Part shown: positions 1 through 64,000 of the stretch, one piece after another
How the letters are laid out: each line of letters begins with the position of its first letter
Numbering within the stretch: the first letter of the stretch is position 1
Assembly (NCBI GenBank): GCA_019636615.1
Contig: JAHBXF010000001.1
Span: 496,001 to 560,000 of the forward strand
Direction of reading: 5' to 3'
DNA length: 64,000 bases
DNA from: Phycisphaeraceae bacterium
GTDB taxonomy: Bacteria; Planctomycetota; Phycisphaerae; Phycisphaerales; UBA1924
Translations under genes and position numbers: made by a program
The notes under the pieces: model-generated
The model's input: only the letters and a program-made list of their open reading frames with translations
Told to the model about the DNA's origin: nothing
Database searches by the model: none

Positions 1-401
1 TCACGCCCGACCGCCTCGACTCGGCGGAGATGATCCTTCTCGAAGAGGGGCACTGCCTGCGCGAGCAGGCGCTGGCGGCCTGCGGCAAGCGCTCACGCCC
101 CGCGCAGACCGTGGCGACGGGGCTTGAAACGCTCAAATACCTCGTGGCCTCGGGCGCGGGGTACTCGCTCATGCCCGCTCTGGCCTGCGAGATCCCGCGG
201 GGGCTCGCCTCGCTCATCGCGCTGCGCGACTTTGACGGCGACACCCCGTCGCGACGCATCGCCCTGTGCACACGCCGGACCATGCCACGCACCGATCATG
301 TTGATTCGCTCCTGTCGTTCATCCGCGAACGCACGCCCCCGGGTGTGACCCCTGCGCCGCGGGCTGCCGCGCGCCCGCGCGGCCGAACGCAGCGCGCCTG
401 A
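1..401 (+). CDS. oxyR: OxyR-type LysR-family peroxide regulator, 3' end only
   Basis: This is the C-terminal part of a LysR-family regulator cut by the left window edge; the reading frame is open from base 3. The visible residues read ...EEGHCLREQALAAC followed by GLETLKYLVASGAGYSLMPAL. This matches the regulatory domain of OxyR, where the Cys in GHCLRDQA is the peroxide-sensing cysteine and a second Cys about nine residues later forms the disulfide; both are present here. The helix-turn-helix half lies outside the window. The tail after the domain is Arg/Ala/Pro-rich and is not conserved in the family. In the family, oxidation switches OxyR to activate catalase and peroxiredoxin genes. A PrxQ gene lies further along the window, but no link is shown. 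Other LysR proteins usually lack the two cysteines, so the call is fairly firm. Confidence 0.8.
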   Translation, partial: TPDRLDSAEMILLEEGHCLREQALAACGKRSRPAQTVATGLETLKYLVASGAGYSLMPALACEIPRGLASLIALRDFDGDTPSRRIALCTRRTMPRTDHVDSLLSFIRERTPPGVTPAPRAAARPRGRTQRA

Positions 402-458
402 AGCCGGATACGCTCTCGCGGCAAGGTTGTGATCAACGCCGGCAGAGGGCCCGCCGCC

Positions 459-956
459 ATGGGGTTTTCAACCGATATCGTTCTGCCCGCCTCTCTTTCA
501 CCCGTGTGGCCCGATGTGTGTGTGCGCTGCGGCGTGCCACGCCCGGGTGATCACATCAACCTCTCCGTCTCGAAAGATCATCCCCTGCTGCCCTTCCCGC
601 TCGCCACCGGACGGGTAGAGCGTGCGCCGGTGTGCAACCACTGCGCCGGGCCGCTGCGCTTCGAACGCCCCGCACGCTTCTGGCTCTTCGCGGCGGGGCT
701 CACCGCAGGGCTGATGCTGGGGTATTGGCTGGCCTCGAGCGGTGCCGTGCCGTTCAGACGGGCGACGAAGTGGATGCCGATCGTGTGCGGCCTGGGCGGC
801 GCGCTGCCGGGGGTCATCTACAACATCTTCTTCCCCATCGCCATCGAGGCCGAACTCAAGGGCGACACCGTGTGCTACGAGTTTGCGCGCGCCGACATCG
901 CGGCGGAGTTCAAGCGGCTCAACACCGGCCCGTCTTCGGGCTCTGGCGCGGCGTGA
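459..956 (+). CDS. Hypothetical membrane protein with two CxxC pairs
   Basis: No family recognised. The product is about 165 residues from the ATG at 459; an in-frame GTG at 429 would add ten residues and neither has a good ribosome binding site. Near the N-terminus there are two CxxC pairs (CVRC and CNHC, about 45 residues apart), which could bind one zinc ion. Two hydrophobic segments follow (WLFAAGLTAGLMLGYWLAS, and a stretch around MPIVCGLGGALPGVIYNIFF), then a short charged tail. This zinc-ribbon plus two-helix layout is common among uncharacterised bacterial membrane proteins. It follows the oxyR-like gene by 57 bases on the same strand and converges on the protease gene. Confidence 0.55.
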   Translation: MGFSTDIVLPASLSPVWPDVCVRCGVPRPGDHINLSVSKDHPLLPFPLATGRVERAPVCNHCAGPLRFERPARFWLFAAGLTAGLMLGYWLASSGAVPFRRATKWMPIVCGLGGALPGVIYNIFFPIAIEAELKGDTVCYEFARADIAAEFKRLNTGPSSGSGAA

Positions 957-994
957 TGGCAACGACCGCACGGTCAGTTCAGTCGGCGCAGAAT

Positions 995-1022
995 AACCCC
1001 GCGACCAGCGGGCCGCGGGGTT
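995..1022. terminator. Hairpin between convergent genes
   Basis: A perfect inverted repeat (AACCCCGCG at 995-1003 and CGCGGGGTT at 1014-1022, ten-base loop) lies between two convergent genes. There is no T-run of note, so it is a weak candidate for a shared bidirectional terminator. Confidence 0.4.
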
Positions 1023-1056
1023 GAGAGTGGTGCCGCAGGTGAATGCCGCGTTGGTA

Positions 1057-2463
1057 TCAACGCACGGCGTTGTTGGCGTTCAGCACGCCGCCAGTGACCG
1101 TCTTGCCCGAGAGGGCGGAGATCGGACGCACGGAGGTGAGAATCTTGTCGCGCACCTGAGCGTAAGACCAATCTGGGTTGACGCTCCACACAAGCGCCGC
1201 CACGCCCGTGACATGCGGTGCTGCCATTGAAGTGCCACTCAGGTAGGCGTAGGCGTTGTTGGCGTTCCTGTTGATGTAGGTGGATGCGATGTTCGTTCCC
1301 GGCGCACCGAGATCGACACGGGTTGCGCCGTAGTTTGAGAAGGTCGAGAGTTTGTCGTCATTATCGATCGACGCGACTGAAATGACGTTGTCCTGCGGGT
1401 AACTCGCCGGATAGAAGGGGGTGCTGTCGTTATTGACGCTGCTGTTCCCCGCCGCGCACACAAGCATGTGCCCCGCGTTGCGGGCGCTGGTTACCGCAGA
1501 GTCGAAGGCGCTGCTGTACGAGGTGCCCCCCCAGGAATGGTTGGAAACCTTGATACCCTTGTTCACGCAGTAGTTGATGGCGCTGATCCCCGCGGAACTC
1601 GACACAGCACCCGTGCGAGATCCGATCTTGAGCGCGACCATGCGCACGTGCCAGCACACACCCGTCACGCCTTTGCCGTTGTTTCCCGCGGCGCCGACGG
1701 TTCCTGCGGTGTGGGTGCCGTGTCCGTTGTCGTCGGTAGGGTCGTTGTCGTTGTTCCAGAAATCCCATCCCCAGGTATCATCGACAAGGCCGTTGCCGTC
1801 GTCATCACGCTTGTTACCCGCTGTTTCACCGGGGTTCGACCAGATGTTCACGCTCAGGTCCTCGTGTGTCCGACGGATCCCCGAGTCGGCCATTCCCACC
1901 ACGACAGCGGACGATCCGGTAGTGACATCCCACGCGAGATTGGCGTCGATGTCCGCGCCGGCGGTGCCCGGATCGCCGTTCACCGTCTGCCCGGTGTTGT
2001 TGAGCCCCCAGAGCAGGCCGTAGTACGTGTCGTTTGGCGTCGCGATGATGCTGTAAAAATAGTCGGGCTCAACGAAATCGATGATCCCCAGCGCCCCGCC
2101 CATCTGATCCACCAACTTGACCGCGTCCTCCGCGTTCCCCGGCACGAACATGTGCTCGAGACCGGGAACAAGTTCCCACGTCTGAAGCGTTTGTCCTCCG
2201 ATCGTCAGCCGGATCGCCGCGCGCAACTCCTCGGTCGAATCGTCCGACCATTTCACAAGAATGCTCGACGGATCAAAGGGCGCGTCTGGGAAGAACTCAA
2301 GGTGCGCATCACGCTGCTGACGCCAGATCGAAGAAAGGTCCGCCGGCGCTGACACTTTCACAGATACCGCAGACCCCGACACTTCATCAGCCCCGCACGC
2401 TGCGCCCGCGCACCATGTGATCACCTGAACGCACATCAGCGCCAATCCAACTCGGGTAGCCAT
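1057..2463 (-). CDS. Secreted subtilisin-like serine protease (peptidase family S8)
   Basis: A 468-residue exported subtilase. The start at 2463 is chosen because MATRVGLALMCVQVITW begins a signal peptide and GGGG lies upstream of the ATG; the frame stays open further upstream. The triad is complete: Asp193 (MADSGIR), His248 (NGHGTHTAG) and Ser412 (GTSMAAPHVTG), with the oxyanion Asn in CAAGNSS. About 150 residues between signal peptide and catalytic domain probably hold an inhibitory propeptide, including a fervidolysin-like stretch ending DFVEPDYFY. There is no PEP-CTERM tail or dockerin, so it probably ends as a soluble secreted enzyme. It is a single gene with its own promoter just upstream (2541-2569), divergent from the permease gene. 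Confidence 0.9.
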   Translation of the reverse strand: MATRVGLALMCVQVITWCAGAACGADEVSGSAVSVKVSAPADLSSIWRQQRDAHLEFFPDAPFDPSSILVKWSDDSTEELRAAIRLTIGGQTLQTWELVPGLEHMFVPGNAEDAVKLVDQMGGALGIIDFVEPDYFYSIIATPNDTYYGLLWGLNNTGQTVNGDPGTAGADIDANLAWDVTTGSSAVVVGMADSGIRRTHEDLSVNIWSNPGETAGNKRDDDGNGLVDDTWGWDFWNNDNDPTDDNGHGTHTAGTVGAAGNNGKGVTGVCWHVRMVALKIGSRTGAVSSSAGISAINYCVNKGIKVSNHSWGGTSYSSAFDSAVTSARNAGHMLVCAAGNSSVNNDSTPFYPASYPQDNVISVASIDNDDKLSTFSNYGATRVDLGAPGTNIASTYINRNANNAYAYLSGTSMAAPHVTGVAALVWSVNPDWSYAQVRDKILTSVRPISALSGKTVTGGVLNANNAVR

Positions 2464-2540
2464 TTTGATTTTCCCCAATGGCACCAGTTCCAGGCCGGTG
2501 CAACCTCTGTGCGGGCTCATGCCGCATTTCACGAACTCTC

Positions 2541-2569
2541 AACCTACCCAAAGAACGGGTTCTTGTCAA
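2541..2569 (-). promoter_or_regulatory. Sigma-70-type promoter of the subtilase gene
   Basis: On the minus strand a consensus -35 box TTGACA (2564-2569) is followed after exactly 17 bases by TAGGTT (2541-2546). Transcription would start near 2534, giving a leader of about 70 bases. The spacer contains a palindrome, AGAACCCGTTCT, lying between the two boxes where a repressor would block polymerase. Confidence 0.65.
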
Positions 2570-2758
2570 TAGAATTTCGGACCCAGACTGTGTCGGCAGC
2601 GATTGACGACCCCCGATCTGAGGTGTGCCGGGCCCGGGAAACTCCGAGTCGTTCCTGCACACGCCTTCGCCGGCCACATAGGAAGGCCCACGCCGGCAAA
2701 CGAAGAAGACAACGCCGATGAGGCGGCTCAAACCCCCGGCTCTACCCTGCGCCGGCGC

Positions 2759-4450
2759 ATGCTCCTTTTCTTCGCCATTCTGCCAGTGGCCCTGCTCATC
2801 GCCCTGATGACCGTGCGCTGCGCGCCCCTCAGGCTGCCGATGCCGGCCCACGCGGCCCTTCCCGCCGCGGCGCTCGTCGCCTATGCCGCCGCGATGACCC
2901 TCTTCGCACCGGCCGGCGGCGCGACGCGGCACGCCCGCCTCACGCACGCGGCGGTGATCGACGGCTTGCTCTCGTCGCTCACGCCGTTGGGCATCGTCTT
3001 CGGGGCCATCGTGCTCTTCAAAACGCTCGAACACTCGGGCGCGATGCGGGTGCTCACGGCGCGGCTGCGCGCCCTGAGCCCAGATCCTGTCGCGCAACTC
3101 ATGCTCGTTGCGTGGGCCTTCTCGTTCCTCGTCGAGGGGCTGAGCGGGTTTGGCACACCCGCCGCGCTGGCCGCGCCCGTTCTGGTCGGGCTTGGGTTCC
3201 CCGCGCTGCGCGTCGCGGCGGTGTGCCTGGTGCTCAACACCGTGCCGGTGTCGTTCGGCGCGGTGGGCACGCCCACGTGGTTCGGCCTTGGCGAACTGAA
3301 CCTGAGCGGCGACGAGATCGCAGACATCGGCCGGCGCACCGCCATCATCCACGCCGCCGCCGCGCCGCTGATCGTCCCCGCGGGGTTGCTGCTCGTCACG
3401 TCATGGCGAGAAGTCCGCTGCCGGCTGTGGTTCGTGCTGCTCTCGGTGAGCGCGTGCGTGGTTCCCTACCTGGTCACGGCGTTCTTCTCTGTAGAGTTTC
3501 CGTCGATCGTGGGCGGGGTGTGCGGCATCGTCTCGACGGCGGCGCTGGCCGGGGCGCGCATCGGGCTGCCCCGGGCCACCGGCGCCGCGGCCGTGCCAGC
3601 CCCCGACGCTCCGCGGCACGCGCCAGCGCCCCTCACACTTCTCCGTGCCAGCGCGCCCCTGGCGGCCACGGTGCTCCTGCTGGCGGTCACACGCATCGAG
3701 CCCCTGGGTCTTAAGTCGCTTCTCACGGCGGATTCACCCGCGGCGGCCATCACGCTGGGCCCGCTGGGCGAGGCGTGGGTGAGCGCGCCGCTGGTCGTTG
3801 GCCTTCGCGACATCCTGGGCACGCAGACATCGTGGCGCATGCCGCTGCTCTATGTGCCCTTCATTCTGCCCTTTGTGGCGGTGTCGCTCCTCAGCGTGCC
3901 GCTGCTGCGCATGCCCGCCCGCGCGGTGCGCGACGCGTGGCGACAGACGTTCGCGCGCCTGGCACGCCCCGCGCTGGCGCTGGCGGGGGCCATGGTGCTC
4001 GTGAAACTCATGATGCTCGGCGGCGAGGCTTCGCCCTCGATGCGCATCGGGCGGGCCATGGCCGACGCCGCGGGGGGTGCGTGGCCTTCGCTCGCGCCGC
4101 TGCTGGGCGCGCTCGGGTCGTTCTTCGCGGGCTCGAACAGTGTTTCAAACCTGACCTTCGGCCCCATCCAGGCCTCGATCGCCGAGCAACTGGGCCTCCA
4201 CACACCCACCATTCTGGCCTTGCAGTCGGCCGGCGGGGCCCTGGGCAACATGATCTGCGTGCACAACATCGTCGCGGTGGCGGCCGTGCTCGGGCTCACG
4301 CAGGCGCGGCACCCCCCCGGCGAAGACAATGGCCCCGACACCAGCCCGGGCGGCGAAGTGGCCTCGGTGCTGAGACTCACGGCGGGGCCGTGCGCGCTCT
4401 ACGCCCTGGTGGCCGCGGCGGTCGCGTGGGTGCTGCTGCTCTTTCCATGA
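2759..4450 (+). CDS. L-lactate permease family transporter (LldP/LctP, TC 2.A.14)
   Basis: About 563 residues, close to the usual 550 of the family, with some 12-14 hydrophobic segments. Family hallmarks are EGLSGFGTPAAL (around residues 126-137), SFGAVGTPTWFG (around 165-177) and, near the C-terminus, GSNSVSNLTFGPIQ followed by LALQSAGGALGNMICVHNIV. These proteins import lactate or glycolate by proton symport. The frame is open upstream to 2603, but the extra 52 residues are polar and unlike the family, so the ATG at 2759 (MLLFFAILPVALL) is preferred. It stands alone, divergent from the protease and convergent with the hydrolase; no lactate dehydrogenase is nearby, so the substrate is not supported by context. 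Confidence 0.85.
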   Translation: MLLFFAILPVALLIALMTVRCAPLRLPMPAHAALPAAALVAYAAAMTLFAPAGGATRHARLTHAAVIDGLLSSLTPLGIVFGAIVLFKTLEHSGAMRVLTARLRALSPDPVAQLMLVAWAFSFLVEGLSGFGTPAALAAPVLVGLGFPALRVAAVCLVLNTVPVSFGAVGTPTWFGLGELNLSGDEIADIGRRTAIIHAAAAPLIVPAGLLLVTSWREVRCRLWFVLLSVSACVVPYLVTAFFSVEFPSIVGGVCGIVSTAALAGARIGLPRATGAAAVPAPDAPRHAPAPLTLLRASAPLAATVLLLAVTRIEPLGLKSLLTADSPAAAITLGPLGEAWVSAPLVVGLRDILGTQTSWRMPLLYVPFILPFVAVSLLSVPLLRMPARAVRDAWRQTFARLARPALALAGAMVLVKLMMLGGEASPSMRIGRAMADAAGGAWPSLAPLLGALGSFFAGSNSVSNLTFGPIQASIAEQLGLHTPTILALQSAGGALGNMICVHNIVAVAAVLGLTQARHPPGEDNGPDTSPGGEVASVLRLTAGPCALYALVAAAVAWVLLLFP

Positions 4451-4467
4451 GGCGCGGCTGCCGCGGA

Positions 4468-5616
4468 TCACTTGACACCAAACTCAACCTTGCCGGGAAT
4501 GGTGGCGCGCATCTCTTCGCTGCGCAGCGCCTTCGCCGCGTCGTCATCGCCGTTCACGTGCGCCCGCAGAAAGAGCAGCGTTGACGCGGCCACCGCGTCG
4601 CGGATGTGCTCGGCGTCCGTGGAGGGACGCTCGCCCAGCAACGACGCGGCTGACTTGCCCTGATACGACGAGTGCGTGGCCCCTTCGATGTAGAGCAGGT
4701 ACGCGGGCTTGCCCCCCTGCGCTGCGCCGCGCGATTTCTCGAACGGGTGGCGACGCGACTCGGGGGTTTCGCGGCCCATCTCCGGGGGTGAGCCGTCGAG
4801 CGAGCCGGCCATGACCAGCAGGGGCACATCGACGGCCGACCACGAGCGGTCATCGAGCAGGCGGCTGGTGGTTCCCTGGCCGGAGATGATGACGCCCGCC
4901 TTGAAGCGCGCATCGCCGATGCTCGTCATGCCCAGCCCTCGGGCCCCGATGCCCGCCGCGCGGGCACGCACCCCCACGCACAACTGCGCGGTGAACGCCC
5001 CGGCCGAATGCCCCCCCACCGCGATGCGCTGCGCATCGAACATCGGCGGCGAGCCCGCGGCGCGCCCCATCTCCGCGGCGATCTCATCGAGCCGATCGAC
5101 CACCAGCACGCAATCGGCCACGCGCCCGCCCAGATTCACGCTGCCGTACAGCGCGCGCCGGCCCGCGGGGGTTGCCACGCCCGGCCCTCGCTCGCCGCGG
5201 CGGCGCGCCAGCGCGATCGAGTCTTCGTGCGTCATCGCCACCGAGGCGAAGCCGTGCGTCGCCAGGAAATCAAGCAAGGCGCCGAAAGCATCGCGCGAGC
5301 CCCCCGCGCCGTGGCTGAAGACCAGCAGCGGCCACCCCTCTTCGGGCGGCTTGGCCCCAGGCGCCGGCGTGGGCACTCGCACGCGCAGTTCCAGTTGCTT
5401 GTTCCGCGCCGTATCGGCGATCTCAAAATCGCGCCGATTCACCGTCAGAACGCCCGCGGGCAGCACAAAGCGCTCCGCGTCGTGCGCCCCCGCCTTCAAC
5501 GCCGCGCCACCGGCCGCCGGCGGCTCGGCAAAGACCGTCCCGCAGAAGAGCGAGAGCAGACAGACGCACCCCGCCGCCAGCCGCGCGTGAACACCCTCTC
5601 CACGGCGCATGTTCAT
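4468..5616 (-). CDS. Secreted alpha/beta hydrolase (dienelactone hydrolase / chlorophyllase-like)
   Basis: About 382 residues with a signal peptide (LAAGCVCLLSLFCGTVFA). The fold is seen in WPLLVFSHGAGGSRDAF (oxyanion loop), the nucleophile elbow GGHSAGAFT, PLLVMAGSLDG (likely acidic residue) and EGATHSSYQG (catalytic His), in the order expected for alpha/beta hydrolases of the PAF-acetylhydrolase/chlorophyllase type. Substrate unknown, probably an ester. The start is uncertain: ATGs at 5634, 5616 and 5610 all precede the signal peptide, while the frame continues to 5793 over the neighbour's end without protein-like sequence. It converges on the permease gene with 17 bases between stops. Confidence 0.75.
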   Translation of the reverse strand: MNMRRGEGVHARLAAGCVCLLSLFCGTVFAEPPAAGGAALKAGAHDAERFVLPAGVLTVNRRDFEIADTARNKQLELRVRVPTPAPGAKPPEEGWPLLVFSHGAGGSRDAFGALLDFLATHGFASVAMTHEDSIALARRRGERGPGVATPAGRRALYGSVNLGGRVADCVLVVDRLDEIAAEMGRAAGSPPMFDAQRIAVGGHSAGAFTAQLCVGVRARAAGIGARGLGMTSIGDARFKAGVIISGQGTTSRLLDDRSWSAVDVPLLVMAGSLDGSPPEMGRETPESRRHPFEKSRGAAQGGKPAYLLYIEGATHSSYQGKSAASLLGERPSTDAEHIRDAVAASTLLFLRAHVNGDDDAAKALRSEEMRATIPGKVEFGVK

Positions 5617-5693
5617 GTTCGCATCATCCCTTCGCATGCCAGAGCATAACGCGCCGCCCCTGGCCGCATTGCCCAAGAAACGTTCGATGCGCA

Positions 5694-6203
5694 TCAGGCG
5701 CGGCTCGTGACCGCCAACCACACACCGATGCCCAGAAACATGCACGCCGCACCCATCGTCAGCAGCGTTCCATGCTTCTCGCGCCTCAGGCAAGACTCGG
5801 CCGGGTTCTGCGGGTTGTAGTACACCGTCACCCGCGAACCCACCGGGTATTCTGCCAACCAGCGCTCGGCGTGCTCACGCAAACTCGTGCTCACCACGCC
5901 GCCCGGCGCGATGACGTCGCCCCGGTGCTTCACGCCGCCAACCGGGTACTCGTACACGATGTGCGCCGCGAACACGCCCGCCGAGTGCGACTCGGGGCTT
6001 TGAAAACTCGACCCACTCCCGTGACGGCGCACCCGCCCTTCCTGAATCACGCCCTGAGCCGCGAGCCAGTGCCGCGTCGCGGCCACCTTCATGTGAAGCC
6101 GAATGTCGTAGACCACCGCGCCCACACCGGCCCCGATGGCCACGAAACCCGCCAGCGCCTGCGGGTGCTTGAGCAACGCCTCGATCACGGTCCCTGCATC
6201 CAT
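5694..6203 (-). CDS. DUF3592 domain membrane protein
   Basis: About 169 residues. A hydrophobic segment near the N-terminus (LAGFVAIGAGVGAVVYDI) and one at the C-terminus (LLTMGAACMFLGIGVWLAV) flank a soluble part with the DUF3592 pattern: a Tyr-rich strand HIVYEYPVGGVKHRGD and the signature YPVGSRVTVYYNPQNPAES. DUF3592 proteins are small membrane proteins of unknown function, sometimes linked to envelope stress. The ATG at 6203 gives a compact protein; one at 6251 is also possible. It lies just upstream of the hydrolase on the same strand (about 78 bases apart), so the two may be co-transcribed. Confidence 0.7.
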   Translation of the reverse strand: MDAGTVIEALLKHPQALAGFVAIGAGVGAVVYDIRLHMKVAATRHWLAAQGVIQEGRVRRHGSGSSFQSPESHSAGVFAAHIVYEYPVGGVKHRGDVIAPGGVVSTSLREHAERWLAEYPVGSRVTVYYNPQNPAESCLRREKHGTLLTMGAACMFLGIGVWLAVTSRA

Positions 6204-6562
6204 GGGCACTGCCTCCCGCCGCGGGCGCCATGCCGCGCTCACCTGCGCCATCGGCTCAGAAGAGCGGCACCTTTGACGCGGCCGCCCCCACACGCCGTGA
6301 TAGGGGCACCGTGGACCGCGCCACCCGTCCACGCTTCGCCCTCACCCACCTCCACCCACATCCAGCACCGCTCCACCCGCCCGCCGCACCGGCGGCCGTA
6401 CCGTGCCCCTCAACCCTCTCGACACGGCTTATCGGTCTGAGCATGACGCGTTTCTGTCGAGAACGCCGGGTATCGCACGCGGGCAACGCTCTACCCTTCC
6501 AGGCAACGATCTGCCGCGCGGCGTTCGCGTCGGCAGGTTTTTCGCTTCTGAGGAGAAGAGAG
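6204..6562. other. Intergenic region between divergent genes
   Basis: No gene or repeat is recognised here. Only the last bases are informative: GAGGAGAAGAG just before 6563 is a strong ribosome binding site for the PEP-CTERM-type gene. No confident -35/-10 pair was found. Confidence 0.4.
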
Positions 6563-7183
6563 ATGAGATCTGTGTGCATTGGCGTGGTCGCCGCGCTCGT
6601 GGGCGGCGCTCACGCGTCGATCATCAACGGCGGGTTTGAGAACCCCAACCTCGGCTTTCGTTCCGTGCTGCCGGGGCAGACCTACGGCAACTGGACCAAC
6701 GCCGGCCCGGGAGACATCGAGTTCGTGCAGGCGGTTTCAAACCCCAACCTGAACAACCTCCAGTTCTCAGCCTATGAAGGTCAATACTGGATCGACCTGT
6801 GCGGCGTCGGCGCACCCAGCGCGATCTACCAGGATCTCACCGGCCTCACCCCGGGTCAGCGCTACAGCGTCGAGTTCGCCTTCAGCGCCAATGTCTGGGG
6901 CCCCAACTTCAACTTCTCGATGGATGTTCTCTGGAACAACGCGGTCGTCGGCAACTTCCAGGTTGTCCGCGGCGGCTCCAACGGCCTTCTCATGAACTGG
7001 GAACTCAAGAACGTTGAAGTCGTTGCCCAACCCGGCAACAACCGGCTCATGTTCAAGGCCCTCACCGCCACCTCGGCGCGCGGCCCGGCCATCGACGCGG
7101 TCTCGATCTCGCTCATCCCCTCGCCCGGCTCTCTGGCGATGCTGGCGATGGGCGCAGCGCCCGCGCTCCGTCGCCGCCGCTGA
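6563..7183 (+). CDS. Secreted PEP-CTERM-type protein with a DUF642/choice-of-anchor-C-like domain
   Basis: A 206-residue exported protein. The ATG at 6563 is fixed by GAGGAGAAGAG directly upstream and by the signal peptide MRSVCIGVVAALVGGAHA. The mature part starts INGGFENP and carries WTNAGPGDIEFVQ, YWIDLCGV and IYQDLTGLTPGQRYSVEFAFSAN, the jelly-roll pattern of DUF642/choice-of-anchor-C domains in secreted plant and bacterial proteins. The C-terminus (IPSPGSLAMLAMGAAPALRRRR) is a PEP-CTERM-like sorting tail: a Pro motif, a hydrophobic segment and an Arg cluster. In that family the tail is recognised by an exosortase and the protein is surface- or matrix-anchored. Function otherwise unknown. 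It is monocistronic, with a terminator directly downstream. Confidence 0.75.
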   Translation: MRSVCIGVVAALVGGAHASIINGGFENPNLGFRSVLPGQTYGNWTNAGPGDIEFVQAVSNPNLNNLQFSAYEGQYWIDLCGVGAPSAIYQDLTGLTPGQRYSVEFAFSANVWGPNFNFSMDVLWNNAVVGNFQVVRGGSNGLLMNWELKNVEVVAQPGNNRLMFKALTATSARGPAIDAVSISLIPSPGSLAMLAMGAAPALRRRR

Positions 7184-7217
7184 TCACCCCGCCCGCTTGC
7201 GCTTCGCTCAACCCCCA

Positions 7218-7254
7218 AGCCCCCGCGGCCGCACGCCGGTCCAAGGGGCTTTTT
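7218..7254 (+). terminator. Intrinsic terminator after the PEP-CTERM-type gene
   Basis: AGCCCC (7218-7223) pairs with GGGGCT (7245-7250), the loop contains further GC pairing, and a run of five T follows. It sits 35 bases after the stop codon. Confidence 0.6.
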
Positions 7255-7327
7255 CATGCGCACGGGCGTTGCCTCAGATACGCTTGAGTCCGCGGCGGGC
7301 CTCCGTCGCCGGCCAGGAACCGCACGC

Positions 7328-9097
7328 ATGACCTTCGACTCCTGGGCCCTGGCGATCATCCTTGTCGCCACGCTGGGCCTCTTTATCTGGGGACGCTTCA
7401 AGCCAGAGGTGGTGGCACTGGGCGCGCTGCTGCTGTGCGCGCTGCTGGGCATCATCACCCCCGAGGCGACGTTCGTGGGTTTCGGCCACCCGGCGGTGAT
7501 CACGGTGGGCGCGGTGCTGGTGCTCAGCCAGGCCCTGGCCGCGGCGGGGCTTGTCGAACTGGCCACCCGTCCCCTCGGCCGGCTCACCCGCTACCCGCTC
7601 GTGCTGCTGGGAAGCATGACGCTGATGGTCGCCGTGCTCTCGGGCTTCATCAACAACGTGGGCGCCCTGGCGCTCATGATGCCCATCGCCATCGGCCTGG
7701 CCCGCCACAGCGGCAAACCACCCTCCATGTTCCTCATGCCGCTGGCCTTCGGCTCTCTGCTGGGCGGCATGACCACCCTCATCGGCACCCCGCCCAACAT
7801 GATCGTGTCGAGTTTCAGGCTTGAAGCCGGGGGCCAGCCCTTCGGGCTCTTCTCGTTCACACCCGTGGGCGTGTGCGTCGCGGCGGCCGGCATCATCACC
7901 ATCATGCTGGCGTGGCGGCTCATCCCGCGCCGTGAGTCGCAGGTCAGCAGCGAAGACCTCGTGAAAGTCGGCCCCTACCTCACCGAGGCCGTCGTCTCCG
8001 AGAAGAGCCCCGCCATCGGCCAGACCCTGCGCGAACTCAAACCCCAGGACGTGCAGGTGCTGGCCATCATCCGCGGCGAACGACGCATCAGCGCCCCTTC
8101 GGCCTTCCTTCATATCCGCGGGGGCGACCTGCTCGTCATGATGGGCGAGAGCGAGGCCATCGAGAAGTTCACCACCGCCATGGGCCTGGTCATGGAAGTG
8201 CAGGAAGAAGACCTCAAGGCCGAACTGCTCGAGAGCGAAGAGATCGGCCTGGCCGAGGCCGTGCTCATGCCTCACTCCATCCTTGTGGGCAAAACCGCCA
8301 TCGACACGCGCCTGCGCGACCGCCACGGCATGAACCTGCTGGGAATCGCCCGCGAGGGCGCACGCATCGGCACGCGCCTGGCCAACACGCGCTTCCGCCC
8401 CGGCGACGTGCTGCTCGTGCAGGGCAACCGCGCCGACATCTACGCCGAACTGGCCGACCTTGGCTGCCTGCCCCTCGCCGAGCGCGCCATCGGCCTGGCG
8501 CAAACCAAGCGCCGCTGGCAGGCCCTGGCGATCTTCCTGGGCGCCATCGCCCTGGTCGCGGGAGGCTGGCTCAGCGCCTCCGTCTCGTTCACCCTCGCCG
8601 CCCTCCTCATGGTCGTCACCAACGTCATCTCCCTGCGCCGCGCCTACGCGGCCATCGACTGGCCGGTGCTCTTCCTCCTCGCGGCCATGCTCCCCGTGGG
8701 CCTGGCCATCGAATCGACCGGCCTGGCCCAACTCATCGCGCAGGGCACGATGTCCCTCTCAACCATCGTGCCGCTGTGGGGAATGCTGGCCATCGTCATG
8801 ATCGTCACCATGTTCCTCTCCGACATCGTCAACAACGCCGCCGCGGCGGTGATGATGTGCCCCATCGCCATCGGCATCGCGTCGGGCCTGAACGCCTCGC
8901 CCGATCCCTTCCTGCTCGCCGTGGCCATCGGCGCGTCGTGCGCCTTCCTCACGCCCATCGGCCACCAGTCGAACCTGCTGGTGATGGGCCCCGGTGGTTA
9001 CCGCTTCGGCGACTACTGGCGACTGGGCATCGTGCTCGAGGCCGTGATCGTTGCGGTGTCTGTCCCCGCGCTCCTCTTCTTCTGGCCCCCGGTATGA
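7328..9097 (+). CDS. SLC13/DASS-type anion transporter with two TrkA-C domains
   Basis: A 589-residue membrane protein. The two halves are hydrophobic and homologous in style; each has the family's Asn-containing re-entrant motif (SGFINNVGALALMMPIAIG in the first half, LSDIVNNAAAAVMMCPIAIG in the second). Between them lie two TrkA-C (RCK_C) domains, about residues 212-290 (GPYLTEAVVSEKSPAIGQTL) and 305-385 (LVGKTAIDTRLRDRHGMNL), which bind small regulatory ligands. This layout is typical of bacterial SLC13-like sodium:sulfate or dicarboxylate transporters with central TrkA-C pairs. Substrate not determinable; sulfate or dicarboxylate are the usual ones. The start ATG at 7328 gives a normal N-terminus. 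The MscS gene starts 13 bases after the stop, suggesting an operon. Confidence 0.85.
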   Translation: MTFDSWALAIILVATLGLFIWGRFKPEVVALGALLLCALLGIITPEATFVGFGHPAVITVGAVLVLSQALAAAGLVELATRPLGRLTRYPLVLLGSMTLMVAVLSGFINNVGALALMMPIAIGLARHSGKPPSMFLMPLAFGSLLGGMTTLIGTPPNMIVSSFRLEAGGQPFGLFSFTPVGVCVAAAGIITIMLAWRLIPRRESQVSSEDLVKVGPYLTEAVVSEKSPAIGQTLRELKPQDVQVLAIIRGERRISAPSAFLHIRGGDLLVMMGESEAIEKFTTAMGLVMEVQEEDLKAELLESEEIGLAEAVLMPHSILVGKTAIDTRLRDRHGMNLLGIAREGARIGTRLANTRFRPGDVLLVQGNRADIYAELADLGCLPLAERAIGLAQTKRRWQALAIFLGAIALVAGGWLSASVSFTLAALLMVVTNVISLRRAYAAIDWPVLFLLAAMLPVGLAIESTGLAQLIAQGTMSLSTIVPLWGMLAIVMIVTMFLSDIVNNAAAAVMMCPIAIGIASGLNASPDPFLLAVAIGASCAFLTPIGHQSNLLVMGPGGYRFGDYWRLGIVLEAVIVAVSVPALLFFWPPV

Positions 9098-9110
9098 TCC
9101 CGGCAGAACC

Positions 9111-10067
9111 ATGACCACGCCCCTCCCCGAACCCGCGGCGGGCGAATCGGCCATCACCCGGTGGTTGCCCGACTCGGCGCGCGCCGTGACCGACTACCGG
9201 CTCATCGATCTTCAGGGCTCCACCATCACGGTCGGCTCGTTCGTGGCCTTCCTCGTGGTGCTCATCATCGGCCTGTGGGTCTCCAAGATCATCAGCAGGC
9301 TGCTGGTGCGGCTGATCGCCTCGAAACTCAGGATGCACCCCGGCGCCGCCGTCGCAACGCGGTCGCTGATCTTCTACGCGCTGGCCGCCATCGTTTTCCT
9401 GCTGGCGCTCAAGGCCGTCGATGTCCCGCTGAGCATCTTCGCCGTGGCGGGCGGGGCCATCGCCATCGGCGTGGGCTTCGGCAGCCAGAACATCCTCAAC
9501 AACTTCATCTCCGGCCTCATCCTGCTCATCGAGCGCCCCGTGCGCGTGGGCGACATCGTCCACCTCGAAGGCCCCTACGCCGTCAACGGCGTGGTGCGCG
9601 AGATCGGCGGCCGCAGCACCCGCATCGTCACCGGCGAAAACGTCGAGATCGTTGTGCCAAACAGCACGCTCCTGCAGCAGAACGTCGTGAACTGGACCCT
9701 CAGCGACGACGAAATCCGAACCTGCATCACCGTGCGCATCGCCTACGGCTCGCCCGTTCAGGAGGCCCGCGACATCCTGCTCGAAGCGGCCAAAGACCAC
9801 GGCCTGGTCCTCAAGTCGCCCCAGCCCGTCGTGCTCCTCGACGACCTGGCCGAAGACGCGATCATCCTCCGCCTTTTCTTCTGGATGCACGTGCGACGCC
9901 CCTTCGAGCGCCGCACCGTCGAGAGCGACCTGCGCTTCAAGATCGAAAAAACCTTCCGCCAGCGCGCCATCGTCTTCGCCTTCCCGCAGCGCGATGTTCA
10001 CCTCTCCGCAGACGCCCCGATCCCCGTCACCCTGAGCCCGCCGCCCCCCGCACCGACACACCCGTGA
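9111..10067 (+). CDS. MscS-family mechanosensitive ion channel
   Basis: 318 residues. It has two or three N-terminal membrane helices, a pore-lining helix rich in Gly and Ala (FAVAGGAIAIGVGFGSQNILNNF, about residues 105-127), and then the conserved beta domain ERPVRVGDIV...GVVREIGGRSTRIVT and VPNSTLLQQNVVNWT. This is the MscS signature; the channel opens under membrane tension to release solutes at hypo-osmotic shock. The cytoplasmic vestibule ends in a Pro-rich tail (PVTLSPPPPAPTHP). It sits immediately after the SLC13-type gene, 13 bases apart, so the two are probably co-transcribed. It is somewhat longer than E. coli MscS (286) because of the polar N-terminal 45 residues. Confidence 0.9.
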   Translation: MTTPLPEPAAGESAITRWLPDSARAVTDYRLIDLQGSTITVGSFVAFLVVLIIGLWVSKIISRLLVRLIASKLRMHPGAAVATRSLIFYALAAIVFLLALKAVDVPLSIFAVAGGAIAIGVGFGSQNILNNFISGLILLIERPVRVGDIVHLEGPYAVNGVVREIGGRSTRIVTGENVEIVVPNSTLLQQNVVNWTLSDDEIRTCITVRIAYGSPVQEARDILLEAAKDHGLVLKSPQPVVLLDDLAEDAIILRLFFWMHVRRPFERRTVESDLRFKIEKTFRQRAIVFAFPQRDVHLSADAPIPVTLSPPPPAPTHP

Positions 10068-10122
10068 ACGGCTGACCGCCCCCCCCCCACGCCAACGACA
10101 ACCGCACGTACCCTCACCGGTC

Positions 10123-11994
<1,872 letters not shown>

Positions 11995-12042
11995 CCCGCC
12001 CCCGCATCCACACATCCACCCCTCCCACGCACCCACACCACC

Positions 12043-12396
12043 ATGCACGACCAATCCGCACAAGGCAACGACTTCTTCAAGTGCGACTTCTGCCTTGCTT
12101 CATGGGCCGACGACCGGCCGATGGTCGAGGGCCACAGGGGCAGCCTCATCTGCGCCCACTGCCTCACCGCCGCCTACTCCCTCGTGGTGCTCCACAAGAA
12201 GGGCCTGCTCGTGGCGCCCCACATCACCTGCACCCTGTGCCTCACCCACCACGACACCCCGCACTACGCCCACGCCGGCACGGCCGACGCCCCCGGCGGG
12301 GCCGTCGCCTGCGAGCGCTGCATCAAACAGTCCGCCGCGATCCTCGCCAAAGACCCCGAATCAGGGTGGTCCAAGCCCGTCACGCCGGCCCTCTGA
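12043..12396 (+). CDS. Small protein with four CxxC zinc-ribbon motifs
   Basis: 117 residues, no named family recognised. It contains four CxxC pairs (CDFC, CAHC, CTLC, CERC), enough for two four-cysteine zinc sites, with no membrane segment and no signal peptide. The first pair of motifs resembles ClpX-type C4 zinc ribbons (FKCDFC...ICAHC). Likely a cytoplasmic zinc-ribbon protein with a binding or regulatory role. It follows the ABC exporter by 48 bases and precedes the methyltransferase gene by 190 bases on the same strand. The start is the first ATG; no strong ribosome binding site is seen. Confidence 0.6.
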   Translation: MHDQSAQGNDFFKCDFCLASWADDRPMVEGHRGSLICAHCLTAAYSLVVLHKKGLLVAPHITCTLCLTHHDTPHYAHAGTADAPGGAVACERCIKQSAAILAKDPESGWSKPVTPAL

Positions 12397-12586
12397 CATC
12401 CCGCCCGCGTCGCTTCGCGGTTTCTTGCAATCTTCATCCCGCGTCCGCCATGCCGTGCCCGCCGCCGCCGATGCCGCGAATGCCGGGGCGCGCGAAGACT
12501 TGTTGGCAGACCGCCCACCCCTTCATGCATCGCGGCCCCGCCCGGGTCGATACCTTGGTGTGTCTCAGAGCGCAACGATCCCCCGT

Positions 12587-13501
12587 ATGAGCGATACACG
12601 CCCACTCCCCTCTGCATCGACGTGCGGCGGCTCAGGCGCGTTCACCGAACTGCGCGACCTCTGGAGCGCATCACGCGTCGCCATGCGGCGCGTGCCCCGC
12701 GATGTCGAAGTCACGGTGCGAATCTGCCGCGAAGCCGGCAACCAGATCGCCTCGCTCATGGGCCGCCCCCTCGACGGGTGCCACGCGATGGAGATCGGCC
12801 CCGGGCAATGGCAGGGTCAGGCCCGTTACTTCGCCACCATGTGCCGCGTCACCGGGATCGACCTCGACGTGATGCCCACGGGGTTCGACCTCGCAGGATA
12901 CTGGCGTATGTGGCGCGACAACGGCTCGCGCCGTCTTGCGAAGACCCTCGGCCGCAAACTCCTGGGCATCGACCGCGCCATCATCCGCGAATACACACGC
13001 CAGATCGGCCCGCCCCGATTCCCCATCACGCTCAGCCGCGCCGACGCCACACGCACCAACTTCCCCGACGGCCACTTCGACTTCGTCTACTCCTTCAACG
13101 TCATGGAGCACATCCCCGATCCCGCCGCGGTCTTCCGCGAGTGCATCCGGGTTGTCAAGCCCGGCGGCGTGGTTCACCACGACCTTCACCTCTACACCTG
13201 CGACAGCGGCAACCACGACCCCCGTGTCGTCTCCGGCGAACGCGAGGGCCTTCCATACTGGCCGCACCTGCGCCCCGCGCACGCGCCCCTCGTTCGCTAC
13301 GGCGGCTATGTCAATAAACTCCCGCTGGCCCGCTGGCGAGAGATCATCCACGAGAACTTCCCCGGCGCTATCCTCAGCGCACGCACGGACGAACACTTGA
13401 CAGACGAAGCCGCTCGCCTCCACGCCGCCGGCGAACTCGCGGACTATTCCTCCGAAGACCTCCTCACACGCAACATCTTCTTCTCCTGGCGCAAACCCTG
13501 A
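12587..13501 (+). CDS. SAM-dependent methyltransferase (class I, Methyltransf_11-like)
   Basis: 304 residues from ATG 12587; the frame continues far upstream but overlaps the zinc-ribbon gene in a different frame, so the extra part is discarded. Motif I is AMEIGPGQWQGQARYFA, the acidic residue after strand 2 is in VTGIDLDVMP, and FDFVYSFNVMEHIPDPAAVF plus RVVKPGGVVHHDLHLY are motifs typical of class I methyltransferases acting on small molecules or sugars. It is followed 19 bases later by a glycosyltransferase gene, suggesting a role in modifying a surface glycan or glycolipid; substrate unknown. Confidence 0.75.
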   Translation: MSDTRPLPSASTCGGSGAFTELRDLWSASRVAMRRVPRDVEVTVRICREAGNQIASLMGRPLDGCHAMEIGPGQWQGQARYFATMCRVTGIDLDVMPTGFDLAGYWRMWRDNGSRRLAKTLGRKLLGIDRAIIREYTRQIGPPRFPITLSRADATRTNFPDGHFDFVYSFNVMEHIPDPAAVFRECIRVVKPGGVVHHDLHLYTCDSGNHDPRVVSGEREGLPYWPHLRPAHAPLVRYGGYVNKLPLARWREIIHENFPGAILSARTDEHLTDEAARLHAAGELADYSSEDLLTRNIFFSWRKP

Positions 13502-13520
13502 TCTCCACACGCCCCTCGCG

Positions 13521-14684
13521 ATGAACATCCTTCACTACCTCCCATCCATGCGCCTCGTCCGCGGCGGCCCGGTGCGCGCCGTCATCGACCTCACCGCCCG
13601 CCTCAGCGCCGCGGGCGACCGCGTCACCATCCTCACCTGCGAACGCGGCGATGCCCCCGCCGCCTGGACCGGCGAAGACCACGCCCGCCCTCACGTCATC
13701 GAGATCCCCCAGCCCGACATCACCAACGGCCCCATCCACCGCCGGCACGCCGCCGTGATGCGCCGCGAAACCGCCGCGGCAGATATCGTCCACGTCCACG
13801 GCGTCTGGAACTACTCCAACGTGCAGATGGCCAACCTCGCGCGAGCCGCCGGCAAGCCCTACGTCGTCAGCCTGCGGGGAATGCTCGACGACTGGTCGAT
13901 GGAGCAGAAAGCCCTCAAAAAACGCCTCTTCCACGCCCTCGTCTACAAAGCCTTCCTCGAACGCGCCCGCGCCGTGCACTGCACCGCACAGGCCGAACTC
14001 GACCAGAGCCGCAAGTGGTTCCCCAGAGGCCGAGGCGTCGTCATCGCCAACCTCCTCGACCTCACTCCCTTCCGCTCGCCCCCGGGGCCAGACCTCGCCC
14101 GAGAGAAATACCCCGTCCTTACGCGCGGCCGCCCCAACATCCTCTTCCTCTCACGCCTTCATTACAAGAAGGGCGTCGAAGTGCTCATCCAGGCCGCCGC
14201 CAGGCTGCGCGACCGAGGCACGCCCTGCACCTTCATCTTCGCCGGCACCGGCGACCCCGATTACTCCGCCCGAATGCAGGAACTCGTCGGTGAACTCGAA
14301 CTCGACGACCTCGTGCAGTTCGTCGGCCACGTCGGCGGCTCGCTCAAAATCAGCCTCTACCAGGCCGCCGACATCTTCGCACTCCCCACCAGCCAGGAAA
14401 ACTTCGGCTTTGTCTTCCCCGAGGCCCTCGCCAGCGGAACACCCATCATCACCACCAAGGGCGTTGATATCTGGGGCGAACTGCTCGAAGGCGGCGCGGC
14501 CTCGATCATCGACCGCACTCCCGAGGCATTCGCCTCCGAGATCGCCGCCCTCATCACCGATCCGGCCCGCCTCGACGCCATGCGCGCCGCCTCGCGCCCC
14601 TTCGTCTTCCGCACCTACGACGAGGCCACCCTGCTCAGCGAGTATCAGCGGATGTACCGCGACGCCCTCCCCGGCGCCCGCTGA
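13521..14684 (+). CDS. Glycosyltransferase family 4 (GT-B fold)
   Basis: 387 residues. The N-terminal domain begins MNILHYLPSMRLVRGGPVRAV with the Gly-rich acceptor loop. The C-terminal donor domain has ILFLSRLHYKKGVEVLIQAA and the GT4 signature ENFGFVFPEALASGTPIITT, where the two Glu residues seven apart bind the nucleotide sugar. Such retaining enzymes add a sugar from UDP- or GDP-sugars to polysaccharides or lipids. With the adjacent methyltransferase and nearby exporter and O-antigen-ligase-type genes, a role in surface polysaccharide synthesis is likely but not proven. Full length; the start ATG is the only sensible one. Confidence 0.85.
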   Translation: MNILHYLPSMRLVRGGPVRAVIDLTARLSAAGDRVTILTCERGDAPAAWTGEDHARPHVIEIPQPDITNGPIHRRHAAVMRRETAAADIVHVHGVWNYSNVQMANLARAAGKPYVVSLRGMLDDWSMEQKALKKRLFHALVYKAFLERARAVHCTAQAELDQSRKWFPRGRGVVIANLLDLTPFRSPPGPDLAREKYPVLTRGRPNILFLSRLHYKKGVEVLIQAAARLRDRGTPCTFIFAGTGDPDYSARMQELVGELELDDLVQFVGHVGGSLKISLYQAADIFALPTSQENFGFVFPEALASGTPIITTKGVDIWGELLEGGAASIIDRTPEAFASEIAALITDPARLDAMRAASRPFVFRTYDEATLLSEYQRMYRDALPGAR

Positions 14685-14854
14685 TCCACCCCGGCCGCCC
14701 CGCCCCCGGGCAACTCACCCCCGGGCCCGAAACCCGTTCCCTGTCAATACCAACAAACCAGCCACGCCCCGCCGGCGCCCCGGGGGGTTTACAGTCACCA
14801 CGCGCCCACGATTTCACGCCTCGATTCGCCTCACCCGCCTTGCCTGCAACCCCC

Positions 14855-16648
14855 ATGCCCACCGGCCACCCTCATCGCTCCACCCTCGCACACGCCCCCG
14901 CGGCCAGGCTCATCGCGCTCGCGCTCCTCTCGCTGGCCCCCGGCGCGTGCCGCTCGGTCTACAACCCGTTCACCGAGGCGGATGAAGACCGCGCCCGCAC
15001 CATCGCCCTTTCTCGTCTGCGCGAACTGCGCGCCGGTTCGCTCGACGAGTACCGCCGCGAAGGCCCACCCCAGACCCCCGAAGAACAGACCCGCGCCGTG
15101 ATGTCCCGCTTCGCCGGGCTCGAAGCCGTCGAACTCACCCTTGAAGAGTGCCGCGCCAGCACCCTCGAGCGCAACCTCAACCTCAAGGTCGCGCTCATCG
15201 ACCCCGCCATCGCCCGCGAGCGCGCCGGGGCCGAAGAAGCCAAGTTCGAGTCCACCTTCTTTACCCGCGCCGCGTGGCAGAACTTCGACTCGCCCACCGC
15301 CTCCAACCTCGATTCGGCCCAGTCCGAGCGCCGCCTGATCACCCCCGGGGTGCGCATCCCCATGCGCACCGGCGGCAACGTCACCGTCTCCCTTCCTGTC
15401 AGCAAAGCCGAGACCGACAACCAGTTCTCCACACTCAACCCCGCCTACAACAGCGACCTGCAGTTCTCCATCTCGCACGAACTGCTCCGAAACGCCGGCC
15501 GGCGCGTCAACACCGCCTCGATCCGCATCGCGCAGTACAGCCAGCAGGTCTCCGAGGCCCAGACCAAACTCGAGATCATCCGTCAACTCGCCGCCGTCGA
15601 CCGCGCCTACTGGCGGCTCTACCAGGCTCGCGCCGAACTCGATGTCCGCCAGCAGCAGTACGAACTGGCCGTGGCTCAACTCGATCGCGCCCGCCGCCGC
15701 GTCGACGCCGGCTCGGCCCCCGAGATCGAGGTCATCCGCGCCCAGGCCGGTGTCGCCGACCGTCTCGAAACCATCATCGCCGTGCAGAACGCCCTCCGGC
15801 TTCAGCAGCGCGAACTCAAACGCATCATCAACATGCCCGGGCTCGATGTCGATTCCCCGGTCATGCTCACCCCAACCTCCCTCCCCGACCCCGTCGAGTA
15901 TGTCATCGACCACGCCCAGACCTGCCAGGCCGCGCTGACCAACCGCATGGAACTGCTGGAACTCGAACTGCGCCTCGCCGCCGACGCCGCCTCGATCGAT
16001 GTCGCCCGCAGCCAGTCCCTGCCCCTCTTCACCGTCGACTACACCTACCGCATCAACGGCCTCGGCCGCAGCATGCAGGACTCCTTCCACACGCTGCAAC
16101 GCAACAACTTCGCCGACTGGGAGGCCGGGCTGAACTTCGAGATCCCCCTGGGCAACGAGGCCGCTCGCTCACGACTGCGCGAAACCATCCTCACGCGCAT
16201 CCAGCGGCTGGCCACCAAAGAAGCCCGCGAACAGGCCATCCGACTCGAAGTTCTCAACGCCGCCGACACCATCGACGGCACCTGGCAGCGAATCCTCGCC
16301 GCACGCCAGAGCGTCATCCTCAACACCCGCGCCCTGCAGGCCGAGCAGCGACAGTTCGATGTCGGCCAGTGCACCTCCAACGACGTGCTCGACGCCGCCA
16401 CCCGTCTGGCCGACGCGCAGTCCGCCGAGATCCGCGCCCTCACCGACCACCAGATCGCCCAGATCGACCTCGCTTTCGCCACCGGCACCCTCCTGGGCGC
16501 CGGCAAAGTCGATTGGGAGCCCCTCCCCCGCCCCGGCACCGGCTCGCGCGACACCGACCCCGCCGAATCCCTCCCCCCTTCTCTGCTCGATGATGCCCAC
16601 CTCCACCCGCCGCGGGCGGTACCATCCCCCGTCCCTCTCACCCCTTAA
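14855..16648 (+). CDS. TolC-family outer membrane efflux protein
   Basis: About 597 residues. The N-terminus (LIALALLSLAPGACRS) is a signal peptide ending in a Cys that may be lipidated, although the lipobox is imperfect. The body has two repeated outer-membrane-efflux (OEP) units: long amphipathic helices rich in Arg, Glu and Ala, such as KLEIIRQLAAVDRAYWRLYQARAELDV and QQYELAVAQLDRARRRVDAGSAPEIEV, and the second copy near GQCTSNDVLDAATRLADAQS. TolC trimers form the outer membrane exit duct of type I and RND exporters. No partner adaptor gene is adjacent; the PBP2 gene starts 15 bases later. It is longer than E. coli TolC (493) mainly through an N-terminal polar region and a Pro-rich tail. 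Confidence 0.8.
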   Translation: MPTGHPHRSTLAHAPAARLIALALLSLAPGACRSVYNPFTEADEDRARTIALSRLRELRAGSLDEYRREGPPQTPEEQTRAVMSRFAGLEAVELTLEECRASTLERNLNLKVALIDPAIARERAGAEEAKFESTFFTRAAWQNFDSPTASNLDSAQSERRLITPGVRIPMRTGGNVTVSLPVSKAETDNQFSTLNPAYNSDLQFSISHELLRNAGRRVNTASIRIAQYSQQVSEAQTKLEIIRQLAAVDRAYWRLYQARAELDVRQQQYELAVAQLDRARRRVDAGSAPEIEVIRAQAGVADRLETIIAVQNALRLQQRELKRIINMPGLDVDSPVMLTPTSLPDPVEYVIDHAQTCQAALTNRMELLELELRLAADAASIDVARSQSLPLFTVDYTYRINGLGRSMQDSFHTLQRNNFADWEAGLNFEIPLGNEAARSRLRETILTRIQRLATKEAREQAIRLEVLNAADTIDGTWQRILAARQSVILNTRALQAEQRQFDVGQCTSNDVLDAATRLADAQSAEIRALTDHQIAQIDLAFATGTLLGAGKVDWEPLPRPGTGSRDTDPAESLPPSLLDDAHLHPPRAVPSPVPLTP

Positions 16649-16663
16649 GGCGGCGCGGCAAGG

Positions 16664-19033
16664 ATGCTGCTCGAAACACTTTTCCCAAGCCTGTTCGCGC
16701 GCCGCGTGCTGCTCCTCGCGGCCGGCCTCTCCTTCGCCGCGCTCCCGCTGGCCCTGCAACTCACGCGCCTCACCGGCCCCAAGCACGATGAACTCCTCGC
16801 GCAGGCCGAGCAACGCCTCGTCCGCCGCCAATGGACCCCCACCGTGCGTGGCCGCGTGCTCGACCGGCACGCCCGCGTCCTCGCGCAAGACCGCCCCAGT
16901 TACGACATCGTCGTGGCCTTCCCCGTCATCACCGGCGAATGGGCCCGAAGCCAGGCCGGCATAGCCGCCCGCCGCGCCGCGGGCGCCGGCGGCTGGGCCA
17001 ACATGTCACCGGCCGACCGCGACGACCTCACCGAGCGCTTCCTGCCTGTCTACCAGGCCCACCTCGAACGCGGCTGGGACCGACTCGCCTCGCTCGTGGG
17101 CGTGCCGCGGGCGCACCTCGACGCCCAGCGCGACGCCGTCTACGCCGCCGTGACCTCGCGACACGCCGCGCTGGTGGCTCGCCGCGTTGAATCAGCGATC
17201 GAAGAAGCCAACGCCCGCGGCCAGGCATTGACAGACGCCGCACGCCGCGCCATCGAACGGCGCGCCTCCCAGCCCATCGCCGAGATGCGCGCCAGCCACA
17301 CGCTGCTCACGCGCGTCGACGACGACATCGGCTTTCAGTGCGCCGCGCTCGCCGGCGACGAAACCCTGCCCGACGCCACGCTGCTCGCCGATGATTCGCT
17401 CGCCTCGGCCCTCGTCGCCGTGCCCCTGGTGCCCGGGATGGATGTCATCGACAGCGGAGAACGCGACTACCCCTACGAATCTCTCTCCATCTCGGTCGAT
17501 CGTTCCGCGTTCCCCTCGCCTCTCGCCTCCCGCACGCCCCTGAGCGTGTGGGTCGAAGGCGTCGCATGCCACATCCTCGGCCACCTGCGCGACCGTGTCG
17601 CCGGCGACTGGGCCGGCGTGCCCGGTGATGCCTCCCGCCGTCGCGCCTTCCTCGACGCCAACCCTGCCGCCGCGCGCGATGCCTTCACCGCCGACGGCGA
17701 AGACCGCGGCGCCTACCGCGAGGGCGACCGCATCGGCGATGCGGGCCTCGAAGCCATGCAGGAGCACACCCTGCGCGGGCTGCGCGGCGTGAAAACCACG
17801 CGCCTCGACACCCGCACCGCCGACATCCTCCCCGCGCAGCCGGGGCAAGATGTCACACTCACGCTCGACCTCCTCCTGCAGGCCCGCATCCAAGCACTCA
17901 TGAGCCCCGAACTGGGCCTGGCCACCGTGCAGCCCTGGCAGGGAGACGAGCGCCAACGCCCCACCGGCACACCACTCTACGGCGCGGCCGTGGTGCTCGA
18001 TGTCGACACCGCCGAGATCATCGCCATGGTCTCCACCCCCACCTACACGCGCCGCCAACTCCGCGAAGATCCGCGCAGCGTCTTCGGCGACGAGGTCGCC
18101 ACCGCGCACATCAACCGCGCCATCGCCAAGCCCTACCCGCCCGGCTCGGTGGTGAAAGCCGCCGTGCTCGCCGGCGCTGTCACCAACGGCAACTACAACC
18201 CCGACCACCGCATCCACTGCGGCGGGCACCTGCTGCCCAACCGGCCGGACATGTACCGCTGCCTCATCTACAAACGCTACTCAACCACACACTCTATCGT
18301 CCTCGGGCGAGACCTCGACGGCACCGACGCCGTGATGGTCTCGTGCAACGTCTTCTTCTTCACCCTCGGCCGGCGCATGGGTGTCGAGGGCCTCGTTCCT
18401 TTCTACCGCTCCATGGGCATCGGAGAACCCTTCGGTCTGGGCGTCGGCCCCGAGTTCCGCGGCCAACTCGGCGCTCGCGCCGACAGTTCCGACCTCGCGC
18501 TGCCCGACGCCATCCAGATGGCCATCGGCCAGGGCCCCATCGCCTGGACCCCGCTGCACGCCGCGGATGTCTTCGCCACCATCGCCCGAGGCGGCGTGCG
18601 CCGCCCTCCGGTCATCATCCGCGCTTCCATGCGCGATGATCCCTCAGACCTCGCGTGGAACAGCAGGGGCGTGGCACAAGCCATGGAGGGCCTGCGCCTC
18701 GCCGTGAACGGCGAGCGCGGCACCGGCCGCACCCTCACCATCAATCAACGCCAAGAGCCCATCTTCAACGCGCCGGGCGTCAACGTGTGGGGAAAGACCG
18801 GCACCGCCGAAGCCCCGCCCATCATGGGCCCAGACCCCGACGGCCCAGACGGCCCCCTCAAACCGTCCGTGCTCGAAGAGGGCGACCACTCCTGGTTCGT
18901 CATCCTGGCTGGGCGCGACAGGCCCCGCTACGCCATCTCCGTCGTCATCGACTACGGCGGCAGCGGCGGCAAGGTCAGCGGCCCCATCGCCAACCAGATC
19001 ATCCACGCCCTCATCGCCGAGGGATACTTGTAA
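16664..19033 (+). CDS. mrdA: Penicillin-binding protein 2 (peptidoglycan D,D-transpeptidase)
   Basis: 789 residues; makes peptide crosslinks in peptidoglycan in the periplasm, working with RodA. It has one N-terminal membrane anchor (about residues 8-30), a dimerisation/pedestal region, and the transpeptidase domain with all three active-site motifs: Ser495-x-x-Lys498 in YPPGSVVKAA, Ser560-Cys-Asn562 in MVSCNVFFF, and Lys711-Thr-Gly713 in WGKTGTAE. The domain order and the YPPGS context are those of PBP2 rather than PBP3. It is about 150 residues longer than the E. coli protein (633); the extra sequence lies between the anchor and the catalytic domain and is rich in Ala, Arg and Asp. rodA follows 63 bases later, the usual pairing. 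Confidence 0.9.
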   Translation: MLLETLFPSLFARRVLLLAAGLSFAALPLALQLTRLTGPKHDELLAQAEQRLVRRQWTPTVRGRVLDRHARVLAQDRPSYDIVVAFPVITGEWARSQAGIAARRAAGAGGWANMSPADRDDLTERFLPVYQAHLERGWDRLASLVGVPRAHLDAQRDAVYAAVTSRHAALVARRVESAIEEANARGQALTDAARRAIERRASQPIAEMRASHTLLTRVDDDIGFQCAALAGDETLPDATLLADDSLASALVAVPLVPGMDVIDSGERDYPYESLSISVDRSAFPSPLASRTPLSVWVEGVACHILGHLRDRVAGDWAGVPGDASRRRAFLDANPAAARDAFTADGEDRGAYREGDRIGDAGLEAMQEHTLRGLRGVKTTRLDTRTADILPAQPGQDVTLTLDLLLQARIQALMSPELGLATVQPWQGDERQRPTGTPLYGAAVVLDVDTAEIIAMVSTPTYTRRQLREDPRSVFGDEVATAHINRAIAKPYPPGSVVKAAVLAGAVTNGNYNPDHRIHCGGHLLPNRPDMYRCLIYKRYSTTHSIVLGRDLDGTDAVMVSCNVFFFTLGRRMGVEGLVPFYRSMGIGEPFGLGVGPEFRGQLGARADSSDLALPDAIQMAIGQGPIAWTPLHAADVFATIARGGVRRPPVIIRASMRDDPSDLAWNSRGVAQAMEGLRLAVNGERGTGRTLTINQRQEPIFNAPGVNVWGKTGTAEAPPIMGPDPDGPDGPLKPSVLEEGDHSWFVILAGRDRPRYAISVVIDYGGSGGKVSGPIANQIIHALIAEGYL

Positions 19034-19096
19034 TGTCTCACCCGCACACCCGCGGCACGCACGCCGCCCCGCACGCCCGCTGATCAACCGCCCACG

Positions 19097-20323
19097 ATGC
19101 CCTACGCGGCCAGTTCATCCCGTCGCCCGGGGGTTGTCAGCGCCATCATCCACGGCGCGTTGTCGCTCTCGCGCGCGTGGCCCGCGCTGCCCACGGTCGT
19201 CGCGTCGCTGGCCCTCTCGCTGCTGAGCATCTACCTCATCGATGTCGCTTCCACGCGCGACCCCTACGACGGCGTGCGGCCCCTCTCTGCCCCGGCTGTG
19301 CGCCAGGCTCTCTATCTCCTCATCGCCATCGCCGCCTCGGTGCTGGCGATCGCCCCCCCCTACCGCCGCCTGGGCACGCTCTCCTGGACACTGCTGGGAA
19401 TCTCGGTGCTCTTCCTGATCTTCCTGCTCATCCCCGGCGTGCCCGCCTCCATCGTGCGCCCCCGCAACGGCGCGCGGTCATGGATCGACCTCGGCGTCGC
19501 CGACTTTCAGCCCAGCGAAATCGCCAAAATCGCCTACGTCCTCGTGCTGGCGTGGTACCTGCGCTTCCGCAGAAACCACCGCACCCTCTCGGGTCTGCTG
19601 CCCCCGGCCATCATCACGTTCATCCCCGTGGGCCTCATCCTGCTCCAGCCCGACCTGGGCACGGCGGCACTCTTCATCCCCGCGCTCTTCGCGGTGCTCG
19701 TCGCCGCGGGCGCCAAACTCCGTCACCTCTTCATGATCGTGCTCATCGCCACGCTCGCCGCGCCGGCCGTCTACCCCATCCTCAAGCCGCACCAGAAGCA
19801 GCGCATCGTGGGCCTGCTCCTGCAGATCCGCGGCGACACCAGCGCCGACCAGGACATCAACATGCAGAGCGTCACCAGCCAGCGGCTGGTCGGCGCGGGC
19901 GGACGCACCGGCGTAGGCGACGCCCACAGCCGCATGCTCCTGCACTACAACGCACTCCCCGAGCGACGCACCGACATGATCTTCGCCGTGGTGTGCAACC
20001 GCTTCGGTTGGCTGGGCGGGCTCGCCGTCATCGGCCTCTACGGCCTGTGGGCGCTGGGCGCCATCGCCACCGCCGCGGCCTGCCGCGAGCCCTTCGGGCG
20101 GCTCGCCTGCATCGGCCTGCTGGGCTTCATCGGCGTGCAGGTCTTCATCAACATCGGCATGAACATCGGCGTGGTGCCCATCGTCGGCATCACCCTGCCC
20201 TACATGAGTTTCGGCGGGTCGAGCATGCTCACCGTGTGGATCATGACCGGGCTCGTCGTCAACATCGCGTGGCGCCGCCCGCGCGTCACGCTCCGCAAAC
20301 CTTTCGTCTTTGAAGACGACTGA
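19097..20323 (+). CDS. rodA: SEDS-family peptidoglycan glycosyltransferase RodA
   Basis: 408 residues with about ten membrane segments. Polymerises lipid II into glycan strands during lateral wall growth. SEDS hallmarks are present: NGARSWIDLGVADFQPSEIAK, LLQPDLGTAALFIPA, a large periplasmic loop with QSVTSQRLVGAGGRTG and RRTDMIFAVVCNRFGWLGG (with the conserved acidic residue), and the terminal VPIVGITLPYMSFGGSSML. It directly follows the PBP2 gene, the standard PBP2-RodA elongasome pair. Presence of both is notable because many planctomycetes outside Phycisphaerae have lost several cell-wall division genes (general knowledge). The start ATG at 19097 gives a polar N-terminus of about 30 residues before the first helix. 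Confidence 0.9.
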   Translation: MPYAASSSRRPGVVSAIIHGALSLSRAWPALPTVVASLALSLLSIYLIDVASTRDPYDGVRPLSAPAVRQALYLLIAIAASVLAIAPPYRRLGTLSWTLLGISVLFLIFLLIPGVPASIVRPRNGARSWIDLGVADFQPSEIAKIAYVLVLAWYLRFRRNHRTLSGLLPPAIITFIPVGLILLQPDLGTAALFIPALFAVLVAAGAKLRHLFMIVLIATLAAPAVYPILKPHQKQRIVGLLLQIRGDTSADQDINMQSVTSQRLVGAGGRTGVGDAHSRMLLHYNALPERRTDMIFAVVCNRFGWLGGLAVIGLYGLWALGAIATAAACREPFGRLACIGLLGFIGVQVFINIGMNIGVVPIVGITLPYMSFGGSSMLTVWIMTGLVVNIAWRRPRVTLRKPFVFEDD

Positions 20324-20349
20324 CCCGCCACACAGGTCAAGAATCACCC

Positions 20350-21132
20350 GTGACCACCCCCACCCCTCCCGCCGAGTTTCTCTCCGACTGCGCCGCCTTC
20401 GGCCTTGAGTTCGAGCCCGGCGAGGTCGAACGCCTCGCCCGTTACCTCGGCCTGCTGCTCGAAACCAACCAGACGATGAACCTCACCGCCGTGCGCGACG
20501 AGGCCGCCGCGTGGAAGCGCCACATCTTCGATTCCCTCACGCTCATCCCGTTCCTCGCCGACCTGCCCGAAGGCTCGCGCGTCATCGACGTGGGCTCGGG
20601 CGGCGGTCTGCCCGGCGTGCCCCTGGCCATCGCCCTGCCCGCGCTGCGCTTCACACTGCTCGAAGCCACGGGCAAAAAAGCCGATTTTCTGCGCACCGTC
20701 GCACGCACACTCCCGCTGGCCAACGTGCAGGTCGTCAGCGACCGCGCCGAAACACTCGCACACGACCGCGGCGCACGCCTCGGGCATGGCCGCTCGCTGG
20801 GCCACCGCGAAGCCTACGACGCCGTCGTCTCGCGCGCTGTCGCTCGCCTGCCAACCCTGCTCGAACTCACCGTCCCCTTCGCCAAAGCCCCGGGCCCGGC
20901 CACGCCCGCCGGCACCGTGCTGCTCATCAAAGGCGAACGCGCGGCCGAAGAACTCGCCGAGGCCGCCGGCGCTCTTCATCTCCTCAAAGCCGTTCACGTC
21001 AACACGGTTGAAACGCCCACCGGGCGCGTGCTGGTCATCGAAAAGGGCGCGGCCACACCCCGAATCTACCCCCGCGCCAACGGCGAGCCCAAGCGCGTGC
21101 CGCTGGGGTGCCCATCAAAGCCCGGACCGTGA
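20350..21132 (+). CDS. rsmG: 16S rRNA (guanine527-N7)-methyltransferase RsmG
   Basis: 260 residues from a GTG start 26 bases after the rodA stop. RsmG (GidB) methylates N7 of G527 in 16S rRNA. Recognised by NQTMNLTAVRDEAAAWKRHIFDSL near the N-terminus, motif I VIDVGSGGGLPGVPLAIA (about residue 80), the strand-2 motif FTLLEATGKKADFLRTV, and YDAVVSRAVARLPTLLEL. Slightly longer than the usual 205-240 residues because of a low-complexity insertion (HDRGARLGHGRSLGHRE) and a C-terminal extension. Loss of this enzyme gives low-level streptomycin resistance in other bacteria. Last gene of the same-strand run from the exporter. Confidence 0.9.
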   Translation: MTTPTPPAEFLSDCAAFGLEFEPGEVERLARYLGLLLETNQTMNLTAVRDEAAAWKRHIFDSLTLIPFLADLPEGSRVIDVGSGGGLPGVPLAIALPALRFTLLEATGKKADFLRTVARTLPLANVQVVSDRAETLAHDRGARLGHGRSLGHREAYDAVVSRAVARLPTLLELTVPFAKAPGPATPAGTVLLIKGERAAEELAEAAGALHLLKAVHVNTVETPTGRVLVIEKGAATPRIYPRANGEPKRVPLGCPSKPGP

Positions 21133-21138
21133 CACCTT

Positions 21139-21738
21139 TCAGCGGGCGATGGTCCACGCCAGCGTTGACTCTGTCGAAAGCGGGGCGAGTTCATCCTCGC
21201 TTGTCGGCGCGAACGCCAGGAACCACGCCGCGGCGCTGACATCAAGCCCGCGCCGAAGCAGAACAGGGTCTTCGCCGGGCAGTACGCCGGCGATGATCTC
21301 GCGGGGCATCATCGTGTCGAGCAACGCACGCGCCCCTCTTTGAATGCACGGCCACGCGCCCGACACGCACGCCACCGAAGCGGCGTGTTCGCCGCCGAAC
21401 ACAAAGTTCGTCGCGGCCTCGTCGCGCTCGCCGGGGTCGCGCTGCATGAGTGCCTCGCCGACGATGTCCACATCCCCGGCGACCCGGTCACCGATACACC
21501 CCATCGCCATCACGGAATGGTGCTTGAGCGGCACGCGGCGCGGCATTGTGCCGTCTGCCAGCCGCTGACGCCATGTCGCGTCGGCCCATCGACCCCTCTG
21601 TCGCAGTGATTCGTGAACGATGATGCGTGACCACGACACCAGTTGGCCGCGCGCGTTCACGTCGAGCGCGCTCATCGCTGGCTGGCCCGGTGGTGTGGCG
21701 GCGACGCAGAGCGCGCCGATGGCGGCGAATGGCAACAT
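21139..21738 (-). CDS. Hypothetical secreted protein
   Basis: 199 residues, no family recognised. The start is supported by GGAGAGAG just upstream of the ATG. The first residues (MLPFAAIGALCVAATPPGQPA) resemble a short signal peptide. The rest is mixed, with two parts that could be strands and helices (HHSVMAMGCIGDRVAGDVDIV; GVLPGEDPVLLRRGLDVSAAAWFLAFAP) and no known motif. It converges on rsmG with six bases between stops. A promoter-like sequence is found about 130 bases upstream. Confidence 0.6.
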   Translation of the reverse strand: MLPFAAIGALCVAATPPGQPAMSALDVNARGQLVSWSRIIVHESLRQRGRWADATWRQRLADGTMPRRVPLKHHSVMAMGCIGDRVAGDVDIVGEALMQRDPGERDEAATNFVFGGEHAASVACVSGAWPCIQRGARALLDTMMPREIIAGVLPGEDPVLLRRGLDVSAAAWFLAFAPTSEDELAPLSTESTLAWTIAR

Positions 21739-22093
21739 CTGTCTCTCTCTCCGGCAAGATCTCTCTCTGAGGCCGTTGGAACACCCGTGCCCAACGCCGT
21801 ACCCCGCCCCAGCCCCGCCTGCATATGCCGACGCATGCGCTCACCATGCGTCATAGGCGATCTGGTCGGCTGAACTATAGAGAGCGACGCACACCCTCGC
21901 GCAAGGATCGCGCGAAGGAACGCGTTGATTCGGATGAAACTCCAGCCTCTCTCGCAGGTTTCGGACCTTGGCCGCCTCTGGGCAGCCCCATGGCCGCCCC
22001 GACGGGCCGCCGGGCGAAGGGGGGCACACCCCTCATCGCCGGCACGCCGCGCTCTTCTTCGCGGACGCGCCCCCTCGCGGGCTGTGGATGGGT
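21739..22093. other. Gene-poor stretch
   Basis: No convincing coding sequence on either strand; the open frames here are GC-driven and without protein-like composition. The lower part is the probable leader of the secreted-protein gene. Between about 21960 and 22090 there are short GC-rich inverted repeats but no clear T-run. Confidence 0.35.
21874..21904 (-). promoter_or_regulatory. Weak promoter candidate for the secreted-protein gene
   Basis: On the minus strand TTGCGC (21899-21904) and TATAGT (21874-21879) are separated by 19 bases, which is longer than ideal. The -10 box is good and the leader would be about 130 bases. Confidence 0.3.
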
Positions 22094-22228
22094 TCAGTGC
22101 TGGTCGTTGGTGTCCACACCCGGGATGAGCGCCACGACAGCGCGCAGGGTGAGGAGCCAGAACCAGAACTCCTTGGTTTCCTCCCAGAGCGCGCGGAGTG
22201 CGCTCTGGGTGGGGTTGGTGATGGTCAT
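22094..22228 (-). CDS. 44-residue small protein with a strong ribosome binding site
   Basis: A small ORF too short for usual gene finders. The minus strand reads AAAGGAG, six bases, then ATG at 22228, an ideal ribosome binding site. The product is 44 residues, begins MTITNPTQSALRALW, has an amphipathic/hydrophobic middle (EFWFWLLTLRAVVALIPGV, one short membrane segment or membrane-binding helix) and a polar tail ending TNDQH. Codon choice is GC-rich at third positions, as in the neighbours. Function unknown; small membrane peptides of this kind can be toxins or regulators of membrane proteins, but nothing here proves that. It lies at the downstream end of a stem-loop-rich region read from the promoter at 23311-23339. 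Confidence 0.5.
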   Translation of the reverse strand: MTITNPTQSALRALWEETKEFWFWLLTLRAVVALIPGVDTNDQH

Positions 22229-22819
22229 GACTGTTCTCCTTTATCGGTGCCGCGCCCGAAGGCCGTCCCACGGGCGCGGGTGTCTTGTCTTGTGTCTTGA
22301 TCTCTCGCCTGCCTGTCACTCCACGCCGCCGGCACATCGGTTCAAGAACCAACGCGCAGCGCCGTGATCCAACTTCTGCTGCACAACCGTCAGGGCCGGG
22401 CCGCCAACATCCGGGGTGAAACCCGCCCTCTTCGCGTGAGCGCTGCCCGCGGAACCGATCGCGACCGATGTCTTGTCTGTCGCGCGGCGTCGCGTGTCTT
22501 GTGGCAGCGTGTCTTGTCTCTCGCAGGGCCGGCCGGTCTCCTATTCCTTCCGGCCCTGGTGAGGAGGGCGGCCCCTGAGTATCGGGGCTGCCTGGGTGGT
22601 TGTGTGTGCGGCGATCTCTCTCTGCCGCGCGTCTGCTCCTTTCCGTTTCTCAAAGGTGGTGAATGATCTCCAAAGTCGCGGGCGGAAAAGGAGGGGAGTT
22701 GCTCTCGCAACCGCCCCCCGTTCGAAAGGCGCCCGGCGCGAGGAACGCCGGGCATCGTGCCGCATGAGTGCCGCCGAAGGCTGCTGTTGCCGTGGGTCTG
22801 GAACGAACCAACCGGCGGT
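22229..22819 (-). other. Stem-loop-rich segment, no clear gene
   Basis: No reading frame here looks like protein. Instead there are perfect stems: CGCGCCCG (22251-22258) with CGGGCGCG (22271-22278), and GCCCGGCG (22731-22738) with CGCCGGGC (22746-22753, seven-base loop). Four copies of TGTCTTGT lie between 22281 and 22517. Together with the next segment upstream this looks more like structured RNA or a protein-binding array than a coding region. Confidence 0.4.
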
Positions 22820-23290
22820 TCAGGCGTGGGTCTGCACGAGTGGCTCCTTGTGATGTGCGGTCTGACAGCGGCACGCGGACCCACGCGTGAGGCGCTGCGT
22901 TGCCCACCGATCGCGGCCAGTCGTGGCCGGCCCGGGCGACGCGCCCGGCGGGTGGGTGTGAATGTCTTGTCTGAACGTGCTCAGCCGCGCTCTGCGGGGT
23001 AGCTCCCGGGGGTGCACACCCCCAGCGCTGATTCCCGCTGCGACCGAATCGAAACACAGGGCGACGTTGCCGCGCCGCGAAGGCGCAGCGTCGCGTGGGG
23101 ATAGAACGCTTGCAACGCGTTGACGGAGCGGAAGCGATTGTCGACCCGAGACTGCCGCGGCCTGGTTGTTGAGGGGACAGGCGAGAGATCCGCCAAAGCG
23201 GACAAACAGCACCCCGTTGAACGGGGCCGCGCTGCGGCTTTGGTTGTTGATGGATCCCGGTGACATGACAGACTCCTTGGTCTGTCTTGT
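22281..23290. repeat. Dispersed TGTCTTGT octamers (six copies in 1 kb)
   Basis: The octamer TGTCTTGT (ACAAGACA on the minus strand) occurs at 22281, 22469, 22495, 22510, 22963 and 23283. Three copies fall within 50 bases, and near-copies flank the first. In GC-rich DNA one copy in a kilobase would already be uncommon. All copies are in the same direction. They lie between the stem-loops of this region rather than inside them. Confidence 0.6.
22820..23266 (-). CDS. Possible 148-residue protein, or the first part of a structured RNA
   Basis: An open frame of 148 codons with a good ribosome binding site (AAGGAG, six bases, ATG at 23266) 38 bases downstream of the likely start site of a strong promoter. 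The product is unrecognised, basic and compositionally odd (stretches such as SVLSPRDAAPSRRGN and HTHPPGASPGPATTG), with no signal peptide or membrane segment. Against coding: the DNA is packed with perfect hairpins (23189-23202, 23212-23226, 23061-23094, 23008-23023, 22932-22948), unusual inside a gene. The ribosome binding site resembles that of the 44-residue ORF (AAGGAG, then GTCATG in both). Gene or structured transcript cannot be decided by eye. Confidence 0.35.
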   Translation of the reverse strand: MSPGSINNQSRSAAPFNGVLFVRFGGSLACPLNNQAAAVSGRQSLPLRQRVASVLSPRDAAPSRRGNVALCFDSVAAGISAGGVHPRELPRRARLSTFRQDIHTHPPGASPGPATTGRDRWATQRLTRGSACRCQTAHHKEPLVQTHA

Positions 23291-23310
23291 CGCTCTCTTC
23301 CTGGGAGCCC

Positions 23311-23339
23311 ACTATACATCAGGCTTTGCCGATCTGCAA
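23311..23339 (-). promoter_or_regulatory. Strong promoter reading into the stem-loop region
   Basis: On the minus strand TTGCAG (23334-23339), a 17-base spacer and TATAGT (23311-23316) form a near-consensus sigma-70-type promoter. Start of transcription is expected near 23304. Confidence 0.6.
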
Positions 23340-23590
23340 GGTCTTTCTGGGATTTTTCGTCAAAAAACCTCCGCGGCCGGGCAGCGTAGTGCCCCAGGTG
23401 GCGACCAGCAACGCTTTGGTCGGTTTTGAATAGGTTCCTTTTAGCATTCTCGGACGCATACCCGCGCTCAAGGCTGCTTTCGTGCGCTGTCGAACGCCCG
23501 ATCCAGGCCGGGCGCGACTGGCCCCGGGCCGCTGAGAACTAGTAACCACAGCAATGAAGGGAGGGGCTCCGCGTGCGAGCGGAGCGCGCG
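23340..23590. other. Intergenic, nothing recognised
   Basis: Between the promoter and the terminator of the first PEP-CTERM gene. It contains short GC-rich inverted repeats (for example around 23508-23520) but no gene-like frame. Confidence 0.35.
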
Positions 23591-23625
23591 AAAAAAACCC
23601 CGGGTTTGGCGGACCAAACCCGGGG
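23591..23625 (-). terminator. Strong intrinsic terminator
   Basis: A 12-base perfect stem (23598-23609 with 23614-23625, loop of four) is followed on the minus strand by seven T (the A-run at 23591-23597). It ends the PEP-CTERM-type gene that stops at 23693. Confidence 0.9.
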
Positions 23626-23692
23626 CGAAGATCGAGAGATTTGCGTTTAAGAGTGTGTGGTGAGCACACCCTGTAGTGTCAAAGTGGCTGGA

Positions 23693-24571
23693 TTAGCGGC
23701 GACGACGGGTCGCGACCAGGCCGCCCAGGCCCATGAGCGCGAGAGCGCCGGGGGCGGGGACGATCATGATTTCAGCGCCCATGACTTCCACAGCACCCTT
23801 GGTCTGACCGGAGTTGTCGCCGGAGAGAGCCGCGAACCAGGAGGCTTCGCGAGCGCCGGTGGTGGCGTTGCGGCTCATGCCTTCGAGGGGAGCGAAGAGG
23901 TCGATGGTGTGGCTCTCGCCCTGAGCGACGGCGCCGACATCGATGGCCAGACGGAGGATCTCGATGTCAGTGTTGCCGGGCATGAAGGGTGGGTCGTTGG
24001 GGCCGACGTTGCCGGGGGACTTCTGGACGTGGGCCATACCGCCCGCGCCGTTGAAGTTGTTCACCGCGGCGGTGCCGGTGGTCGGGCCCTGGCCCGCCCA
24101 ACGGGTCACGTCGTTACGGGCGATGCGGTAGTAGCGGCCTTCGAGCCCGGTGTCGGGATCGACGTGCGTGTGGACGATGTAGCTCTGAGCGCCGCCGAGG
24201 GTCGGACCCGTGGAGGCGAAGGGGAGCAGACGGCCGAAGGGGCCATCGAGGGGGGTGCCATCGTTCGCAACGCCGCCGCCGTTCAGGTTGTTACCCTGGT
24301 TGGCGAAGGGGGCGATGCTGTCGCTCGCACGAACGTTGCCGAAGGCCGGCTGGAAGGTGAGGCTGGCGAAGCCCACGGCCGGCGCGGTGCCGGTGTAGGA
24401 AACCAGGTAACGGACGAGCACGCGACCGGTGTCACCAGCGGCGTGGTTCACGCTCACGCTGCTGCTCCAGTTCACCCCGTCCTTGCTCACCTGGATGTCC
24501 ATACGCGTCTGAGCGTTGGCAGCCACAGCGAGACCGGCAACAGCCAGCATGGAACCAATCAGAATCTTCAT
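23693..24571 (-). CDS. Secreted PEP-CTERM-type protein, paralogue A
   Basis: 292 residues. The start follows GAGGAGATCGAG and opens a signal peptide, MKILIGSMLAVAGLAVAANA. The mature part begins DIQVSKDGVNWSSS and is a beta-rich extracellular domain; the C-terminus is VPAPGALALMGLGGLVATRRRR, a PEP-CTERM-like sorting tail. The next gene upstream encodes a clear paralogue sharing blocks such as PFANQGNN, LPFASTGPT, GQGPTTGT, NFNGAGG, PGNVGPNDPPF and APLEGMSRNATTG, so the two arose by tandem duplication. The protein is probably surface-anchored; role unknown. It has its own promoter (24660-24688) and terminator (23591-23625), so it is regulated separately from its twin. Confidence 0.8.
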   Translation of the reverse strand: MKILIGSMLAVAGLAVAANAQTRMDIQVSKDGVNWSSSVSVNHAAGDTGRVLVRYLVSYTGTAPAVGFASLTFQPAFGNVRASDSIAPFANQGNNLNGGGVANDGTPLDGPFGRLLPFASTGPTLGGAQSYIVHTHVDPDTGLEGRYYRIARNDVTRWAGQGPTTGTAAVNNFNGAGGMAHVQKSPGNVGPNDPPFMPGNTDIEILRLAIDVGAVAQGESHTIDLFAPLEGMSRNATTGAREASWFAALSGDNSGQTKGAVEVMGAEIMIVPAPGALALMGLGGLVATRRRR

Positions 24572-24659
24572 CTCGATCTCCTCTTCAATACGGTTTGGGC
24601 GGAAACAAACCTTGGTCCAACGATAGGGAAAGGAACCGTTCTTTCCCCTCTACGCTCAG

Positions 24660-24688
24660 AGCATACCTCCGGCTTCAGAAGATTGCAA
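24660..24688 (-). promoter_or_regulatory. Promoter of paralogue A
   Basis: Minus strand TTGCAA (24683-24688), 17-base spacer, TATGCT (24660-24665). The leader is about 80 bases to the ATG at 24571. The same TTGCA-17-TAT pattern is found at 23311-23339. Confidence 0.6.
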
Positions 24689-24864
24689 GCGAATTTGACC
24701 AAAAGTGGGAGCGCGGCCCCAGTCTTTTCCCTCGCATCACGCTATGTTCGCATCCTGATAGGATGTTTTGGGCGTCGCGGGGCAAGAAGGGCCGTGTTAT
24801 TGGACTTTTTTCGATTCTCGTCTTTGGTCGCAAGAAACCGGGCGTCTCCGCGCGGCCCCTTGCG

Positions 24865-24900
24865 AAAACCCCTCCCCGGGCTTTGGGCTCCGGGGAGGGG
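24865..24900 (-). terminator. Intrinsic terminator of paralogue B
   Basis: CCCCTCCCCGG (24869-24879) pairs perfectly with CCGGGGAGGGG (24890-24900) around a ten-base loop; on the minus strand four T follow. It lies about 75 bases after the stop of paralogue B. Confidence 0.8.
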
Positions 24901-24976
24901 CGAGTCTTGAGTGTTACGGGTTTGGAATCCTCACCCGTAGATGCTTCCAGCGATCACCCCGTGAAGGGGATGGTGC

Positions 24977-25819
24977 TCAGCGGCGGCGGCGGGCGACCGC
25001 CAGACCACCCAGGCCCATGAGCGCCAGAGCGCCGGGGGCGGGAACAACGTTGATGCTCGCGTCGGAGACTTCAACAGCGGCCTTGATGCCACCGAAGTTG
25101 TCCGAGGTGCTGGTGAACCACGCCGCTTCGCGGACGCCGGTGGTGGCGTTGCGGCTCATGCCTTCGAGCGGAGCGCTGACCAGCAGCGTGCGGATGTCGG
25201 TCGCGGCGCTGAGCTGCACGGCGAACTTCAAGATCACGATGTCGCTGATGCCCGTGCGGAAGGGAGGATCGTTGGGGCCAACGTTGCCCGAGCCCTTCTG
25301 GACGGTGGCGAGACCGCCAGCGCCGTTGAAGTTGTTGGCAGCGCCCGTGCCGGTGGTCGGGCCCTGGCCCACCCAGTTGGTGATCGTCGTGCGGGCGATG
25401 CGGAGGTAGTTGGTGCCGCCGGCGTTCTGCACGTGGCCCATGTAGGGGTCAGACGAGGTCGGACCGGTGGAGGCGAAGGGGCTGATGCGGCCGTAGGGGG
25501 CATCCATGCCGGGGGTGTCCGCCACCGAACCGCCGTTGGTGTTGTTGCCCTGGTTGGCGAAGGGGCGGAGGGAGTCGCCGGCCGTCCAGTTGGAGACGGT
25601 CGGCTGGTAGGTCAGGCTGGCGAAGGCGATCGGGGTCGCTTCGGTGCCGATGTACGACATGCGGGCGCGAATCTGCACCACGGAGCCGGGGAGGGCGTTG
25701 GTGCTGCTCGACCAGGAGACGCCGTCGGTCGAAACCTGGAACTCCAGGCGGGACGTATCGGCGTTAGCGATGGCGGCCATGCCGGCGGCGGCGACGATGG
25801 TGACAATCATGTTCTTCAC
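24977..25819 (-). CDS. Secreted PEP-CTERM-type protein, paralogue B
   Basis: 280 residues from a GTG at 25819 that follows GAGGAG by seven bases; an in-frame ATG three codons later is the alternative, and longer open sequence upstream is not protein-like. Signal peptide VKNMIVTIVAAAGMAAIANA, mature start LEFQVSTDGVSWSSS, and C-terminal VPAPGALALMGLGGLAVARRRR. It is a tandem paralogue of the neighbouring gene with long shared blocks throughout, including the region TTGTGAANNFNGAGGLATVQ. The two differ mainly in the loop after ASTGPT, where A has a 12-residue longer stretch. Likely a surface or extracellular-matrix protein of unknown role. Confidence 0.8.
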   Translation of the reverse strand: MKNMIVTIVAAAGMAAIANADTSRLEFQVSTDGVSWSSSTNALPGSVVQIRARMSYIGTEATPIAFASLTYQPTVSNWTAGDSLRPFANQGNNTNGGSVADTPGMDAPYGRISPFASTGPTSSDPYMGHVQNAGGTNYLRIARTTITNWVGQGPTTGTGAANNFNGAGGLATVQKGSGNVGPNDPPFRTGISDIVILKFAVQLSAATDIRTLLVSAPLEGMSRNATTGVREAAWFTSTSDNFGGIKAAVEVSDASINVVPAPGALALMGLGGLAVARRRR

Positions 25820-26270
25820 GGAGAATCTCCTCGAACTGTCTGAACCGGAATGGCTCAGACCCACTCTTTGTTGCAGAACGAACACTCGTTCCAGACCCAC
25901 CCACAACATGCCACACGTCTGGGCAGTTTGCCACCGAAAGTGCCGACATTGCTCATTTTTTTTTCTATGCCGTCTGGCGCGGCTGTAGGGGCCCCCACCA
26001 CCACGGCCCCGCCCCGGCTGCCTCGCCAGGGCCTTCTCAGCGGCCACACACCCCCTTCACGAGGGCGCGGCACGATTCGCTACTACTTACTGACAGACGA
26101 GGCCACACTCAACCCCAGCGAGCGCCGCAGAGAGGCTCACCCGCCGCGCAAGGCATCACGCACCCCTCGGTTGCGTGTGTTTGCCAAGAGTGGTTCTCGG
26201 GCCTTGGGTTTGAAAACGTGGCTTCCCAGCGATTCAGGCCGCGGCGGATGCCACCGGCCTTGGCCGGTAT
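25820..26270. other. Intergenic upstream of paralogue B
   Basis: No gene recognised. A run of nine T at 25956-25964 stands out in GC-rich DNA but has no clear stem before it. The only firm signal is the GAGGAG ribosome binding site next to 25819. Confidence 0.35.
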
Positions 26271-26942
26271 TCAGGCCTTCGTTCGGCCACCCGGGCTTGT
26301 GCGACGTGCGCCGGCCCGGGGCATCGAGGCTTTGCCCTTCGACAGGGCCTTCGATGTCTTCTTCGCGGCCTTCTTTGCTGCCTTCTTTGCGGCGGTTGCC
26401 CGAGCGGAGGGTGCCGTGGCCTGTGCCGCGGGCTTCGCCGGCGCTTTCGGGGGCTTGGCCGGGGTGCCCGCGAGCGCGGCGGCGATCTCGGCCGCGTGGC
26501 CCGGCACTTTCACGGGCGACCAGCAGGCCGCGACCGTTCCCCCCGGAGTGATGAGGTAGGTGGTTCGAATCACACCCATGTAGGTGCGGCCGTACATCGA
26601 CTTCTGGCCCCAGGCGCCGAACGCGGCGATGACGGCGGGCGTGCCGGATTCGCCGGGCACGTCGCTCAGGATCGGGAACGTGAGGCCCTGAGCCTTGGCG
26701 AAACGGGCGTGAGAAGCCGTTGGGTCTGGGCTGATGCCCACCACCTGAGCGCCGAGTTTCTTGAGTTGAGGCCAGATGGCCTGAAAGTCGCAGGCCTGAC
26801 GGGTGCAGGAGGACGTGTCGTCTTTGGGGTAGAAATACAGGATCACATGCTGGCCGGCAAACTCGCTGAGCGAGCGTGCCTTGCCGGATTGATCGACGAG
26901 GGAGAAATCCGGTGCGGCTTGGCCGGGCGCGAGCGGTGGCAT
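26271..26942 (-). CDS. bcp: Thiol peroxidase of the Bcp/PrxQ type with a histone-H1-like basic tail
   Basis: 223 residues. The first 155 form a peroxiredoxin of the PrxQ type that reduces peroxides with thioredoxin: APDFSLVDQSGKARSLSEF, then FYPKDDTSSCTRQACDFQ, where Cys46 is the peroxidatic and Cys51 the resolving cysteine (four residues between them, the PrxQ spacing). FPILSDVPGE and YLITPGGTVAACWSPVKVPGHAAEI complete the fold. Residues 160-223 are an extension rich in Lys, Ala and Pro with AKKAAKKAAKKTSKALSKGK, resembling bacterial histone-H1-like tails. Typical PrxQ proteins are about 155 residues, so the tail is extra and may tether the enzyme to DNA or RNA (inference). It stands alone. 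Confidence 0.85.
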   Translation of the reverse strand: MPPLAPGQAAPDFSLVDQSGKARSLSEFAGQHVILYFYPKDDTSSCTRQACDFQAIWPQLKKLGAQVVGISPDPTASHARFAKAQGLTFPILSDVPGESGTPAVIAAFGAWGQKSMYGRTYMGVIRTTYLITPGGTVAACWSPVKVPGHAAEIAAALAGTPAKPPKAPAKPAAQATAPSARATAAKKAAKKAAKKTSKALSKGKASMPRAGARRTSPGGRTKA

Positions 26943-27041
26943 GTGTCTGATCCGAACGTGGTGCGTCGATGGTGTGATAGAACCCGCGCAGATGTTCGGC
27001 GCGAAAGATCGGGCGGATTCGTCGCGAGCCGGGCGCGGGCG

Positions 27042-27578
27042 TCAGCGTTCGGCGCTGATCACCCACGCGGCAAGAACTCCCGCGATGACCGCGGCCAGCG
27101 CCAGCGTGATCAACAGCAGTTTGATGCCCTCGCGCACCAGCCGCACAACCCTTGCGCCCCGAGACACACGGGGCGAGGCGGCCCGACGCGCCGCGGGCAG
27201 CGAAGCGCGCAGTGCGCCGGGGTCTGGGGTGAGCCCCTCTCTGGCCCCGTGCTGCGCCGCGGCGACGATGAGGTGCGCCTTGAAGGCCGGCACGCCAAGG
27301 CCCAGGCCCGCGGCGATCAGCCGCCGGCGCGCACGGGGGCGCAGCACCGCGGCCCTGCCGCCTTCGATGGCCAGGTCGGCGCAGCGGGCAAAGAACTGCT
27401 CGGCCTGCTCGCGCGGGAGCGTCGCGGCGGCGATGTTGGCGCGCCCGACTTCGGCGCGCAGGGCGCGCAGATCGGTCGCAGTCTCTCCCGAGGCCATGGA
27501 TACCTGTTCAGGGGTGTGCGCCCCCTCGTGGCCGACGAGGCGCAAGCGGGCGCGGGATGACCCTTCATCGGGCGGCAT
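27042..27578 (-). CDS. Hypothetical protein with a C-terminal membrane anchor
   Basis: 178 residues, no family recognised. The first 140 residues are soluble, Ala/Arg-rich and probably helical (ETATDLRALRAEVGRANIAA; REQAEQFFARCADLAIEGG), followed by one strong hydrophobic segment (LLLITLALAAVIAGVLAAWVI) at the very end. This is a tail-anchored layout with the main part in the cytoplasm. The start at the ATG 27578 is the first in frame. It lies about 100 bases upstream of the peroxiredoxin gene on the same strand and could share a transcript with it. Confidence 0.5.
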   Translation of the reverse strand: MPPDEGSSRARLRLVGHEGAHTPEQVSMASGETATDLRALRAEVGRANIAAATLPREQAEQFFARCADLAIEGGRAAVLRPRARRRLIAAGLGLGVPAFKAHLIVAAAQHGAREGLTPDPGALRASLPAARRAASPRVSRGARVVRLVREGIKLLLITLALAAVIAGVLAAWVISAER

Positions 27579-27723
27579 GGCGGAATATACCTACGCAACC
27601 TTCGGGCCACGGACGGGCGAGGCGTGATGCCTCTATCGTCCCGGGCCGATCAACGCTCGCGGAACATCGACGGTGACTACTTTTATGTTCCGCCCAGCGT
27701 GTTCTATTCTGAATGTCGCGGCC

Positions 27724-28254
27724 ATGTGCATGCCCCATCCTGTCATACAACCGCCGCCGCCCCATGAACGCGTCTCGACGCTGCGCACCACACTGAGCCC
27801 CGGTGAGATCACGGCGCGGCTCGAGTCGCTGGCCAGGCGCGGCAAACTCGCGGGGTATGAATCACCCGTCAAGGGTGTGCCCGGCGCGCTCTTCGCCGCC
27901 GCCGCCTTCGGGCAGGTCTTTGATTACCGGCTGGTGGCGCACGCTGATACATCGCCCGACGAGGGGACCATGCTGCGGTTCTCGCTGGTGCCGCTGATGC
28001 GCGGCCCTCTCATCTTCTGGGCGGCGATGGCGCTGACGGTGTGGCCCGGCGTGTGGCTCACCGACTCGATGCTCACCTCGTACTTCTCGTGGTACACCAT
28101 CGACACATGGAAGTGGTACCTGCCCCTGACGGTGCTGCCCCTGCCCTTCATGTGGCGCAGGATGTCGAAGACTTCGCTGGCCGCGGCGGTGCAGCACTCG
28201 TCGGAACAGGTCGAGAAGATCGCGCAGGAAATCGGCGGTGAACCCCGGGCGTAG
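27724..28254 (+). CDS. Hypothetical membrane protein
   Basis: About 176 residues from ATG 27724; an ATG at 27673 is also in frame but gives an unlikely N-terminus. The N-terminal half is soluble (LSPGEITARLESLARRGKLAGYE, a small alpha/beta pattern), followed by two hydrophobic segments (GPLIFWAAMALTVWPGVWL and WKWYLPLTVLPLPFMW) and a short helical tail (AAAVQHSSEQVEKIAQEIGG). No known family. It is divergent from the tail-anchored gene and co-directional with the next gene. Confidence 0.5.
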   Translation: MCMPHPVIQPPPPHERVSTLRTTLSPGEITARLESLARRGKLAGYESPVKGVPGALFAAAAFGQVFDYRLVAHADTSPDEGTMLRFSLVPLMRGPLIFWAAMALTVWPGVWLTDSMLTSYFSWYTIDTWKWYLPLTVLPLPFMWRRMSKTSLAAAVQHSSEQVEKIAQEIGGEPRA

Positions 28255-28347
28255 ACTCATGTGCGTCGATGGGTGTGTACCCCACCGCCGCACCACTCGG
28301 CGCACAACCGGCGCACCGCCGGGAGACGCCCGCGAACCTGAAGCGCC

Positions 28348-29151
28348 GTGAACATGTGGGACGACCTGATGCTGGCCACGATGGCGGCCGACGCGCTGGC
28401 GGCGCACGCCGCGGCGCTGGCGGCCGAGGGCTCGCCCCGCGGCATCGATGCGCTTGACGAGACGTCGCTGCACCCGGTGCTCGCGCGGGCCTTCGTCGCG
28501 GGCGGGCACGGTGTCACGCGGGAATATCTCTACCCCGGGCGCGTGCAGGATCGGCCAAGAGGCACAGAGCGCGAAAGGTGCGACCTGCTGCTCACGCCGG
28601 CGGGCGGGGCGATTGAGCCTGTTCAAGACCCCGTGCGCGAGGCCGTGCGGAGCGACCTGGAAGAAGCGTCGCTCTTCGCCGGGCTTTTGCCACGGCCCGA
28701 GCCCAGGGGCAGCGCGCCCGAAGACTGCTACTGGCTCGAAGTGAAAACCGTGGCGCAGTATGAATACGTCGACGGTGTGCCCGGCCCCAACCGGCGGTAT
28801 GCCTCCGGGCTTGTTCGCGCCATCAAGACCGACCTGCGCAAACTCAGCGCCGAGCCCTTCGCCCGCTCGGGCGCGCTGGCGCTGGTGCTCTTCACCGCCC
28901 ACGAAGAGGTCGCGCGGCACGACGTGCCGATCGCGCTGCACCGCGCCCTTGATGCGGGCGTGCTCTTTCGCCCGCCGCTGCAGCGGTCGTTTGAGATTAT
29001 CGATCACGCCGGGAATACCCGCTGCACCCTGGTGTGGATTCCCTCTTTGCCCGACGGCGAACCCGGCGGGCCCTCAGAGCCGTCGGGCCAGCCGCGCCGC
29101 GTGCGCACGCGCCGCTCACGGCGGCGGAGAGAAGGGCACGGACAGGGGTGA
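28348..29151 (+). CDS. Hypothetical protein with a possible PD-(D/E)XK nuclease-like core
   Basis: 267 residues, unrecognised. A segment reading ERCDLLLTP, a variable loop, then YWLEVKTVAQYEY fits the D...ExK core of PD-(D/E)XK nuclease-fold proteins, with a helix before it (HPVLARAFVAGGHGVTREYLY) that could supply the upstream Glu. The following part (GPNRRYASGLVRAIKTDLRKLSA) also matches the amphipathic helix that follows the core. The C-terminus is strongly basic (RRVRTRRSRRRREGHGQG), suitable for nucleic acid binding. This is a fold-level guess. Its last 36 bases overlap the convergent hpnG-like gene. No restriction or defence gene is adjacent, so it may be a housekeeping protein. Confidence 0.5.
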   Translation: MNMWDDLMLATMAADALAAHAAALAAEGSPRGIDALDETSLHPVLARAFVAGGHGVTREYLYPGRVQDRPRGTERERCDLLLTPAGGAIEPVQDPVREAVRSDLEEASLFAGLLPRPEPRGSAPEDCYWLEVKTVAQYEYVDGVPGPNRRYASGLVRAIKTDLRKLSAEPFARSGALALVLFTAHEEVARHDVPIALHRALDAGVLFRPPLQRSFEIIDHAGNTRCTLVWIPSLPDGEPGGPSEPSGQPRRVRTRRSRRRREGHGQG

Positions 29152-29853
29152 TCGCGGCGAGGGGGGTGCTGCGCCCCGGGCGCTGTCCCGGGGCGGCGGC
29201 TCGGCCGACTCGTCAAGTTCCGATGCGTGGGGCAAGGGGGACGTGGCCGCGAACGAAGCCGCGCGGGCGAGCGTGCGCCCGACGAATGAACTGGTGCGGG
29301 CCCAGCGGGCCAGGTCGAACCATCGTGCGGGCCGGGGCACGACACCCGCGGCGAACGCGCCCCACCGAAGGCGGCCCAGGTCGTCCGTGATTGTTCCAAG
29401 CCAGGCGGGGAGTGTTTCGTCGGCCAGGTCGAGCACCACGCGGCACCCCTCGACGCACGCGCCGCCCGCTCGGGCCCACGCGCTGATGGTGTCGTGCTCC
29501 ATGTCCACGGCGCGAGCGCCCGAACTCGCTCGCAGGGCGTGCTTCTGCGCAGGCGTGCTGATCATGGCTTGCGTTGTGACAACAGGGCGGGGCCGGCCGT
29601 GTTCACCGTCGGCCCATCGCAGCACCTGCGCACGCTGTAGGTCGGGGTCGATCGCGCCGGCGAAGCCGGCGACGATCACGCGAACGCCGCGCACGGGCAC
29701 GGCGGGCGTGCGGCGGGCGCCGATGCCGACAGCCTCGAGCGCGGCCCGGGTTCCTTCCCAGCGGTGCAGGCTCACACGGCGCAGGCCAAGGCCCCGCGCG
29801 ACCCATCCGCACTCGTAGACCGTGGCGGAGATGAAGAGAAGACCGTGCGGCAT
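29116..29853 (-). CDS. hpnG: Phosphorylase-superfamily protein, likely hopanoid nucleosidase HpnG
   Basis: About 245 residues from ATG 29853 (GTG 29883 is also in frame). It resembles the MTA/SAH nucleosidase-phosphorylase superfamily: VIVAGFAGAIDPDL (phosphate/ribose strand with Gly-rich turn), then DMEHDTISAWARAGG, the ribose-binding DME motif. In hopanoid producers HpnG removes adenine from adenosylhopane made by HpnH. Here it is divergent from an unmistakable hpnH gene, 107 bases apart, which raises the confidence of an otherwise weak family match. The C-terminal 40 residues are Ser/Pro-rich and probably disordered; they overlap the convergent neighbour by 36 bases. Confidence 0.65.
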   Translation of the reverse strand: MPHGLLFISATVYECGWVARGLGLRRVSLHRWEGTRAALEAVGIGARRTPAVPVRGVRVIVAGFAGAIDPDLQRAQVLRWADGEHGRPRPVVTTQAMISTPAQKHALRASSGARAVDMEHDTISAWARAGGACVEGCRVVLDLADETLPAWLGTITDDLGRLRWGAFAAGVVPRPARWFDLARWARTSSFVGRTLARAASFAATSPLPHASELDESAEPPPRDSARGAAPPSPRSPLSVPFSPPP

Positions 29854-29960
29854 GACCGAGGGACTCCCAGAAGGCACAGGCACGAACGTATCCCTGCCGG
29901 GCGGGGGAGCGCAGAGACGACCACCGCCTACCCTGATCTTCGCACCCGAAGGACCCCCAG

Positions 29961-31100
29961 ATGCCCGTTCCTATTTCACAGATGTGGACCGTCTCGAAGT
30001 ATGTCTTGACGCAGCGGTGGCGCGGCAGAAAACGGTACCCTTTGGTGCTGATGCTCGAACCGCTCTTCCGGTGCAACCTGGCGTGCGCGGGGTGCGGCAA
30101 GATTCAGTACCCCGCCCACATCCTCAAGAAGCAGTTGACCCCGGAGGAGTGCTTCGCGGCGGTGGAAGAGTGCGGGGCCCCGATGGTGAGCATCCCCGGC
30201 GGAGAGCCGCTGCTGCACCCGCAGATCAAGGAAATCGTGGAAGGGCTGGTGGCGCGGCGCAAGTACATCTATCTGTGCACCAACGCGCTGCTGCTGAAGG
30301 AAAAGATCGACCTCTTCACGCCCAGCAAATACCTGACGTTCAGCGTCCACATGGACGGCCAGCGCGAGCACCACGACTTCGCGGTCTGCCGCGAGGGAAC
30401 GTACGACCGTGCGATCGAGGGGATGCGCGAAGCGCTCTCGCGGGGCTTTCGGGTGACGACAAACACGACGCTCTTCGACGGGGCCGACCCCGCGAGCGTG
30501 CGGGAGTTCTTCGACGAGATGATGAAACTGGGCGTCGAGGGCATGATGCTCTCTCCCGGGTATTCATATGAAAAGGCCCCTGACCAGTCGCACTTTCTGG
30601 CACGCGACTCCACACGGTCGCTCTTCCGGCGGATTTTGAGCAACCGGGATCGGTCGTGGAAGTTCAACCAGAGCCCGCTCTTTCTCGAGTTTCTCATGGG
30701 CCGGCAGGAGTACGCCTGCACCCCGTGGGGCATGCCCACGTACAACATCTTCGGGTGGCAGAAGCCCTGCTACCTGTTGCAGGATGGGTACGCGGATTCG
30801 TTCGAGGGCTTGATGCGCGAGACCGCGTGGGAGAAGTACGGCACCGAGAGCGGCAACCCCAAGTGCGCCAACTGCATGGTGCACAGCGGCTACGAGGCCA
30901 GCGCGGTCAACGACACCTTCGGCTCGCTGGGCGGCTTCCTCCGCACGGTTCGCGCGACCCTGCTGGGCGGCACCTACCGCGACGACGGGGCCCGGCGCGA
31001 GTTAGAAACCACGGCTCGCTCACGCCCCGGTGGTGGCCAGGCGGTGGTCCCCCTCACCGTCACGGCGGCGGCTCGCCAGGAAACAGAACGCGTGGCGTGA
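29961..31100 (+). CDS. hpnH: Adenosyl-hopene transferase HpnH (radical SAM)
   Basis: 379 residues. HpnH joins the 5'-deoxyadenosyl radical of SAM to diploptene, the first step of the C35 bacteriohopanepolyol side chain. The start MPVPISQMWTVSKYVLTQRW and the cluster motif Cys38-x3-Cys42-x2-Cys45 (FRCNLACAGCGKIQYP) are characteristic, as are PMVSIPGGEPLLHPQI, FSVHMDGQREHHD and MMLSPGYSYEKAPDQ. A C-terminal cysteine pair (KCANCMVHSGYEASAVND) is also typical of the family. The last 50 residues are variable. No squalene-hopene cyclase is in the window, so the rest of the pathway must be elsewhere. Divergent from hpnG. Confidence 0.92.
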   Translation: MPVPISQMWTVSKYVLTQRWRGRKRYPLVLMLEPLFRCNLACAGCGKIQYPAHILKKQLTPEECFAAVEECGAPMVSIPGGEPLLHPQIKEIVEGLVARRKYIYLCTNALLLKEKIDLFTPSKYLTFSVHMDGQREHHDFAVCREGTYDRAIEGMREALSRGFRVTTNTTLFDGADPASVREFFDEMMKLGVEGMMLSPGYSYEKAPDQSHFLARDSTRSLFRRILSNRDRSWKFNQSPLFLEFLMGRQEYACTPWGMPTYNIFGWQKPCYLLQDGYADSFEGLMRETAWEKYGTESGNPKCANCMVHSGYEASAVNDTFGSLGGFLRTVRATLLGGTYRDDGARRELETTARSRPGGGQAVVPLTVTAAARQETERVA

Positions 31101-31383
31101 GTTTCGCGCATTCTTGATGATGCGCGGTTTTTCCCGCGCCGCGGGGGCTCAACGCCTGCTGCCAGCCGGGTTTTGCCCGACCGCGGGTGTGCAACCAAGG
31201 GCTCCTGCCCCGTGCGCCCCCGGGTGCGGGGGGTTGAAAGTTCAAAGAAAAGCGGCATCTGGGGGTCAAAAACGGCCCCTGCGCGGCGGGAGGGGTTATC
31301 ATGCGGCCGACATGGTGTGGGGGCCGCCCGCGGCCGCCCACGTGTTCTCTTGATCGGGGTGTACCTCGGGAGCGGCAAGCACG

Positions 31384-31815
31384 ATGCCCAACGACGAAGC
31401 GAAACGCATGAAGTTGGTCGAGAAGATCAACGCGAACACAGAGGGCAACGAGGGCGAGATTCTCCCCTCGGTCACCATCGAAGAGTTCTTCGACGGCAAC
31501 GACGACCTGGCGTCGATCGGGTGCAACCTCGACGAGCACCCGGGGCTGGCGGCCTTCCGCGACGTGTGCGAGAAGGTGCGGGCGCGCCCCGACGTGCAGG
31601 ACGTTCGCATCTGCATCTACGAAACCATGGAAGACGCCGAAGACACCTGGCCCTACGCCGAGGAGATTCTGGTGATCACGTCGGCCGACCCCGACGACGT
31701 GGCGACGTGGTTTGAATCGCTCGACCCTTCGGATATTTTCGAAAACGAGACACCCCGCCCGCTCACCCCCGCCCCCGGCGCCGGGATGAAGGCCTGGCTC
31801 GTGTGGTGGGACTGA
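31384..31815 (+). CDS. Hypothetical acidic protein
   Basis: 143 residues, strongly acidic (about 30 Asp/Glu), no signal peptide or membrane segment. The pattern KLVEKINANTEG...PSVTIEEFFDGNDDLASIGCNLDEHPGL...FRDVCEKVRARPDVQDVRICIYE looks like a compact alpha/beta protein and has the even composition of a real gene. It ends with MKAWLVWWD. No family recognised. It stands alone about 280 bases after hpnH, with no clear promoter signal found between. Confidence 0.6.
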   Translation: MPNDEAKRMKLVEKINANTEGNEGEILPSVTIEEFFDGNDDLASIGCNLDEHPGLAAFRDVCEKVRARPDVQDVRICIYETMEDAEDTWPYAEEILVITSADPDDVATWFESLDPSDIFENETPRPLTPAPGAGMKAWLVWWD

Positions 31816-31848
31816 CACGGGCCACGAGCGCCTCAGCGTGGCGTGACC

Positions 31849-32724
31849 TCATCGAGGCATGGCCGCGGCGAGTCTGGCCGCCAGCCGCGCGTTGTCTTTG
31901 ACCAGTTCGATGTTCGCGTGCAGCGTGCGCCCGCCCGAAAGGGTGTGCAGCGCGCCGAGGATGGCCGGCGTGGCGTCTCGCCCCGGGGCCGAGGCTGTTT
32001 CCCTCGCTTTGGTCAGCCACAGATCCCAATCGTGCAGCGCGATCTCTGCCTCGCGAGGAATCGGGTTGGCCACGACCACACCCCGCCCCGTGCGTGCCAG
32101 TTCACTGGCGACAAAGCCGGCGAGTTCCGGCACGGTGTCGAAGCGCGCGTCGACGCCGGCGGGGCTCTCTCGCAGATAAAACGCGGGGAAGCGGTCGGTG
32201 CGAAAGCCCACCACCGGCACGCCGAGCGTTTCGAGGGCTTCGCGGGTCGAGACAACGTCAAGAATGCTCTTGACCCCGCTGGTGACCACGGCCACCGGGA
32301 AGCGGGTGAAGGCGGCAAGATCAGCGCTGATGTCCAGGTTCGTGCCGTACCCCTCGTGCACACCCCCGAGCCCGCCGGTGGCGAAGACACGCACGCCCGC
32401 GGCGGCGGCGAGTTCCATGGTGGTGCTCACGGTGGTCGCCGCGTGCCGGGCGCGGTGCATCAGCACGCCCAGGTTGGACGTATTCGCCTTCGCCACGGCG
32501 GGCGCATCAAAGAGCGCGCCGAGTTCATCATCGGTCATGCCGACGATCGGCGTGCCGGCCAGCACGCCCACCAGCGCCGGGCTTGCACCCTCCTCTCGAA
32601 CGATCGATGCCAGCAGCGACGCGAGGGCCGGCCCCTGATCGCGCGGCACACCGTGCAGCAGCAGCGTTGTTTCCAAGGCGACCGCGCCGGACCCCGCGCG
32701 ATTGACCACCCGCGTGTGCATCAT
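31849..32724 (-). CDS. psuG: Pseudouridine-5'-phosphate glycosidase PsuG
   Basis: 291 residues. PsuG splits pseudouridine 5'-phosphate to uracil and ribose 5-phosphate in the breakdown of RNA nucleosides. Family features in order: VALETTLLLHGVPR, VREEGASPALVGVLAG (with the catalytic Glu region), FATGGLGGVHEGYG, VVTSGVKSILDV with the Schiff-base Lys, ETLGVPVVGFRTDRFPAFY and VVANPIPRE. Length fits the family (about 300). The partner kinase gene psuK is not adjacent. The start is at the first ATG (32724), one codon before a second ATG. Confidence 0.85.
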   Translation of the reverse strand: MMHTRVVNRAGSGAVALETTLLLHGVPRDQGPALASLLASIVREEGASPALVGVLAGTPIVGMTDDELGALFDAPAVAKANTSNLGVLMHRARHAATTVSTTMELAAAAGVRVFATGGLGGVHEGYGTNLDISADLAAFTRFPVAVVTSGVKSILDVVSTREALETLGVPVVGFRTDRFPAFYLRESPAGVDARFDTVPELAGFVASELARTGRGVVVANPIPREAEIALHDWDLWLTKARETASAPGRDATPAILGALHTLSGGRTLHANIELVKDNARLAARLAAAMPR

Positions 32725-32766
32725 GCTTGATCGTTGCCGCTGTGTGCCGGAAAGCCAGCGACGAGT

Positions 32767-33186
32767 TCAGCCCTTTGCCAGCGGCGTGGCCAGCGACCAC
32801 GAATGGCCGAAGGGGTCTTCGATCAGGGCGTAGCGGTCGCCCCAGAACTGGTCTTCGGGGGGCATGATGACTTTGGCGCCCGCGGCGTGAGCCCGCGCGA
32901 CGGCCTCGTCGCAGTTGGGCACGTAGCGGTGCAGCGTGATGGGGGTGCCCTTGAGGGCTTCGGGCGTGCGCGATCTTCCACCGGCAAACTCGGGGAAGTC
33001 GTCGCACAAATAGATCAGGGTGCCGTCGAGCGAGAGTTCGGCGTGCATCAGCCGCACACCGTCCTCGGCGGGCACCCGTCGGAGTTCCTGGGCGCCGAAA
33101 GCGGCTTTGTAGAACTCGATGGCTTTGGCCGCGCCGTTGACGATCAGGTGCGGCGAGACACCCACCGGCATGTTCTCGTGGGGCAT
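32767..33186 (-). CDS. VOC-superfamily (glyoxalase/bleomycin-resistance-like) protein, PhnB type
   Basis: 139 residues. The ATG at 33186 follows AAGGAG by seven bases, which fixes the start; the open frame further upstream is not used. The N-terminal half SPHLIVNGAAKAIEFYKAAFGAQELRR and RLMHAELSLDGTLIYLCDDFPEF plus the C-terminal QFWGDRYALIEDPFGHSWSLAT are the two beta-alpha-beta modules of the PhnB/YcgJ-like VOC family. Many members have no proven substrate. It is convergent with nothing nearby and lies 43 bases upstream of psuG on the same strand. Confidence 0.8.
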   Translation of the reverse strand: MPHENMPVGVSPHLIVNGAAKAIEFYKAAFGAQELRRVPAEDGVRLMHAELSLDGTLIYLCDDFPEFAGGRSRTPEALKGTPITLHRYVPNCDEAVARAHAAGAKVIMPPEDQFWGDRYALIEDPFGHSWSLATPLAKG

Positions 33187-33343
33187 GTGGACTCCTTGGA
33201 TCGCACAGGCTGGTCTGATGAGGCATGGCCCGCCTGGGGGGCCTGCGGTGGCATGGTCACGAATACCTGAACTGGTATTTTGCCAATGATACCACCGGGA
33301 GTCATGCCGGCGCGGCACCCGAACAGACGAAGTTGCCTGTAGG

Positions 33344-33994
33344 TCAGTCCTGTGTGCGTGCCGAGGCCACGAGGCTCTGCCAGCCTTCTTCGGCGGCCAG
33401 CATCGACTCGGCGGGGCCGGTCATGCGGATGAAGGTGGCCATGGGCTGGGTGGGCAGAATCGCGCCGCGGAAGATCCATCCCTCGCGGGCGGTGGGCGGC
33501 TGGGATGAGCCGGGCATGCCGTCCATGAAGGTGCCCCGGAACTCGACAAGCGTGATGGTCAAACCTGCGCGCTCAATGGTCGTGCGCACGGGGGTGGCGG
33601 GCGCGCCGTCGGGTGTGCGCACCTGCCCGGCCCAGCGGGTGATGTTGTCCTCGATATTCCCGCCCGCGCGGCTGAACGTGAGCAGGCAGATCGCGGCGGG
33701 GTCGGCCCCCTGCGGCGCGGGCACGTGCACTTCGGCCAGGCGCATCGCGTTGGCGGGCGGCACGCTTTGCCACCCAGCGGGCAGGTCAAAGCGGAGGTCC
33801 CCCGCGCTGAAGGTCGCCGGGCCGGTGGAAGGCGCCGGGCTTGGCGCCGGGGCCGGAGCGGGTGTCTGTGCTGGGTTGGTGGGCGCCGGATTGGCGGGCG
33901 CCGGCGCGGGCACGGGCTGAGATTCTTTTTCGCAGGCCGGGGTGACCAGCATGGCAAGGCTCAGGGCGGCGGAGATGGCGAGGATGTGTTTCAT
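33344..33994 (-). CDS. Putative lipoprotein with Pro/Ala-rich linker
   Basis: 216 residues starting MKHILAISAALSLAMLVTPACEKES, a lipoprotein signal peptide with a probable lipobox ending at Cys21. A 35-residue linker of repeated Pro-Ala (PVPAPAPANPAPTNPAQTPA) follows and spans from the membrane to a small globular domain beginning FSAGDLRFDLPAGWQ, a pattern of beta-rich lipoproteins with a 'PAGW' strand also seen in many planctomycete proteins. Function unknown. The frame is open far upstream but overlaps hrpA and is discarded. Divergent from hrpA, 54 bases apart. Confidence 0.7.
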   Translation of the reverse strand: MKHILAISAALSLAMLVTPACEKESQPVPAPAPANPAPTNPAQTPAPAPAPSPAPSTGPATFSAGDLRFDLPAGWQSVPPANAMRLAEVHVPAPQGADPAAICLLTFSRAGGNIEDNITRWAGQVRTPDGAPATPVRTTIERAGLTITLVEFRGTFMDGMPGSSQPPTAREGWIFRGAILPTQPMATFIRMTGPAESMLAAEEGWQSLVASARTQD

Positions 33995-34048
33995 GGCGGC
34001 GCATGCTACGCTCTGGCCGCGCGTGCACGAAGCCCCTGACAAGCAAAG

Positions 34049-37000
34049 ATGAGCCAAACGCCCTCCCACCATCTTCTGGGCGGTGTGATGCTGCGCGACT
34101 TTTCTTCGCTGCTGGCCGAGACGCGCCGCTGGCCCGAGGGGGCCGCGCCCACGGAGGCATGGCTGCGCCGAGTGCACGAGAGCGCGGCCGAGGCGCGCCG
34201 TCGCGCGTCTCAGGCGCCTTCGCCGGCCTTCTCGGCGGATCTGCCCGTGCTGGCCAGGCGCGGGGAAATCGCCGATGCCATCCGCGCGAACCCGGTTGTT
34301 GTGATCGCCGGCGAAACCGGATCGGGCAAAACCACGCAGTTGCCGCAGATCTGTCTCTCGCTCGGGCGCGGGGTGCGCGGCATGATCGGGCACACGCAGC
34401 CACGGCGGTTGGCGGCGCGGGCGGTGGCGGCGCGCCTCGCCGACGAGTTGGGCGCCCGGGGAGATGGGGCGGTCGGGTACAAGATCCGCTTCGGCGACCG
34501 CACCACGGCGGGCACGATGGTGAAGGTGATGACCGACGGCGTGCTGCTGGCCGAAACGCACGACGACCCGGACCTGTGGGCCTACGACACGATCATCATC
34601 GACGAAGCGCACGAACGCTCGCTCAACATCGATTTTCTGCTGGGGTATCTGCGGCGGCTGTCGGCGCGCCGGGCTGACCTGCGCATCATCGTGACATCCG
34701 CGACGATCGATCCCGCGCGGTTCAGCGCGTTCTTCGGCGGGGCGCCCGTGATCGAGGTCTCTGGTCGCACCTACCCCGTGGAGGTTCGCTACCGCGTGCC
34801 CGGGCCGGCCGACGACGACGAAACGCCCGAGGTCGATGAGAACGCGGTGGCCGACGCCGTGGAAGAACTGACCTCGGCGCGTGTTGCGCCGGGGGACGTG
34901 CTGGTCTTTCTGCCCGGCGAGCGTGAGATCCGCTCGTGCGCGCGGACGCTCGAACGCCGGCTCGCGGGCGAAGATCTTGAACTGCTGCCGCTCTATTCGC
35001 GCTTGTCGAACGAAGAGCAGGACCGCATCTTCCGCCCCGGGAAGCGGCGGCGAGTGATCCTCGCCACGAACGTGGCGGAGACTTCGCTGACGGTGCCGGG
35101 CATCCGCCACGTGGTCGATACGGGCCTGGCACGCCTCGACCGCTACGACCCGAGGGCACGCGTGCAGCGGCTGCTGGTCGAGCCGGTGTCGCAGGCCTCG
35201 TGCAATCAGCGCAGCGGACGGTGCGGGCGTGTGAGCGCGGGCGTCTGCATCAGGCTCTTTTCAAAGTCATCCTTCGAGCAGCGCCCCCGGTTTACCGATC
35301 CTGAAATCCGCCGCACCAACCTGGCGAGTGTCATCCTGCGCATGAAGGCGCTGGGGCTGCCCCCGCCCGGCGCCGCGGCGGAGGGCGAAGAAGAGTTCCC
35401 CTTTCTCGACGCGCCGGGTGCGCAGGCCCTGCGCGATGGGTACGCCACGCTCTTTGAACTCGGGGCGATCGCCACCCAGGAGGCGCGTGCGCCGCTGACA
35501 GCGCTGGGCGAGCGGCTGGCGCGCATCCCGGCAGACCCGCGCACAGCGCGCATCCTGCTGGCGGGGGCCGACGAAGGGTGCCTGCGCGAGGCTCTTGTTC
35601 TGGCGGCGGCGCTCTCCATTCAAGACCCGCGAGAACGGCCCCACGGGCGGCAGGCGCAGGCCGATGCGGCGCACGAGGTCTTCCGCCACCCAGACTCCGA
35701 CTTTCTCACCCTGCTCAATGTGTGGGATCAGTACGAACACCAGTCAGACAGCGGCACGCACGGCGCACTGCGGGATTGGTGCCGCGCCGCGTGCCTTTCG
35801 GCGGCGCGGATGCGCGAGTGGTTTGAAGTGCTGGTGCAGTTGCGCCGGCTGTGCGCCGACCTGGGGCTGCGCGAAGCGCCTGGGCGCGCTTCAGAAGACG
35901 CGGTGCACCGGGCGCTGCTCACCGGGCTGCTGGGCAACGTCTGCTGCCGCGCGGGCGAGGGTGGGTCGTTCGAGTATGCCGGCCCGCGCGGGGCGCGGGT
36001 GTCGATCTTCCCCGGCTCGGTGCTCTTCAAGCGTGCGCCGAAGTGGATCGTGGCGGCGGAGATCGTGGAAACCACGCGCCTCTACGCACGCACCGTGGGG
36101 CGCATCGAGCCGGAGTGGATCGAAGAACTCGGCGGGCACGTGCTTTCGCACGCCTACAGCGACGAGCACTACGACGCGCAGGCCGGCGCGGCGATGGCGT
36201 GGGAGCGTGTGACGCTCTCGGGCGTGGTGGTCGTGCCCCGGCGCAAAGCGCCGCTGGCCGCCATGGACCGCTCGTTGGCCCGGGCGCTCTTCATCGAGCG
36301 TGCGCTGGCGGGCGGTGAACTCTCGCACAACGCCCCTTTCGCGGCGCACAACCGGGGGCTGCTGGCCGGCGCGCTCAGCGCCGAGGCTCGCCTGCGGGCA
36401 CGCAACCTGCTCAAGCCGCTGAGCGAGCGGCGGGCCTGGTTCGAGCATCGGCTGCCGCAGGAAGTGCACGACGTGGCCTCGCTCAACGCGTGGCTGGCCC
36501 GCGCCGGAGAAGACGCCGCCGACGTGCTGCGCCTCTCGCCTGACGATCTGCTCACGCCCCAGGCCGCGCCCGCGCTGGACGAGGCGCGTTACCCCTCTTC
36601 GCTGGCGCTGGTCAAGGGGCGGCCGCCGCTGCCGCTCGGGTACCGCTTCGAGCCGGGGAAAGACGCCGACGGCATCACCGCGTGCGTGGCGCTGACCGAC
36701 CTTCCCGCGCTGGATGTTCATCGCGCGGCGTGGCTGGTGCCCGGCTGGCTGACCGACCTTGTTCACGCCCTGCTCAAACACCTGCCCCGTGAGCACCGGC
36801 AGCGGCTCGAAGCCCCGCCCCAGGGCCCGTTGGCCAAGGCCGCGTCTGAGATCAGCACGCTTGTGGCCTTTGGCGACGGCGCGTTACCGGCCGCCCTCTC
36901 AGAAGCGGCGGAAGTGCTGACCGGCGCGGGCGTGCCGCCGGAAGCGTGGCGGCTGTCGGCCGTGCCCGACCACCTGCGGCTGCGGGTGAGCGTGCTGGAT

Positions 37001-38110
37001 GAACACGGCAAAGAGATCGCCGCCGACCGCGACATCGAGAAACTGCAGTCGCGTCTGGCCGCGCGGGCGCAGCGCGCCATCGCCGCGGGGCTGCGCGCCG
37101 CGTTCGAGCGCGAGCAGGTGACGCAGTGGGACTTCCCCGACCCTCCCGACGAAGTAAGCGTGACGCAGGAGGGGGGCGCGTCGACGCTCTACCCGGCGGT
37201 GCTCGACATGGGCGGCAGTGTCACGCTGACGCTGCTCGAAGAACCCGGCCATGCCAGAGCGGCCACGGCGCTGGGCGTGCGCCGACTCTTCGCGCTGGGG
37301 GCGCGCGATGAACTGCTCGCACGCCTCGACGCGCTGGCCCTGTGGCCCGATCTCGTGCGCTGGCACCACGCGCTGGGCACCAACGAAGAACTGCGCGAAG
37401 CCCTGTGCGCGCACATCTGCGAGCGGGCCTTTCTCGCCGGAGAGCAACCCCCCCGCACGCGCGAGCAGTTCGAAGCGCTGCGCGAACGGCACTGGGGGCG
37501 GCTCTCGCAGGCGACGATGGAAGTCACCGAGACCGTGGCCCGCGTGCTCGAACCACGCGCCAAGGTGGCCCACCGGCTCTCGGGCGGGGTGTCGCGCAAC
37601 TGGGCGGCGAGCGTCGCGGACATGCGCGAGCACGCGGCCTATCTCATGCCGCGCGGGTTTCTCGGAAGGCTGACGTGGGACCGCCTGCGCGAATACCCGC
37701 GCTATGCCGAGGGGCTGCGGGCACGCCTCTTCAGGCTGCGCGAAGAGGGCAGCCCGGCCGAGACCCAAGCCCTGGCGGCCTTCCTGCCCAGGTGGAAGCG
37801 CTTCACCGCGTGGGTGGTGCAGGCGATGTCGCGCGAAAAAGCCCGCGGCGAGGGCACACCCGCAAAGACACCAGAGAGCAAGCCCGCCCGGGGCAAAGCG
37901 CCATTGCCGCAGTCACGCCGCGCCGCGCCCACCGTGAACCTCGACGCCGGCGAATGGGCGCTGGCGCCCGGGGCGCTGCCGCCGGCGGTGGCGGCGTACC
38001 GCTGGGGGCTGGAGGAGTACCGTTTAGCGCTCTTTGCGCCCGAAGTGCCGGGCAAGGGCATGACCGAGAAGCAGATCGAGGACCTGTGGGCGCGAGTGGG
38101 CGGCGCGTGA
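34049..38110 (+). CDS. hrpA: ATP-dependent RNA helicase HrpA (DEAH box)
   Basis: 1353 residues, near the E. coli HrpA length of 1300. Walker A VVIAGETGSGKTTQLPQ (about residues 85-101), DEAH box at 185-188 (IIIDEAHERSLNIDFLLGYL), SAT motif VTSATIDPARFS, and motif VI QRSGRCGRVSAGVC. The helicase-associated (HA2) and OB-fold regions follow, and then a long C-terminal domain (from about 700) found in bacterial HrpA (DUF3418). In E. coli HrpA rescues stalled ribosomes and processes mRNAs. The tail has a basic stretch (AKTPESKPARGKAPLPQSRRA) before the end. Complete, single-gene. Confidence 0.92.
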   Translation: MSQTPSHHLLGGVMLRDFSSLLAETRRWPEGAAPTEAWLRRVHESAAEARRRASQAPSPAFSADLPVLARRGEIADAIRANPVVVIAGETGSGKTTQLPQICLSLGRGVRGMIGHTQPRRLAARAVAARLADELGARGDGAVGYKIRFGDRTTAGTMVKVMTDGVLLAETHDDPDLWAYDTIIIDEAHERSLNIDFLLGYLRRLSARRADLRIIVTSATIDPARFSAFFGGAPVIEVSGRTYPVEVRYRVPGPADDDETPEVDENAVADAVEELTSARVAPGDVLVFLPGEREIRSCARTLERRLAGEDLELLPLYSRLSNEEQDRIFRPGKRRRVILATNVAETSLTVPGIRHVVDTGLARLDRYDPRARVQRLLVEPVSQASCNQRSGRCGRVSAGVCIRLFSKSSFEQRPRFTDPEIRRTNLASVILRMKALGLPPPGAAAEGEEEFPFLDAPGAQALRDGYATLFELGAIATQEARAPLTALGERLARIPADPRTARILLAGADEGCLREALVLAAALSIQDPRERPHGRQAQADAAHEVFRHPDSDFLTLLNVWDQYEHQSDSGTHGALRDWCRAACLSAARMREWFEVLVQLRRLCADLGLREAPGRASEDAVHRALLTGLLGNVCCRAGEGGSFEYAGPRGARVSIFPGSVLFKRAPKWIVAAEIVETTRLYARTVGRIEPEWIEELGGHVLSHAYSDEHYDAQAGAAMAWERVTLSGVVVVPRRKAPLAAMDRSLARALFIERALAGGELSHNAPFAAHNRGLLAGALSAEARLRARNLLKPLSERRAWFEHRLPQEVHDVASLNAWLARAGEDAADVLRLSPDDLLTPQAAPALDEARYPSSLALVKGRPPLPLGYRFEPGKDADGITACVALTDLPALDVHRAAWLVPGWLTDLVHALLKHLPREHRQRLEAPPQGPLAKAASEISTLVAFGDGALPAALSEAAEVLTGAGVPPEAWRLSAVPDHLRLRVSVLDEHGKEIAADRDIEKLQSRLAARAQRAIAAGLRAAFEREQVTQWDFPDPPDEVSVTQEGGASTLYPAVLDMGGSVTLTLLEEPGHARAATALGVRRLFALGARDELLARLDALALWPDLVRWHHALGTNEELREALCAHICERAFLAGEQPPRTREQFEALRERHWGRLSQATMEVTETVARVLEPRAKVAHRLSGGVSRNWAASVADMREHAAYLMPRGFLGRLTWDRLREYPRYAEGLRARLFRLREEGSPAETQALAAFLPRWKRFTAWVVQAMSREKARGEGTPAKTPESKPARGKAPLPQSRRAAPTVNLDAGEWALAPGALPPAVAAYRWGLEEYRLALFAPEVPGKGMTEKQIEDLWARVGGA

Positions 38111-38181
38111 CGCGAGCAGAACAAGAGCAACCCCAACACCTTTTTCACCACCTTTCACCCACCAGCATCATCGGAGCCACC

Positions 38182-38859
38182 ATGCCCGCCGCTGCGCCCC
38201 GCAAGGGCGCCGGCACATCCCCCCCCACACGACACGCCGACGCTCACGCCCCCACTCGCTCGGCGAAGAGTCACACGGTGATGTATGTCACGCAGTTTCT
38301 GCGTTCACCCACCGCGATCGGCTCGATCACGCCCAGCAGCCGATACCTGGCGCACGCCATGCTCGACGGCGTCGACTGGCCCGCGGCGCGCGCCGTGGCC
38401 GAGTTCGGCCCCGGGGCGGGCGCGTTCACCGGGCACATCCTGGGCAGGCTCGCGCCCGGCGCCACCTTCTTTGCCCTCGAAACAAACCCGTCCCTCGCCC
38501 GCGAACTGCGCACACGCCACCCGGGCACGCACGTTTTCGAAGAAAGCGCGGCCAGTGTGGGAAGCGTCGCCCACACGCTGGGCCTGCCCGAGAAGGGCGG
38601 CGTCGATGTCATCATCAGCGGCCTGCCGTGGGCCTCATTCCCCGAGAATCTGCAGCGTGAGATCCTGGGCGCGGCCCTCGCGGCGCTGCGCCCGGGCGGC
38701 AGTTTCATCACCTTCGGCTATTACGTGGGGCTGCTCACATCGGCGGGCAAGCGGTTCCGGCGCGTGCTGGCCGAGCACTTCCCGGTGGTGCGCCGCAGTT
38801 CGCCCGTGTGGCTGAATGTGCCGCCGGCGTTTGTCTACCGCTGCCGCAAAGGCCAGTAA
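38182..38859 (+). CDS. SAM methyltransferase, phospholipid N-methyltransferase-like (PmtA/KsgA-like)
   Basis: 225 residues from ATG 38182. The sequence begins with a Pro/His-rich stretch, then HTVMYVTQFLRSPTAIGSITPSSRYLAHAMLDG and motif I VAEFGPGAGAFTGHIL, with IISGLPWASFP (motif IV) and LRPGGSFITFGYYVG. The order and the 'SITPSSRYLA' start are those of bacterial phospholipid N-methyltransferases such as PmtA, which methylate phosphatidylethanolamine toward phosphatidylcholine. rRNA dimethyladenosine transferases are the nearest alternative, but the NLPY motif is absent. It lies 71 bases after hrpA. Confidence 0.75.
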   Translation: MPAAAPRKGAGTSPPTRHADAHAPTRSAKSHTVMYVTQFLRSPTAIGSITPSSRYLAHAMLDGVDWPAARAVAEFGPGAGAFTGHILGRLAPGATFFALETNPSLARELRTRHPGTHVFEESAASVGSVAHTLGLPEKGGVDVIISGLPWASFPENLQREILGAALAALRPGGSFITFGYYVGLLTSAGKRFRRVLAEHFPVVRRSSPVWLNVPPAFVYRCRKGQ

Positions 38860-38875
38860 GGCGAGCGGCCGCACC

Positions 38876-39451
38876 TCACTTGCGTTGCAGCAGGCGCTTC
38901 CAGTCCCACGGGTTGCCGTCGGCGCGCATCGCCGCGGTGCTGGCACGCCGCACATCGTCGATCACGTAATACGCCTCGGGGTCGATCTCCACCGCCCGCT
39001 TGGCGACCCGGGCCGAATAGCGGCGGGGAACCTCGGCGAAGAGCACACCCACCGGCCCCTTGTGCCCCTGGGCCTGCATCTCGGTCACGGAGAGGTGTGG
39101 CAGGTCTGTGCCCACGCCCGAAGCCCGCAGCGCGGTGGCCAGTTCATGGCTGCGCCGCGAGAAGACCCTGATGACCTGCGTGCCGAAGGCCAGGTGCTGC
39201 TCGATGACGATGCCCAGGAAGTTGCCGATGGCGAACCCCAGCGCATAAGCCACGAAGTAGAGAGGGTGGTCCATCTGCTTGATGATCTGGGCCACCACCG
39301 CCAGCCAGATGAACGACTCGGCGAACCCCAGCATGAAGGCGATCCACTTGCGGCCGTTGATCACCATCACGGTGCGCAGTGTGCCCAGCGTGACATCGAG
39401 CATGCGGGCGCCGACGATGAGAAGGCACGTCGTGAATACGGCGAATGACAT
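38876..39451 (-). CDS. UPF0316/DUF2179-type membrane protein (YebE-like)
   Basis: 191 residues. Three membrane helices (FAVFTTCLLIVGARMLDVTLG; WIAFMLGFAESFIWLAVVAQI; YFVAYALGFAIGNFLGIVIE) are followed by a cytoplasmic ferredoxin-like domain with FGTQVIRVFSRRSHELATALRASGVG and VGVLFAEVPRR. That is the arrangement of UPF0316 proteins (DUF5698 plus DUF2179). Their function is unknown; the DUF2179 part may sense a small ligand. The start is the first ATG. The gene is convergent with the methyltransferase, 16 bases between stops. Confidence 0.8.
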   Translation of the reverse strand: MSFAVFTTCLLIVGARMLDVTLGTLRTVMVINGRKWIAFMLGFAESFIWLAVVAQIIKQMDHPLYFVAYALGFAIGNFLGIVIEQHLAFGTQVIRVFSRRSHELATALRASGVGTDLPHLSVTEMQAQGHKGPVGVLFAEVPRRYSARVAKRAVEIDPEAYYVIDDVRRASTAAMRADGNPWDWKRLLQRK

Positions 39452-39578
39452 GGCGGGGCAGGGCTCCCGGCGCGGGCCCGTGCGGCCCGCGCGCCGGCGG
39501 AAAGTTACAGGGCGGGCGCGCCACGGCGCACACCCTCACGAAAGTTCACGCTCGCGGGCGCTCGCCCTTCGTCCGCGC

Positions 39579-40928
39579 TTACTCGAGCGGCGAGAGACGC
39601 ACCCGGCGGAAGTGGATCTCGGCCCCTTCGCTCTGCAGCGCGATCGTGCCGGGCATCACAGCGCAGTCCCACGCGCTGTTGACTTCCTCGCCGTTCACAC
39701 GCAGCGTCACGACCGGGCCATCCACGATGATCTCATACGCGTTCCACTCGCCGATGGCTCGCTCGGCCTTGTGGGTGTGCTTCGTGTTGCGGCCGTTGCG
39801 ACGCCCCTCCTCGGTCTGCATCGGGTATTCGCCGATGTTCCAGAAGTCCCCCGCGCTGCCGCTCATCAACTGCGCCTCGATGCTGCGCGGCCACACGGTG
39901 TCGGGCCGCTGCACCCGCAGCAGCACGCCGCTGTTGCCGGCCTGCTTCGTCACCGGGCTGAAGCGCCACTCGAGTTTCAGCACGTAACTGGTGTACTCCT
40001 TCTCGGTGCGGATGTAGCCGATGGGCTGCCCGGCGCACACGAGCACGCCCCCCTCGTGCACGCTCCACACGCTCTCCATGCGGCCGTCGTCGCGGAGGTG
40101 CGCCGTCCAGCCCTTCAGGTCTTTGCCGTTGAACAGGGCCACCTCGTTGGGCAAAGGCGCGTCAAGGTCGCGCACCTTGATGTTGCGGTACCACACCTCG
40201 TCGCCGTGCTCCTGCAGGGCGATGTGCCCCCGGGGGCTCACGCCAAAGCCCGCGAACTCCTTGAACTTGCTGCCCGCGATGCGCTGCGCCCAGCCGTCGC
40301 CCTTGATCTCGCACTCCACCACCTTCACGCCGTTGAGGAAGTGCTGCACCACGCCGTCATGGATGCGCACGCGGGCGTGGTTCCACTCGCCCGCGGGCTT
40401 GAGGGCTTTCGTCTCGGCCGGCTGGGCAAGGTCGTACAGGCCGCCCGCCGAGTGATTCTCCCGACCGGTCAGCCCGTGCCCGTGGTCGTCGAGCACCTGG
40501 AACTCGGGGCCCGTCTGCCAGGTCGCGCCGGCCGTTTCCTGCACGCGGTAGATGATGCCGCTGTTGGCCTTGGGCGTGCACATGAACTCCAGCGAGAGTT
40601 CAAAGTCGCCGAACTGCGCCTCGGTGATGATGTCACCCCCGCCGCCGCCCTTGAGCACGCACAGCGCGCCGTCTTTCACTTCCCACCCCTTGGCGGGGAA
40701 GGCCTGCTGCCGATAGCCGCGCCAGCCCTGCGTGCTCTGGCCGTCGAAGAGCAGCCGCCAGCCGCCCGCGACCTCGGCGGGCGAGAGAGACGCGGCGTGC
40801 TGCGCGGCGTGCGCCGCGGGGTGCGCTTCACCCGCGCCAAGGGCGGGCAGACAGGCAAAGGCCAGTGTGGCGGCCAGGATGCAGGCCGCGCCGCGGATGC
40901 GCTGCGCCGTGTTCTGAATGGATGTCAT
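39579..40928 (-). CDS. Secreted protein with two DUF1080 (3-keto-disaccharide hydrolase) domains
   Basis: 449 residues. The ATG at 40928 follows AGGAG; the signal peptide is RGAACILAATLAFACLPALGA. Two DUF1080 domains follow: residues about 45-230 (GWRLLFDGQSTQGWRG...FELSLEFMCTPKANSGIIYRV) and 240-449 (EVALFNGKDLKGWTAHL...YTSYVLKLEWRFSP...NSGVLLRVQ). The family is expanded in planctomycetes and is linked to degradation of polysaccharides, including 3-keto-disaccharides. Each copy has the usual FDGxxxxGW start and GEWNxxxI element (PAGEWNHARVRIHDG; IGEWNAYEIIVDG). It stands alone. Confidence 0.85.
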   Translation of the reverse strand: MTSIQNTAQRIRGAACILAATLAFACLPALGAGEAHPAAHAAQHAASLSPAEVAGGWRLLFDGQSTQGWRGYRQQAFPAKGWEVKDGALCVLKGGGGGDIITEAQFGDFELSLEFMCTPKANSGIIYRVQETAGATWQTGPEFQVLDDHGHGLTGRENHSAGGLYDLAQPAETKALKPAGEWNHARVRIHDGVVQHFLNGVKVVECEIKGDGWAQRIAGSKFKEFAGFGVSPRGHIALQEHGDEVWYRNIKVRDLDAPLPNEVALFNGKDLKGWTAHLRDDGRMESVWSVHEGGVLVCAGQPIGYIRTEKEYTSYVLKLEWRFSPVTKQAGNSGVLLRVQRPDTVWPRSIEAQLMSGSAGDFWNIGEYPMQTEEGRRNGRNTKHTHKAERAIGEWNAYEIIVDGPVVTLRVNGEEVNSAWDCAVMPGTIALQSEGAEIHFRRVRLSPLE

Positions 40929-41062
40929 CGAGAGACTCCTGGTGTGATGCGTGCGAAAGCCCCCGCGCCCGCCGGGGGCCTGAGGCGCCGGGGTGTTCAC
41001 CGACGCACGATGGTACTACCCCGCGGGCGGGTCGAAGGCCGCGCGGCCTGTTTCTGTCGCCT

Positions 41063-42130
41063 TCAGCGGTTCATGAGCCGGCGCGCCCCGGTCACCACCC
41101 GCTCCCAGTCAAAGGCCGGGCCCGGGTCGATCTTGTCTTTCTGGATGTGAAAATGCCCGATCAGCCCCTGGTAGTTTTTCAGGGCGTCCCCTTCCAGCGT
41201 GGTGGTCAGCAGGTGACCATCCGCCCCGCGCGGGTAGTCACAGCGGATGTTGGGCAGCGCGGTGCACAGCGCCGCCGTGAGTTTGATCAGCGAGTCATAC
41301 TGCTGCGGCGTGAGGTCGTACATCTCGTACGCCTTGCCGTGGATCTCCCCCACCACCGGCTCGGCCCTGGCGGGGCGGCCGACAAAGCCCGGCGTGCGCA
41401 CCCCGCCATCGCCGAAGGTGGAAGGGATGGTGATGCGGCTGGCGCGCCCAGACTCGTCGATGTCGTACCAGCGCTTGAGAATGGCCCCCTCGCCGGGCGG
41501 GTAGGCGCCGATGTGCGCGATCTCGATGCCCACCGAACGGTGGTTCGAGGTTGTCGCGTGCCAGGCCCGCTCCTTCACGTCGAGCGTCTGGTAGATCGTG
41601 CCGTCGATGTCGAGCATGAAGTGGATGGAGAGCCCGCGCATATCGTGCAGCACCCGGAAGCACTGGCGGCTGGTGCCGCACACGTCGTAGTGGATCATGA
41701 ACTGATCCACCACGCCCCGCAGCGAGGCCAGATCCCACCCGCCGCCTCGCACCCGCTCGATCTCTTCGCTCGACAGGCCGGGGTTGCGCAGGTTGTAGCG
41801 GTTGGGCGTGCCGGGCCCGCGCCCGCTCTTCACCGTGGCCTCCCACGATGATTCCTCGAATGGCACGAAGCGACGCTCCACCCGGTACGCGTCATACCCG
41901 TCGGGGTCGAACCAGAGCACCACCGGCGCGCCCGTATGGAACAGACGCCCGGCGATCATGATCTCGTCCCCCTTGCGCGCATACGCCTCGTGCCCCGGGC
42001 GACCGCGGGTGCAGGCCGCCAGCAACAGCGCGGCCGCCAGCGCCACCACCCCGAGCACAGAAACCCCGCGTGTGGACGCGCCCGGGGGTGACAGCCGATC
42101 AATGATCCGTCGATTGGAGGTTCGTTGCAT
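41063..42130 (-). CDS. N-acetylmuramoyl-L-alanine amidase (Amidase_2), lipoprotein
   Basis: 355 residues. A signal ending LLLAACTRG is a typical lipobox, so the protein is probably tethered to the membrane. The Amidase_2 (PGRP-like) core has VDQFMIHYDVCGTSRQCF (zinc-binding His), MLDIDGTIYQTLDVKERAWHATTSNHRSVGIEIAHIG with the second His and the following acidic motif, and GLIGHFHIQKDKIDPG (third zinc His and Lys/Asp near the end). Cleaves peptide side chains from glycan strands in peptidoglycan turnover. The start overlaps the start of the divergent symporter gene by six bases, so a later start within the signal peptide (for example a GTG near LGVVALA) is also possible. Confidence 0.85.
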   Translation of the reverse strand: MQRTSNRRIIDRLSPPGASTRGVSVLGVVALAAALLLAACTRGRPGHEAYARKGDEIMIAGRLFHTGAPVVLWFDPDGYDAYRVERRFVPFEESSWEATVKSGRGPGTPNRYNLRNPGLSSEEIERVRGGGWDLASLRGVVDQFMIHYDVCGTSRQCFRVLHDMRGLSIHFMLDIDGTIYQTLDVKERAWHATTSNHRSVGIEIAHIGAYPPGEGAILKRWYDIDESGRASRITIPSTFGDGGVRTPGFVGRPARAEPVVGEIHGKAYEMYDLTPQQYDSLIKLTAALCTALPNIRCDYPRGADGHLLTTTLEGDALKNYQGLIGHFHIQKDKIDPGPAFDWERVVTGARRLMNR

Positions 42131-43759
42131 TACCCGATCATACTGGGCGCGCCGGGAGGTTTTTCTCTTGCAGACTGGTTCGCGCTGGCCGTCTACGGCC
42201 TCGTGCTGGTCGGCACGGGCTGGTGGTTCAACCAGCGCGCCCAGAAGGGCCGCGTTGACTACTTCCTGGCCGGGCGGCGCATGCCCGTGTGGGCCGTGGC
42301 GATCTCCATCCTCGCCACCGCGCAGTCCGTCGCCACGTTCATCGGCGTTCCACAGGCTGCGTATCTCGGCGACCTCACCTACCTCTCGAGCAACATCGGG
42401 GGAATCATCGGGGCGGTGATCCTCTCCCTCTTCTTTGTGCCCGCCTTCTACCGCGTGGGCGCCTTCACCCCGTATCAACTCTTAGAAGCCCGGTTCGGCC
42501 CCGCCGCCAAAACCGCAGGCTCGGCCGCCTACCTCATCGGGCGCGTCTTCGCCACCGGATCGCGCACCTTCATCGCCGCCATCCCCGCGGCGATGATCGT
42601 CTACGGCGATACCCAGCCCGCCCACCTCATCACCGGCATCCTCATCCTCACCGGCGTCGGTGTTGTCTACACCCTCGTCGGCGGCGCGGGCAGCGTCATC
42701 TGGACCGATGTCATCCAGACGGTGATCTACGTGGGCGCGGCGTTGCTGGCCGCCGGCCTGCTGCTGGCCAAAATCCCCGCGTCGCTGCCCGAGATCTTTT
42801 CCGCCCTCTCAAACCCGCCGGGCGGGGGCCCCTCCAAACTCACCGTGCTCAAAGCGGGGCTCGATCCCTCCTCGCCGCGCATGGGGCTCGACTTCTCGCA
42901 AGAGTTCACCCTTGTCACCGCGGTCATCGGCTTCTCGCTGCTCACGCTCGCCTCGCACGGGGCCGACAACGACCTGGTCTCGCGCCAACTCTCGTGCAAG
43001 AACCAGAAGCAGGCCGCGTGGAGCCTTATCTCCGGCATTCTCGCCGGCGTGCCCGCCGTGCTCCTCTTCCTCTGCATCGGCCTGCTGCTGCACATCTTCT
43101 ACATGCGCCCGGACATCATGGGCGAGCGGGCCCCAACCTACGAAATCACCGATACGCGACGGGTCTTTGTCGCGTTCATCCTGCACGAGATGCCGCGCGG
43201 CATGGCGGGCATCATGATCGCCGGCCTCTTCGCCGTCGGCCTTTCCACCATCAACTCCTCGCTCAACTCCATGTCGTCGGCCTTCGTCAACGACCTCTAC
43301 CGCCCCCTCAGACCCTCGATGCCCGAAGGCCACTTCGTCACCGCGGGGCGCGTGGGCGTGATCACGGCCGGGGCCGCCGTGGGCTCTTTCGCGGTGCTGT
43401 GCGTTTATTGGCAGCAGTCGGTGGGCCAGGGGCTCGTGAGTTTCGCCCTCAGCGTGATGACCTTCGCCTACGCGGGCCTGCTGGGCGTCTTTCTGTGCGC
43501 CCTCTTCACCCGCCGCGGCACCTCGGCCAGCGCCATCGCCGCCCTCATCACCGGCTTTGCCGTGGTCGCCCTCTTCCAGAAACCGGTGTGGGACCTCTGG
43601 ACCCCCATCCTGCTCGGCGAAGATTGGAAAAACACCGCCGTGCAATATCCCTGGCACCTCTTCTTCGGCACGCTGGCCTCGTTCGCGGTGTGTGCGCTGC
43701 CGCGCGGCACCGGCGGAACGGGCCGCCTGCCTTCAACGCCTGATCAATCAGCGACGTAA
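42125..43759 (+). CDS. Sodium:solute symporter (SSS family)
   Basis: 544 residues and about 13 membrane segments. A TTG start at 42125 is proposed because GGAGG lies four bases upstream; no ATG occurs before the first helix. Family features: RRMPVWAVAISILATAQSVATFIGVPQ (helix 1 break with the sodium site), GAVILSLFFVPAFYRVGAFTPYQLLEARFG, and AGLFAVGLSTINSSLNSMSSAFVNDLY (the SSS signature near helix 8). Substrates in the family include sugars, proline, pantothenate and acetate; not identifiable here. Divergent from and overlapping the amidase start. Confidence 0.85.
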   Translation: MHYPIILGAPGGFSLADWFALAVYGLVLVGTGWWFNQRAQKGRVDYFLAGRRMPVWAVAISILATAQSVATFIGVPQAAYLGDLTYLSSNIGGIIGAVILSLFFVPAFYRVGAFTPYQLLEARFGPAAKTAGSAAYLIGRVFATGSRTFIAAIPAAMIVYGDTQPAHLITGILILTGVGVVYTLVGGAGSVIWTDVIQTVIYVGAALLAAGLLLAKIPASLPEIFSALSNPPGGGPSKLTVLKAGLDPSSPRMGLDFSQEFTLVTAVIGFSLLTLASHGADNDLVSRQLSCKNQKQAAWSLISGILAGVPAVLLFLCIGLLLHIFYMRPDIMGERAPTYEITDTRRVFVAFILHEMPRGMAGIMIAGLFAVGLSTINSSLNSMSSAFVNDLYRPLRPSMPEGHFVTAGRVGVITAGAAVGSFAVLCVYWQQSVGQGLVSFALSVMTFAYAGLLGVFLCALFTRRGTSASAIAALITGFAVVALFQKPVWDLWTPILLGEDWKNTAVQYPWHLFFGTLASFAVCALPRGTGGTGRLPSTPDQSAT

Positions 43760-43832
43760 CGCTCTGCCCCGGCCGCGCGCTGAAACCCACGGCGCGACGG
43801 CACGCCGCCCGCGCCTCTCTGGCTCCCTCGCC

Positions 43833-45404
43833 TCACTCCCACTCAATGGTCGCGGGCGGCTTGCTCGAGATGTCGTAGACCACGCGGTTGACGCCGCGCA
43901 CCTCGTTGATGATGCGCGACGAGATTCTGGCGAGCAGTTCGTAGGGCAGGTGGCACCAGTCGGCGGTCATGAAGTCCTGCGTTTCGACCGCGCGGATGGC
44001 CACGCAGTGCTCATAGGTGCGCCCGTCGCCCATCACGCCCACCGACTGCACCGGAAGCAGCACGGCGAAGACCTGGCTTGTGCTGCGGTAGAGATTGGCC
44101 GCGACGATCTCTTCGAGCAGAATCTCGTCGCAATCGCGCAGCAGCGCGAGTTTCTCGGGTGTCACTTCGCCCAGCACACGCACCGCCAGCCCGGGGCCCG
44201 GGAATGGGTGCCGCCAGACGATCTGCTCGGGCAGGCCCAGCACCTGCCCCAGTTTGCGAGCCTCATCCTTAAACAGTTCGCGCAGCGGCTCGATGAGTTT
44301 GAAGCCCAGGTCTGCCGGAAGCCCGCCCACGTTGTGGTGCAGTTTGATTCCCGCCGCCGTGCCCGCGTGCCCATGGCCAGATTCGATCACGTCCGGGTAG
44401 AGCGTGCCCTGCGCCAGAAACGACGCCCCGGGGATCTGCGTCGCCGCGCGCTTGAAGACCTCGATGAACCTGTGCCCGATCCGCCGGCGCTTCTCCTGAG
44501 GGTCTGTCACGCCGGCAAGATCGCCCAGAAACTCGCTCGCGGCGTCCGCCACGCGTAGATCGATCCGGAAGTGATCCCGGAACGTCGTCTCGACCAGTTG
44601 ACGCTCGCCGCTGCGCAGCAGGCCGGTATCGACAAACACGCAGTGCAGTTTCGGGCCGATGGCCTTGTGCAGCAGCGCGGCCACCACGGCGGAATCTACC
44701 CCGCCCGAAAGGCCGCAGATCACCTGGCCCTCGCCCACAGCCGCGCGCGCCGACGCCGCCGCCTCTTCGGCGAACTCCATCATGCGCCACTCGCCCCGGC
44801 AACGGCACACCTCATACAGGAAGTTGCGCAGCACATCGGCCCCGTGCGGCGTGTGCGTGACCTCCGGGTGGAACTGCACGCCGTAGAAGACGCGATTGCT
44901 GTCGACCAGCCGCACGGCGGCGAAGGGGCACGTGGGCGTTGAGGCCAGTGTCTCGAAGCGCAGGCCCGCGTCTTCAACCTGGTCGCCGTGGCTCATCCAC
45001 ACCGTGGTCTTGTCCGGCACGCCGTTGAAAAGATCGCTCTTGCCCGCCATGGAGAGGTGCGCCCGCCCGAACTCGCGGTGGTCAGCCCGCGAGACGCGAC
45101 CGCCGAGCAGGTGCGCCGCCAGTTGCATGCCGTAGCAGATGCCCAGCACGGGCACGCCAAGATCAAAGATCGCCGGGTCGCACGCGGGCGCGCCGGGTTC
45201 ATACACACTCGACGGCCCACCCGAGAGAATGATCCCGCTCGGGTTCATCGCCCGCAGTTGCGCCGGGGTGATGCGTGGCGACACAAGCAGCGAAAACACG
45301 CCCGCGTCGCGCACACGCCGCGCAATCAACTGCGCGGTTTGCGAGCCGAAATCCAGAATGGGGATGACCTCTCGCCCGCCCGCCTGTGCCTCGCCCTGCT
45401 GCAT
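43833..45404 (-). CDS. guaA: GMP synthase (glutamine-hydrolysing) GuaA
   Basis: 523 residues, standard length. Converts XMP to GMP using glutamine and ATP in the cytoplasm. The glutaminase domain has Cys90 in LGICYGMQ, and His179/Glu181 in FHPEVTH. The ATP-pyrophosphatase domain has the P-loop SGGVDS (233-238), and the C-terminal dimerisation domain ends [17 protein letters not shown], the near-invariant tail. All catalytic residues are present. It begins with about 12 extra residues ([12 protein letters not shown]). No guaB is in the window. The gene is convergent with the symporter, and the next upstream gene is the DUF2075 gene. Confidence 0.97.
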
Positions 45405-45650
45405 CGTGCGCTACTCCCATCGTGGGCCCACCCGCCCCCGCGGGCCGCACGCGTTGTGCGCTCCGCCGGTGACTTAAAGTGGAAGGGGTGAGGATACCGG
45501 CCTGGCCGCCGATAATCCGGCCGATGAACCGTGAACCACCACGCGGGGCCGCTTGTTTGGTTTTGATTCGGCTCTGCGAGCCGGCCAACAGCAGCGCGGC
45601 AGCGGGCAGCGGCTTGAAAGCCGCGACCACAAGCGCGGCAGCCCCGGCGG

Positions 45651-47672
45651 TCATGGCAATACCGGCACACCCAACGCCCGCAGGTACTCAAACGTCGCGT
45701 CGTACATCCCGGGAGACCGTGTCGGGTCCGCTGTATCACCAGCGGGAACCACCACCACCATGCCCTGCCGCGCTCGCGTCAGGAGCACTCGGTATGCGTT
45801 CTTCAAGTAGGCCTTGCGGTCGGCATTGTTGATGCGCTGCCAGCGACTTCCCTTGAAACTCCAGTGCTGCCAGCCGCCGTTCGAATAGCGATAATCCCCA
45901 TCCCATACCACGCAGGCCCAGTCGAGTTCAAGCCCCTGAACGTCAAACTCTGTCGCGGCATCCTCTAGGTAAAACGAACTCCTCACGTCCTCACGCGGGT
46001 GCAAGAACCAGTGCACCGGGTTGATATCCACGCGCACATCGATCGCGTGCGGCTTGAGCCGCTGCGCCTGCGACGACACGACCATGCCATATCGCTCGTT
46101 GCCGCGGGCTCGCTGCCGCAGCCACGCCTTGGCTTTGGCGAGGTCCCGCGTCAGGACGACCGGATACCGATCGCGGATGCTTGCCAAGGAACTCGCGGCC
46201 GCTGCACGGTCGATGTCAAGCACGGCCTTGACCCACGCCGACACGTGCTCGGCCCGAAATGACCGCATCGACACGGACAGATGCAGGCTGTCGTGTGTCC
46301 GCACGTGCGCGTGCCCAGCGAGGAGGCCGATCGCGTCGCCCGCCGCGTATTCTGAATCGGTGAGGTGGGGCGACAAGTGCACGTGCCAATGCGGGAAATC
46401 GGACCGAATGGCGCGAAGCCACTCTCCGATTCCCGCCTCGCCGGTGTTGATCTCTTGGCCACCTCCCACAAGGCAGACAATCACCGCCCAATCGACGTGC
46501 CGGTCCATGCACGAGATCAGAAACGCCGGTTCGGACATCGCAAAGTTGGCGTGCCCCTTCTTCCGCTGCATAAACGCCGCGGTCTGTTCCTTGTTCCACG
46601 CTCGTTGGGCTTCGTCAAACAGCGCTACGTGCTCAATGGGCGGTTTGTAGCCGTCGCGGATGCACTCATCGCGGAAGTGGTGCACGTTCTGGATAAACGC
46701 TCGCACTTCGCTGCGGGCCTCGCCGAGCGTGACCCTCTTGCCCGATCTTGACGAACGCTCCGCTCGGTCGCGGGCCAGCGCCTCGCACAGGATCTTGACC
46801 AGCGGCCCATTGCCAGAGAGAAAAACGCTGTAGAGTTCGCTCGCTTTGTCGTGATGCTTCGTCGCTACGTCAAGCCCCACCAGCGTCTTGCCCGCACCGG
46901 GAACTCCCGTCACAAAGCAGATGGCTTTGTGCCGACCCGCCCGAGCATGGTGGATAATCTCGTCGATGTGCGCTGTTGTTTGTGTCAGGTTGATGGCCTC
47001 GGCTTCACGCCGCGAAATGTCCTCCACCCGGTGTCCGCCATAGAGAGCCAGCGCGGCTTCGATAATCGTCGGTGTGGGGCTGTACCTTCCCGCTGCCCAC
47101 TGCCACGCGTCGATCGAGGCCCCTGCGCACCACGCCCCGACCGCGCGCAGCAACTCGGCGAGTGTCCCAGGCGTCGCACGCAGCGGTCGCACCACGCCGT
47201 CGTGGTCGCTGGTGATCACCGCCTGCGCGCCGTGGTCCTTGGCCTCCGTCGCCACCAGCACCGGAACAATCGTCGCGTGGTGGCTGGCGCTATGGAAGTT
47301 CTTCATGTCCAGCGCATAATCCCAGACCTGGTTGAGCGCATCAGAGGTGAACTCGCGCTGACCGACTTTGAACTCCAGAACATACACGGCCGCGTCCAGA
47401 ACCAGCACCACGTCGATCCGTTTGCCCATCCGCGGCACGGCGAACTCGAAAGCGATCAGGCCATGCCCCGGCGCTTGCACGAGCGAGGCACGCATGATGA
47501 TGATCTGGGCCAGCCACGCGTCCCGTTGGGTGGGCTCAATGGCGAAGGACGACGAAGCGGCCAATCGACCAAGGATCGTCTCGTCACTGTCGGCGCGGAA
47601 GTCGTCGATACTCGCCGCGTAGTATGCGCGGGCGAGCGGGCGTGCGGTCTGTGGCTGCGGAGTATCGGCCAT
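45651..47672 (-). CDS. Nuclease-helicase fusion: PD-(D/E)XK-like domain plus DUF2075 (Schlafen-group-3-like) helicase
   Basis: 673 residues from ATG 47672 (a start at 47705 is also possible). The N-terminal domain has D87 in KRIDVVLVLD and E100-x-K102 in YVLEFKVGQ, a PD-(D/E)XK nuclease core. The rest is a DUF2075 helicase: Walker A VTGVPGAGKT (256-263), Walker B VALFDEAQRAW (353-356), and later motifs FDVQGLELDWACVVWDGD and YLKNAYRVLLTRARQGMVV typical of superfamily 1-like enzymes. DUF2075 proteins are often found in defence islands and resemble the human Schlafen helicase core. Cellular role unknown; RNA or DNA target undecided. It is flanked by the divergent 78-residue gene and by a region with a channel gene and insertion sequence. 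Confidence 0.8.
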   Translation of the reverse strand: MADTPQPQTARPLARAYYAASIDDFRADSDETILGRLAASSSFAIEPTQRDAWLAQIIIMRASLVQAPGHGLIAFEFAVPRMGKRIDVVLVLDAAVYVLEFKVGQREFTSDALNQVWDYALDMKNFHSASHHATIVPVLVATEAKDHGAQAVITSDHDGVVRPLRATPGTLAELLRAVGAWCAGASIDAWQWAAGRYSPTPTIIEAALALYGGHRVEDISRREAEAINLTQTTAHIDEIIHHARAGRHKAICFVTGVPGAGKTLVGLDVATKHHDKASELYSVFLSGNGPLVKILCEALARDRAERSSRSGKRVTLGEARSEVRAFIQNVHHFRDECIRDGYKPPIEHVALFDEAQRAWNKEQTAAFMQRKKGHANFAMSEPAFLISCMDRHVDWAVIVCLVGGGQEINTGEAGIGEWLRAIRSDFPHWHVHLSPHLTDSEYAAGDAIGLLAGHAHVRTHDSLHLSVSMRSFRAEHVSAWVKAVLDIDRAAAASSLASIRDRYPVVLTRDLAKAKAWLRQRARGNERYGMVVSSQAQRLKPHAIDVRVDINPVHWFLHPREDVRSSFYLEDAATEFDVQGLELDWACVVWDGDYRYSNGGWQHWSFKGSRWQRINNADRKAYLKNAYRVLLTRARQGMVVVVPAGDTADPTRSPGMYDATFEYLRALGVPVLP

Positions 47673-47731
47673 GCCCCACCAGGTTAACATCCTCTCGCGC
47701 ACCACGCCAAGGAAGACACGGAGAAGAACCC

Positions 47732-47968
47732 ATGCCAGGCTTGATCACCGACTCCCTCGTTTCTGAGTATGACGCGATGTTCGCCCGAGTGGGCGACAAC
47801 GCGACCGATGAGCAGATTGTCGCGGCGCTTGTGCAAGATTGCGCGTGGACTGAGCAAGGTGCGCACGAAGTCCTTCAACTTGCTCGGAAGTACGGAACCA
47901 GCATCCTGACGAATGCGCTCGCCCTCGCGTTTGCGATGCAGATTGAAGACGGCGATGCGGGACTCTGA
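47732..47968 (+). CDS. Small hypothetical protein divergent from the nuclease-helicase
   Basis: 78 residues, starting at ATG 47732 after GGAGAAG; the frame is open upstream but that part overlaps the helicase gene. The product is acidic, helical (SLVSEYDAMFARVGDNATDEQIVAALVQD; GAHEVLQLARKYGTSILTNALALAF) and soluble. No family recognised. The starts of this gene and the nuclease-helicase are 59 bases apart, so they share a promoter region; small partners next to toxic enzymes can be antitoxins or regulators, but that is only a possibility here. Confidence 0.55.
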   Translation: MPGLITDSLVSEYDAMFARVGDNATDEQIVAALVQDCAWTEQGAHEVLQLARKYGTSILTNALALAFAMQIEDGDAGL

Positions 47969-48423
47969 GGCGCACAGAACGCCTCATCGGGGCAGATATC
48001 GGCCCCTCTGGGCCATTGCCGAGATGCAGCGGCAGTGCCGTGATGGTCACTCGCGACAGAACCGCGGCGGGAGCCTCGCGAACTGATCTATGGACGCCTG
48101 CCGCGCGAGAATATCGGCGGGTGAAACACGCAGTCGTTCCAGCGTCGCGGCAACGACCTCTGGCCGGCCATGAGCATCGCCCGCTACGGTCGTCGCGGGC
48201 GTATGTTCTGGCGGTTGACGTCCCATCGCCGTCGCTTGGTGCTTTGAAACTCCTTTTCGGCCCACTGCACGCTTTGAAAAAAAGTGGGTGCAATTTTTCA
48301 AAGCGCCAGTGGCTTTGAAAAGGCGTAGCGTGGCGATAACTCTTTGAATATCAGGGACTTGCATTCTGAGTCTGCTCGGCAGCAGGTCAAAACCAGAGAG
48401 GGCTTCTGGGCATGTATCCCGGT
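47969..48423. other. Intergenic stretch with repeated GCTTTGAAA motifs
   Basis: No secure gene. A minus-strand frame (end of the stretch VVAATLERLRVSPADILARQ) looks slightly protein-like and may be a decayed gene. GC content drops towards the right, into the AT-rich island. The inverted and direct repeats at 48241-48319 are listed separately. Confidence 0.35.
48241..48319. repeat. GCTTTGAAA repeats with a perfect 11-base inverted repeat
   Basis: GCTTTGAAA occurs at 48241, 48271 and 48312, and in reverse at 48296. The copies at 48271-48281 and 48294-48304 form a perfect 11-base inverted repeat (GCTTTGAAAAA with TTTTTCAAAGC), and CCCAC/GTGGG lie next to it. It lies at the border of the AT-rich island and could be a hairpin, a recombination site or a mobile-element remnant. 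Confidence 0.5.
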
Positions 48424-49338
48424 TCAACTCCCACCACCGGCCTGACCACCACCGGCCTGACCACCACCGGCCTGACCACCACCGGCCTGACCACCACCGG
48501 CCTGACCACCACCGGCCTGACCACCACCGGCCTGACCACCACCGGCCTGACCACCACCGGCCTGACCACCACCGGCCTGACCACCACCGGCCTGACCACC
48601 ACCGGCCTGACCACCACCGGCCTGACCACCACCGATTGTGCCGCAGCCGACTTTATTAGGCATCATCGACATCCATCTTGCAATCAATACAACTATTATT
48701 ATGATGCCAGACATTCCTTGAATGGACGCAATTATTCTATTTATACCTTGCGGATAGAATTCACCATATCCAACAGTTGTCTGCGTTACCCACGAAAAGT
48801 GCAGAGCTTTCTCTATTGTCTCGCTTATCACCCATTGATGTTTGCAACTTCCGGATTGTATATAGCCAATGTTAAACGCGTACAATCCGGCAAAACACAC
48901 ACACAACTCAATGTAATTAAGAGCCGCAAGAACGACCACTCTCGACGGCGCACTGCTCACATGCACCGTGTGCTTCGACTCAAACTCATCAAAGAGGGAT
49001 ACTCGCAACGCAGTTGCTACTATATCTATTATTCGCCAACTTACAAATGCAATACACAATGCTTTGATCAAGTCGTCACCACTGCGCGACAGAATATACA
49101 AACACAACCAGCCCAGCAACATCATGGCCACTACAAAAATGTCCACCCTTATCGCACGAGCCTCGGACACAGCTTTGCGGTTTTTACATTTACACACCCT
49201 CGAATCCCCGAGTATTATAAAACTGGGAGCAGTGACAAGGCGTATTGTGTGCCACACCACGATCGCGACCCACCCCCTGGCACCATTGTCACAATTAGTG
49301 CTTATCGTGTTATTTTTTGTGCTGCCAGGATTCGTCAT
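48424..49338 (-). CDS. Potassium-channel-like membrane protein with a GGGQA-repeat tail
   Basis: 304 residues. The ATG at 49338 follows TTTGGAGG by five bases, which fixes the start. Four or five membrane segments (GWVAIVVWHTIRLVT; VDIFVVAMMLLGWLCLYIL; LIKALCIAFVSWRIIDIVA; VVVLAALNYIELCVCFAGLYA) precede a pore helix and filter, TQTTVGYGEFYP (TVGYG at 188-192), and a last helix IIASIQGMSGIIIIVVLIARW. TVGYG is the potassium selectivity filter of the two-helix-pore (Ion_trans_2) family. After the last helix the protein becomes 13 copies of GGGQA and ends GGGS. The gene is much richer in A+T than its surroundings, suggesting recent transfer. Its start overlaps the stop of a reading frame at the left end of the insertion sequence, as if it followed another gene in an operon. 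Confidence 0.75.
   Translation of the reverse strand: MTNPGSTKNNTISTNCDNGARGWVAIVVWHTIRLVTAPSFIILGDSRVCKCKNRKAVSEARAIRVDIFVVAMMLLGWLCLYILSRSGDDLIKALCIAFVSWRIIDIVATALRVSLFDEFESKHTVHVSSAPSRVVVLAALNYIELCVCFAGLYAFNIGYIQSGSCKHQWVISETIEKALHFSWVTQTTVGYGEFYPQGINRIIASIQGMSGIIIIVVLIARWMSMMPNKVGCGTIGGGQAGGGQAGGGQAGGGQAGGGQAGGGQAGGGQAGGGQAGGGQAGGGQAGGGQAGGGQAGGGQAGGGS
48427..48633. repeat. Tandem 15-base repeat (13 copies) encoding GGGQA
   Basis: The 15-base unit GGCCTGACCACCACC is repeated 13 times with no mismatch visible, coding on the minus strand for GGGQA in the channel's C-terminus. Perfect identity points to recent expansion by slippage or recombination. It is not CRISPR: no spacers and unit length too short. 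Confidence 0.9.
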
Positions 49339-49432
49339 GCTTACCTCCAAATGCGACGGCTGCGAATGGATGAGACTCGCTTTATCTTGTATGTTGGCCA
49401 CAAGCATAGCCCGCCTACAGATAGTTCAAGGT

Positions 49433-49451
49433 TCATGACTCGCTGCGCCTG
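49433..49451. repeat. Left inverted end of the IS1595-type element
   Basis: Nineteen bases, TCATGACTCGCTGCGCCTG, pairing with the right end at 15 positions. Confidence 0.6.
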
Positions 49452-49481
49452 TCCGGAAGTCCCGGGATAGACTGTTTTCCA

Positions 49482-50165
49482 GTGCAAAACCGCTACGTTG
49501 TCCGTTCCAGAATCTCGGAGGCCAGATTCCGCCGCTTTTTGCGGTGTGTGGCCGCCGATCTGACGGCGGTGCAGATCACCCAGCTCACTGGCCTGAACCG
49601 CAACACCGTCAATCGCCTGCTGGGCTGCCTGCGTGAACGCATGGCCCAGGCGTGCGAGCTCGAGCGGCCCTTCCGCGGCCACGTCGAGGTCGACGAGAGC
49701 TACTTCGGTCCGCGTCGCGTCAAGGGCAAGGTGGGCAGAGACGCGGGCCGGAAGACGATCGTGTTCGGCATCTGCAAGCGGCACGGCAAGGTCTACACGG
49801 AGGTGGTTCAGGATTGCTCAAAAGACACGATTCTGGCCGCAATTCGCGGCAAAGTGGACCTTCGGGCGGTCATCCACTCGGACGGCTTCAAGATCTACGA
49901 CGGGCTGGTGGACATGGGGTACAAGAAGCACCTGCGGGTCGATCACTCTCGCAACGAGTTCAGCAGCCGGACGATGCGCGGCAACCACATCAACGGGATC
50001 GAGGGGTTCTGGGGATACGCCAAGACCAGACTGGCGAGGTTTAGAGGGATGAACCCCAACACCTTCTACCTGCACCTCAAAGAGTGCGAGTTCCGCTTCA
50101 ATCACCGCCACGAGAACATCTACAAAGTCCTGCTTACCCTTTGCCGAAAGACCCCGCTCAGCTAG
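49482..50165 (+). CDS. IS1595-family transposase (DDE type)
   Basis: 227 residues from a GTG at 49482. It carries the IS1595 hallmarks: VDESYFGPRRVKGKVG with catalytic Asp71, VIHSDGFKIYDGL with Asp134, and HINGIEGFWGYAKTRL with Glu174, and ARFRGMNPNTFYLHLKECEFRFNH at the end. An N-terminal helix-turn-helix (LTAVQITQLTGLNRNTVNRLL) recognises the ends. Length matches the IS1016-like subgroup (about 220). All catalytic residues are intact, so the element could still be active. The GC-rich third positions resemble the host rather than the AT-rich channel gene, so this element arrived separately. Confidence 0.9.
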   Translation: MQNRYVVRSRISEARFRRFLRCVAADLTAVQITQLTGLNRNTVNRLLGCLRERMAQACELERPFRGHVEVDESYFGPRRVKGKVGRDAGRKTIVFGICKRHGKVYTEVVQDCSKDTILAAIRGKVDLRAVIHSDGFKIYDGLVDMGYKKHLRVDHSRNEFSSRTMRGNHINGIEGFWGYAKTRLARFRGMNPNTFYLHLKECEFRFNHRHENIYKVLLTLCRKTPLS

Positions 50166-50171
50166 TCATGA
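50153..50171. repeat. Right inverted end of the IS1595-type element
   Basis: Reverse complement of TCATGACTAGCTGAGCGGG. It also supplies the last codons and the stop of the truncated AlbA_2-type gene. Confidence 0.6.
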
Positions 50172-50424
50172 CATTCCGCAGTTGATCGACGATCTGTGCG
50201 GGGTTGAGTTCGGTGAGCACCTTGGTCTCCCAAGTTGACCTGCTGCCATCGTCTGCGAGACCAAGCACGATCACGCCCTCGCCGGAGTTGGCCATCGCCA
50301 CAATGTCCTTGATAAGTTCACAACAATCGCCGCGCTGCGCCGGGTCGAAGGCGGATTTGAAATCGACGGAGCCGGATTCCGTGGTCGCCTCCGCCGCGGC
50401 GTCAAGATGTTCTTGACATTCCAT
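50158..50424 (-). pseudogene. Schlafen/AlbA_2-type gene truncated by the insertion sequence
   Basis: Only the first 85 or so codons remain (ATG at 50424 after GAGG). They read ESGSVDFKSAFDP...CCELIKDIVAMANSGEGVIVLGLADDG, the start of an AlbA_2 (Schlafen-type, formerly AAA_4) domain, in which ExxxxEFK and the N-S-x-G-G-x-x-x-x-G loop bind nucleic acid or nucleotide. AlbA_2 domains continue for another 30-60 residues and most proteins are longer, but here the frame runs into the IS end and stops (RNVMTS). Beyond the IS, at its left flank, a frame ending LELSVGG...RIWR stops in the ribosome binding site of the channel gene, which could be the original C-terminus. Inactive as it stands. Confidence 0.7.
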
Positions 50425-50595
50425 GTTGCCTCACCAATCGAGACGCCACGCGTGAGAGATCGCCGCACTGCCGGGGAGGGCTTGCAGCCCTCCCCCGGCA
50501 CCCCAACCTGCTAGGAAGGAACGAAGCACGCGAGCGGGGGTTGCAGGGTGCAGCAAGCCCCTTGCGTCGCGCACCGCGAAACCGCACCTGTGACC

Positions 50596-52419
50596 CTATA
50601 CGGTCTGTTCTTTGAGCGTTCCGAGTTTGGAACCAAGACCGCGGTTGATGGCAAAGTCAACGTGATACCGCGGCAGGACCGCGGCGGTCAACGACTCTTC
50701 ATCCCACAAGCGTTTCAGTTCTTCGAGGGTCCACTGCCCGCTCTGCCGGAGCGCCATCGCGCCCATGACGGTCTCGACCAACTGTTGCTCGAACCACTCG
50801 CGCACGACCTGTTCGATTGCGGGGCGGGCACCCGGCACTTGCGCATACTTCTTCGCCCACCGATCCGTCATGTCGGTGAACACGCGGAAGTCGCCGTTGA
50901 TGAGGAGGAGATTCTGGTCCGGGAGAAAGCGTGCGGCCCGGTCTTCCAAGTCGCCCTTTGTCCTGGTGCCTTCGGCGACCGTCACCCATTTCCGTTCCGG
51001 CTCAACGGGGCTGTTCACCTCCTCCGCCGACACGCCGCCGCGTGTAGCGAGGAAGAGCGCATACACATCGCCCGCGCGACCGCCACGCCCGCCGCCGCCG
51101 CCGCCACCCCCGCCGCCCATGTCTGTCTGCTTCGGCGTCCCGCCGGGTGTGAGCGAGTCGTCGTCAATGAGATGTTGGCCGTTCTGCGCGGGTCGATACC
51201 TGCTGAAATGGAACAACTCGCGCATACGCTTCAAGCGGTCCCGGATCGCAGCGCGGTGATCCGATGGGCTTGACTTGGCGCTGATCTCCTCCATGAGGTC
51301 TGAGATCGGCTGCGGCAGGTTGTCGCGGAACTCTGCGGCCCAATCTGACCAAGGCAGCGGCACGCCGTCACAAAGCAGATTCGTCCGGGCGATGTTGGCG
51401 GTCACCGACACCCCGGCATCTGTCTTGGGCTCCAAGTACATCACCACCCGGTTGCAGCCGAAGATGACCCCGAAACCTTGCAGCCGAGCGACACCGGCTC
51501 GCGCCCCGACCAACTCGTACAACTCGTCTTGGTAGAGCGCGGCGATATGCCCACCACCGGCGTAGTGGCCCGAATCGTCGTCCACCGTTTCCTTCAGAAT
51601 CCACCAGTGCGCCTTGGCCGTGGACAGATCGACCGTGCCCTTGGCCTGCGAGTTCTGGTCGAGCCACGGCTTCTGCCCAGTGACTTCTCGCAAGAAACTG
51701 TGCCGGTCAGACTGCCCCTTCTCCCACCCTTCGCGCGACTTGGCCAGCACACCGGACGGGAATTGGAGATACCGGGTGTTCAAGTACCGCAAAATCCAGC
51801 GAGAGGGCATGGGCGTGCCCGCCGGGGCGGTCATCGTGTTCTCCTTCTCTTCCTTACCGAGAAGGATCACCATCGTCCCGTTTTCCTTGATCGGCTCTGG
51901 TTTGAGCGTGTCGTCGATGTAGCCCCAGTACTCCTCGCGCCCGTCGGGATGCTTCATGCGCTTCAAGCCGTATTCGTTGTTCTCTGGGTCGCGCCACAGG
52001 TGAATGATGTACCCGACGCCGTCCTTCCAACTCAAATACACGAGACCTTCGGGGTTGCGGGGCAGCGCTGAGATTTTCGCGCCGACGCCGAAGTTTCCGT
52101 GTCGGCTTTGCTCGTGCATCGAGGAGGACAACTTGTTGATGTACTCAACCATCTCCTCGCCGGTCATGCCCACACCGTTGTCGATCACGGCGAGTTTGGT
52201 CTGACCCGTCAGAGTCTGGTGATTCCAGGCGACATCCCAGCGAAGCTCGCCCTTCTTTCCGGGTGACTTGCGGATGCTCTCGATCGCGTTTTGTGTGAGC
52301 TCCCGCACGAACTGGAGAGGAGCACAATCCTCTCCCAACTTATCCACCATGAAGGTCATGTTGGCGACCGACATGGGGAGCGTGCGATTGGACGACGGCG
52401 CGCTACGGCCTTGAGCCAT
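50596..52419 (-). CDS. GHKL (Hsp90-like) ATPase of unknown function
   Basis: 607 residues; the ATG at 52419 follows AAGGAG by seven bases. The N-terminal Bergerat fold has the N-box FVRELTQNAIESI (Glu40, Asn44), G1 box VIDNGVGM (Asp80), and G2 box HGNFGVGAKIS, as in Hsp90, MutL and MORC ATPases. The middle contains a region with YLNTRYLQFPSGVLAKSREG and LVGARAGVARLQGFGVIFG; a linker of ten glycines (around 437-447) separates a C-terminal helical domain. Related GHKL ATPases occur in bacterial defence systems and in MORC proteins, but no exact family is recognised. In orientation it is followed by the AlbA_2 fragment and the channel gene, which suggests an operon. Confidence 0.7.
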   Translation of the reverse strand: MAQGRSAPSSNRTLPMSVANMTFMVDKLGEDCAPLQFVRELTQNAIESIRKSPGKKGELRWDVAWNHQTLTGQTKLAVIDNGVGMTGEEMVEYINKLSSSMHEQSRHGNFGVGAKISALPRNPEGLVYLSWKDGVGYIIHLWRDPENNEYGLKRMKHPDGREEYWGYIDDTLKPEPIKENGTMVILLGKEEKENTMTAPAGTPMPSRWILRYLNTRYLQFPSGVLAKSREGWEKGQSDRHSFLREVTGQKPWLDQNSQAKGTVDLSTAKAHWWILKETVDDDSGHYAGGGHIAALYQDELYELVGARAGVARLQGFGVIFGCNRVVMYLEPKTDAGVSVTANIARTNLLCDGVPLPWSDWAAEFRDNLPQPISDLMEEISAKSSPSDHRAAIRDRLKRMRELFHFSRYRPAQNGQHLIDDDSLTPGGTPKQTDMGGGGGGGGGGRGGRAGDVYALFLATRGGVSAEEVNSPVEPERKWVTVAEGTRTKGDLEDRAARFLPDQNLLLINGDFRVFTDMTDRWAKKYAQVPGARPAIEQVVREWFEQQLVETVMGAMALRQSGQWTLEELKRLWDEESLTAAVLPRYHVDFAINRGLGSKLGTLKEQTV

Positions 52420-52578
52420 GATGTCACTCCTTACCGTGCAGGGCAGGTTTGCGGCCCCGACATCGGCATGGCGTCGCCTCGCGGCATCACTGGCAGGTGC
52501 GCTCCCGACAATCGGGAACAGCAGCGGCCAATCGGCTACAGCGGGGTCAACGGGTCAAGTATACCTACATGCGCGGAG

Positions 52579-52785
52579 TCAAGCCGCCACCGTCGCCGTC
52601 GTGACCTCCGACTACGGCCCCTTTTCGCCGCGGGTGTTTACCCAGCGGGCCATGTAGACGGCGGTTTTGCCGCCTTCGCCCGCCTTAAACTCGGCTCGGA
52701 GACTCGGTTTCGTGGTCATGGTCAGGAACGTGAGCGCGGCGGGGTCGGTCGGTACGGGTTGATCGGCATCCACGAGTTTCACCCA
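52579..52785 (-). pseudogene. C-terminal remnant of a planctomycete FnIII-like protein with an in-frame stop
   Basis: The minus strand reads KLVDADQPVPTDPAALTFL, then TMTTKPSLRAEFKAGEGGKTAVYMARWVNTRGEKGP, a TAG stop at 52612-52614, and SEVTTATVAA with a final stop at 52579. RWVNTRGEKGPWSE is the typical end of fibronectin-like tails in planctomycete proteins, so the TAG replaces a Trp codon (TGG to TAG). The N-terminal part of the gene is gone and the upstream sequence is low complexity (C-runs). A gene remnant, not a functional CDS. Confidence 0.55.
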
Positions 52786-52828
52786 CCCCCCCCACCCCCA
52801 CCTCCCCACCACCCCCGGCCCATACCCT

Positions 52829-53497
52829 GTGGGCCGTTTGCCAGGTGATCGCGCCGCCATTCCCCCTTCCACGCCCGACGGCGACGACGACGCCCGCATC
52901 GTCCAGCGCGCCCAGGCGGGCGACCGCGACGCCTGGGCCCTTCTCGTCAAGCGCCATCAAGACCGCGTCTTCGCCACCTGCTTTCAGATCGTCAAAGACC
53001 GCGAACTGGCCACCGACCTCACCCAGGACACCATGGTGAAGTTGATCCAGGGCATCGGCACCTTCGATGGGCGGGCCAAGTTCAGCACCTGGCTCACCCG
53101 CATCGCCATGAATGTCTGCCTCTCGCGGCTCAGGTCGCTCAAACTCCGCCGGCACGCGAGCGTCGAAGAGTTATCGGGCTCTGACGAGGGCGAAGGGCCC
53201 CGGCACGCCTTTGAGCAATCCCGGGAACTTTCGCAGCAGGCTCGCGTCGAAATGTCGGATGAGAAGGCCGCGCTCTCGGCCGCGCTCCACCTGCTCGATC
53301 CTGAGCAGCGTGCCATCCTTTACCTCTGCGACTGCCACGGACACACCTACGAGCAGATCGCCGAAACCTTTGGGGTGGCCGTGGGAACGGTCAAAAGCCG
53401 GATTTTTCGTGCCCGCGCGGCGTTGCGCCAAGCCATCGAACAGCACCGCTCCTCTCACGATCACCCCGCCTCCCCACGCCCGACACCCTCCCCATGA
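52829..53497 (+). CDS. ECF-type RNA polymerase sigma factor
   Basis: 222 residues from a GTG start. Region 2 is WALLVKRHQDRVFATCFQIVKDRELATDLTQDTMVKLIQGIGTFDG...FSTWLTRIAMNVCLSRLR, and region 4 is LDPEQRAILYLCDCHGHTYEQIAETFGVAVGTVKSRIFRARAAL, the helix-turn-helix that reads -35 boxes. The spacing matches extracytoplasmic-function sigma factors. The next gene overlaps its stop (ATGA), encodes a one-helix membrane protein and is presumably its anti-sigma factor. The N-terminus has a short Pro-rich lead. Confidence 0.9.
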   Translation: MGRLPGDRAAIPPSTPDGDDDARIVQRAQAGDRDAWALLVKRHQDRVFATCFQIVKDRELATDLTQDTMVKLIQGIGTFDGRAKFSTWLTRIAMNVCLSRLRSLKLRRHASVEELSGSDEGEGPRHAFEQSRELSQQARVEMSDEKAALSAALHLLDPEQRAILYLCDCHGHTYEQIAETFGVAVGTVKSRIFRARAALRQAIEQHRSSHDHPASPRPTPSP

Positions 53498-54675
53498 CCT
53501 CCCGTCCTTCACAACCCTGGCTTCATACCTCCGGCCTTGAGCAGGCCATCGCCGCCGTCGGCGAAGAGGTGTTGCTCGACTGGGTTGAGGGGCGGCTGCC
53601 CCCCGAGCGCATCGCCGCGCTCTCGCAGGGCCCCCAGGGTGCGCGTCTGGCCGCGACGGTGCGGGCCATGCAGGGCGACCGTAACACGTTGACCACGCTC
53701 GGCACGCTCGGCACGCTGCCCGCGATGAAAGCCCCCATCGACTTCACCGAGCGGGTGCTCGAAACCATCGACCGCGAGGCCCTCGCCGCGCTCACCCAGG
53801 GCCCAGCACTCGAAGACCACCCCCCGATCAACATCGAAACCTATCGCGCGCGGCGTGCGACCCCCTCCTGGGCCGGGCCCGTCGCCATCGCCGCGGGCGT
53901 GGCGCTTCTCGTCGGCGGTGCGGGCTATTTCGTCGCGCTCTCGGCGGGGCTCTTCTCGCGCGGCACACCCGCAGGCAGCGGCGGCCCCATCGCCCTTCAC
54001 GACGGCACCCCGGCGTCGAGCGATCATTCATCGGGCGCTTCGCCGCTGGGCATCGCGGCGCTCCAGCACGGCGGCGATGCTGCTCCGGGCGAGCCCGCAT
54101 CCGCCACCGCCGCATTGGCCGCCGCAGAGGCCGCGACCCTGGACTCTGCCGCAGAAACCGCCCGCCTCATTGCGCTGGCGCGCGAAGGGCGCCTCGTCAT
54201 CCGCGCTGTGGCACGCGAGCACGGCGAGCGCATCGCCTCGGTGTCGCCCCAGGTCATCGCCGCGCGCGATGGCGCGTGGAAACTCGGCGACCAGGTCGAT
54301 GCCGACGTTCTCGCCGCCGTGCGCCCCATCATGCACGAATCTCGCGCGAAGCGACAGGAAATCTCCCGCGCGATGCGCAGCATCGCCACGTCGCGCAGCG
54401 GTGCACCCATTCCACCAGAAGCCTCCGTGGCGCGGCCAGGCCGCAGCGTGAGCGACGAAGCCTTTGTACTAGACCTTGACGCCACCCCGCAAGCCTTCGA
54501 GGCCGCCTGCCGCGCCCTGCGCGAGCGCCTCGGGGCCGATGTCGTCTTCGACACACTCCCCGAGCCGCTGCCCCTGGCGCTGCCGGTAGATGTCGGCGAT
54601 ATGGCCTGGTGGAACAAGCCCGCCGACCACTGGTCCGCGCGGCTGAGCATCCCGCTGGTTGTCGAGCGGGATTGA
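53494..54675 (+). CDS. Putative anti-sigma factor, single-pass membrane protein
   Basis: 393 residues. Its ATG overlaps the stop of the sigma gene (ATGA), so the two are translationally coupled, the usual sign of a sigma/anti-sigma pair. The cytoplasmic N-terminus (about 125 residues, with EEVLLDWVEGRLPPERIAAL and NIETYRARR) would bind the sigma factor; the zinc motif HxxxCxxC is missing. One membrane helix (GPVAIAAGVALLVGGAGYFVAL, about 129-150) is followed by a large periplasmic Ala-rich domain that may sense an envelope signal. Family not recognised, so the assignment rests on position and topology. Confidence 0.7.
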   Translation: MTSRPSQPWLHTSGLEQAIAAVGEEVLLDWVEGRLPPERIAALSQGPQGARLAATVRAMQGDRNTLTTLGTLGTLPAMKAPIDFTERVLETIDREALAALTQGPALEDHPPINIETYRARRATPSWAGPVAIAAGVALLVGGAGYFVALSAGLFSRGTPAGSGGPIALHDGTPASSDHSSGASPLGIAALQHGGDAAPGEPASATAALAAAEAATLDSAAETARLIALAREGRLVIRAVAREHGERIASVSPQVIAARDGAWKLGDQVDADVLAAVRPIMHESRAKRQEISRAMRSIATSRSGAPIPPEASVARPGRSVSDEAFVLDLDATPQAFEAACRALRERLGADVVFDTLPEPLPLALPVDVGDMAWWNKPADHWSARLSIPLVVERD

Positions 54676-54940
54676 AGCCCCTATGCGAACCCCGGCCCTG
54701 CGGACGTTTGCGACAGGGCCCACCCTCTCATTTGTGCCTGATGTTCCCGTCAAGAACTCAGAGGCGCGTAAATCCACCCTTTAACTTGTTGAGACTCGGT
54801 ATTGCTGCCAACGGATGAAGAAAAAATGCGTCCGAGCGACAGGTATACGGCCTAAACGTCGACGCCGCTTAAACTCGGAGAGCGATCAGCACGGATGCTC
54901 AGCTCGTGTCGTAGCGATCTAAACGGGTTGGGCTGCTGGA

Positions 54941-55144
54941 TTAAACCGATGTGCGAAGTCCGAAAAACCGCGCACGATAGCGAGTTTCTTTCACCCTTTG
55001 CTTGTGACGCTCGGCAGACTTCAGCTGCTCCTCAATAAGGACGCGAACTCGCTCGAGCCGCGCCTCGATGTCTTGTTGGCTGCTAGCGGATTGGCACTTG
55101 CTCTCCTGGGTCGCATCGGTCTTGCCCGTTGTCGTGGTGGTCAT
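54941..55144 (-). CDS. Small coiled-coil protein downstream of the membrane protein
   Basis: 67 residues from ATG 55144, which follows GAGAGGAG by six bases. The N-terminus is Thr-rich (MTTTTTGKTD), then a charged heptad-like helix (DIEARLERVRVLIEEQLKSAERHKQRVKETRYRARF) that should form a coiled coil. No family recognised. It overlaps the 3' end of the upstream gene by about 60 bases in another frame, so translation is probably coupled. Confidence 0.5.
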   Translation of the reverse strand: MTTTTTGKTDATQESKCQSASSQQDIEARLERVRVLIEEQLKSAERHKQRVKETRYRARFFGLRTSV

Positions 55145-55793
55145 ACTGTGCTCCTCTCTCATTTACCACTCGAATTGTCTCTACGCTTTTCTGAGCCGTC
55201 TGTTCGCATTTAACCCAGGTATACAGGATCATCGACGTGATCGCGAACCCAACCGCAACGAAAAAGAGGGTCTGGGCCTTCATTATCGCCACACCCCGCC
55301 GCGCATTCCGGTCCTGCAAGTCGAGGGCGGCCTCTTGAGTGGCCGAGAACACCATCCCCGGAACCATCTTCCTTTCCGGCGCATCATCCTGAGTCAGGAC
55401 GAGATCGACAACCTTCTGGTCTAGCCACAAGTCCTCGCTGGCTGAAGACGAGAAGTGACTCGTGCCCAATCGGGTATCCAAGGCAATCCACAGGGCACAA
55501 GCAAGGCAACCGGTAGACCCAGCGAGACATTGCCAAAAAAAAACCAGCGGGACACTCAGTGGAGCGTTCAACACCACATCTAACTCTTTGCCCAGCGAAA
55601 AAACTTTCAGCCCGATAATCGCAGTGACACCCGTAAGGACTAAGTTCGTGCGGGCCGCGAGCCGAGCAGCATTCTGCTCCTCCGCCTTCCACATGCGGTC
55701 GGCATGGGCGATCAGCAACTGGAGTGCTTTTTCCTGCTCTGCATCCACGCAAAACCATAGCACTCCTGTAAACAGTCGGCAGTCAAGTCCCAA
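55083..55793 (-). CDS. Hypothetical two-to-four-helix membrane protein
   Basis: Up to 236 residues. The start is uncertain: the frame opens with a TTG, and a GTG at 55748 is another choice. A charged helix (AEQEKALQLLIAHADRMWKAEEQNAARLAART) precedes two hydrophobic segments (NLVLTGVTAIIGLKVFSL and LSVPLVFFWQCLAGSTGCLACALWIAL), a soluble middle with STQEAALDLQDRNARRGVAIM, and a last membrane segment (TLFFVAVGFAITSMILYTWV). The helix-then-membrane-pair layout is reminiscent of SLATT-type effector proteins in nucleotide-signalling defence systems, but the match is only structural in style. Followed by and overlapping the small coiled-coil gene. Confidence 0.5.
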   Translation of the reverse strand: MGLDCRLFTGVLWFCVDAEQEKALQLLIAHADRMWKAEEQNAARLAARTNLVLTGVTAIIGLKVFSLGKELDVVLNAPLSVPLVFFWQCLAGSTGCLACALWIALDTRLGTSHFSSSASEDLWLDQKVVDLVLTQDDAPERKMVPGMVFSATQEAALDLQDRNARRGVAIMKAQTLFFVAVGFAITSMILYTWVKCEQTAQKSVETIRVVNERGAQYDHHDNGQDRCDPGEQVPIR

Positions 55794-55949
55794 ACTTACC
55801 AGAAAGGAGCTTGAGAACGAGTCTCAACTGTGATACCGTTGTCTGGTGTCGCGACTGTGCCACCAAAGTCCGATTTGCGGGTATTTTTGTCTTCTGCAAT
55901 GACCGCCTCTGTGGGCTGTCGGCACGGGGTGGGGCTCGAAGGAGGCTGG

Positions 55950-56321
55950 GTGGAGCACACGAAACGAAGCGACCCCGCGGCAAGCCCAATAACTGGCCGG
56001 TCTGCCTCCGCGCCGGCCTCCGAGCCGGGTGCGTGTTGCGGCGAACCGGAAGGGTGCGTCACGACCGGATCGCCGCCGGTAGCCCTGACCGCGATGCGCG
56101 CCGGGCAGGTGGGCGTGGTCTGCGAAACGTGTCTCGACCCGCGCGACGCCGCGATGCTGCGCGCCATGGGCCTGCGCCCGCGGGCGCAGGTGCGTGTCTG
56201 CCGCCTGGGGCAGCCGTGCATCATCGAAGTTGTCTCCGGCGGGCGCGGGTGCTGCCGCATCGGGCTCGCGTGGGATCTTGCCTCGCGCGTGATGATCGGC
56301 GTGGCGGTGACGGGCGGCTGA
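55950..56321 (+). CDS. feoA: FeoA-domain protein
   Basis: FeoA is a small SH3-like partner of the FeoB ferrous iron permease. The core of about 76 residues is AGQVGVVCETCLDPRDAAMLRAMGLRPRAQVRVCRLGQPCIIEVVSGGRGCCRIGLAWDLASRVMIGVAV; family members are 75-85 residues. Upstream, the frame is open for another 85 residues: a Cys-containing stretch (GACCGEPEGC). The GTG at 55950 has AAGGAGG four bases upstream and is preferred, giving 123 residues; an ATG at 55899 and one at 56091 (core only) are alternatives. Several Cys residues (CETC, CC) are unusual in FeoA. It is followed ten bases later by feoB. Confidence 0.75.
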   Translation: MEHTKRSDPAASPITGRSASAPASEPGACCGEPEGCVTTGSPPVALTAMRAGQVGVVCETCLDPRDAAMLRAMGLRPRAQVRVCRLGQPCIIEVVSGGRGCCRIGLAWDLASRVMIGVAVTGG

Positions 56322-56331
56322 AAAGGCGACG

Positions 56332-58455
56332 ATGATGACCACCGGCACGCGCAACGAAGAACCCCACAACGCGCAGCACGACACCGGGGGCAGCGAGTGC
56401 GCCCCGCTGCGGGCCGCGCTCATCGGCAACCCCAACACCGGAAAAACAACACTCTTCAACCGCCTGAGCGGGCTCCGGCACAAGACGGGCAACTTCCCCG
56501 GCACCACGCAGGAAGCGCGGGTGGGGTATGCGCAGAGGCCGGGTGGCGAGGTTGAGATCATCGACCTGCCGGGGATCTACTCGCTCGAACTCGATTCGGG
56601 CGAGTCGGAGGTGTGCCGGCGCGTGCTGGCGGGCACACTGGCCGCGCCCGGCGCGCCCGTGCGATCTCCCGAGGTGGTGTGCGTGGTGGTTGATGCAACC
56701 AACCTGTCGCGCAACCTGCTGCTCGTTGGCGAGGTGCTGCGTCGGCGGCTGCCCACGGTGGTTGTGCTGAACATGATCGACCTGGCCCGCTCGCGGGGCG
56801 TTCACATCGACACCGGTGTGCTCTCGCAGGAACTCGGGTGCGCCGTGATCACCACCAGCGCGCGCCGGGGCGAAGGTGTAGAGGCCATCGCCCCCGCGCT
56901 GGGCGAAGCGTCGATCCCCAACCAGACGCCCCCGGGCACTCAAGACGGGCTTGAAGCCTGGGCCGACCGGGTGAGTGAAGCCGCGTGCGCGGGCGGCACC
57001 TCACGGACAGACGACACCCTCACCGACCGCATCGATCACGTCGTCACGCACCCCCTCTGGGGCGTGCTCGTCTTTGCCGCGGTGATGACGGCGCTCTTCT
57101 GGTCCATCTTCAGCGTGGCGCAGATCCCCATGGCCCTCATCGAGGCCGTCTTCGACGGCAACCCCGATCTTGTCGCCGCGTGGCAGCCCGAGTGGCTCGC
57201 GGCGATGGTGGGCCAGGGGCTTTCGGGGCTGGTGCGGCACGTGCTGCCCGAGGGGTTCATCGCAGACCTCATGGCCGGGGGCGTGGTCAGCGGCATCGGC
57301 GCTACGGTGGTCTTTCTGCCCCAGATCTGCATTCTCTTCTTTCTCATCAGCCTGCTCGAAGACACCGGCTATCTGGCGCGCGCGGCCTTCGTGATGGACC
57401 GCGTGCTTCGGCCCCTGGGCCTGCCGGGCCACAGTTTCATGCCGCTGCTGTCGAGCCATGCGTGCGCCCTGCCGGGCATCATCGCGTGCCGCGCCATCCC
57501 CGACCGGCGCGAACGCCTCGCGACGATCCTCGTCGCGCCCTTCATGACATGCTCGGCCCGCCTGCCGGTGTACGTGATGATGGCGGGCATTCTCTTCGCG
57601 GGGCGGCCGCTGATGGCGGCGCTGGCGTTTGTCGGGTGCTATGCGCTGGGCATCGCCGCGGGGTGCGTCAGCGCGCTCATCGCACGCCGGACCATCCTGC
57701 GCGGGCCAAGCCGCGCCATGGCGCTCGAACTGCCAACCTATAAACTGCCGAGCCTGCGCACCGCGGCGGTCATGACGATCGACCGCGGCGCGATGTTCAT
57801 GAAGAAGGCCGGCACGATCATCCTGGCCATCTGCATCGTGCTCTGGTGGCTGGGCGCCTTCCCGCGAGTCGAGCCCCCGGCGGCCGTGCAAGAGGCCCGC
57901 GCCGTGGCCGAGCGCGTTCGCGCCGGCGAAGAGAGCGCGGCCGACGCGCTGCGCCTGTTCGTTCCGGAGTTTGCAGGAGCGCCGGCGCAGGCCGAAGAAG
58001 CGGCCGATGCCATCGAGGCCCGCGCCGACGCCCTTGAGGCCACCGACGCCAAGGCCAGGTCGTACATCGGGCGCATGGGTCGCGCCGTGCAGCCGATCTT
58101 CGCGCCCCTGGGCTTTGACTGGCAGTTGTCCGTGGGTGTGCTCACCAGTTTCGCAGCGCGCGAGGTCTTTGTCTCAACCATGGCCGTGATCGTCACCGGC
58201 AGCGACGACGCCGAAGACCAGGGCGTGCTCGACGCCATCGCCGGCGCCACCCGCGACGACGGCGTGACGCCGGTCTTTACCCCGGCTGTTTCGTGGGCGG
58301 TGCTCATCTTCTACGTGCTGGCGATGCAGTGCCTGCCCACCCTGGCCGTCACCGCCCGCGAGAGCGGGCACGTGAAGTGGGCCCTGCTGCAACTGGTGTG
58401 GATGAGCGTGCTCGCCTACGGCGCGGCCGCGCTCACCTTCGCGCTGATGTCATAA
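56332..58455 (+). CDS. feoB: Ferrous iron transport protein FeoB
   Basis: 707 residues, standard length. The cytoplasmic G domain has G1 GNPNTGKTT (32-40), the switch-type FPGTTQE, G3 DLPGIYS and G4 NMID, followed by a helical GDI-like part. The membrane part carries the two Gate motifs around SGIGATVVFLPQICILFFLISLLEDTGYLARAAFVMD and RLPVYVMMAGILF, and the C-terminus includes a coiled region (AEEAADAIEARADALEA). Imports Fe(II) in anoxic or microoxic conditions. Two-gene operon with feoA; no Fur box could be identified. Confidence 0.95.
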   Translation: MMTTGTRNEEPHNAQHDTGGSECAPLRAALIGNPNTGKTTLFNRLSGLRHKTGNFPGTTQEARVGYAQRPGGEVEIIDLPGIYSLELDSGESEVCRRVLAGTLAAPGAPVRSPEVVCVVVDATNLSRNLLLVGEVLRRRLPTVVVLNMIDLARSRGVHIDTGVLSQELGCAVITTSARRGEGVEAIAPALGEASIPNQTPPGTQDGLEAWADRVSEAACAGGTSRTDDTLTDRIDHVVTHPLWGVLVFAAVMTALFWSIFSVAQIPMALIEAVFDGNPDLVAAWQPEWLAAMVGQGLSGLVRHVLPEGFIADLMAGGVVSGIGATVVFLPQICILFFLISLLEDTGYLARAAFVMDRVLRPLGLPGHSFMPLLSSHACALPGIIACRAIPDRRERLATILVAPFMTCSARLPVYVMMAGILFAGRPLMAALAFVGCYALGIAAGCVSALIARRTILRGPSRAMALELPTYKLPSLRTAAVMTIDRGAMFMKKAGTIILAICIVLWWLGAFPRVEPPAAVQEARAVAERVRAGEESAADALRLFVPEFAGAPAQAEEAADAIEARADALEATDAKARSYIGRMGRAVQPIFAPLGFDWQLSVGVLTSFAAREVFVSTMAVIVTGSDDAEDQGVLDAIAGATRDDGVTPVFTPAVSWAVLIFYVLAMQCLPTLAVTARESGHVKWALLQLVWMSVLAYGAAALTFALMS

Positions 58456-58475
58456 CCGGGCCAGTCCCCGCCCGA

Positions 58476-58754
58476 TCACGGGGCGGGCGGTGTGCCGCGC
58501 GTCTTCCCGGGGGGTGCCCCGTCCGGGGGCAGTTCGATCTCTTCGATCACCGTGCGTCGCAGCGTGACTTTGCCCTGCGGGGTGTCGCGGGTTTCCTGCT
58601 CGACCTCATGCCGGGTCACGCGGCGCGTCGGGGCCTTGGCCGGCTCGGCGGTGATGCCCTTCCAGACATGACCAAAGAACTCACCCAGCGCACGCATGGT
58701 GGTTTTGTCCCCCTGCTCGGGTGTTCTGGGGGGTTGTTGCGGCGCGGCGCCCAT
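58476..58754 (-). CDS. Small hypothetical protein
   Basis: 92 residues from ATG 58754, or 73 from the ATG at 58697. The conserved-looking core is MRALGEFFGHVWKGITAEP followed by VTRHEVEQETRDTPQGKVTLRRTVIEEIELPPD, a short beta-hairpin pattern with a Lys/Arg-rich start, then a Pro-rich end. No signal peptide or known family. Convergent with feoB (20 bases between stops) and divergent from the O-antigen-ligase-type gene. Confidence 0.5.
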   Translation of the reverse strand: MGAAPQQPPRTPEQGDKTTMRALGEFFGHVWKGITAEPAKAPTRRVTRHEVEQETRDTPQGKVTLRRTVIEEIELPPDGAPPGKTRGTPPAP

Positions 58755-58925
58755 GGCTGAGAGAAGCGTACGTCGCGGGAGGGGCCGGCGGGCGGGGGTT
58801 GCTACCCTCAGAGGCAGCCCCGCGGCGGGGCCGCGACGCCGCTGGTTTGTCCGCCGCCGGGGTCGATTCGCGCCCCGTTTGCCCGAACACGCAGCGCCCA
58901 CCGACCGATACAAGTTGCTGAAACG

Positions 58926-60341
58926 ATGGAAGCCCTCTTCACCAGCGACAACATCTGGAAACTGCTCCTGGCCGGCATGGTCGGCGTGGCGGTGGTGTTC
59001 AGCCTGCTGCGCTCGGCCAGGGCCGGCATGCTGGTCATCGGCGTCATGCTGTTTCTCTCCGGCATGGGGCTGACCAAGGAACAAGGGCAGAACACCGACT
59101 TCCGCACCTGGCTCTTCCCGCTGCAGGCCAACCGGCCATACCTCTACGCCGCGTGCGCCGCCCTGCTCACCATGGGCGTGCTCATCCACGCGGGCCGGTT
59201 GAACATGCGCAACGTGCCGGGCCTGGGGTGGCTCTTTGTGCTGCTGGGCATCTACATGGGCACGGTCACCATCTTCCACGACGGCGTGGGGGCCGGCGTC
59301 TCGGCCATCTTCTTCGCTATTTTCACCATCGTGCCCATGCTGCTCGTGGTGCCCTCGATCTTGAAAGAATGGGACGACTGGGTCGGCGTGCTCCGGGCCA
59401 TCGCCGTCTCCGGCGCGGTCTGGACCATCGCCTGCACCGTGCAGTTCCTCGTGAATCAGAACGTGCTGCTCACCGGCGCCGGCAGGCGTTTCGTGGGGCT
59501 CTCGGGCAACCCGCAGCACGCGGCCAACTTCTCGGCCGTCATCGCCATGGTGGCGACCTGGCTGGTGCTCAACGACGCCAAGAAGCGGTGGAAGCCCCTG
59601 TGGATCTTCGTGGCGGCCAGCCACGTCGTCTTCGTGCTGTGGACGGGCAGCCGCACGGGCCTGCTCTGCGGCCTCATCGGCATGACCGCGATTTTCTACG
59701 CACGCATCGGGCGCGCCGTCTTCTTCGCCCCGGTCATCGCCGGCGCGATCTACGGCCTGGTCACCCTCGCCACGGCCATGGGCGTGCAGTTCGGCTTCGA
59801 GCGCCTCACCTCAACCCAGGACACCCGCACCGAGAAGTGGTGGACCCTGTGGGAAAACGGGCTTGCAAACCCCATCATCGGCATGGGCCTGCAAGAGGCG
59901 GGCGGCAGCGAGAACGGCTTCCTCTACGGCTTCGCGTCGTACGGCATCGGTGTGCCGCTGCTGCTCCTGCTCTACATGTTCATCTCCATCTTCATCTGCC
60001 TGCGACTGCTGCGCACCCGGTTCAGCGTCGGGCCCATGGGCAAGCGCCTCGTTGACCTCTGCATCGGCTTCTTCGCCATCTACTGGGTGGGCAACCTGCT
60101 CGAGGGCTATGCCATCGCGCGCATGTCCCCTCAACTCATCTTCATCATCATCTTCGCGTGCCTCTCGGCGGCCCTGCTCAACAAAGCCCGCGACGAACAG
60201 GCCGAGGCCGCCGAGTTGGCCGAGCACCTCGCCGAGAACCCCCAGCCGCTGCCCGAAGGCCATGAAGGGCACCCGCCGCTGGACGACCTCTCCGACGGGC
60301 AGGACTATTCGTGGTACGGCCGGCGTGAAGCCACCGAATAA
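58926..60341 (+). CDS. O-antigen ligase/polymerase family membrane protein (Wzy_C)
   Basis: 471 residues with about ten membrane helices. The family signatures are RFVGLSGNPQHAANF (first cytoplasmic turn), WTGSRTGLLCGLIGM (conserved periplasmic Arg/Gly loop), and a long loop with SENGFLYGFASYGIGVPLLLLLY. Such enzymes join O-antigen or polymerise repeat units in the outer leaflet of the inner membrane. The tail is acidic and Pro-rich (about 60 residues: ELAEHLAENPQPLPEGHEGH). A single-gene unit; the glycosyltransferase and exporter genes 45 kb away may serve the same surface polymer, but that is inference. Confidence 0.75.
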   Translation: MEALFTSDNIWKLLLAGMVGVAVVFSLLRSARAGMLVIGVMLFLSGMGLTKEQGQNTDFRTWLFPLQANRPYLYAACAALLTMGVLIHAGRLNMRNVPGLGWLFVLLGIYMGTVTIFHDGVGAGVSAIFFAIFTIVPMLLVVPSILKEWDDWVGVLRAIAVSGAVWTIACTVQFLVNQNVLLTGAGRRFVGLSGNPQHAANFSAVIAMVATWLVLNDAKKRWKPLWIFVAASHVVFVLWTGSRTGLLCGLIGMTAIFYARIGRAVFFAPVIAGAIYGLVTLATAMGVQFGFERLTSTQDTRTEKWWTLWENGLANPIIGMGLQEAGGSENGFLYGFASYGIGVPLLLLLYMFISIFICLRLLRTRFSVGPMGKRLVDLCIGFFAIYWVGNLLEGYAIARMSPQLIFIIIFACLSAALLNKARDEQAEAAELAEHLAENPQPLPEGHEGHPPLDDLSDGQDYSWYGRREATE

Positions 60342-60434
60342 ACCCGCGCCCCCCGGCCGGGCTCTGCCCCCCGACGCACAATCTTCACACCCCCCCGCGC
60401 CGCCCGCGCACACAGGCCGCGCTACGGTCTTTGC

Positions 60435-61775
60435 GTGCGAACGCTCGACCTCTCCCACGAACCGACGATTGTGCCGCTGATCGCGATGCTGCAATCGATG
60501 TCGGCGGCGACCGACCCCAACGCCATCCTCGGGGCGTTCCTCGCCCAGTACGGACGCGTGCGGGGCATCGAGGCTTTCGCGGGCATCAAGCCGGTCGACG
60601 GCGACGACGGCGCGTACAGGGTGCTCTACGCCGTGCGACCGGGCGACGCGGTGAACGGGCACGCGGCCCACGCCCGCGATATCTCCCCCCAGGGGCTGGC
60701 CAGACTGCCGATCCACCGCGACCCCTTCCTCGCGCAGATCACGCGCGGCCGCTGCCCCTCGATGAACTTTGACATCCCCCGTGTCAACGACCCGCATGTG
60801 GGCCCCGTCGTCGAAGGCCTCACCTCGTGCATGGCCCTGCCCATCTTCCACGGCGAAAAAATCGTCGAATGGACTCTGGCCTTCGGCACACGCTCCGACG
60901 CCGAGATCGCCGCGCGAGACGTGGGACAGGCCACCATGACCGCGAACCTGCTCGGCGCGGCCAACCGGCACGCCGAGGTGCTGCTCGAAGTCAAACGCCT
61001 CAACTCGGCCCTGCGCGATCAACTCGACGGCATCGCCCGCGTGCAGCAATCGCTGCTGCCGGCACGCATCCCCAGCATCCCCGGCCTCGAAATCTCCACC
61101 AGTTACCTCACCAGCGACGCGGCGGGCGGCGATTACTACGACTTCTTCCCCATGCACGACGGCCGATGGGGCATCCTCATCGCGGATGTCTCGGGCCACG
61201 GCGCCGCCGCGGCCACCGTCATGGCCATGCTGCACGCGATCGTCCACTGCTACGAACCGCGCGACGCCGCCGCACCCATCGACCCCGCCGCGGTGATGGC
61301 CTTCGCCAACCGGCGGCTGGTCGCGGCCAACCTCGACGGCATGTTTGTCACGGCCTTCTTCGCCGTGTATGACCCGCCCGCGGGTGTGCTGCGCTACGCC
61401 AACTGGGGGCACAACCCTCCGCGCCTCAAGAGCGGGCCCAGCGGCGAGGTGATGGAACTCGCCCAGGCGGCCACGCTGCCGCTGGGCATCATCGACGATG
61501 CGCCCGCGAGCGGCTCGGCGGTGGTCACGCTGTCGCCGATGGACACCGTCATCCTCTACACCGACGGCATCACCGAAGCCTTCAGCCCGTCGAAAGAGAT
61601 GTTCGGCGTGCAGCGGCTCGATGCCGCGCTGGCGAAATGCACGGGCCAGCCCGCCTGCGTGGTTGATTCAATCCACGGCGCGCTCTATTCGCACCGCGGC
61701 TCTGCCACGCGCGACGACGACCAGACCATCGTGGCGATGCGCTTCCACGGCCTGGGCGCCCCGCCTCGCACATGA
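60435..61775 (+). CDS. PP2C-type SpoIIE phosphatase with N-terminal GAF-like domain
   Basis: 446 residues from a GTG start. The N-terminal 190 residues form a GAF-like sensor (AATDPNAILGAFLAQYGRVRGIEAFAGI...FHGEKIVEWTLAFGTRSD), a short helix follows (NSALRDQLDGIARVQQSLLP), and residues about 225-446 are the SpoIIE/RsbU phosphatase with metal ligands in DAAGGDYYDFF, ADVSGHGAAAATVMAML, ANWGHNPP, YTDGITEAF and DDDQTIVAM. In the family these dephosphorylate anti-anti-sigma factors and control general stress sigma factors. No anti-sigma gene is adjacent, so its partner is unknown. Confidence 0.88.
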   Translation: MRTLDLSHEPTIVPLIAMLQSMSAATDPNAILGAFLAQYGRVRGIEAFAGIKPVDGDDGAYRVLYAVRPGDAVNGHAAHARDISPQGLARLPIHRDPFLAQITRGRCPSMNFDIPRVNDPHVGPVVEGLTSCMALPIFHGEKIVEWTLAFGTRSDAEIAARDVGQATMTANLLGAANRHAEVLLEVKRLNSALRDQLDGIARVQQSLLPARIPSIPGLEISTSYLTSDAAGGDYYDFFPMHDGRWGILIADVSGHGAAAATVMAMLHAIVHCYEPRDAAAPIDPAAVMAFANRRLVAANLDGMFVTAFFAVYDPPAGVLRYANWGHNPPRLKSGPSGEVMELAQAATLPLGIIDDAPASGSAVVTLSPMDTVILYTDGITEAFSPSKEMFGVQRLDAALAKCTGQPACVVDSIHGALYSHRGSATRDDDQTIVAMRFHGLGAPPRT

Positions 61776-61951
61776 AAGCAAACCCCCAAGGCCACGCGAA
61801 CTGGCCCCGCGCGCGGCCCCACGAGCCCGCCCCATGAGCCAACCCAGCGGGCGCACGCGCAGCGCGAGCACAGGCCAGCCAAGGCCGCGCGGCACCCACG
61901 GCCGAACCCGCGCCCACCGGCGTGCGTACGATCCCCTGATCTTTGACAACT

Positions 61952-62302
61952 GGGGCCGAACTGGATTCGACCGGGCAGGGAAGGCTCGACGTGGCGCGTC
62001 GTGGCGCACGCTGGCCACGTAAAAAGCGTGCAAAAACAATAACTGCCAACAACAGCGGTTATCGCCTCGCGGCCTAATTAGGCCGCACGCACACCCCAAG
62101 ACGCCTGATAATGGGGTTGCGTAGACATCAGGCTGGCGGGTGATGGATGCTCTCGGCATCACCCGTGACATAACGCCGCGGGCTGGACGAGCGCGAAGAC
62201 TGCCGATGGCCGTCGCGCTGGTCAAGATCAAACCATCGGACACACGCGTAGAAGCGGCGTGCTGACTGCAACGGGACTGGGGTTCAACTCCCCACGGCTC
62301 CA
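61952..62302 (+). ncRNA. ssrA: Transfer-messenger RNA (tmRNA)
   Basis: The RNA opens GGGGCCGAACTGGATTCGACC and closes with GGGTTCAACTCCC then CGGCTCCA, pairing with the 5' end as a tRNA-like acceptor; both features are diagnostic of tmRNA. The resume codon GCA is at 62030 and the tag reads AKTITANNSGYRLAA with stop TAA at 62075-62077. The LAA end is the standard degradation signal. Pseudoknot stems (for example CCTCGCGGCC with TTAGGCCGC around the stop, and GCCTGATA with CATCAGGC) follow. Together with SmpB it frees stalled ribosomes and marks the product for proteolysis. One-piece form, about 351 bases, the usual length. Confidence 0.95.
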
Positions 62303-62389
62303 TTCTTTTCTCAGTGTCTGCGCTGACAACGCGCGGGGGGGCTGCCCCCCGGCGCGTGGTGCGCTGCGCGTGAGATTCTATATAACCGA

Positions 62390-63673
62390 TCACGAATCCC
62401 CGCAGCCGCCTGCTTCCCAGTCGATGAAGAAGCGTTCGACATCGCCGCCGTCGGTGCCGCCATCCTGGTTGATATCGCCATCGAGGTCGCCGGATTCCCA
62501 CGCGAGGAAAAAGTCCTCGACATCGCGGCCATCCACACCGCCATCGTTGTTGAAGTCGGCGAAGCAGGGTTGATAGTTGGTGTAGGCGATAAAGCCTAAG
62601 TATCTTGTGGGGCTTGACCGCCGCAGATTCCCTGCGATCACGCTGCCATCCGAGGAAATGGAACTGATGTAATGTATGCTCCAACCCTCGGGGATGGGTG
62701 CCCCCTGCCTCGCCAGGTACGTCACAAGGTTCTCCGGGCCATTCTCCCGCGTCCAGGCAACGGCTTGCTGCCCGTGCCAGCCGATGCCCATGCGACCATG
62801 GTCGGCGATGAGTGTCAGGCCGCTATACTCTGTCGGCGACCCCAGAAGGAATAACTCAGGGGGTTGATCATCCTTCCAGATCGCAGCATAGGTTGTGCCA
62901 CTGACACCGTGAGCGCCAGCGATGTAGCGACCGTTACGGCTGATGCCATGCGCGGCAGTTATATTTAGAGAATACCCAATCGCAATGGGCAGGAGCCGAC
63001 CAGTGCCCATGCGATCCCAGATAGCAGCACTCGTGAAGAATGTAGAATCATACAACGTACCTACAATTCTTTCTCCAGCGTAGTCAGAGTTCATCGAACC
63101 AAGGAGCGTGATCGACTCACCCCAGTACTGCGGCATCATGTCCAGTTCAATCACCTCACCCGTGCCGGGCCGCCACAGAAACGCCCCGAGACCCCCGTTC
63201 AGCCCGCTATGGCTGATCTTGCCGTACACCGTCATGCCATCGGAACTCATGCCGAGGGTGATGTAGTTGCGGGGGCCGGGCAGCCAATCAAGACCAGGCG
63301 TGCGCATGTCTCCGCAGACACCGCCGTGCCACGCGTAACCATCATTCACTTGGCTGTCGTCCGGCAACACGAAACCGGCGACAACCGACCCATCTGCGCT
63401 GATACCCGGGAGGTATGAATACCCCAAGCCAAGGCCGGGAACCTGATCACAGCGCCCGGTTTCGATATTCCATGTAAATGCGTAGATGTGCTCCCCCATG
63501 AAGTAGCCTGTCGCCGACCTGCCGTCCGGAGACAGGGCAGCGATGCCGCTGTGCGTCACGCCCGCAGGCGGAGGGAACGTCATGCATTCTGTGGACTGAG
63601 CGGACCCGATCGAGGTAGAGGCTGCCAATATCGCTGCACCGGCCATACGGATTGTGGTTTGGGAGATATTCAC
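62390..63673 (-). CDS. Secreted protein with HAF-type repeats and a dockerin-like C-terminus
   Basis: 427 residues from a GTG at 63673 (GAGGAGGAG upstream), overlapping the stop of the upstream gene by four bases (GTGA). Signal peptide AGAAILAASTSIGSAQ. The body has repeats of the HAF/autotransporter-like kind, with blocks such as GISADGSVVAGF, GMSSDGMTVYGK, GISRNGRYIAGA and SISSDGSVIAGN, each a small beta-strand motif. The C-terminus has two dockerin-like calcium repeats: DFNNDGGVDGRDVEDFF and DINQDGGTDGGDVERFF. In planctomycetes such tails are widespread; they resemble dockerins but partner cohesins are not known. Likely exported and surface-associated. Confidence 0.8.
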   Translation of the reverse strand: MNISQTTIRMAGAAILAASTSIGSAQSTECMTFPPPAGVTHSGIAALSPDGRSATGYFMGEHIYAFTWNIETGRCDQVPGLGLGYSYLPGISADGSVVAGFVLPDDSQVNDGYAWHGGVCGDMRTPGLDWLPGPRNYITLGMSSDGMTVYGKISHSGLNGGLGAFLWRPGTGEVIELDMMPQYWGESITLLGSMNSDYAGERIVGTLYDSTFFTSAAIWDRMGTGRLLPIAIGYSLNITAAHGISRNGRYIAGAHGVSGTTYAAIWKDDQPPELFLLGSPTEYSGLTLIADHGRMGIGWHGQQAVAWTRENGPENLVTYLARQGAPIPEGWSIHYISSISSDGSVIAGNLRRSSPTRYLGFIAYTNYQPCFADFNNDGGVDGRDVEDFFLAWESGDLDGDINQDGGTDGGDVERFFIDWEAGGCGDS

Positions 63674-64000
63674 TGCTCCTCCTCGATCGCGGCGAAGTAA
63701 TGCAGCACATCGGCGTTGTCGATCACGCCGTCGTTATTCACATCCGCCGAGGGATGGCCGTTGATGTACGCCTGACTGAACGTCATCGTGTCATCGGTGC
63801 AGTGCATGCCATCGTAGTTCATGTCGCCCCCCTGGGGAGCGCCCGGGCCCCAGGCGAGCATCGACTCTGGGTTTTCTTCGGGCTCATCCAACTCGGGGAG
63901 TGGATCGCACGCCGGAGAAGCCACGACCGACGATCCGTTGATGTAGAGACATTGCACCAGATCGTACTTGGTGGTGTCATCGCCGCTCGCGCCGATGCTC
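63670..64000 (-). CDS. Secreted dockerin-type protein, 3' end only
   Basis: The C-terminal 109 residues of a gene that continues past the right edge; the frame is open from 64000. The visible part has DDTTKYDLVQCLYINGS, an acidic Pro-rich stretch (DPLPELDEPEENPESMLAWG), and a dockerin-like Asp-rich segment (GDMNYDGMHCTDDTMTFSQA and SADVNNDGVIDNADVLHYF). It ends in the codons that overlap the start of the HAF-repeat gene (GTGA), so the two genes are co-transcribed and probably coupled. Function unknown. Confidence 0.7.
   Translation of the reverse strand, partial: SIGASGDDTTKYDLVQCLYINGSSVVASPACDPLPELDEPEENPESMLAWGPGAPQGGDMNYDGMHCTDDTMTFSQAYINGHPSADVNNDGVIDNADVLHYFAAIEEEQ

Follow-up and report, generated by a model that had tools for sequence, protein, structure and literature searches.

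A small K+-channel-like gene with an in-frame minisatellite at its 3' end in a Phycisphaeraceae bacterium

The channel gene and its repeat tail

We examined a 64,000-nucleotide stretch of a Phycisphaeraceae genome (contig JAHBXF010000001.1, positions 496,001 to 560,000; hereafter the window), in which a putative membrane channel gene ends in a perfect tandem repeat and lies beside an old insertion sequence. The features concerned are:

48424..49338, minus strand: channel gene, 304 aa, recognised by Pfam Ion_trans_2, hydropathy, composition and homologues (L060/L062, L063 and L064)
49343..49348, minus strand: Shine-Dalgarno sequence GGAGGT, 4 nt before the ATG at 49336-49338, read from the sequence
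48431..48634, minus strand: tandem array, 13 full 15-mer copies plus a terminal 9-mer, CCACCACCG (written on the plus strand), which reads as (GGGQA)13 in the frame of the channel
49430..50172, plus strand: decayed IS1595-family element with its transposase at 49482-50165 (NF033547, E=4.8e-46), its ends set by relatives
50173..50424, minus strand: 5' remnant of an AlbA_2 gene (PF04326 positions 1-48 of 118; PDC-S50 positions 5-86 of 387)

As the first-pass annotation had proposed, the channel gene encodes a membrane protein with a TVGYG filter: the 304-aa minus-strand ORF matches PF07885 (Ion_trans_2) with E=1.4e-10 and 41.4 bits against a Pfam cut-off of 22.5, the match spanning aa 171-249 in a 327-aa long form of the protein. 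Judging by hydropathy and composition, two N-terminal transmembrane helices are followed by a further transmembrane helix, a pore helix with TVGYG and an inner helix, after which a short linker leads into the 13 GGGQA units and a TGA stop. The K+ filter motif TxGYG is present as QTTVGYGEF after the pore helix, where it aligns with the relatives. Ion_trans_2 was the sole match in Pfam and NCBIfam; neither an RCK/TrkA_C nor a cyclic-nucleotide domain was found. K+-selective activity is well established for P-loop channels with an intact pore, and the pore is intact here by sequence, making a K+-selective channel the likely activity.

The start at 49338 given by the same annotation held up, and we prefer it because the Shine-Dalgarno sequence lies 4 nt upstream, whereas the alternative upstream ATG at 49407 has none. 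Since the 15-mer unit is open in five of six frames, an open frame does not by itself argue for coding; the minus-strand frame is favoured because of the Pfam match, the Shine-Dalgarno sequence and homologues aligned over ~246 residues. On the plus strand, the Pfam matches of a 352-aa ORF with GLTTT repeats were all low-complexity and below threshold (GLTT, 16.8 bits versus 21), and we rejected this ORF as coding.

Tandem Repeats Finder (TRF) described the array as having period 15, 13.6 copies, 100% matches and a score of 408. Read on the plus strand it is (CCACCACCGGCCTGA)13 followed by the terminal 9-mer, so that an identical 9-mer stands at both ends. In the protein, 13 consecutive GGGQA units precede GGGS and the stop, and both the TRF result and this unit count agree with the initial description of 13 perfect repeats from identical 15-base units. 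These are perfect tandem units of a length divisible by three, in frame inside an ORF, as in an in-frame coding minisatellite. The resulting tail of ~69 residues per subunit holds only Gly, Gln and Ala besides its final Ser, with no charge and no aromatics.

A chance origin of the array is excluded, because a 17-base unit probe matched 13 times within it, whereas shuffling predicts 0.57 matches for the entire window. TRF reported no further array above four copies in the window, and in 464 kb of the genome (the window plus 20 sampled stretches) we found no second array with at least five copies and at least 95% identity. A 27-base two-unit probe, allowing two mismatches, had no match elsewhere in the 3.84-Mb genome. 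The array was likewise missing from the 399 other genomes searched within the order, one per species and including three of the same genus; a degenerate two-unit probe occurred in one of these 399, once and without an array.

Several other accounts of the array were considered and set aside. The flank GGTTCAACTCCC (48421-48432) directly adjoins it, and the tmRNA T-loop has the same 12 nt at 62281-62292; with no tRNA predicted at this flank and no Rfam match there, the identity is probably due to chance rather than to a tRNA/tmRNA attachment site. DNA secondary structure was not unusual (z of -1.05 and -1.48), which does not suggest it as the array's purpose. GGGQA arrays in viral contigs came down to two chance or linker-type matches in unrelated ORFs, and the likeness of the tail's start, IGGGQAG, to a Rossmann FAD motif is too short to count in a Gly-rich stretch. 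Of note, GCTTTGAAA recurs several times at 48237-48320, ~100-200 bp beyond the stop of the channel gene; the copies face both ways and include a 12-bp perfect hairpin, CGCTTTGAAAAA/TTTTTCAAAGCG.

Base composition and neighbouring genes

The array has a GC content of 73.5%, compared with 45% for the rest of the channel gene, and the composition breaks near the last codons preceding it. This bears out the earlier observation of a GC-rich repeat in an otherwise AT-rich gene. The conclusion attached to it, that the tail has a separate history, fails: because Gly and Ala codons start with GG or GC, encoding GGGQA takes at least 9 G/C per 15 bases (at least 60% GC) whatever its origin, and the array needs no foreign source. 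What deviates is the channel core, with 45% GC and a GC3 of 0.49 in a genome of 67% GC whose neighbouring genes have GC3 values of 0.77-0.88. Such an atypical core was probably acquired, and on these compositional grounds we regard horizontal acquisition of the channel gene as probable.

The neighbourhood carries further marks of mobile DNA. The ends of the IS1595 copy, which lies upstream of the channel, are defined by relatives at 74-88% identity, with the inverted repeat GGGTCATGACTAGCTGAGC. At least two of these relatives (L051 and L052) have 8-bp target duplications; in the window copy both ends are decayed and there is no target duplication. We considered whether the channel had been a passenger of this element and rejected the idea, as the IS relatives end at 49429/49430, leaving the channel outside, and relatives stand alone. 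At the right-hand border of the element the AlbA_2 gene breaks off, and we did not find its 3' portion in the vicinity. On the other side of the channel, the stretch 45651-48006 holds a Schlafen group 3 helicase of the candidate defence family PDC-S41 (E=1.1e-284) together with a small ORF at 47733-47968; their DNA is 90% identical to that of a second genus in the family and 79% identical to that of a third. A nearby ECF sigma factor reaches only ~50% protein identity, far below the helicase module. The helicase and small ORF are, as these identities indicate, a mobile module. Given the IS, the truncated AlbA_2 gene and this highly similar module, the locus appears as a patchwork of mobile, defence-like genes. 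We also noted, at 50596-52419, a 607-aa HSP90-like ATPase protein that contains a Gly-rich run and had no counterpart in the 36 relatives searched.

Relatives of the channel and origin of the tail

Searches of 392 genomes from the phylum and 397 from the class gave few relatives of the channel, and none were found in phages, plasmids or viral contigs. There was no close relative; the best were L060/L062 (26% identity over 246 aa), L063 and L064. L060/L062 and L063 share with the channel its pair of helices, the pore and a conserved segment that aligns with PSRVVVLAALNYIEL; L064 shows this layout more weakly. In L060, a DUF1559-type pseudopilin gene adjoins the channel. The tails after the inner helix measure ~35 aa in L060/L062, ~90 in L063 and ~25 in L064 and are mutually unrelated, and more distant channels from the window's own order (L010, L011, L014 and L017) end 12-18 aa past the inner helix, giving an overall range of 12-90 aa. 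Neither an RCK nor a cyclic-nucleotide domain was found in any of these relatives. Such bare C-termini indicate that the array is an addition and that no domain was replaced. The first-pass annotation was thus right that the tail does not resemble RCK or cyclic-nucleotide domains, but this does not set the protein apart, as its relatives do without them too; it had also named a normal cytoplasmic domain in homologues as grounds against its claim, and none of the relatives has one. A clean empty site was not found in relatives, the flanking genes being non-syntenic in the genomes compared.

On balance, we favour the reading that a small K+-channel-like gene, probably acquired horizontally, had a naturally short cytoplasmic C-terminus that was lengthened by in-frame expansion of a 15-bp minisatellite. 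A gene with four transmembrane helices, two of them additional to the pore module, would have arrived by horizontal acquisition, its short C-terminus containing a seed of 1.6 units flanked by two copies of CCACCACCG. Replication slippage between these 9-bp direct repeats, six bases apart, could then have enlarged the seed to the present array. The shortest ancestor of this kind, at 1.6 units, would end in IGGGQAGGGS-stop in the same frame (...MMPNKVGCGTIGGGQAGGGS), about as short as the relatives' tails, and the pre-expansion C-terminus under the slippage model would be ...GTIGGGQAGGGS-stop. With a unit of 15 nt, any gain or loss of units preserves both the frame and the stop codon. The complete identity of the copies means that the expansion is either young or was recently homogenised, and for the same reason the tail offers no synonymous sites for gauging selection.

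It is conceivable, if unlikely, that what stands next to the old IS is instead the decaying remnant of a horizontally acquired gene that has lost its original C-terminus and now reads into unrelated repeats, making the tail accidental. The composition break just ahead of the array would fit such a loss, as would the truncation of the neighbouring AlbA gene and the worn IS ends, and the tails of L060 and L063 are longer and charged or helical. Yet the channel frame is intact, its Shine-Dalgarno sequence perfect and every filter residue present, and the other relatives, with their closely matched tails of 12-18 aa, show that nothing need be missing. Far less credible is an assembly artefact that created the array or altered its copy number. 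The perfect identity of the units and the single genome representing the species might raise that suspicion, but the array sits well within a 1.93-Mb contig of a two-contig assembly, which suggests long reads, and these easily span 204 bp; moreover, another long array in the genome was assembled with divergent units.

The tail could also be a functional module under selection, a rheostat driven by slippage in which the number of repeats determines how long a cytoplasmic brush is and thereby tunes gating or the assembly of the tetramer. We consider this quite improbable. In its favour, the unit preserves the frame, pure, many-copy repeats are in general the most unstable kind (PMC3899988), and the C-terminus of KcsA influences tetramer stability and gating (PMC9405666). 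However, no relative examined has such a tail, and the KcsA effect works through a helical bundle with electrostatic contacts (PMC9405666), which GGGQA cannot provide. In a bolder version, which strikes us as very improbable, a frame-preserving, slippage-driven repeat would exert tunable length control on the cytoplasmic mouth of a bacterial K+ channel, with channel assembly or gating varying between subpopulations.

The tail in the light of known systems

Returning to expansion from a naturally short C-terminus, the tail presumably lies in the cytoplasm, since by what we know of the fold the inner helix leads into it. Its composition predicts that it is probably disordered; an AlphaFold model of the channel reached a pLDDT of 44 from an alignment of two sequences only, too poor to say anything about the tail. 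A disordered cytoplasmic tail would be tolerated because the channel family needs no folded cytoplasmic domain, and any influence on the pore would be at most mild. Most likely the tail's effect is mild or neutral.

In its architecture the protein resembles small bacterial Ion_trans_2 (PF07885) channels without a regulatory domain, which have the same TVGYG pore module, extra N-terminal helices and a short C-terminus. It differs from them in the repeat tail, found in none of the relatives examined, and in its N-terminal half, to which only a few distant relatives align, at 26% identity. With KcsA it shares a TVGYG-type pore and, by knowledge of the fold, a cytoplasmic C-terminus, which in KcsA is a tetramer-stabilising bundle. 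The array itself is of a kind already known, an in-frame minisatellite in a coding gene, and is a fairly ordinary repeat expansion. Like other such minisatellites (PMC3899988), it has a unit that is a multiple of three, perfect tandem copies and a partial copy at its boundary; unlike the usual examples, it lies in a channel gene rather than in a surface protein or phase-variable gene, and it is known from one genome. The mycobacterial PE_PGRS genes (PMC1762029) likewise carry GC-rich repetitive DNA as a C-terminal extension with in-frame indels, but they form a large, old family with heterogeneous repeats, whereas here a single gene has identical units.

The same genome holds another Gly-rich expansion. 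A GH56 hyaluronidase-like protein (L082:17044-19107) contains, between the enzyme domain and a segment at the C-terminus, an in-frame 30-bp array that encodes GGGSGGGGDT in ~18 diverged units; this array is older than that of the channel. Its presence indicates that the genome tolerates Gly-rich expansions. Incidentally, 7-bp arrays of the CGGCATT and AATGCCT types occur at two separate places in the genome (L083:10672-10955 and L075:18132-18379).

Taken together, the locus offers a clean example of how a young in-frame minisatellite gives a membrane channel a probably disordered tail, in a lineage tolerant of Gly-rich expansions. If copy number varied and altered conductance, this would be a length-tuned channel.
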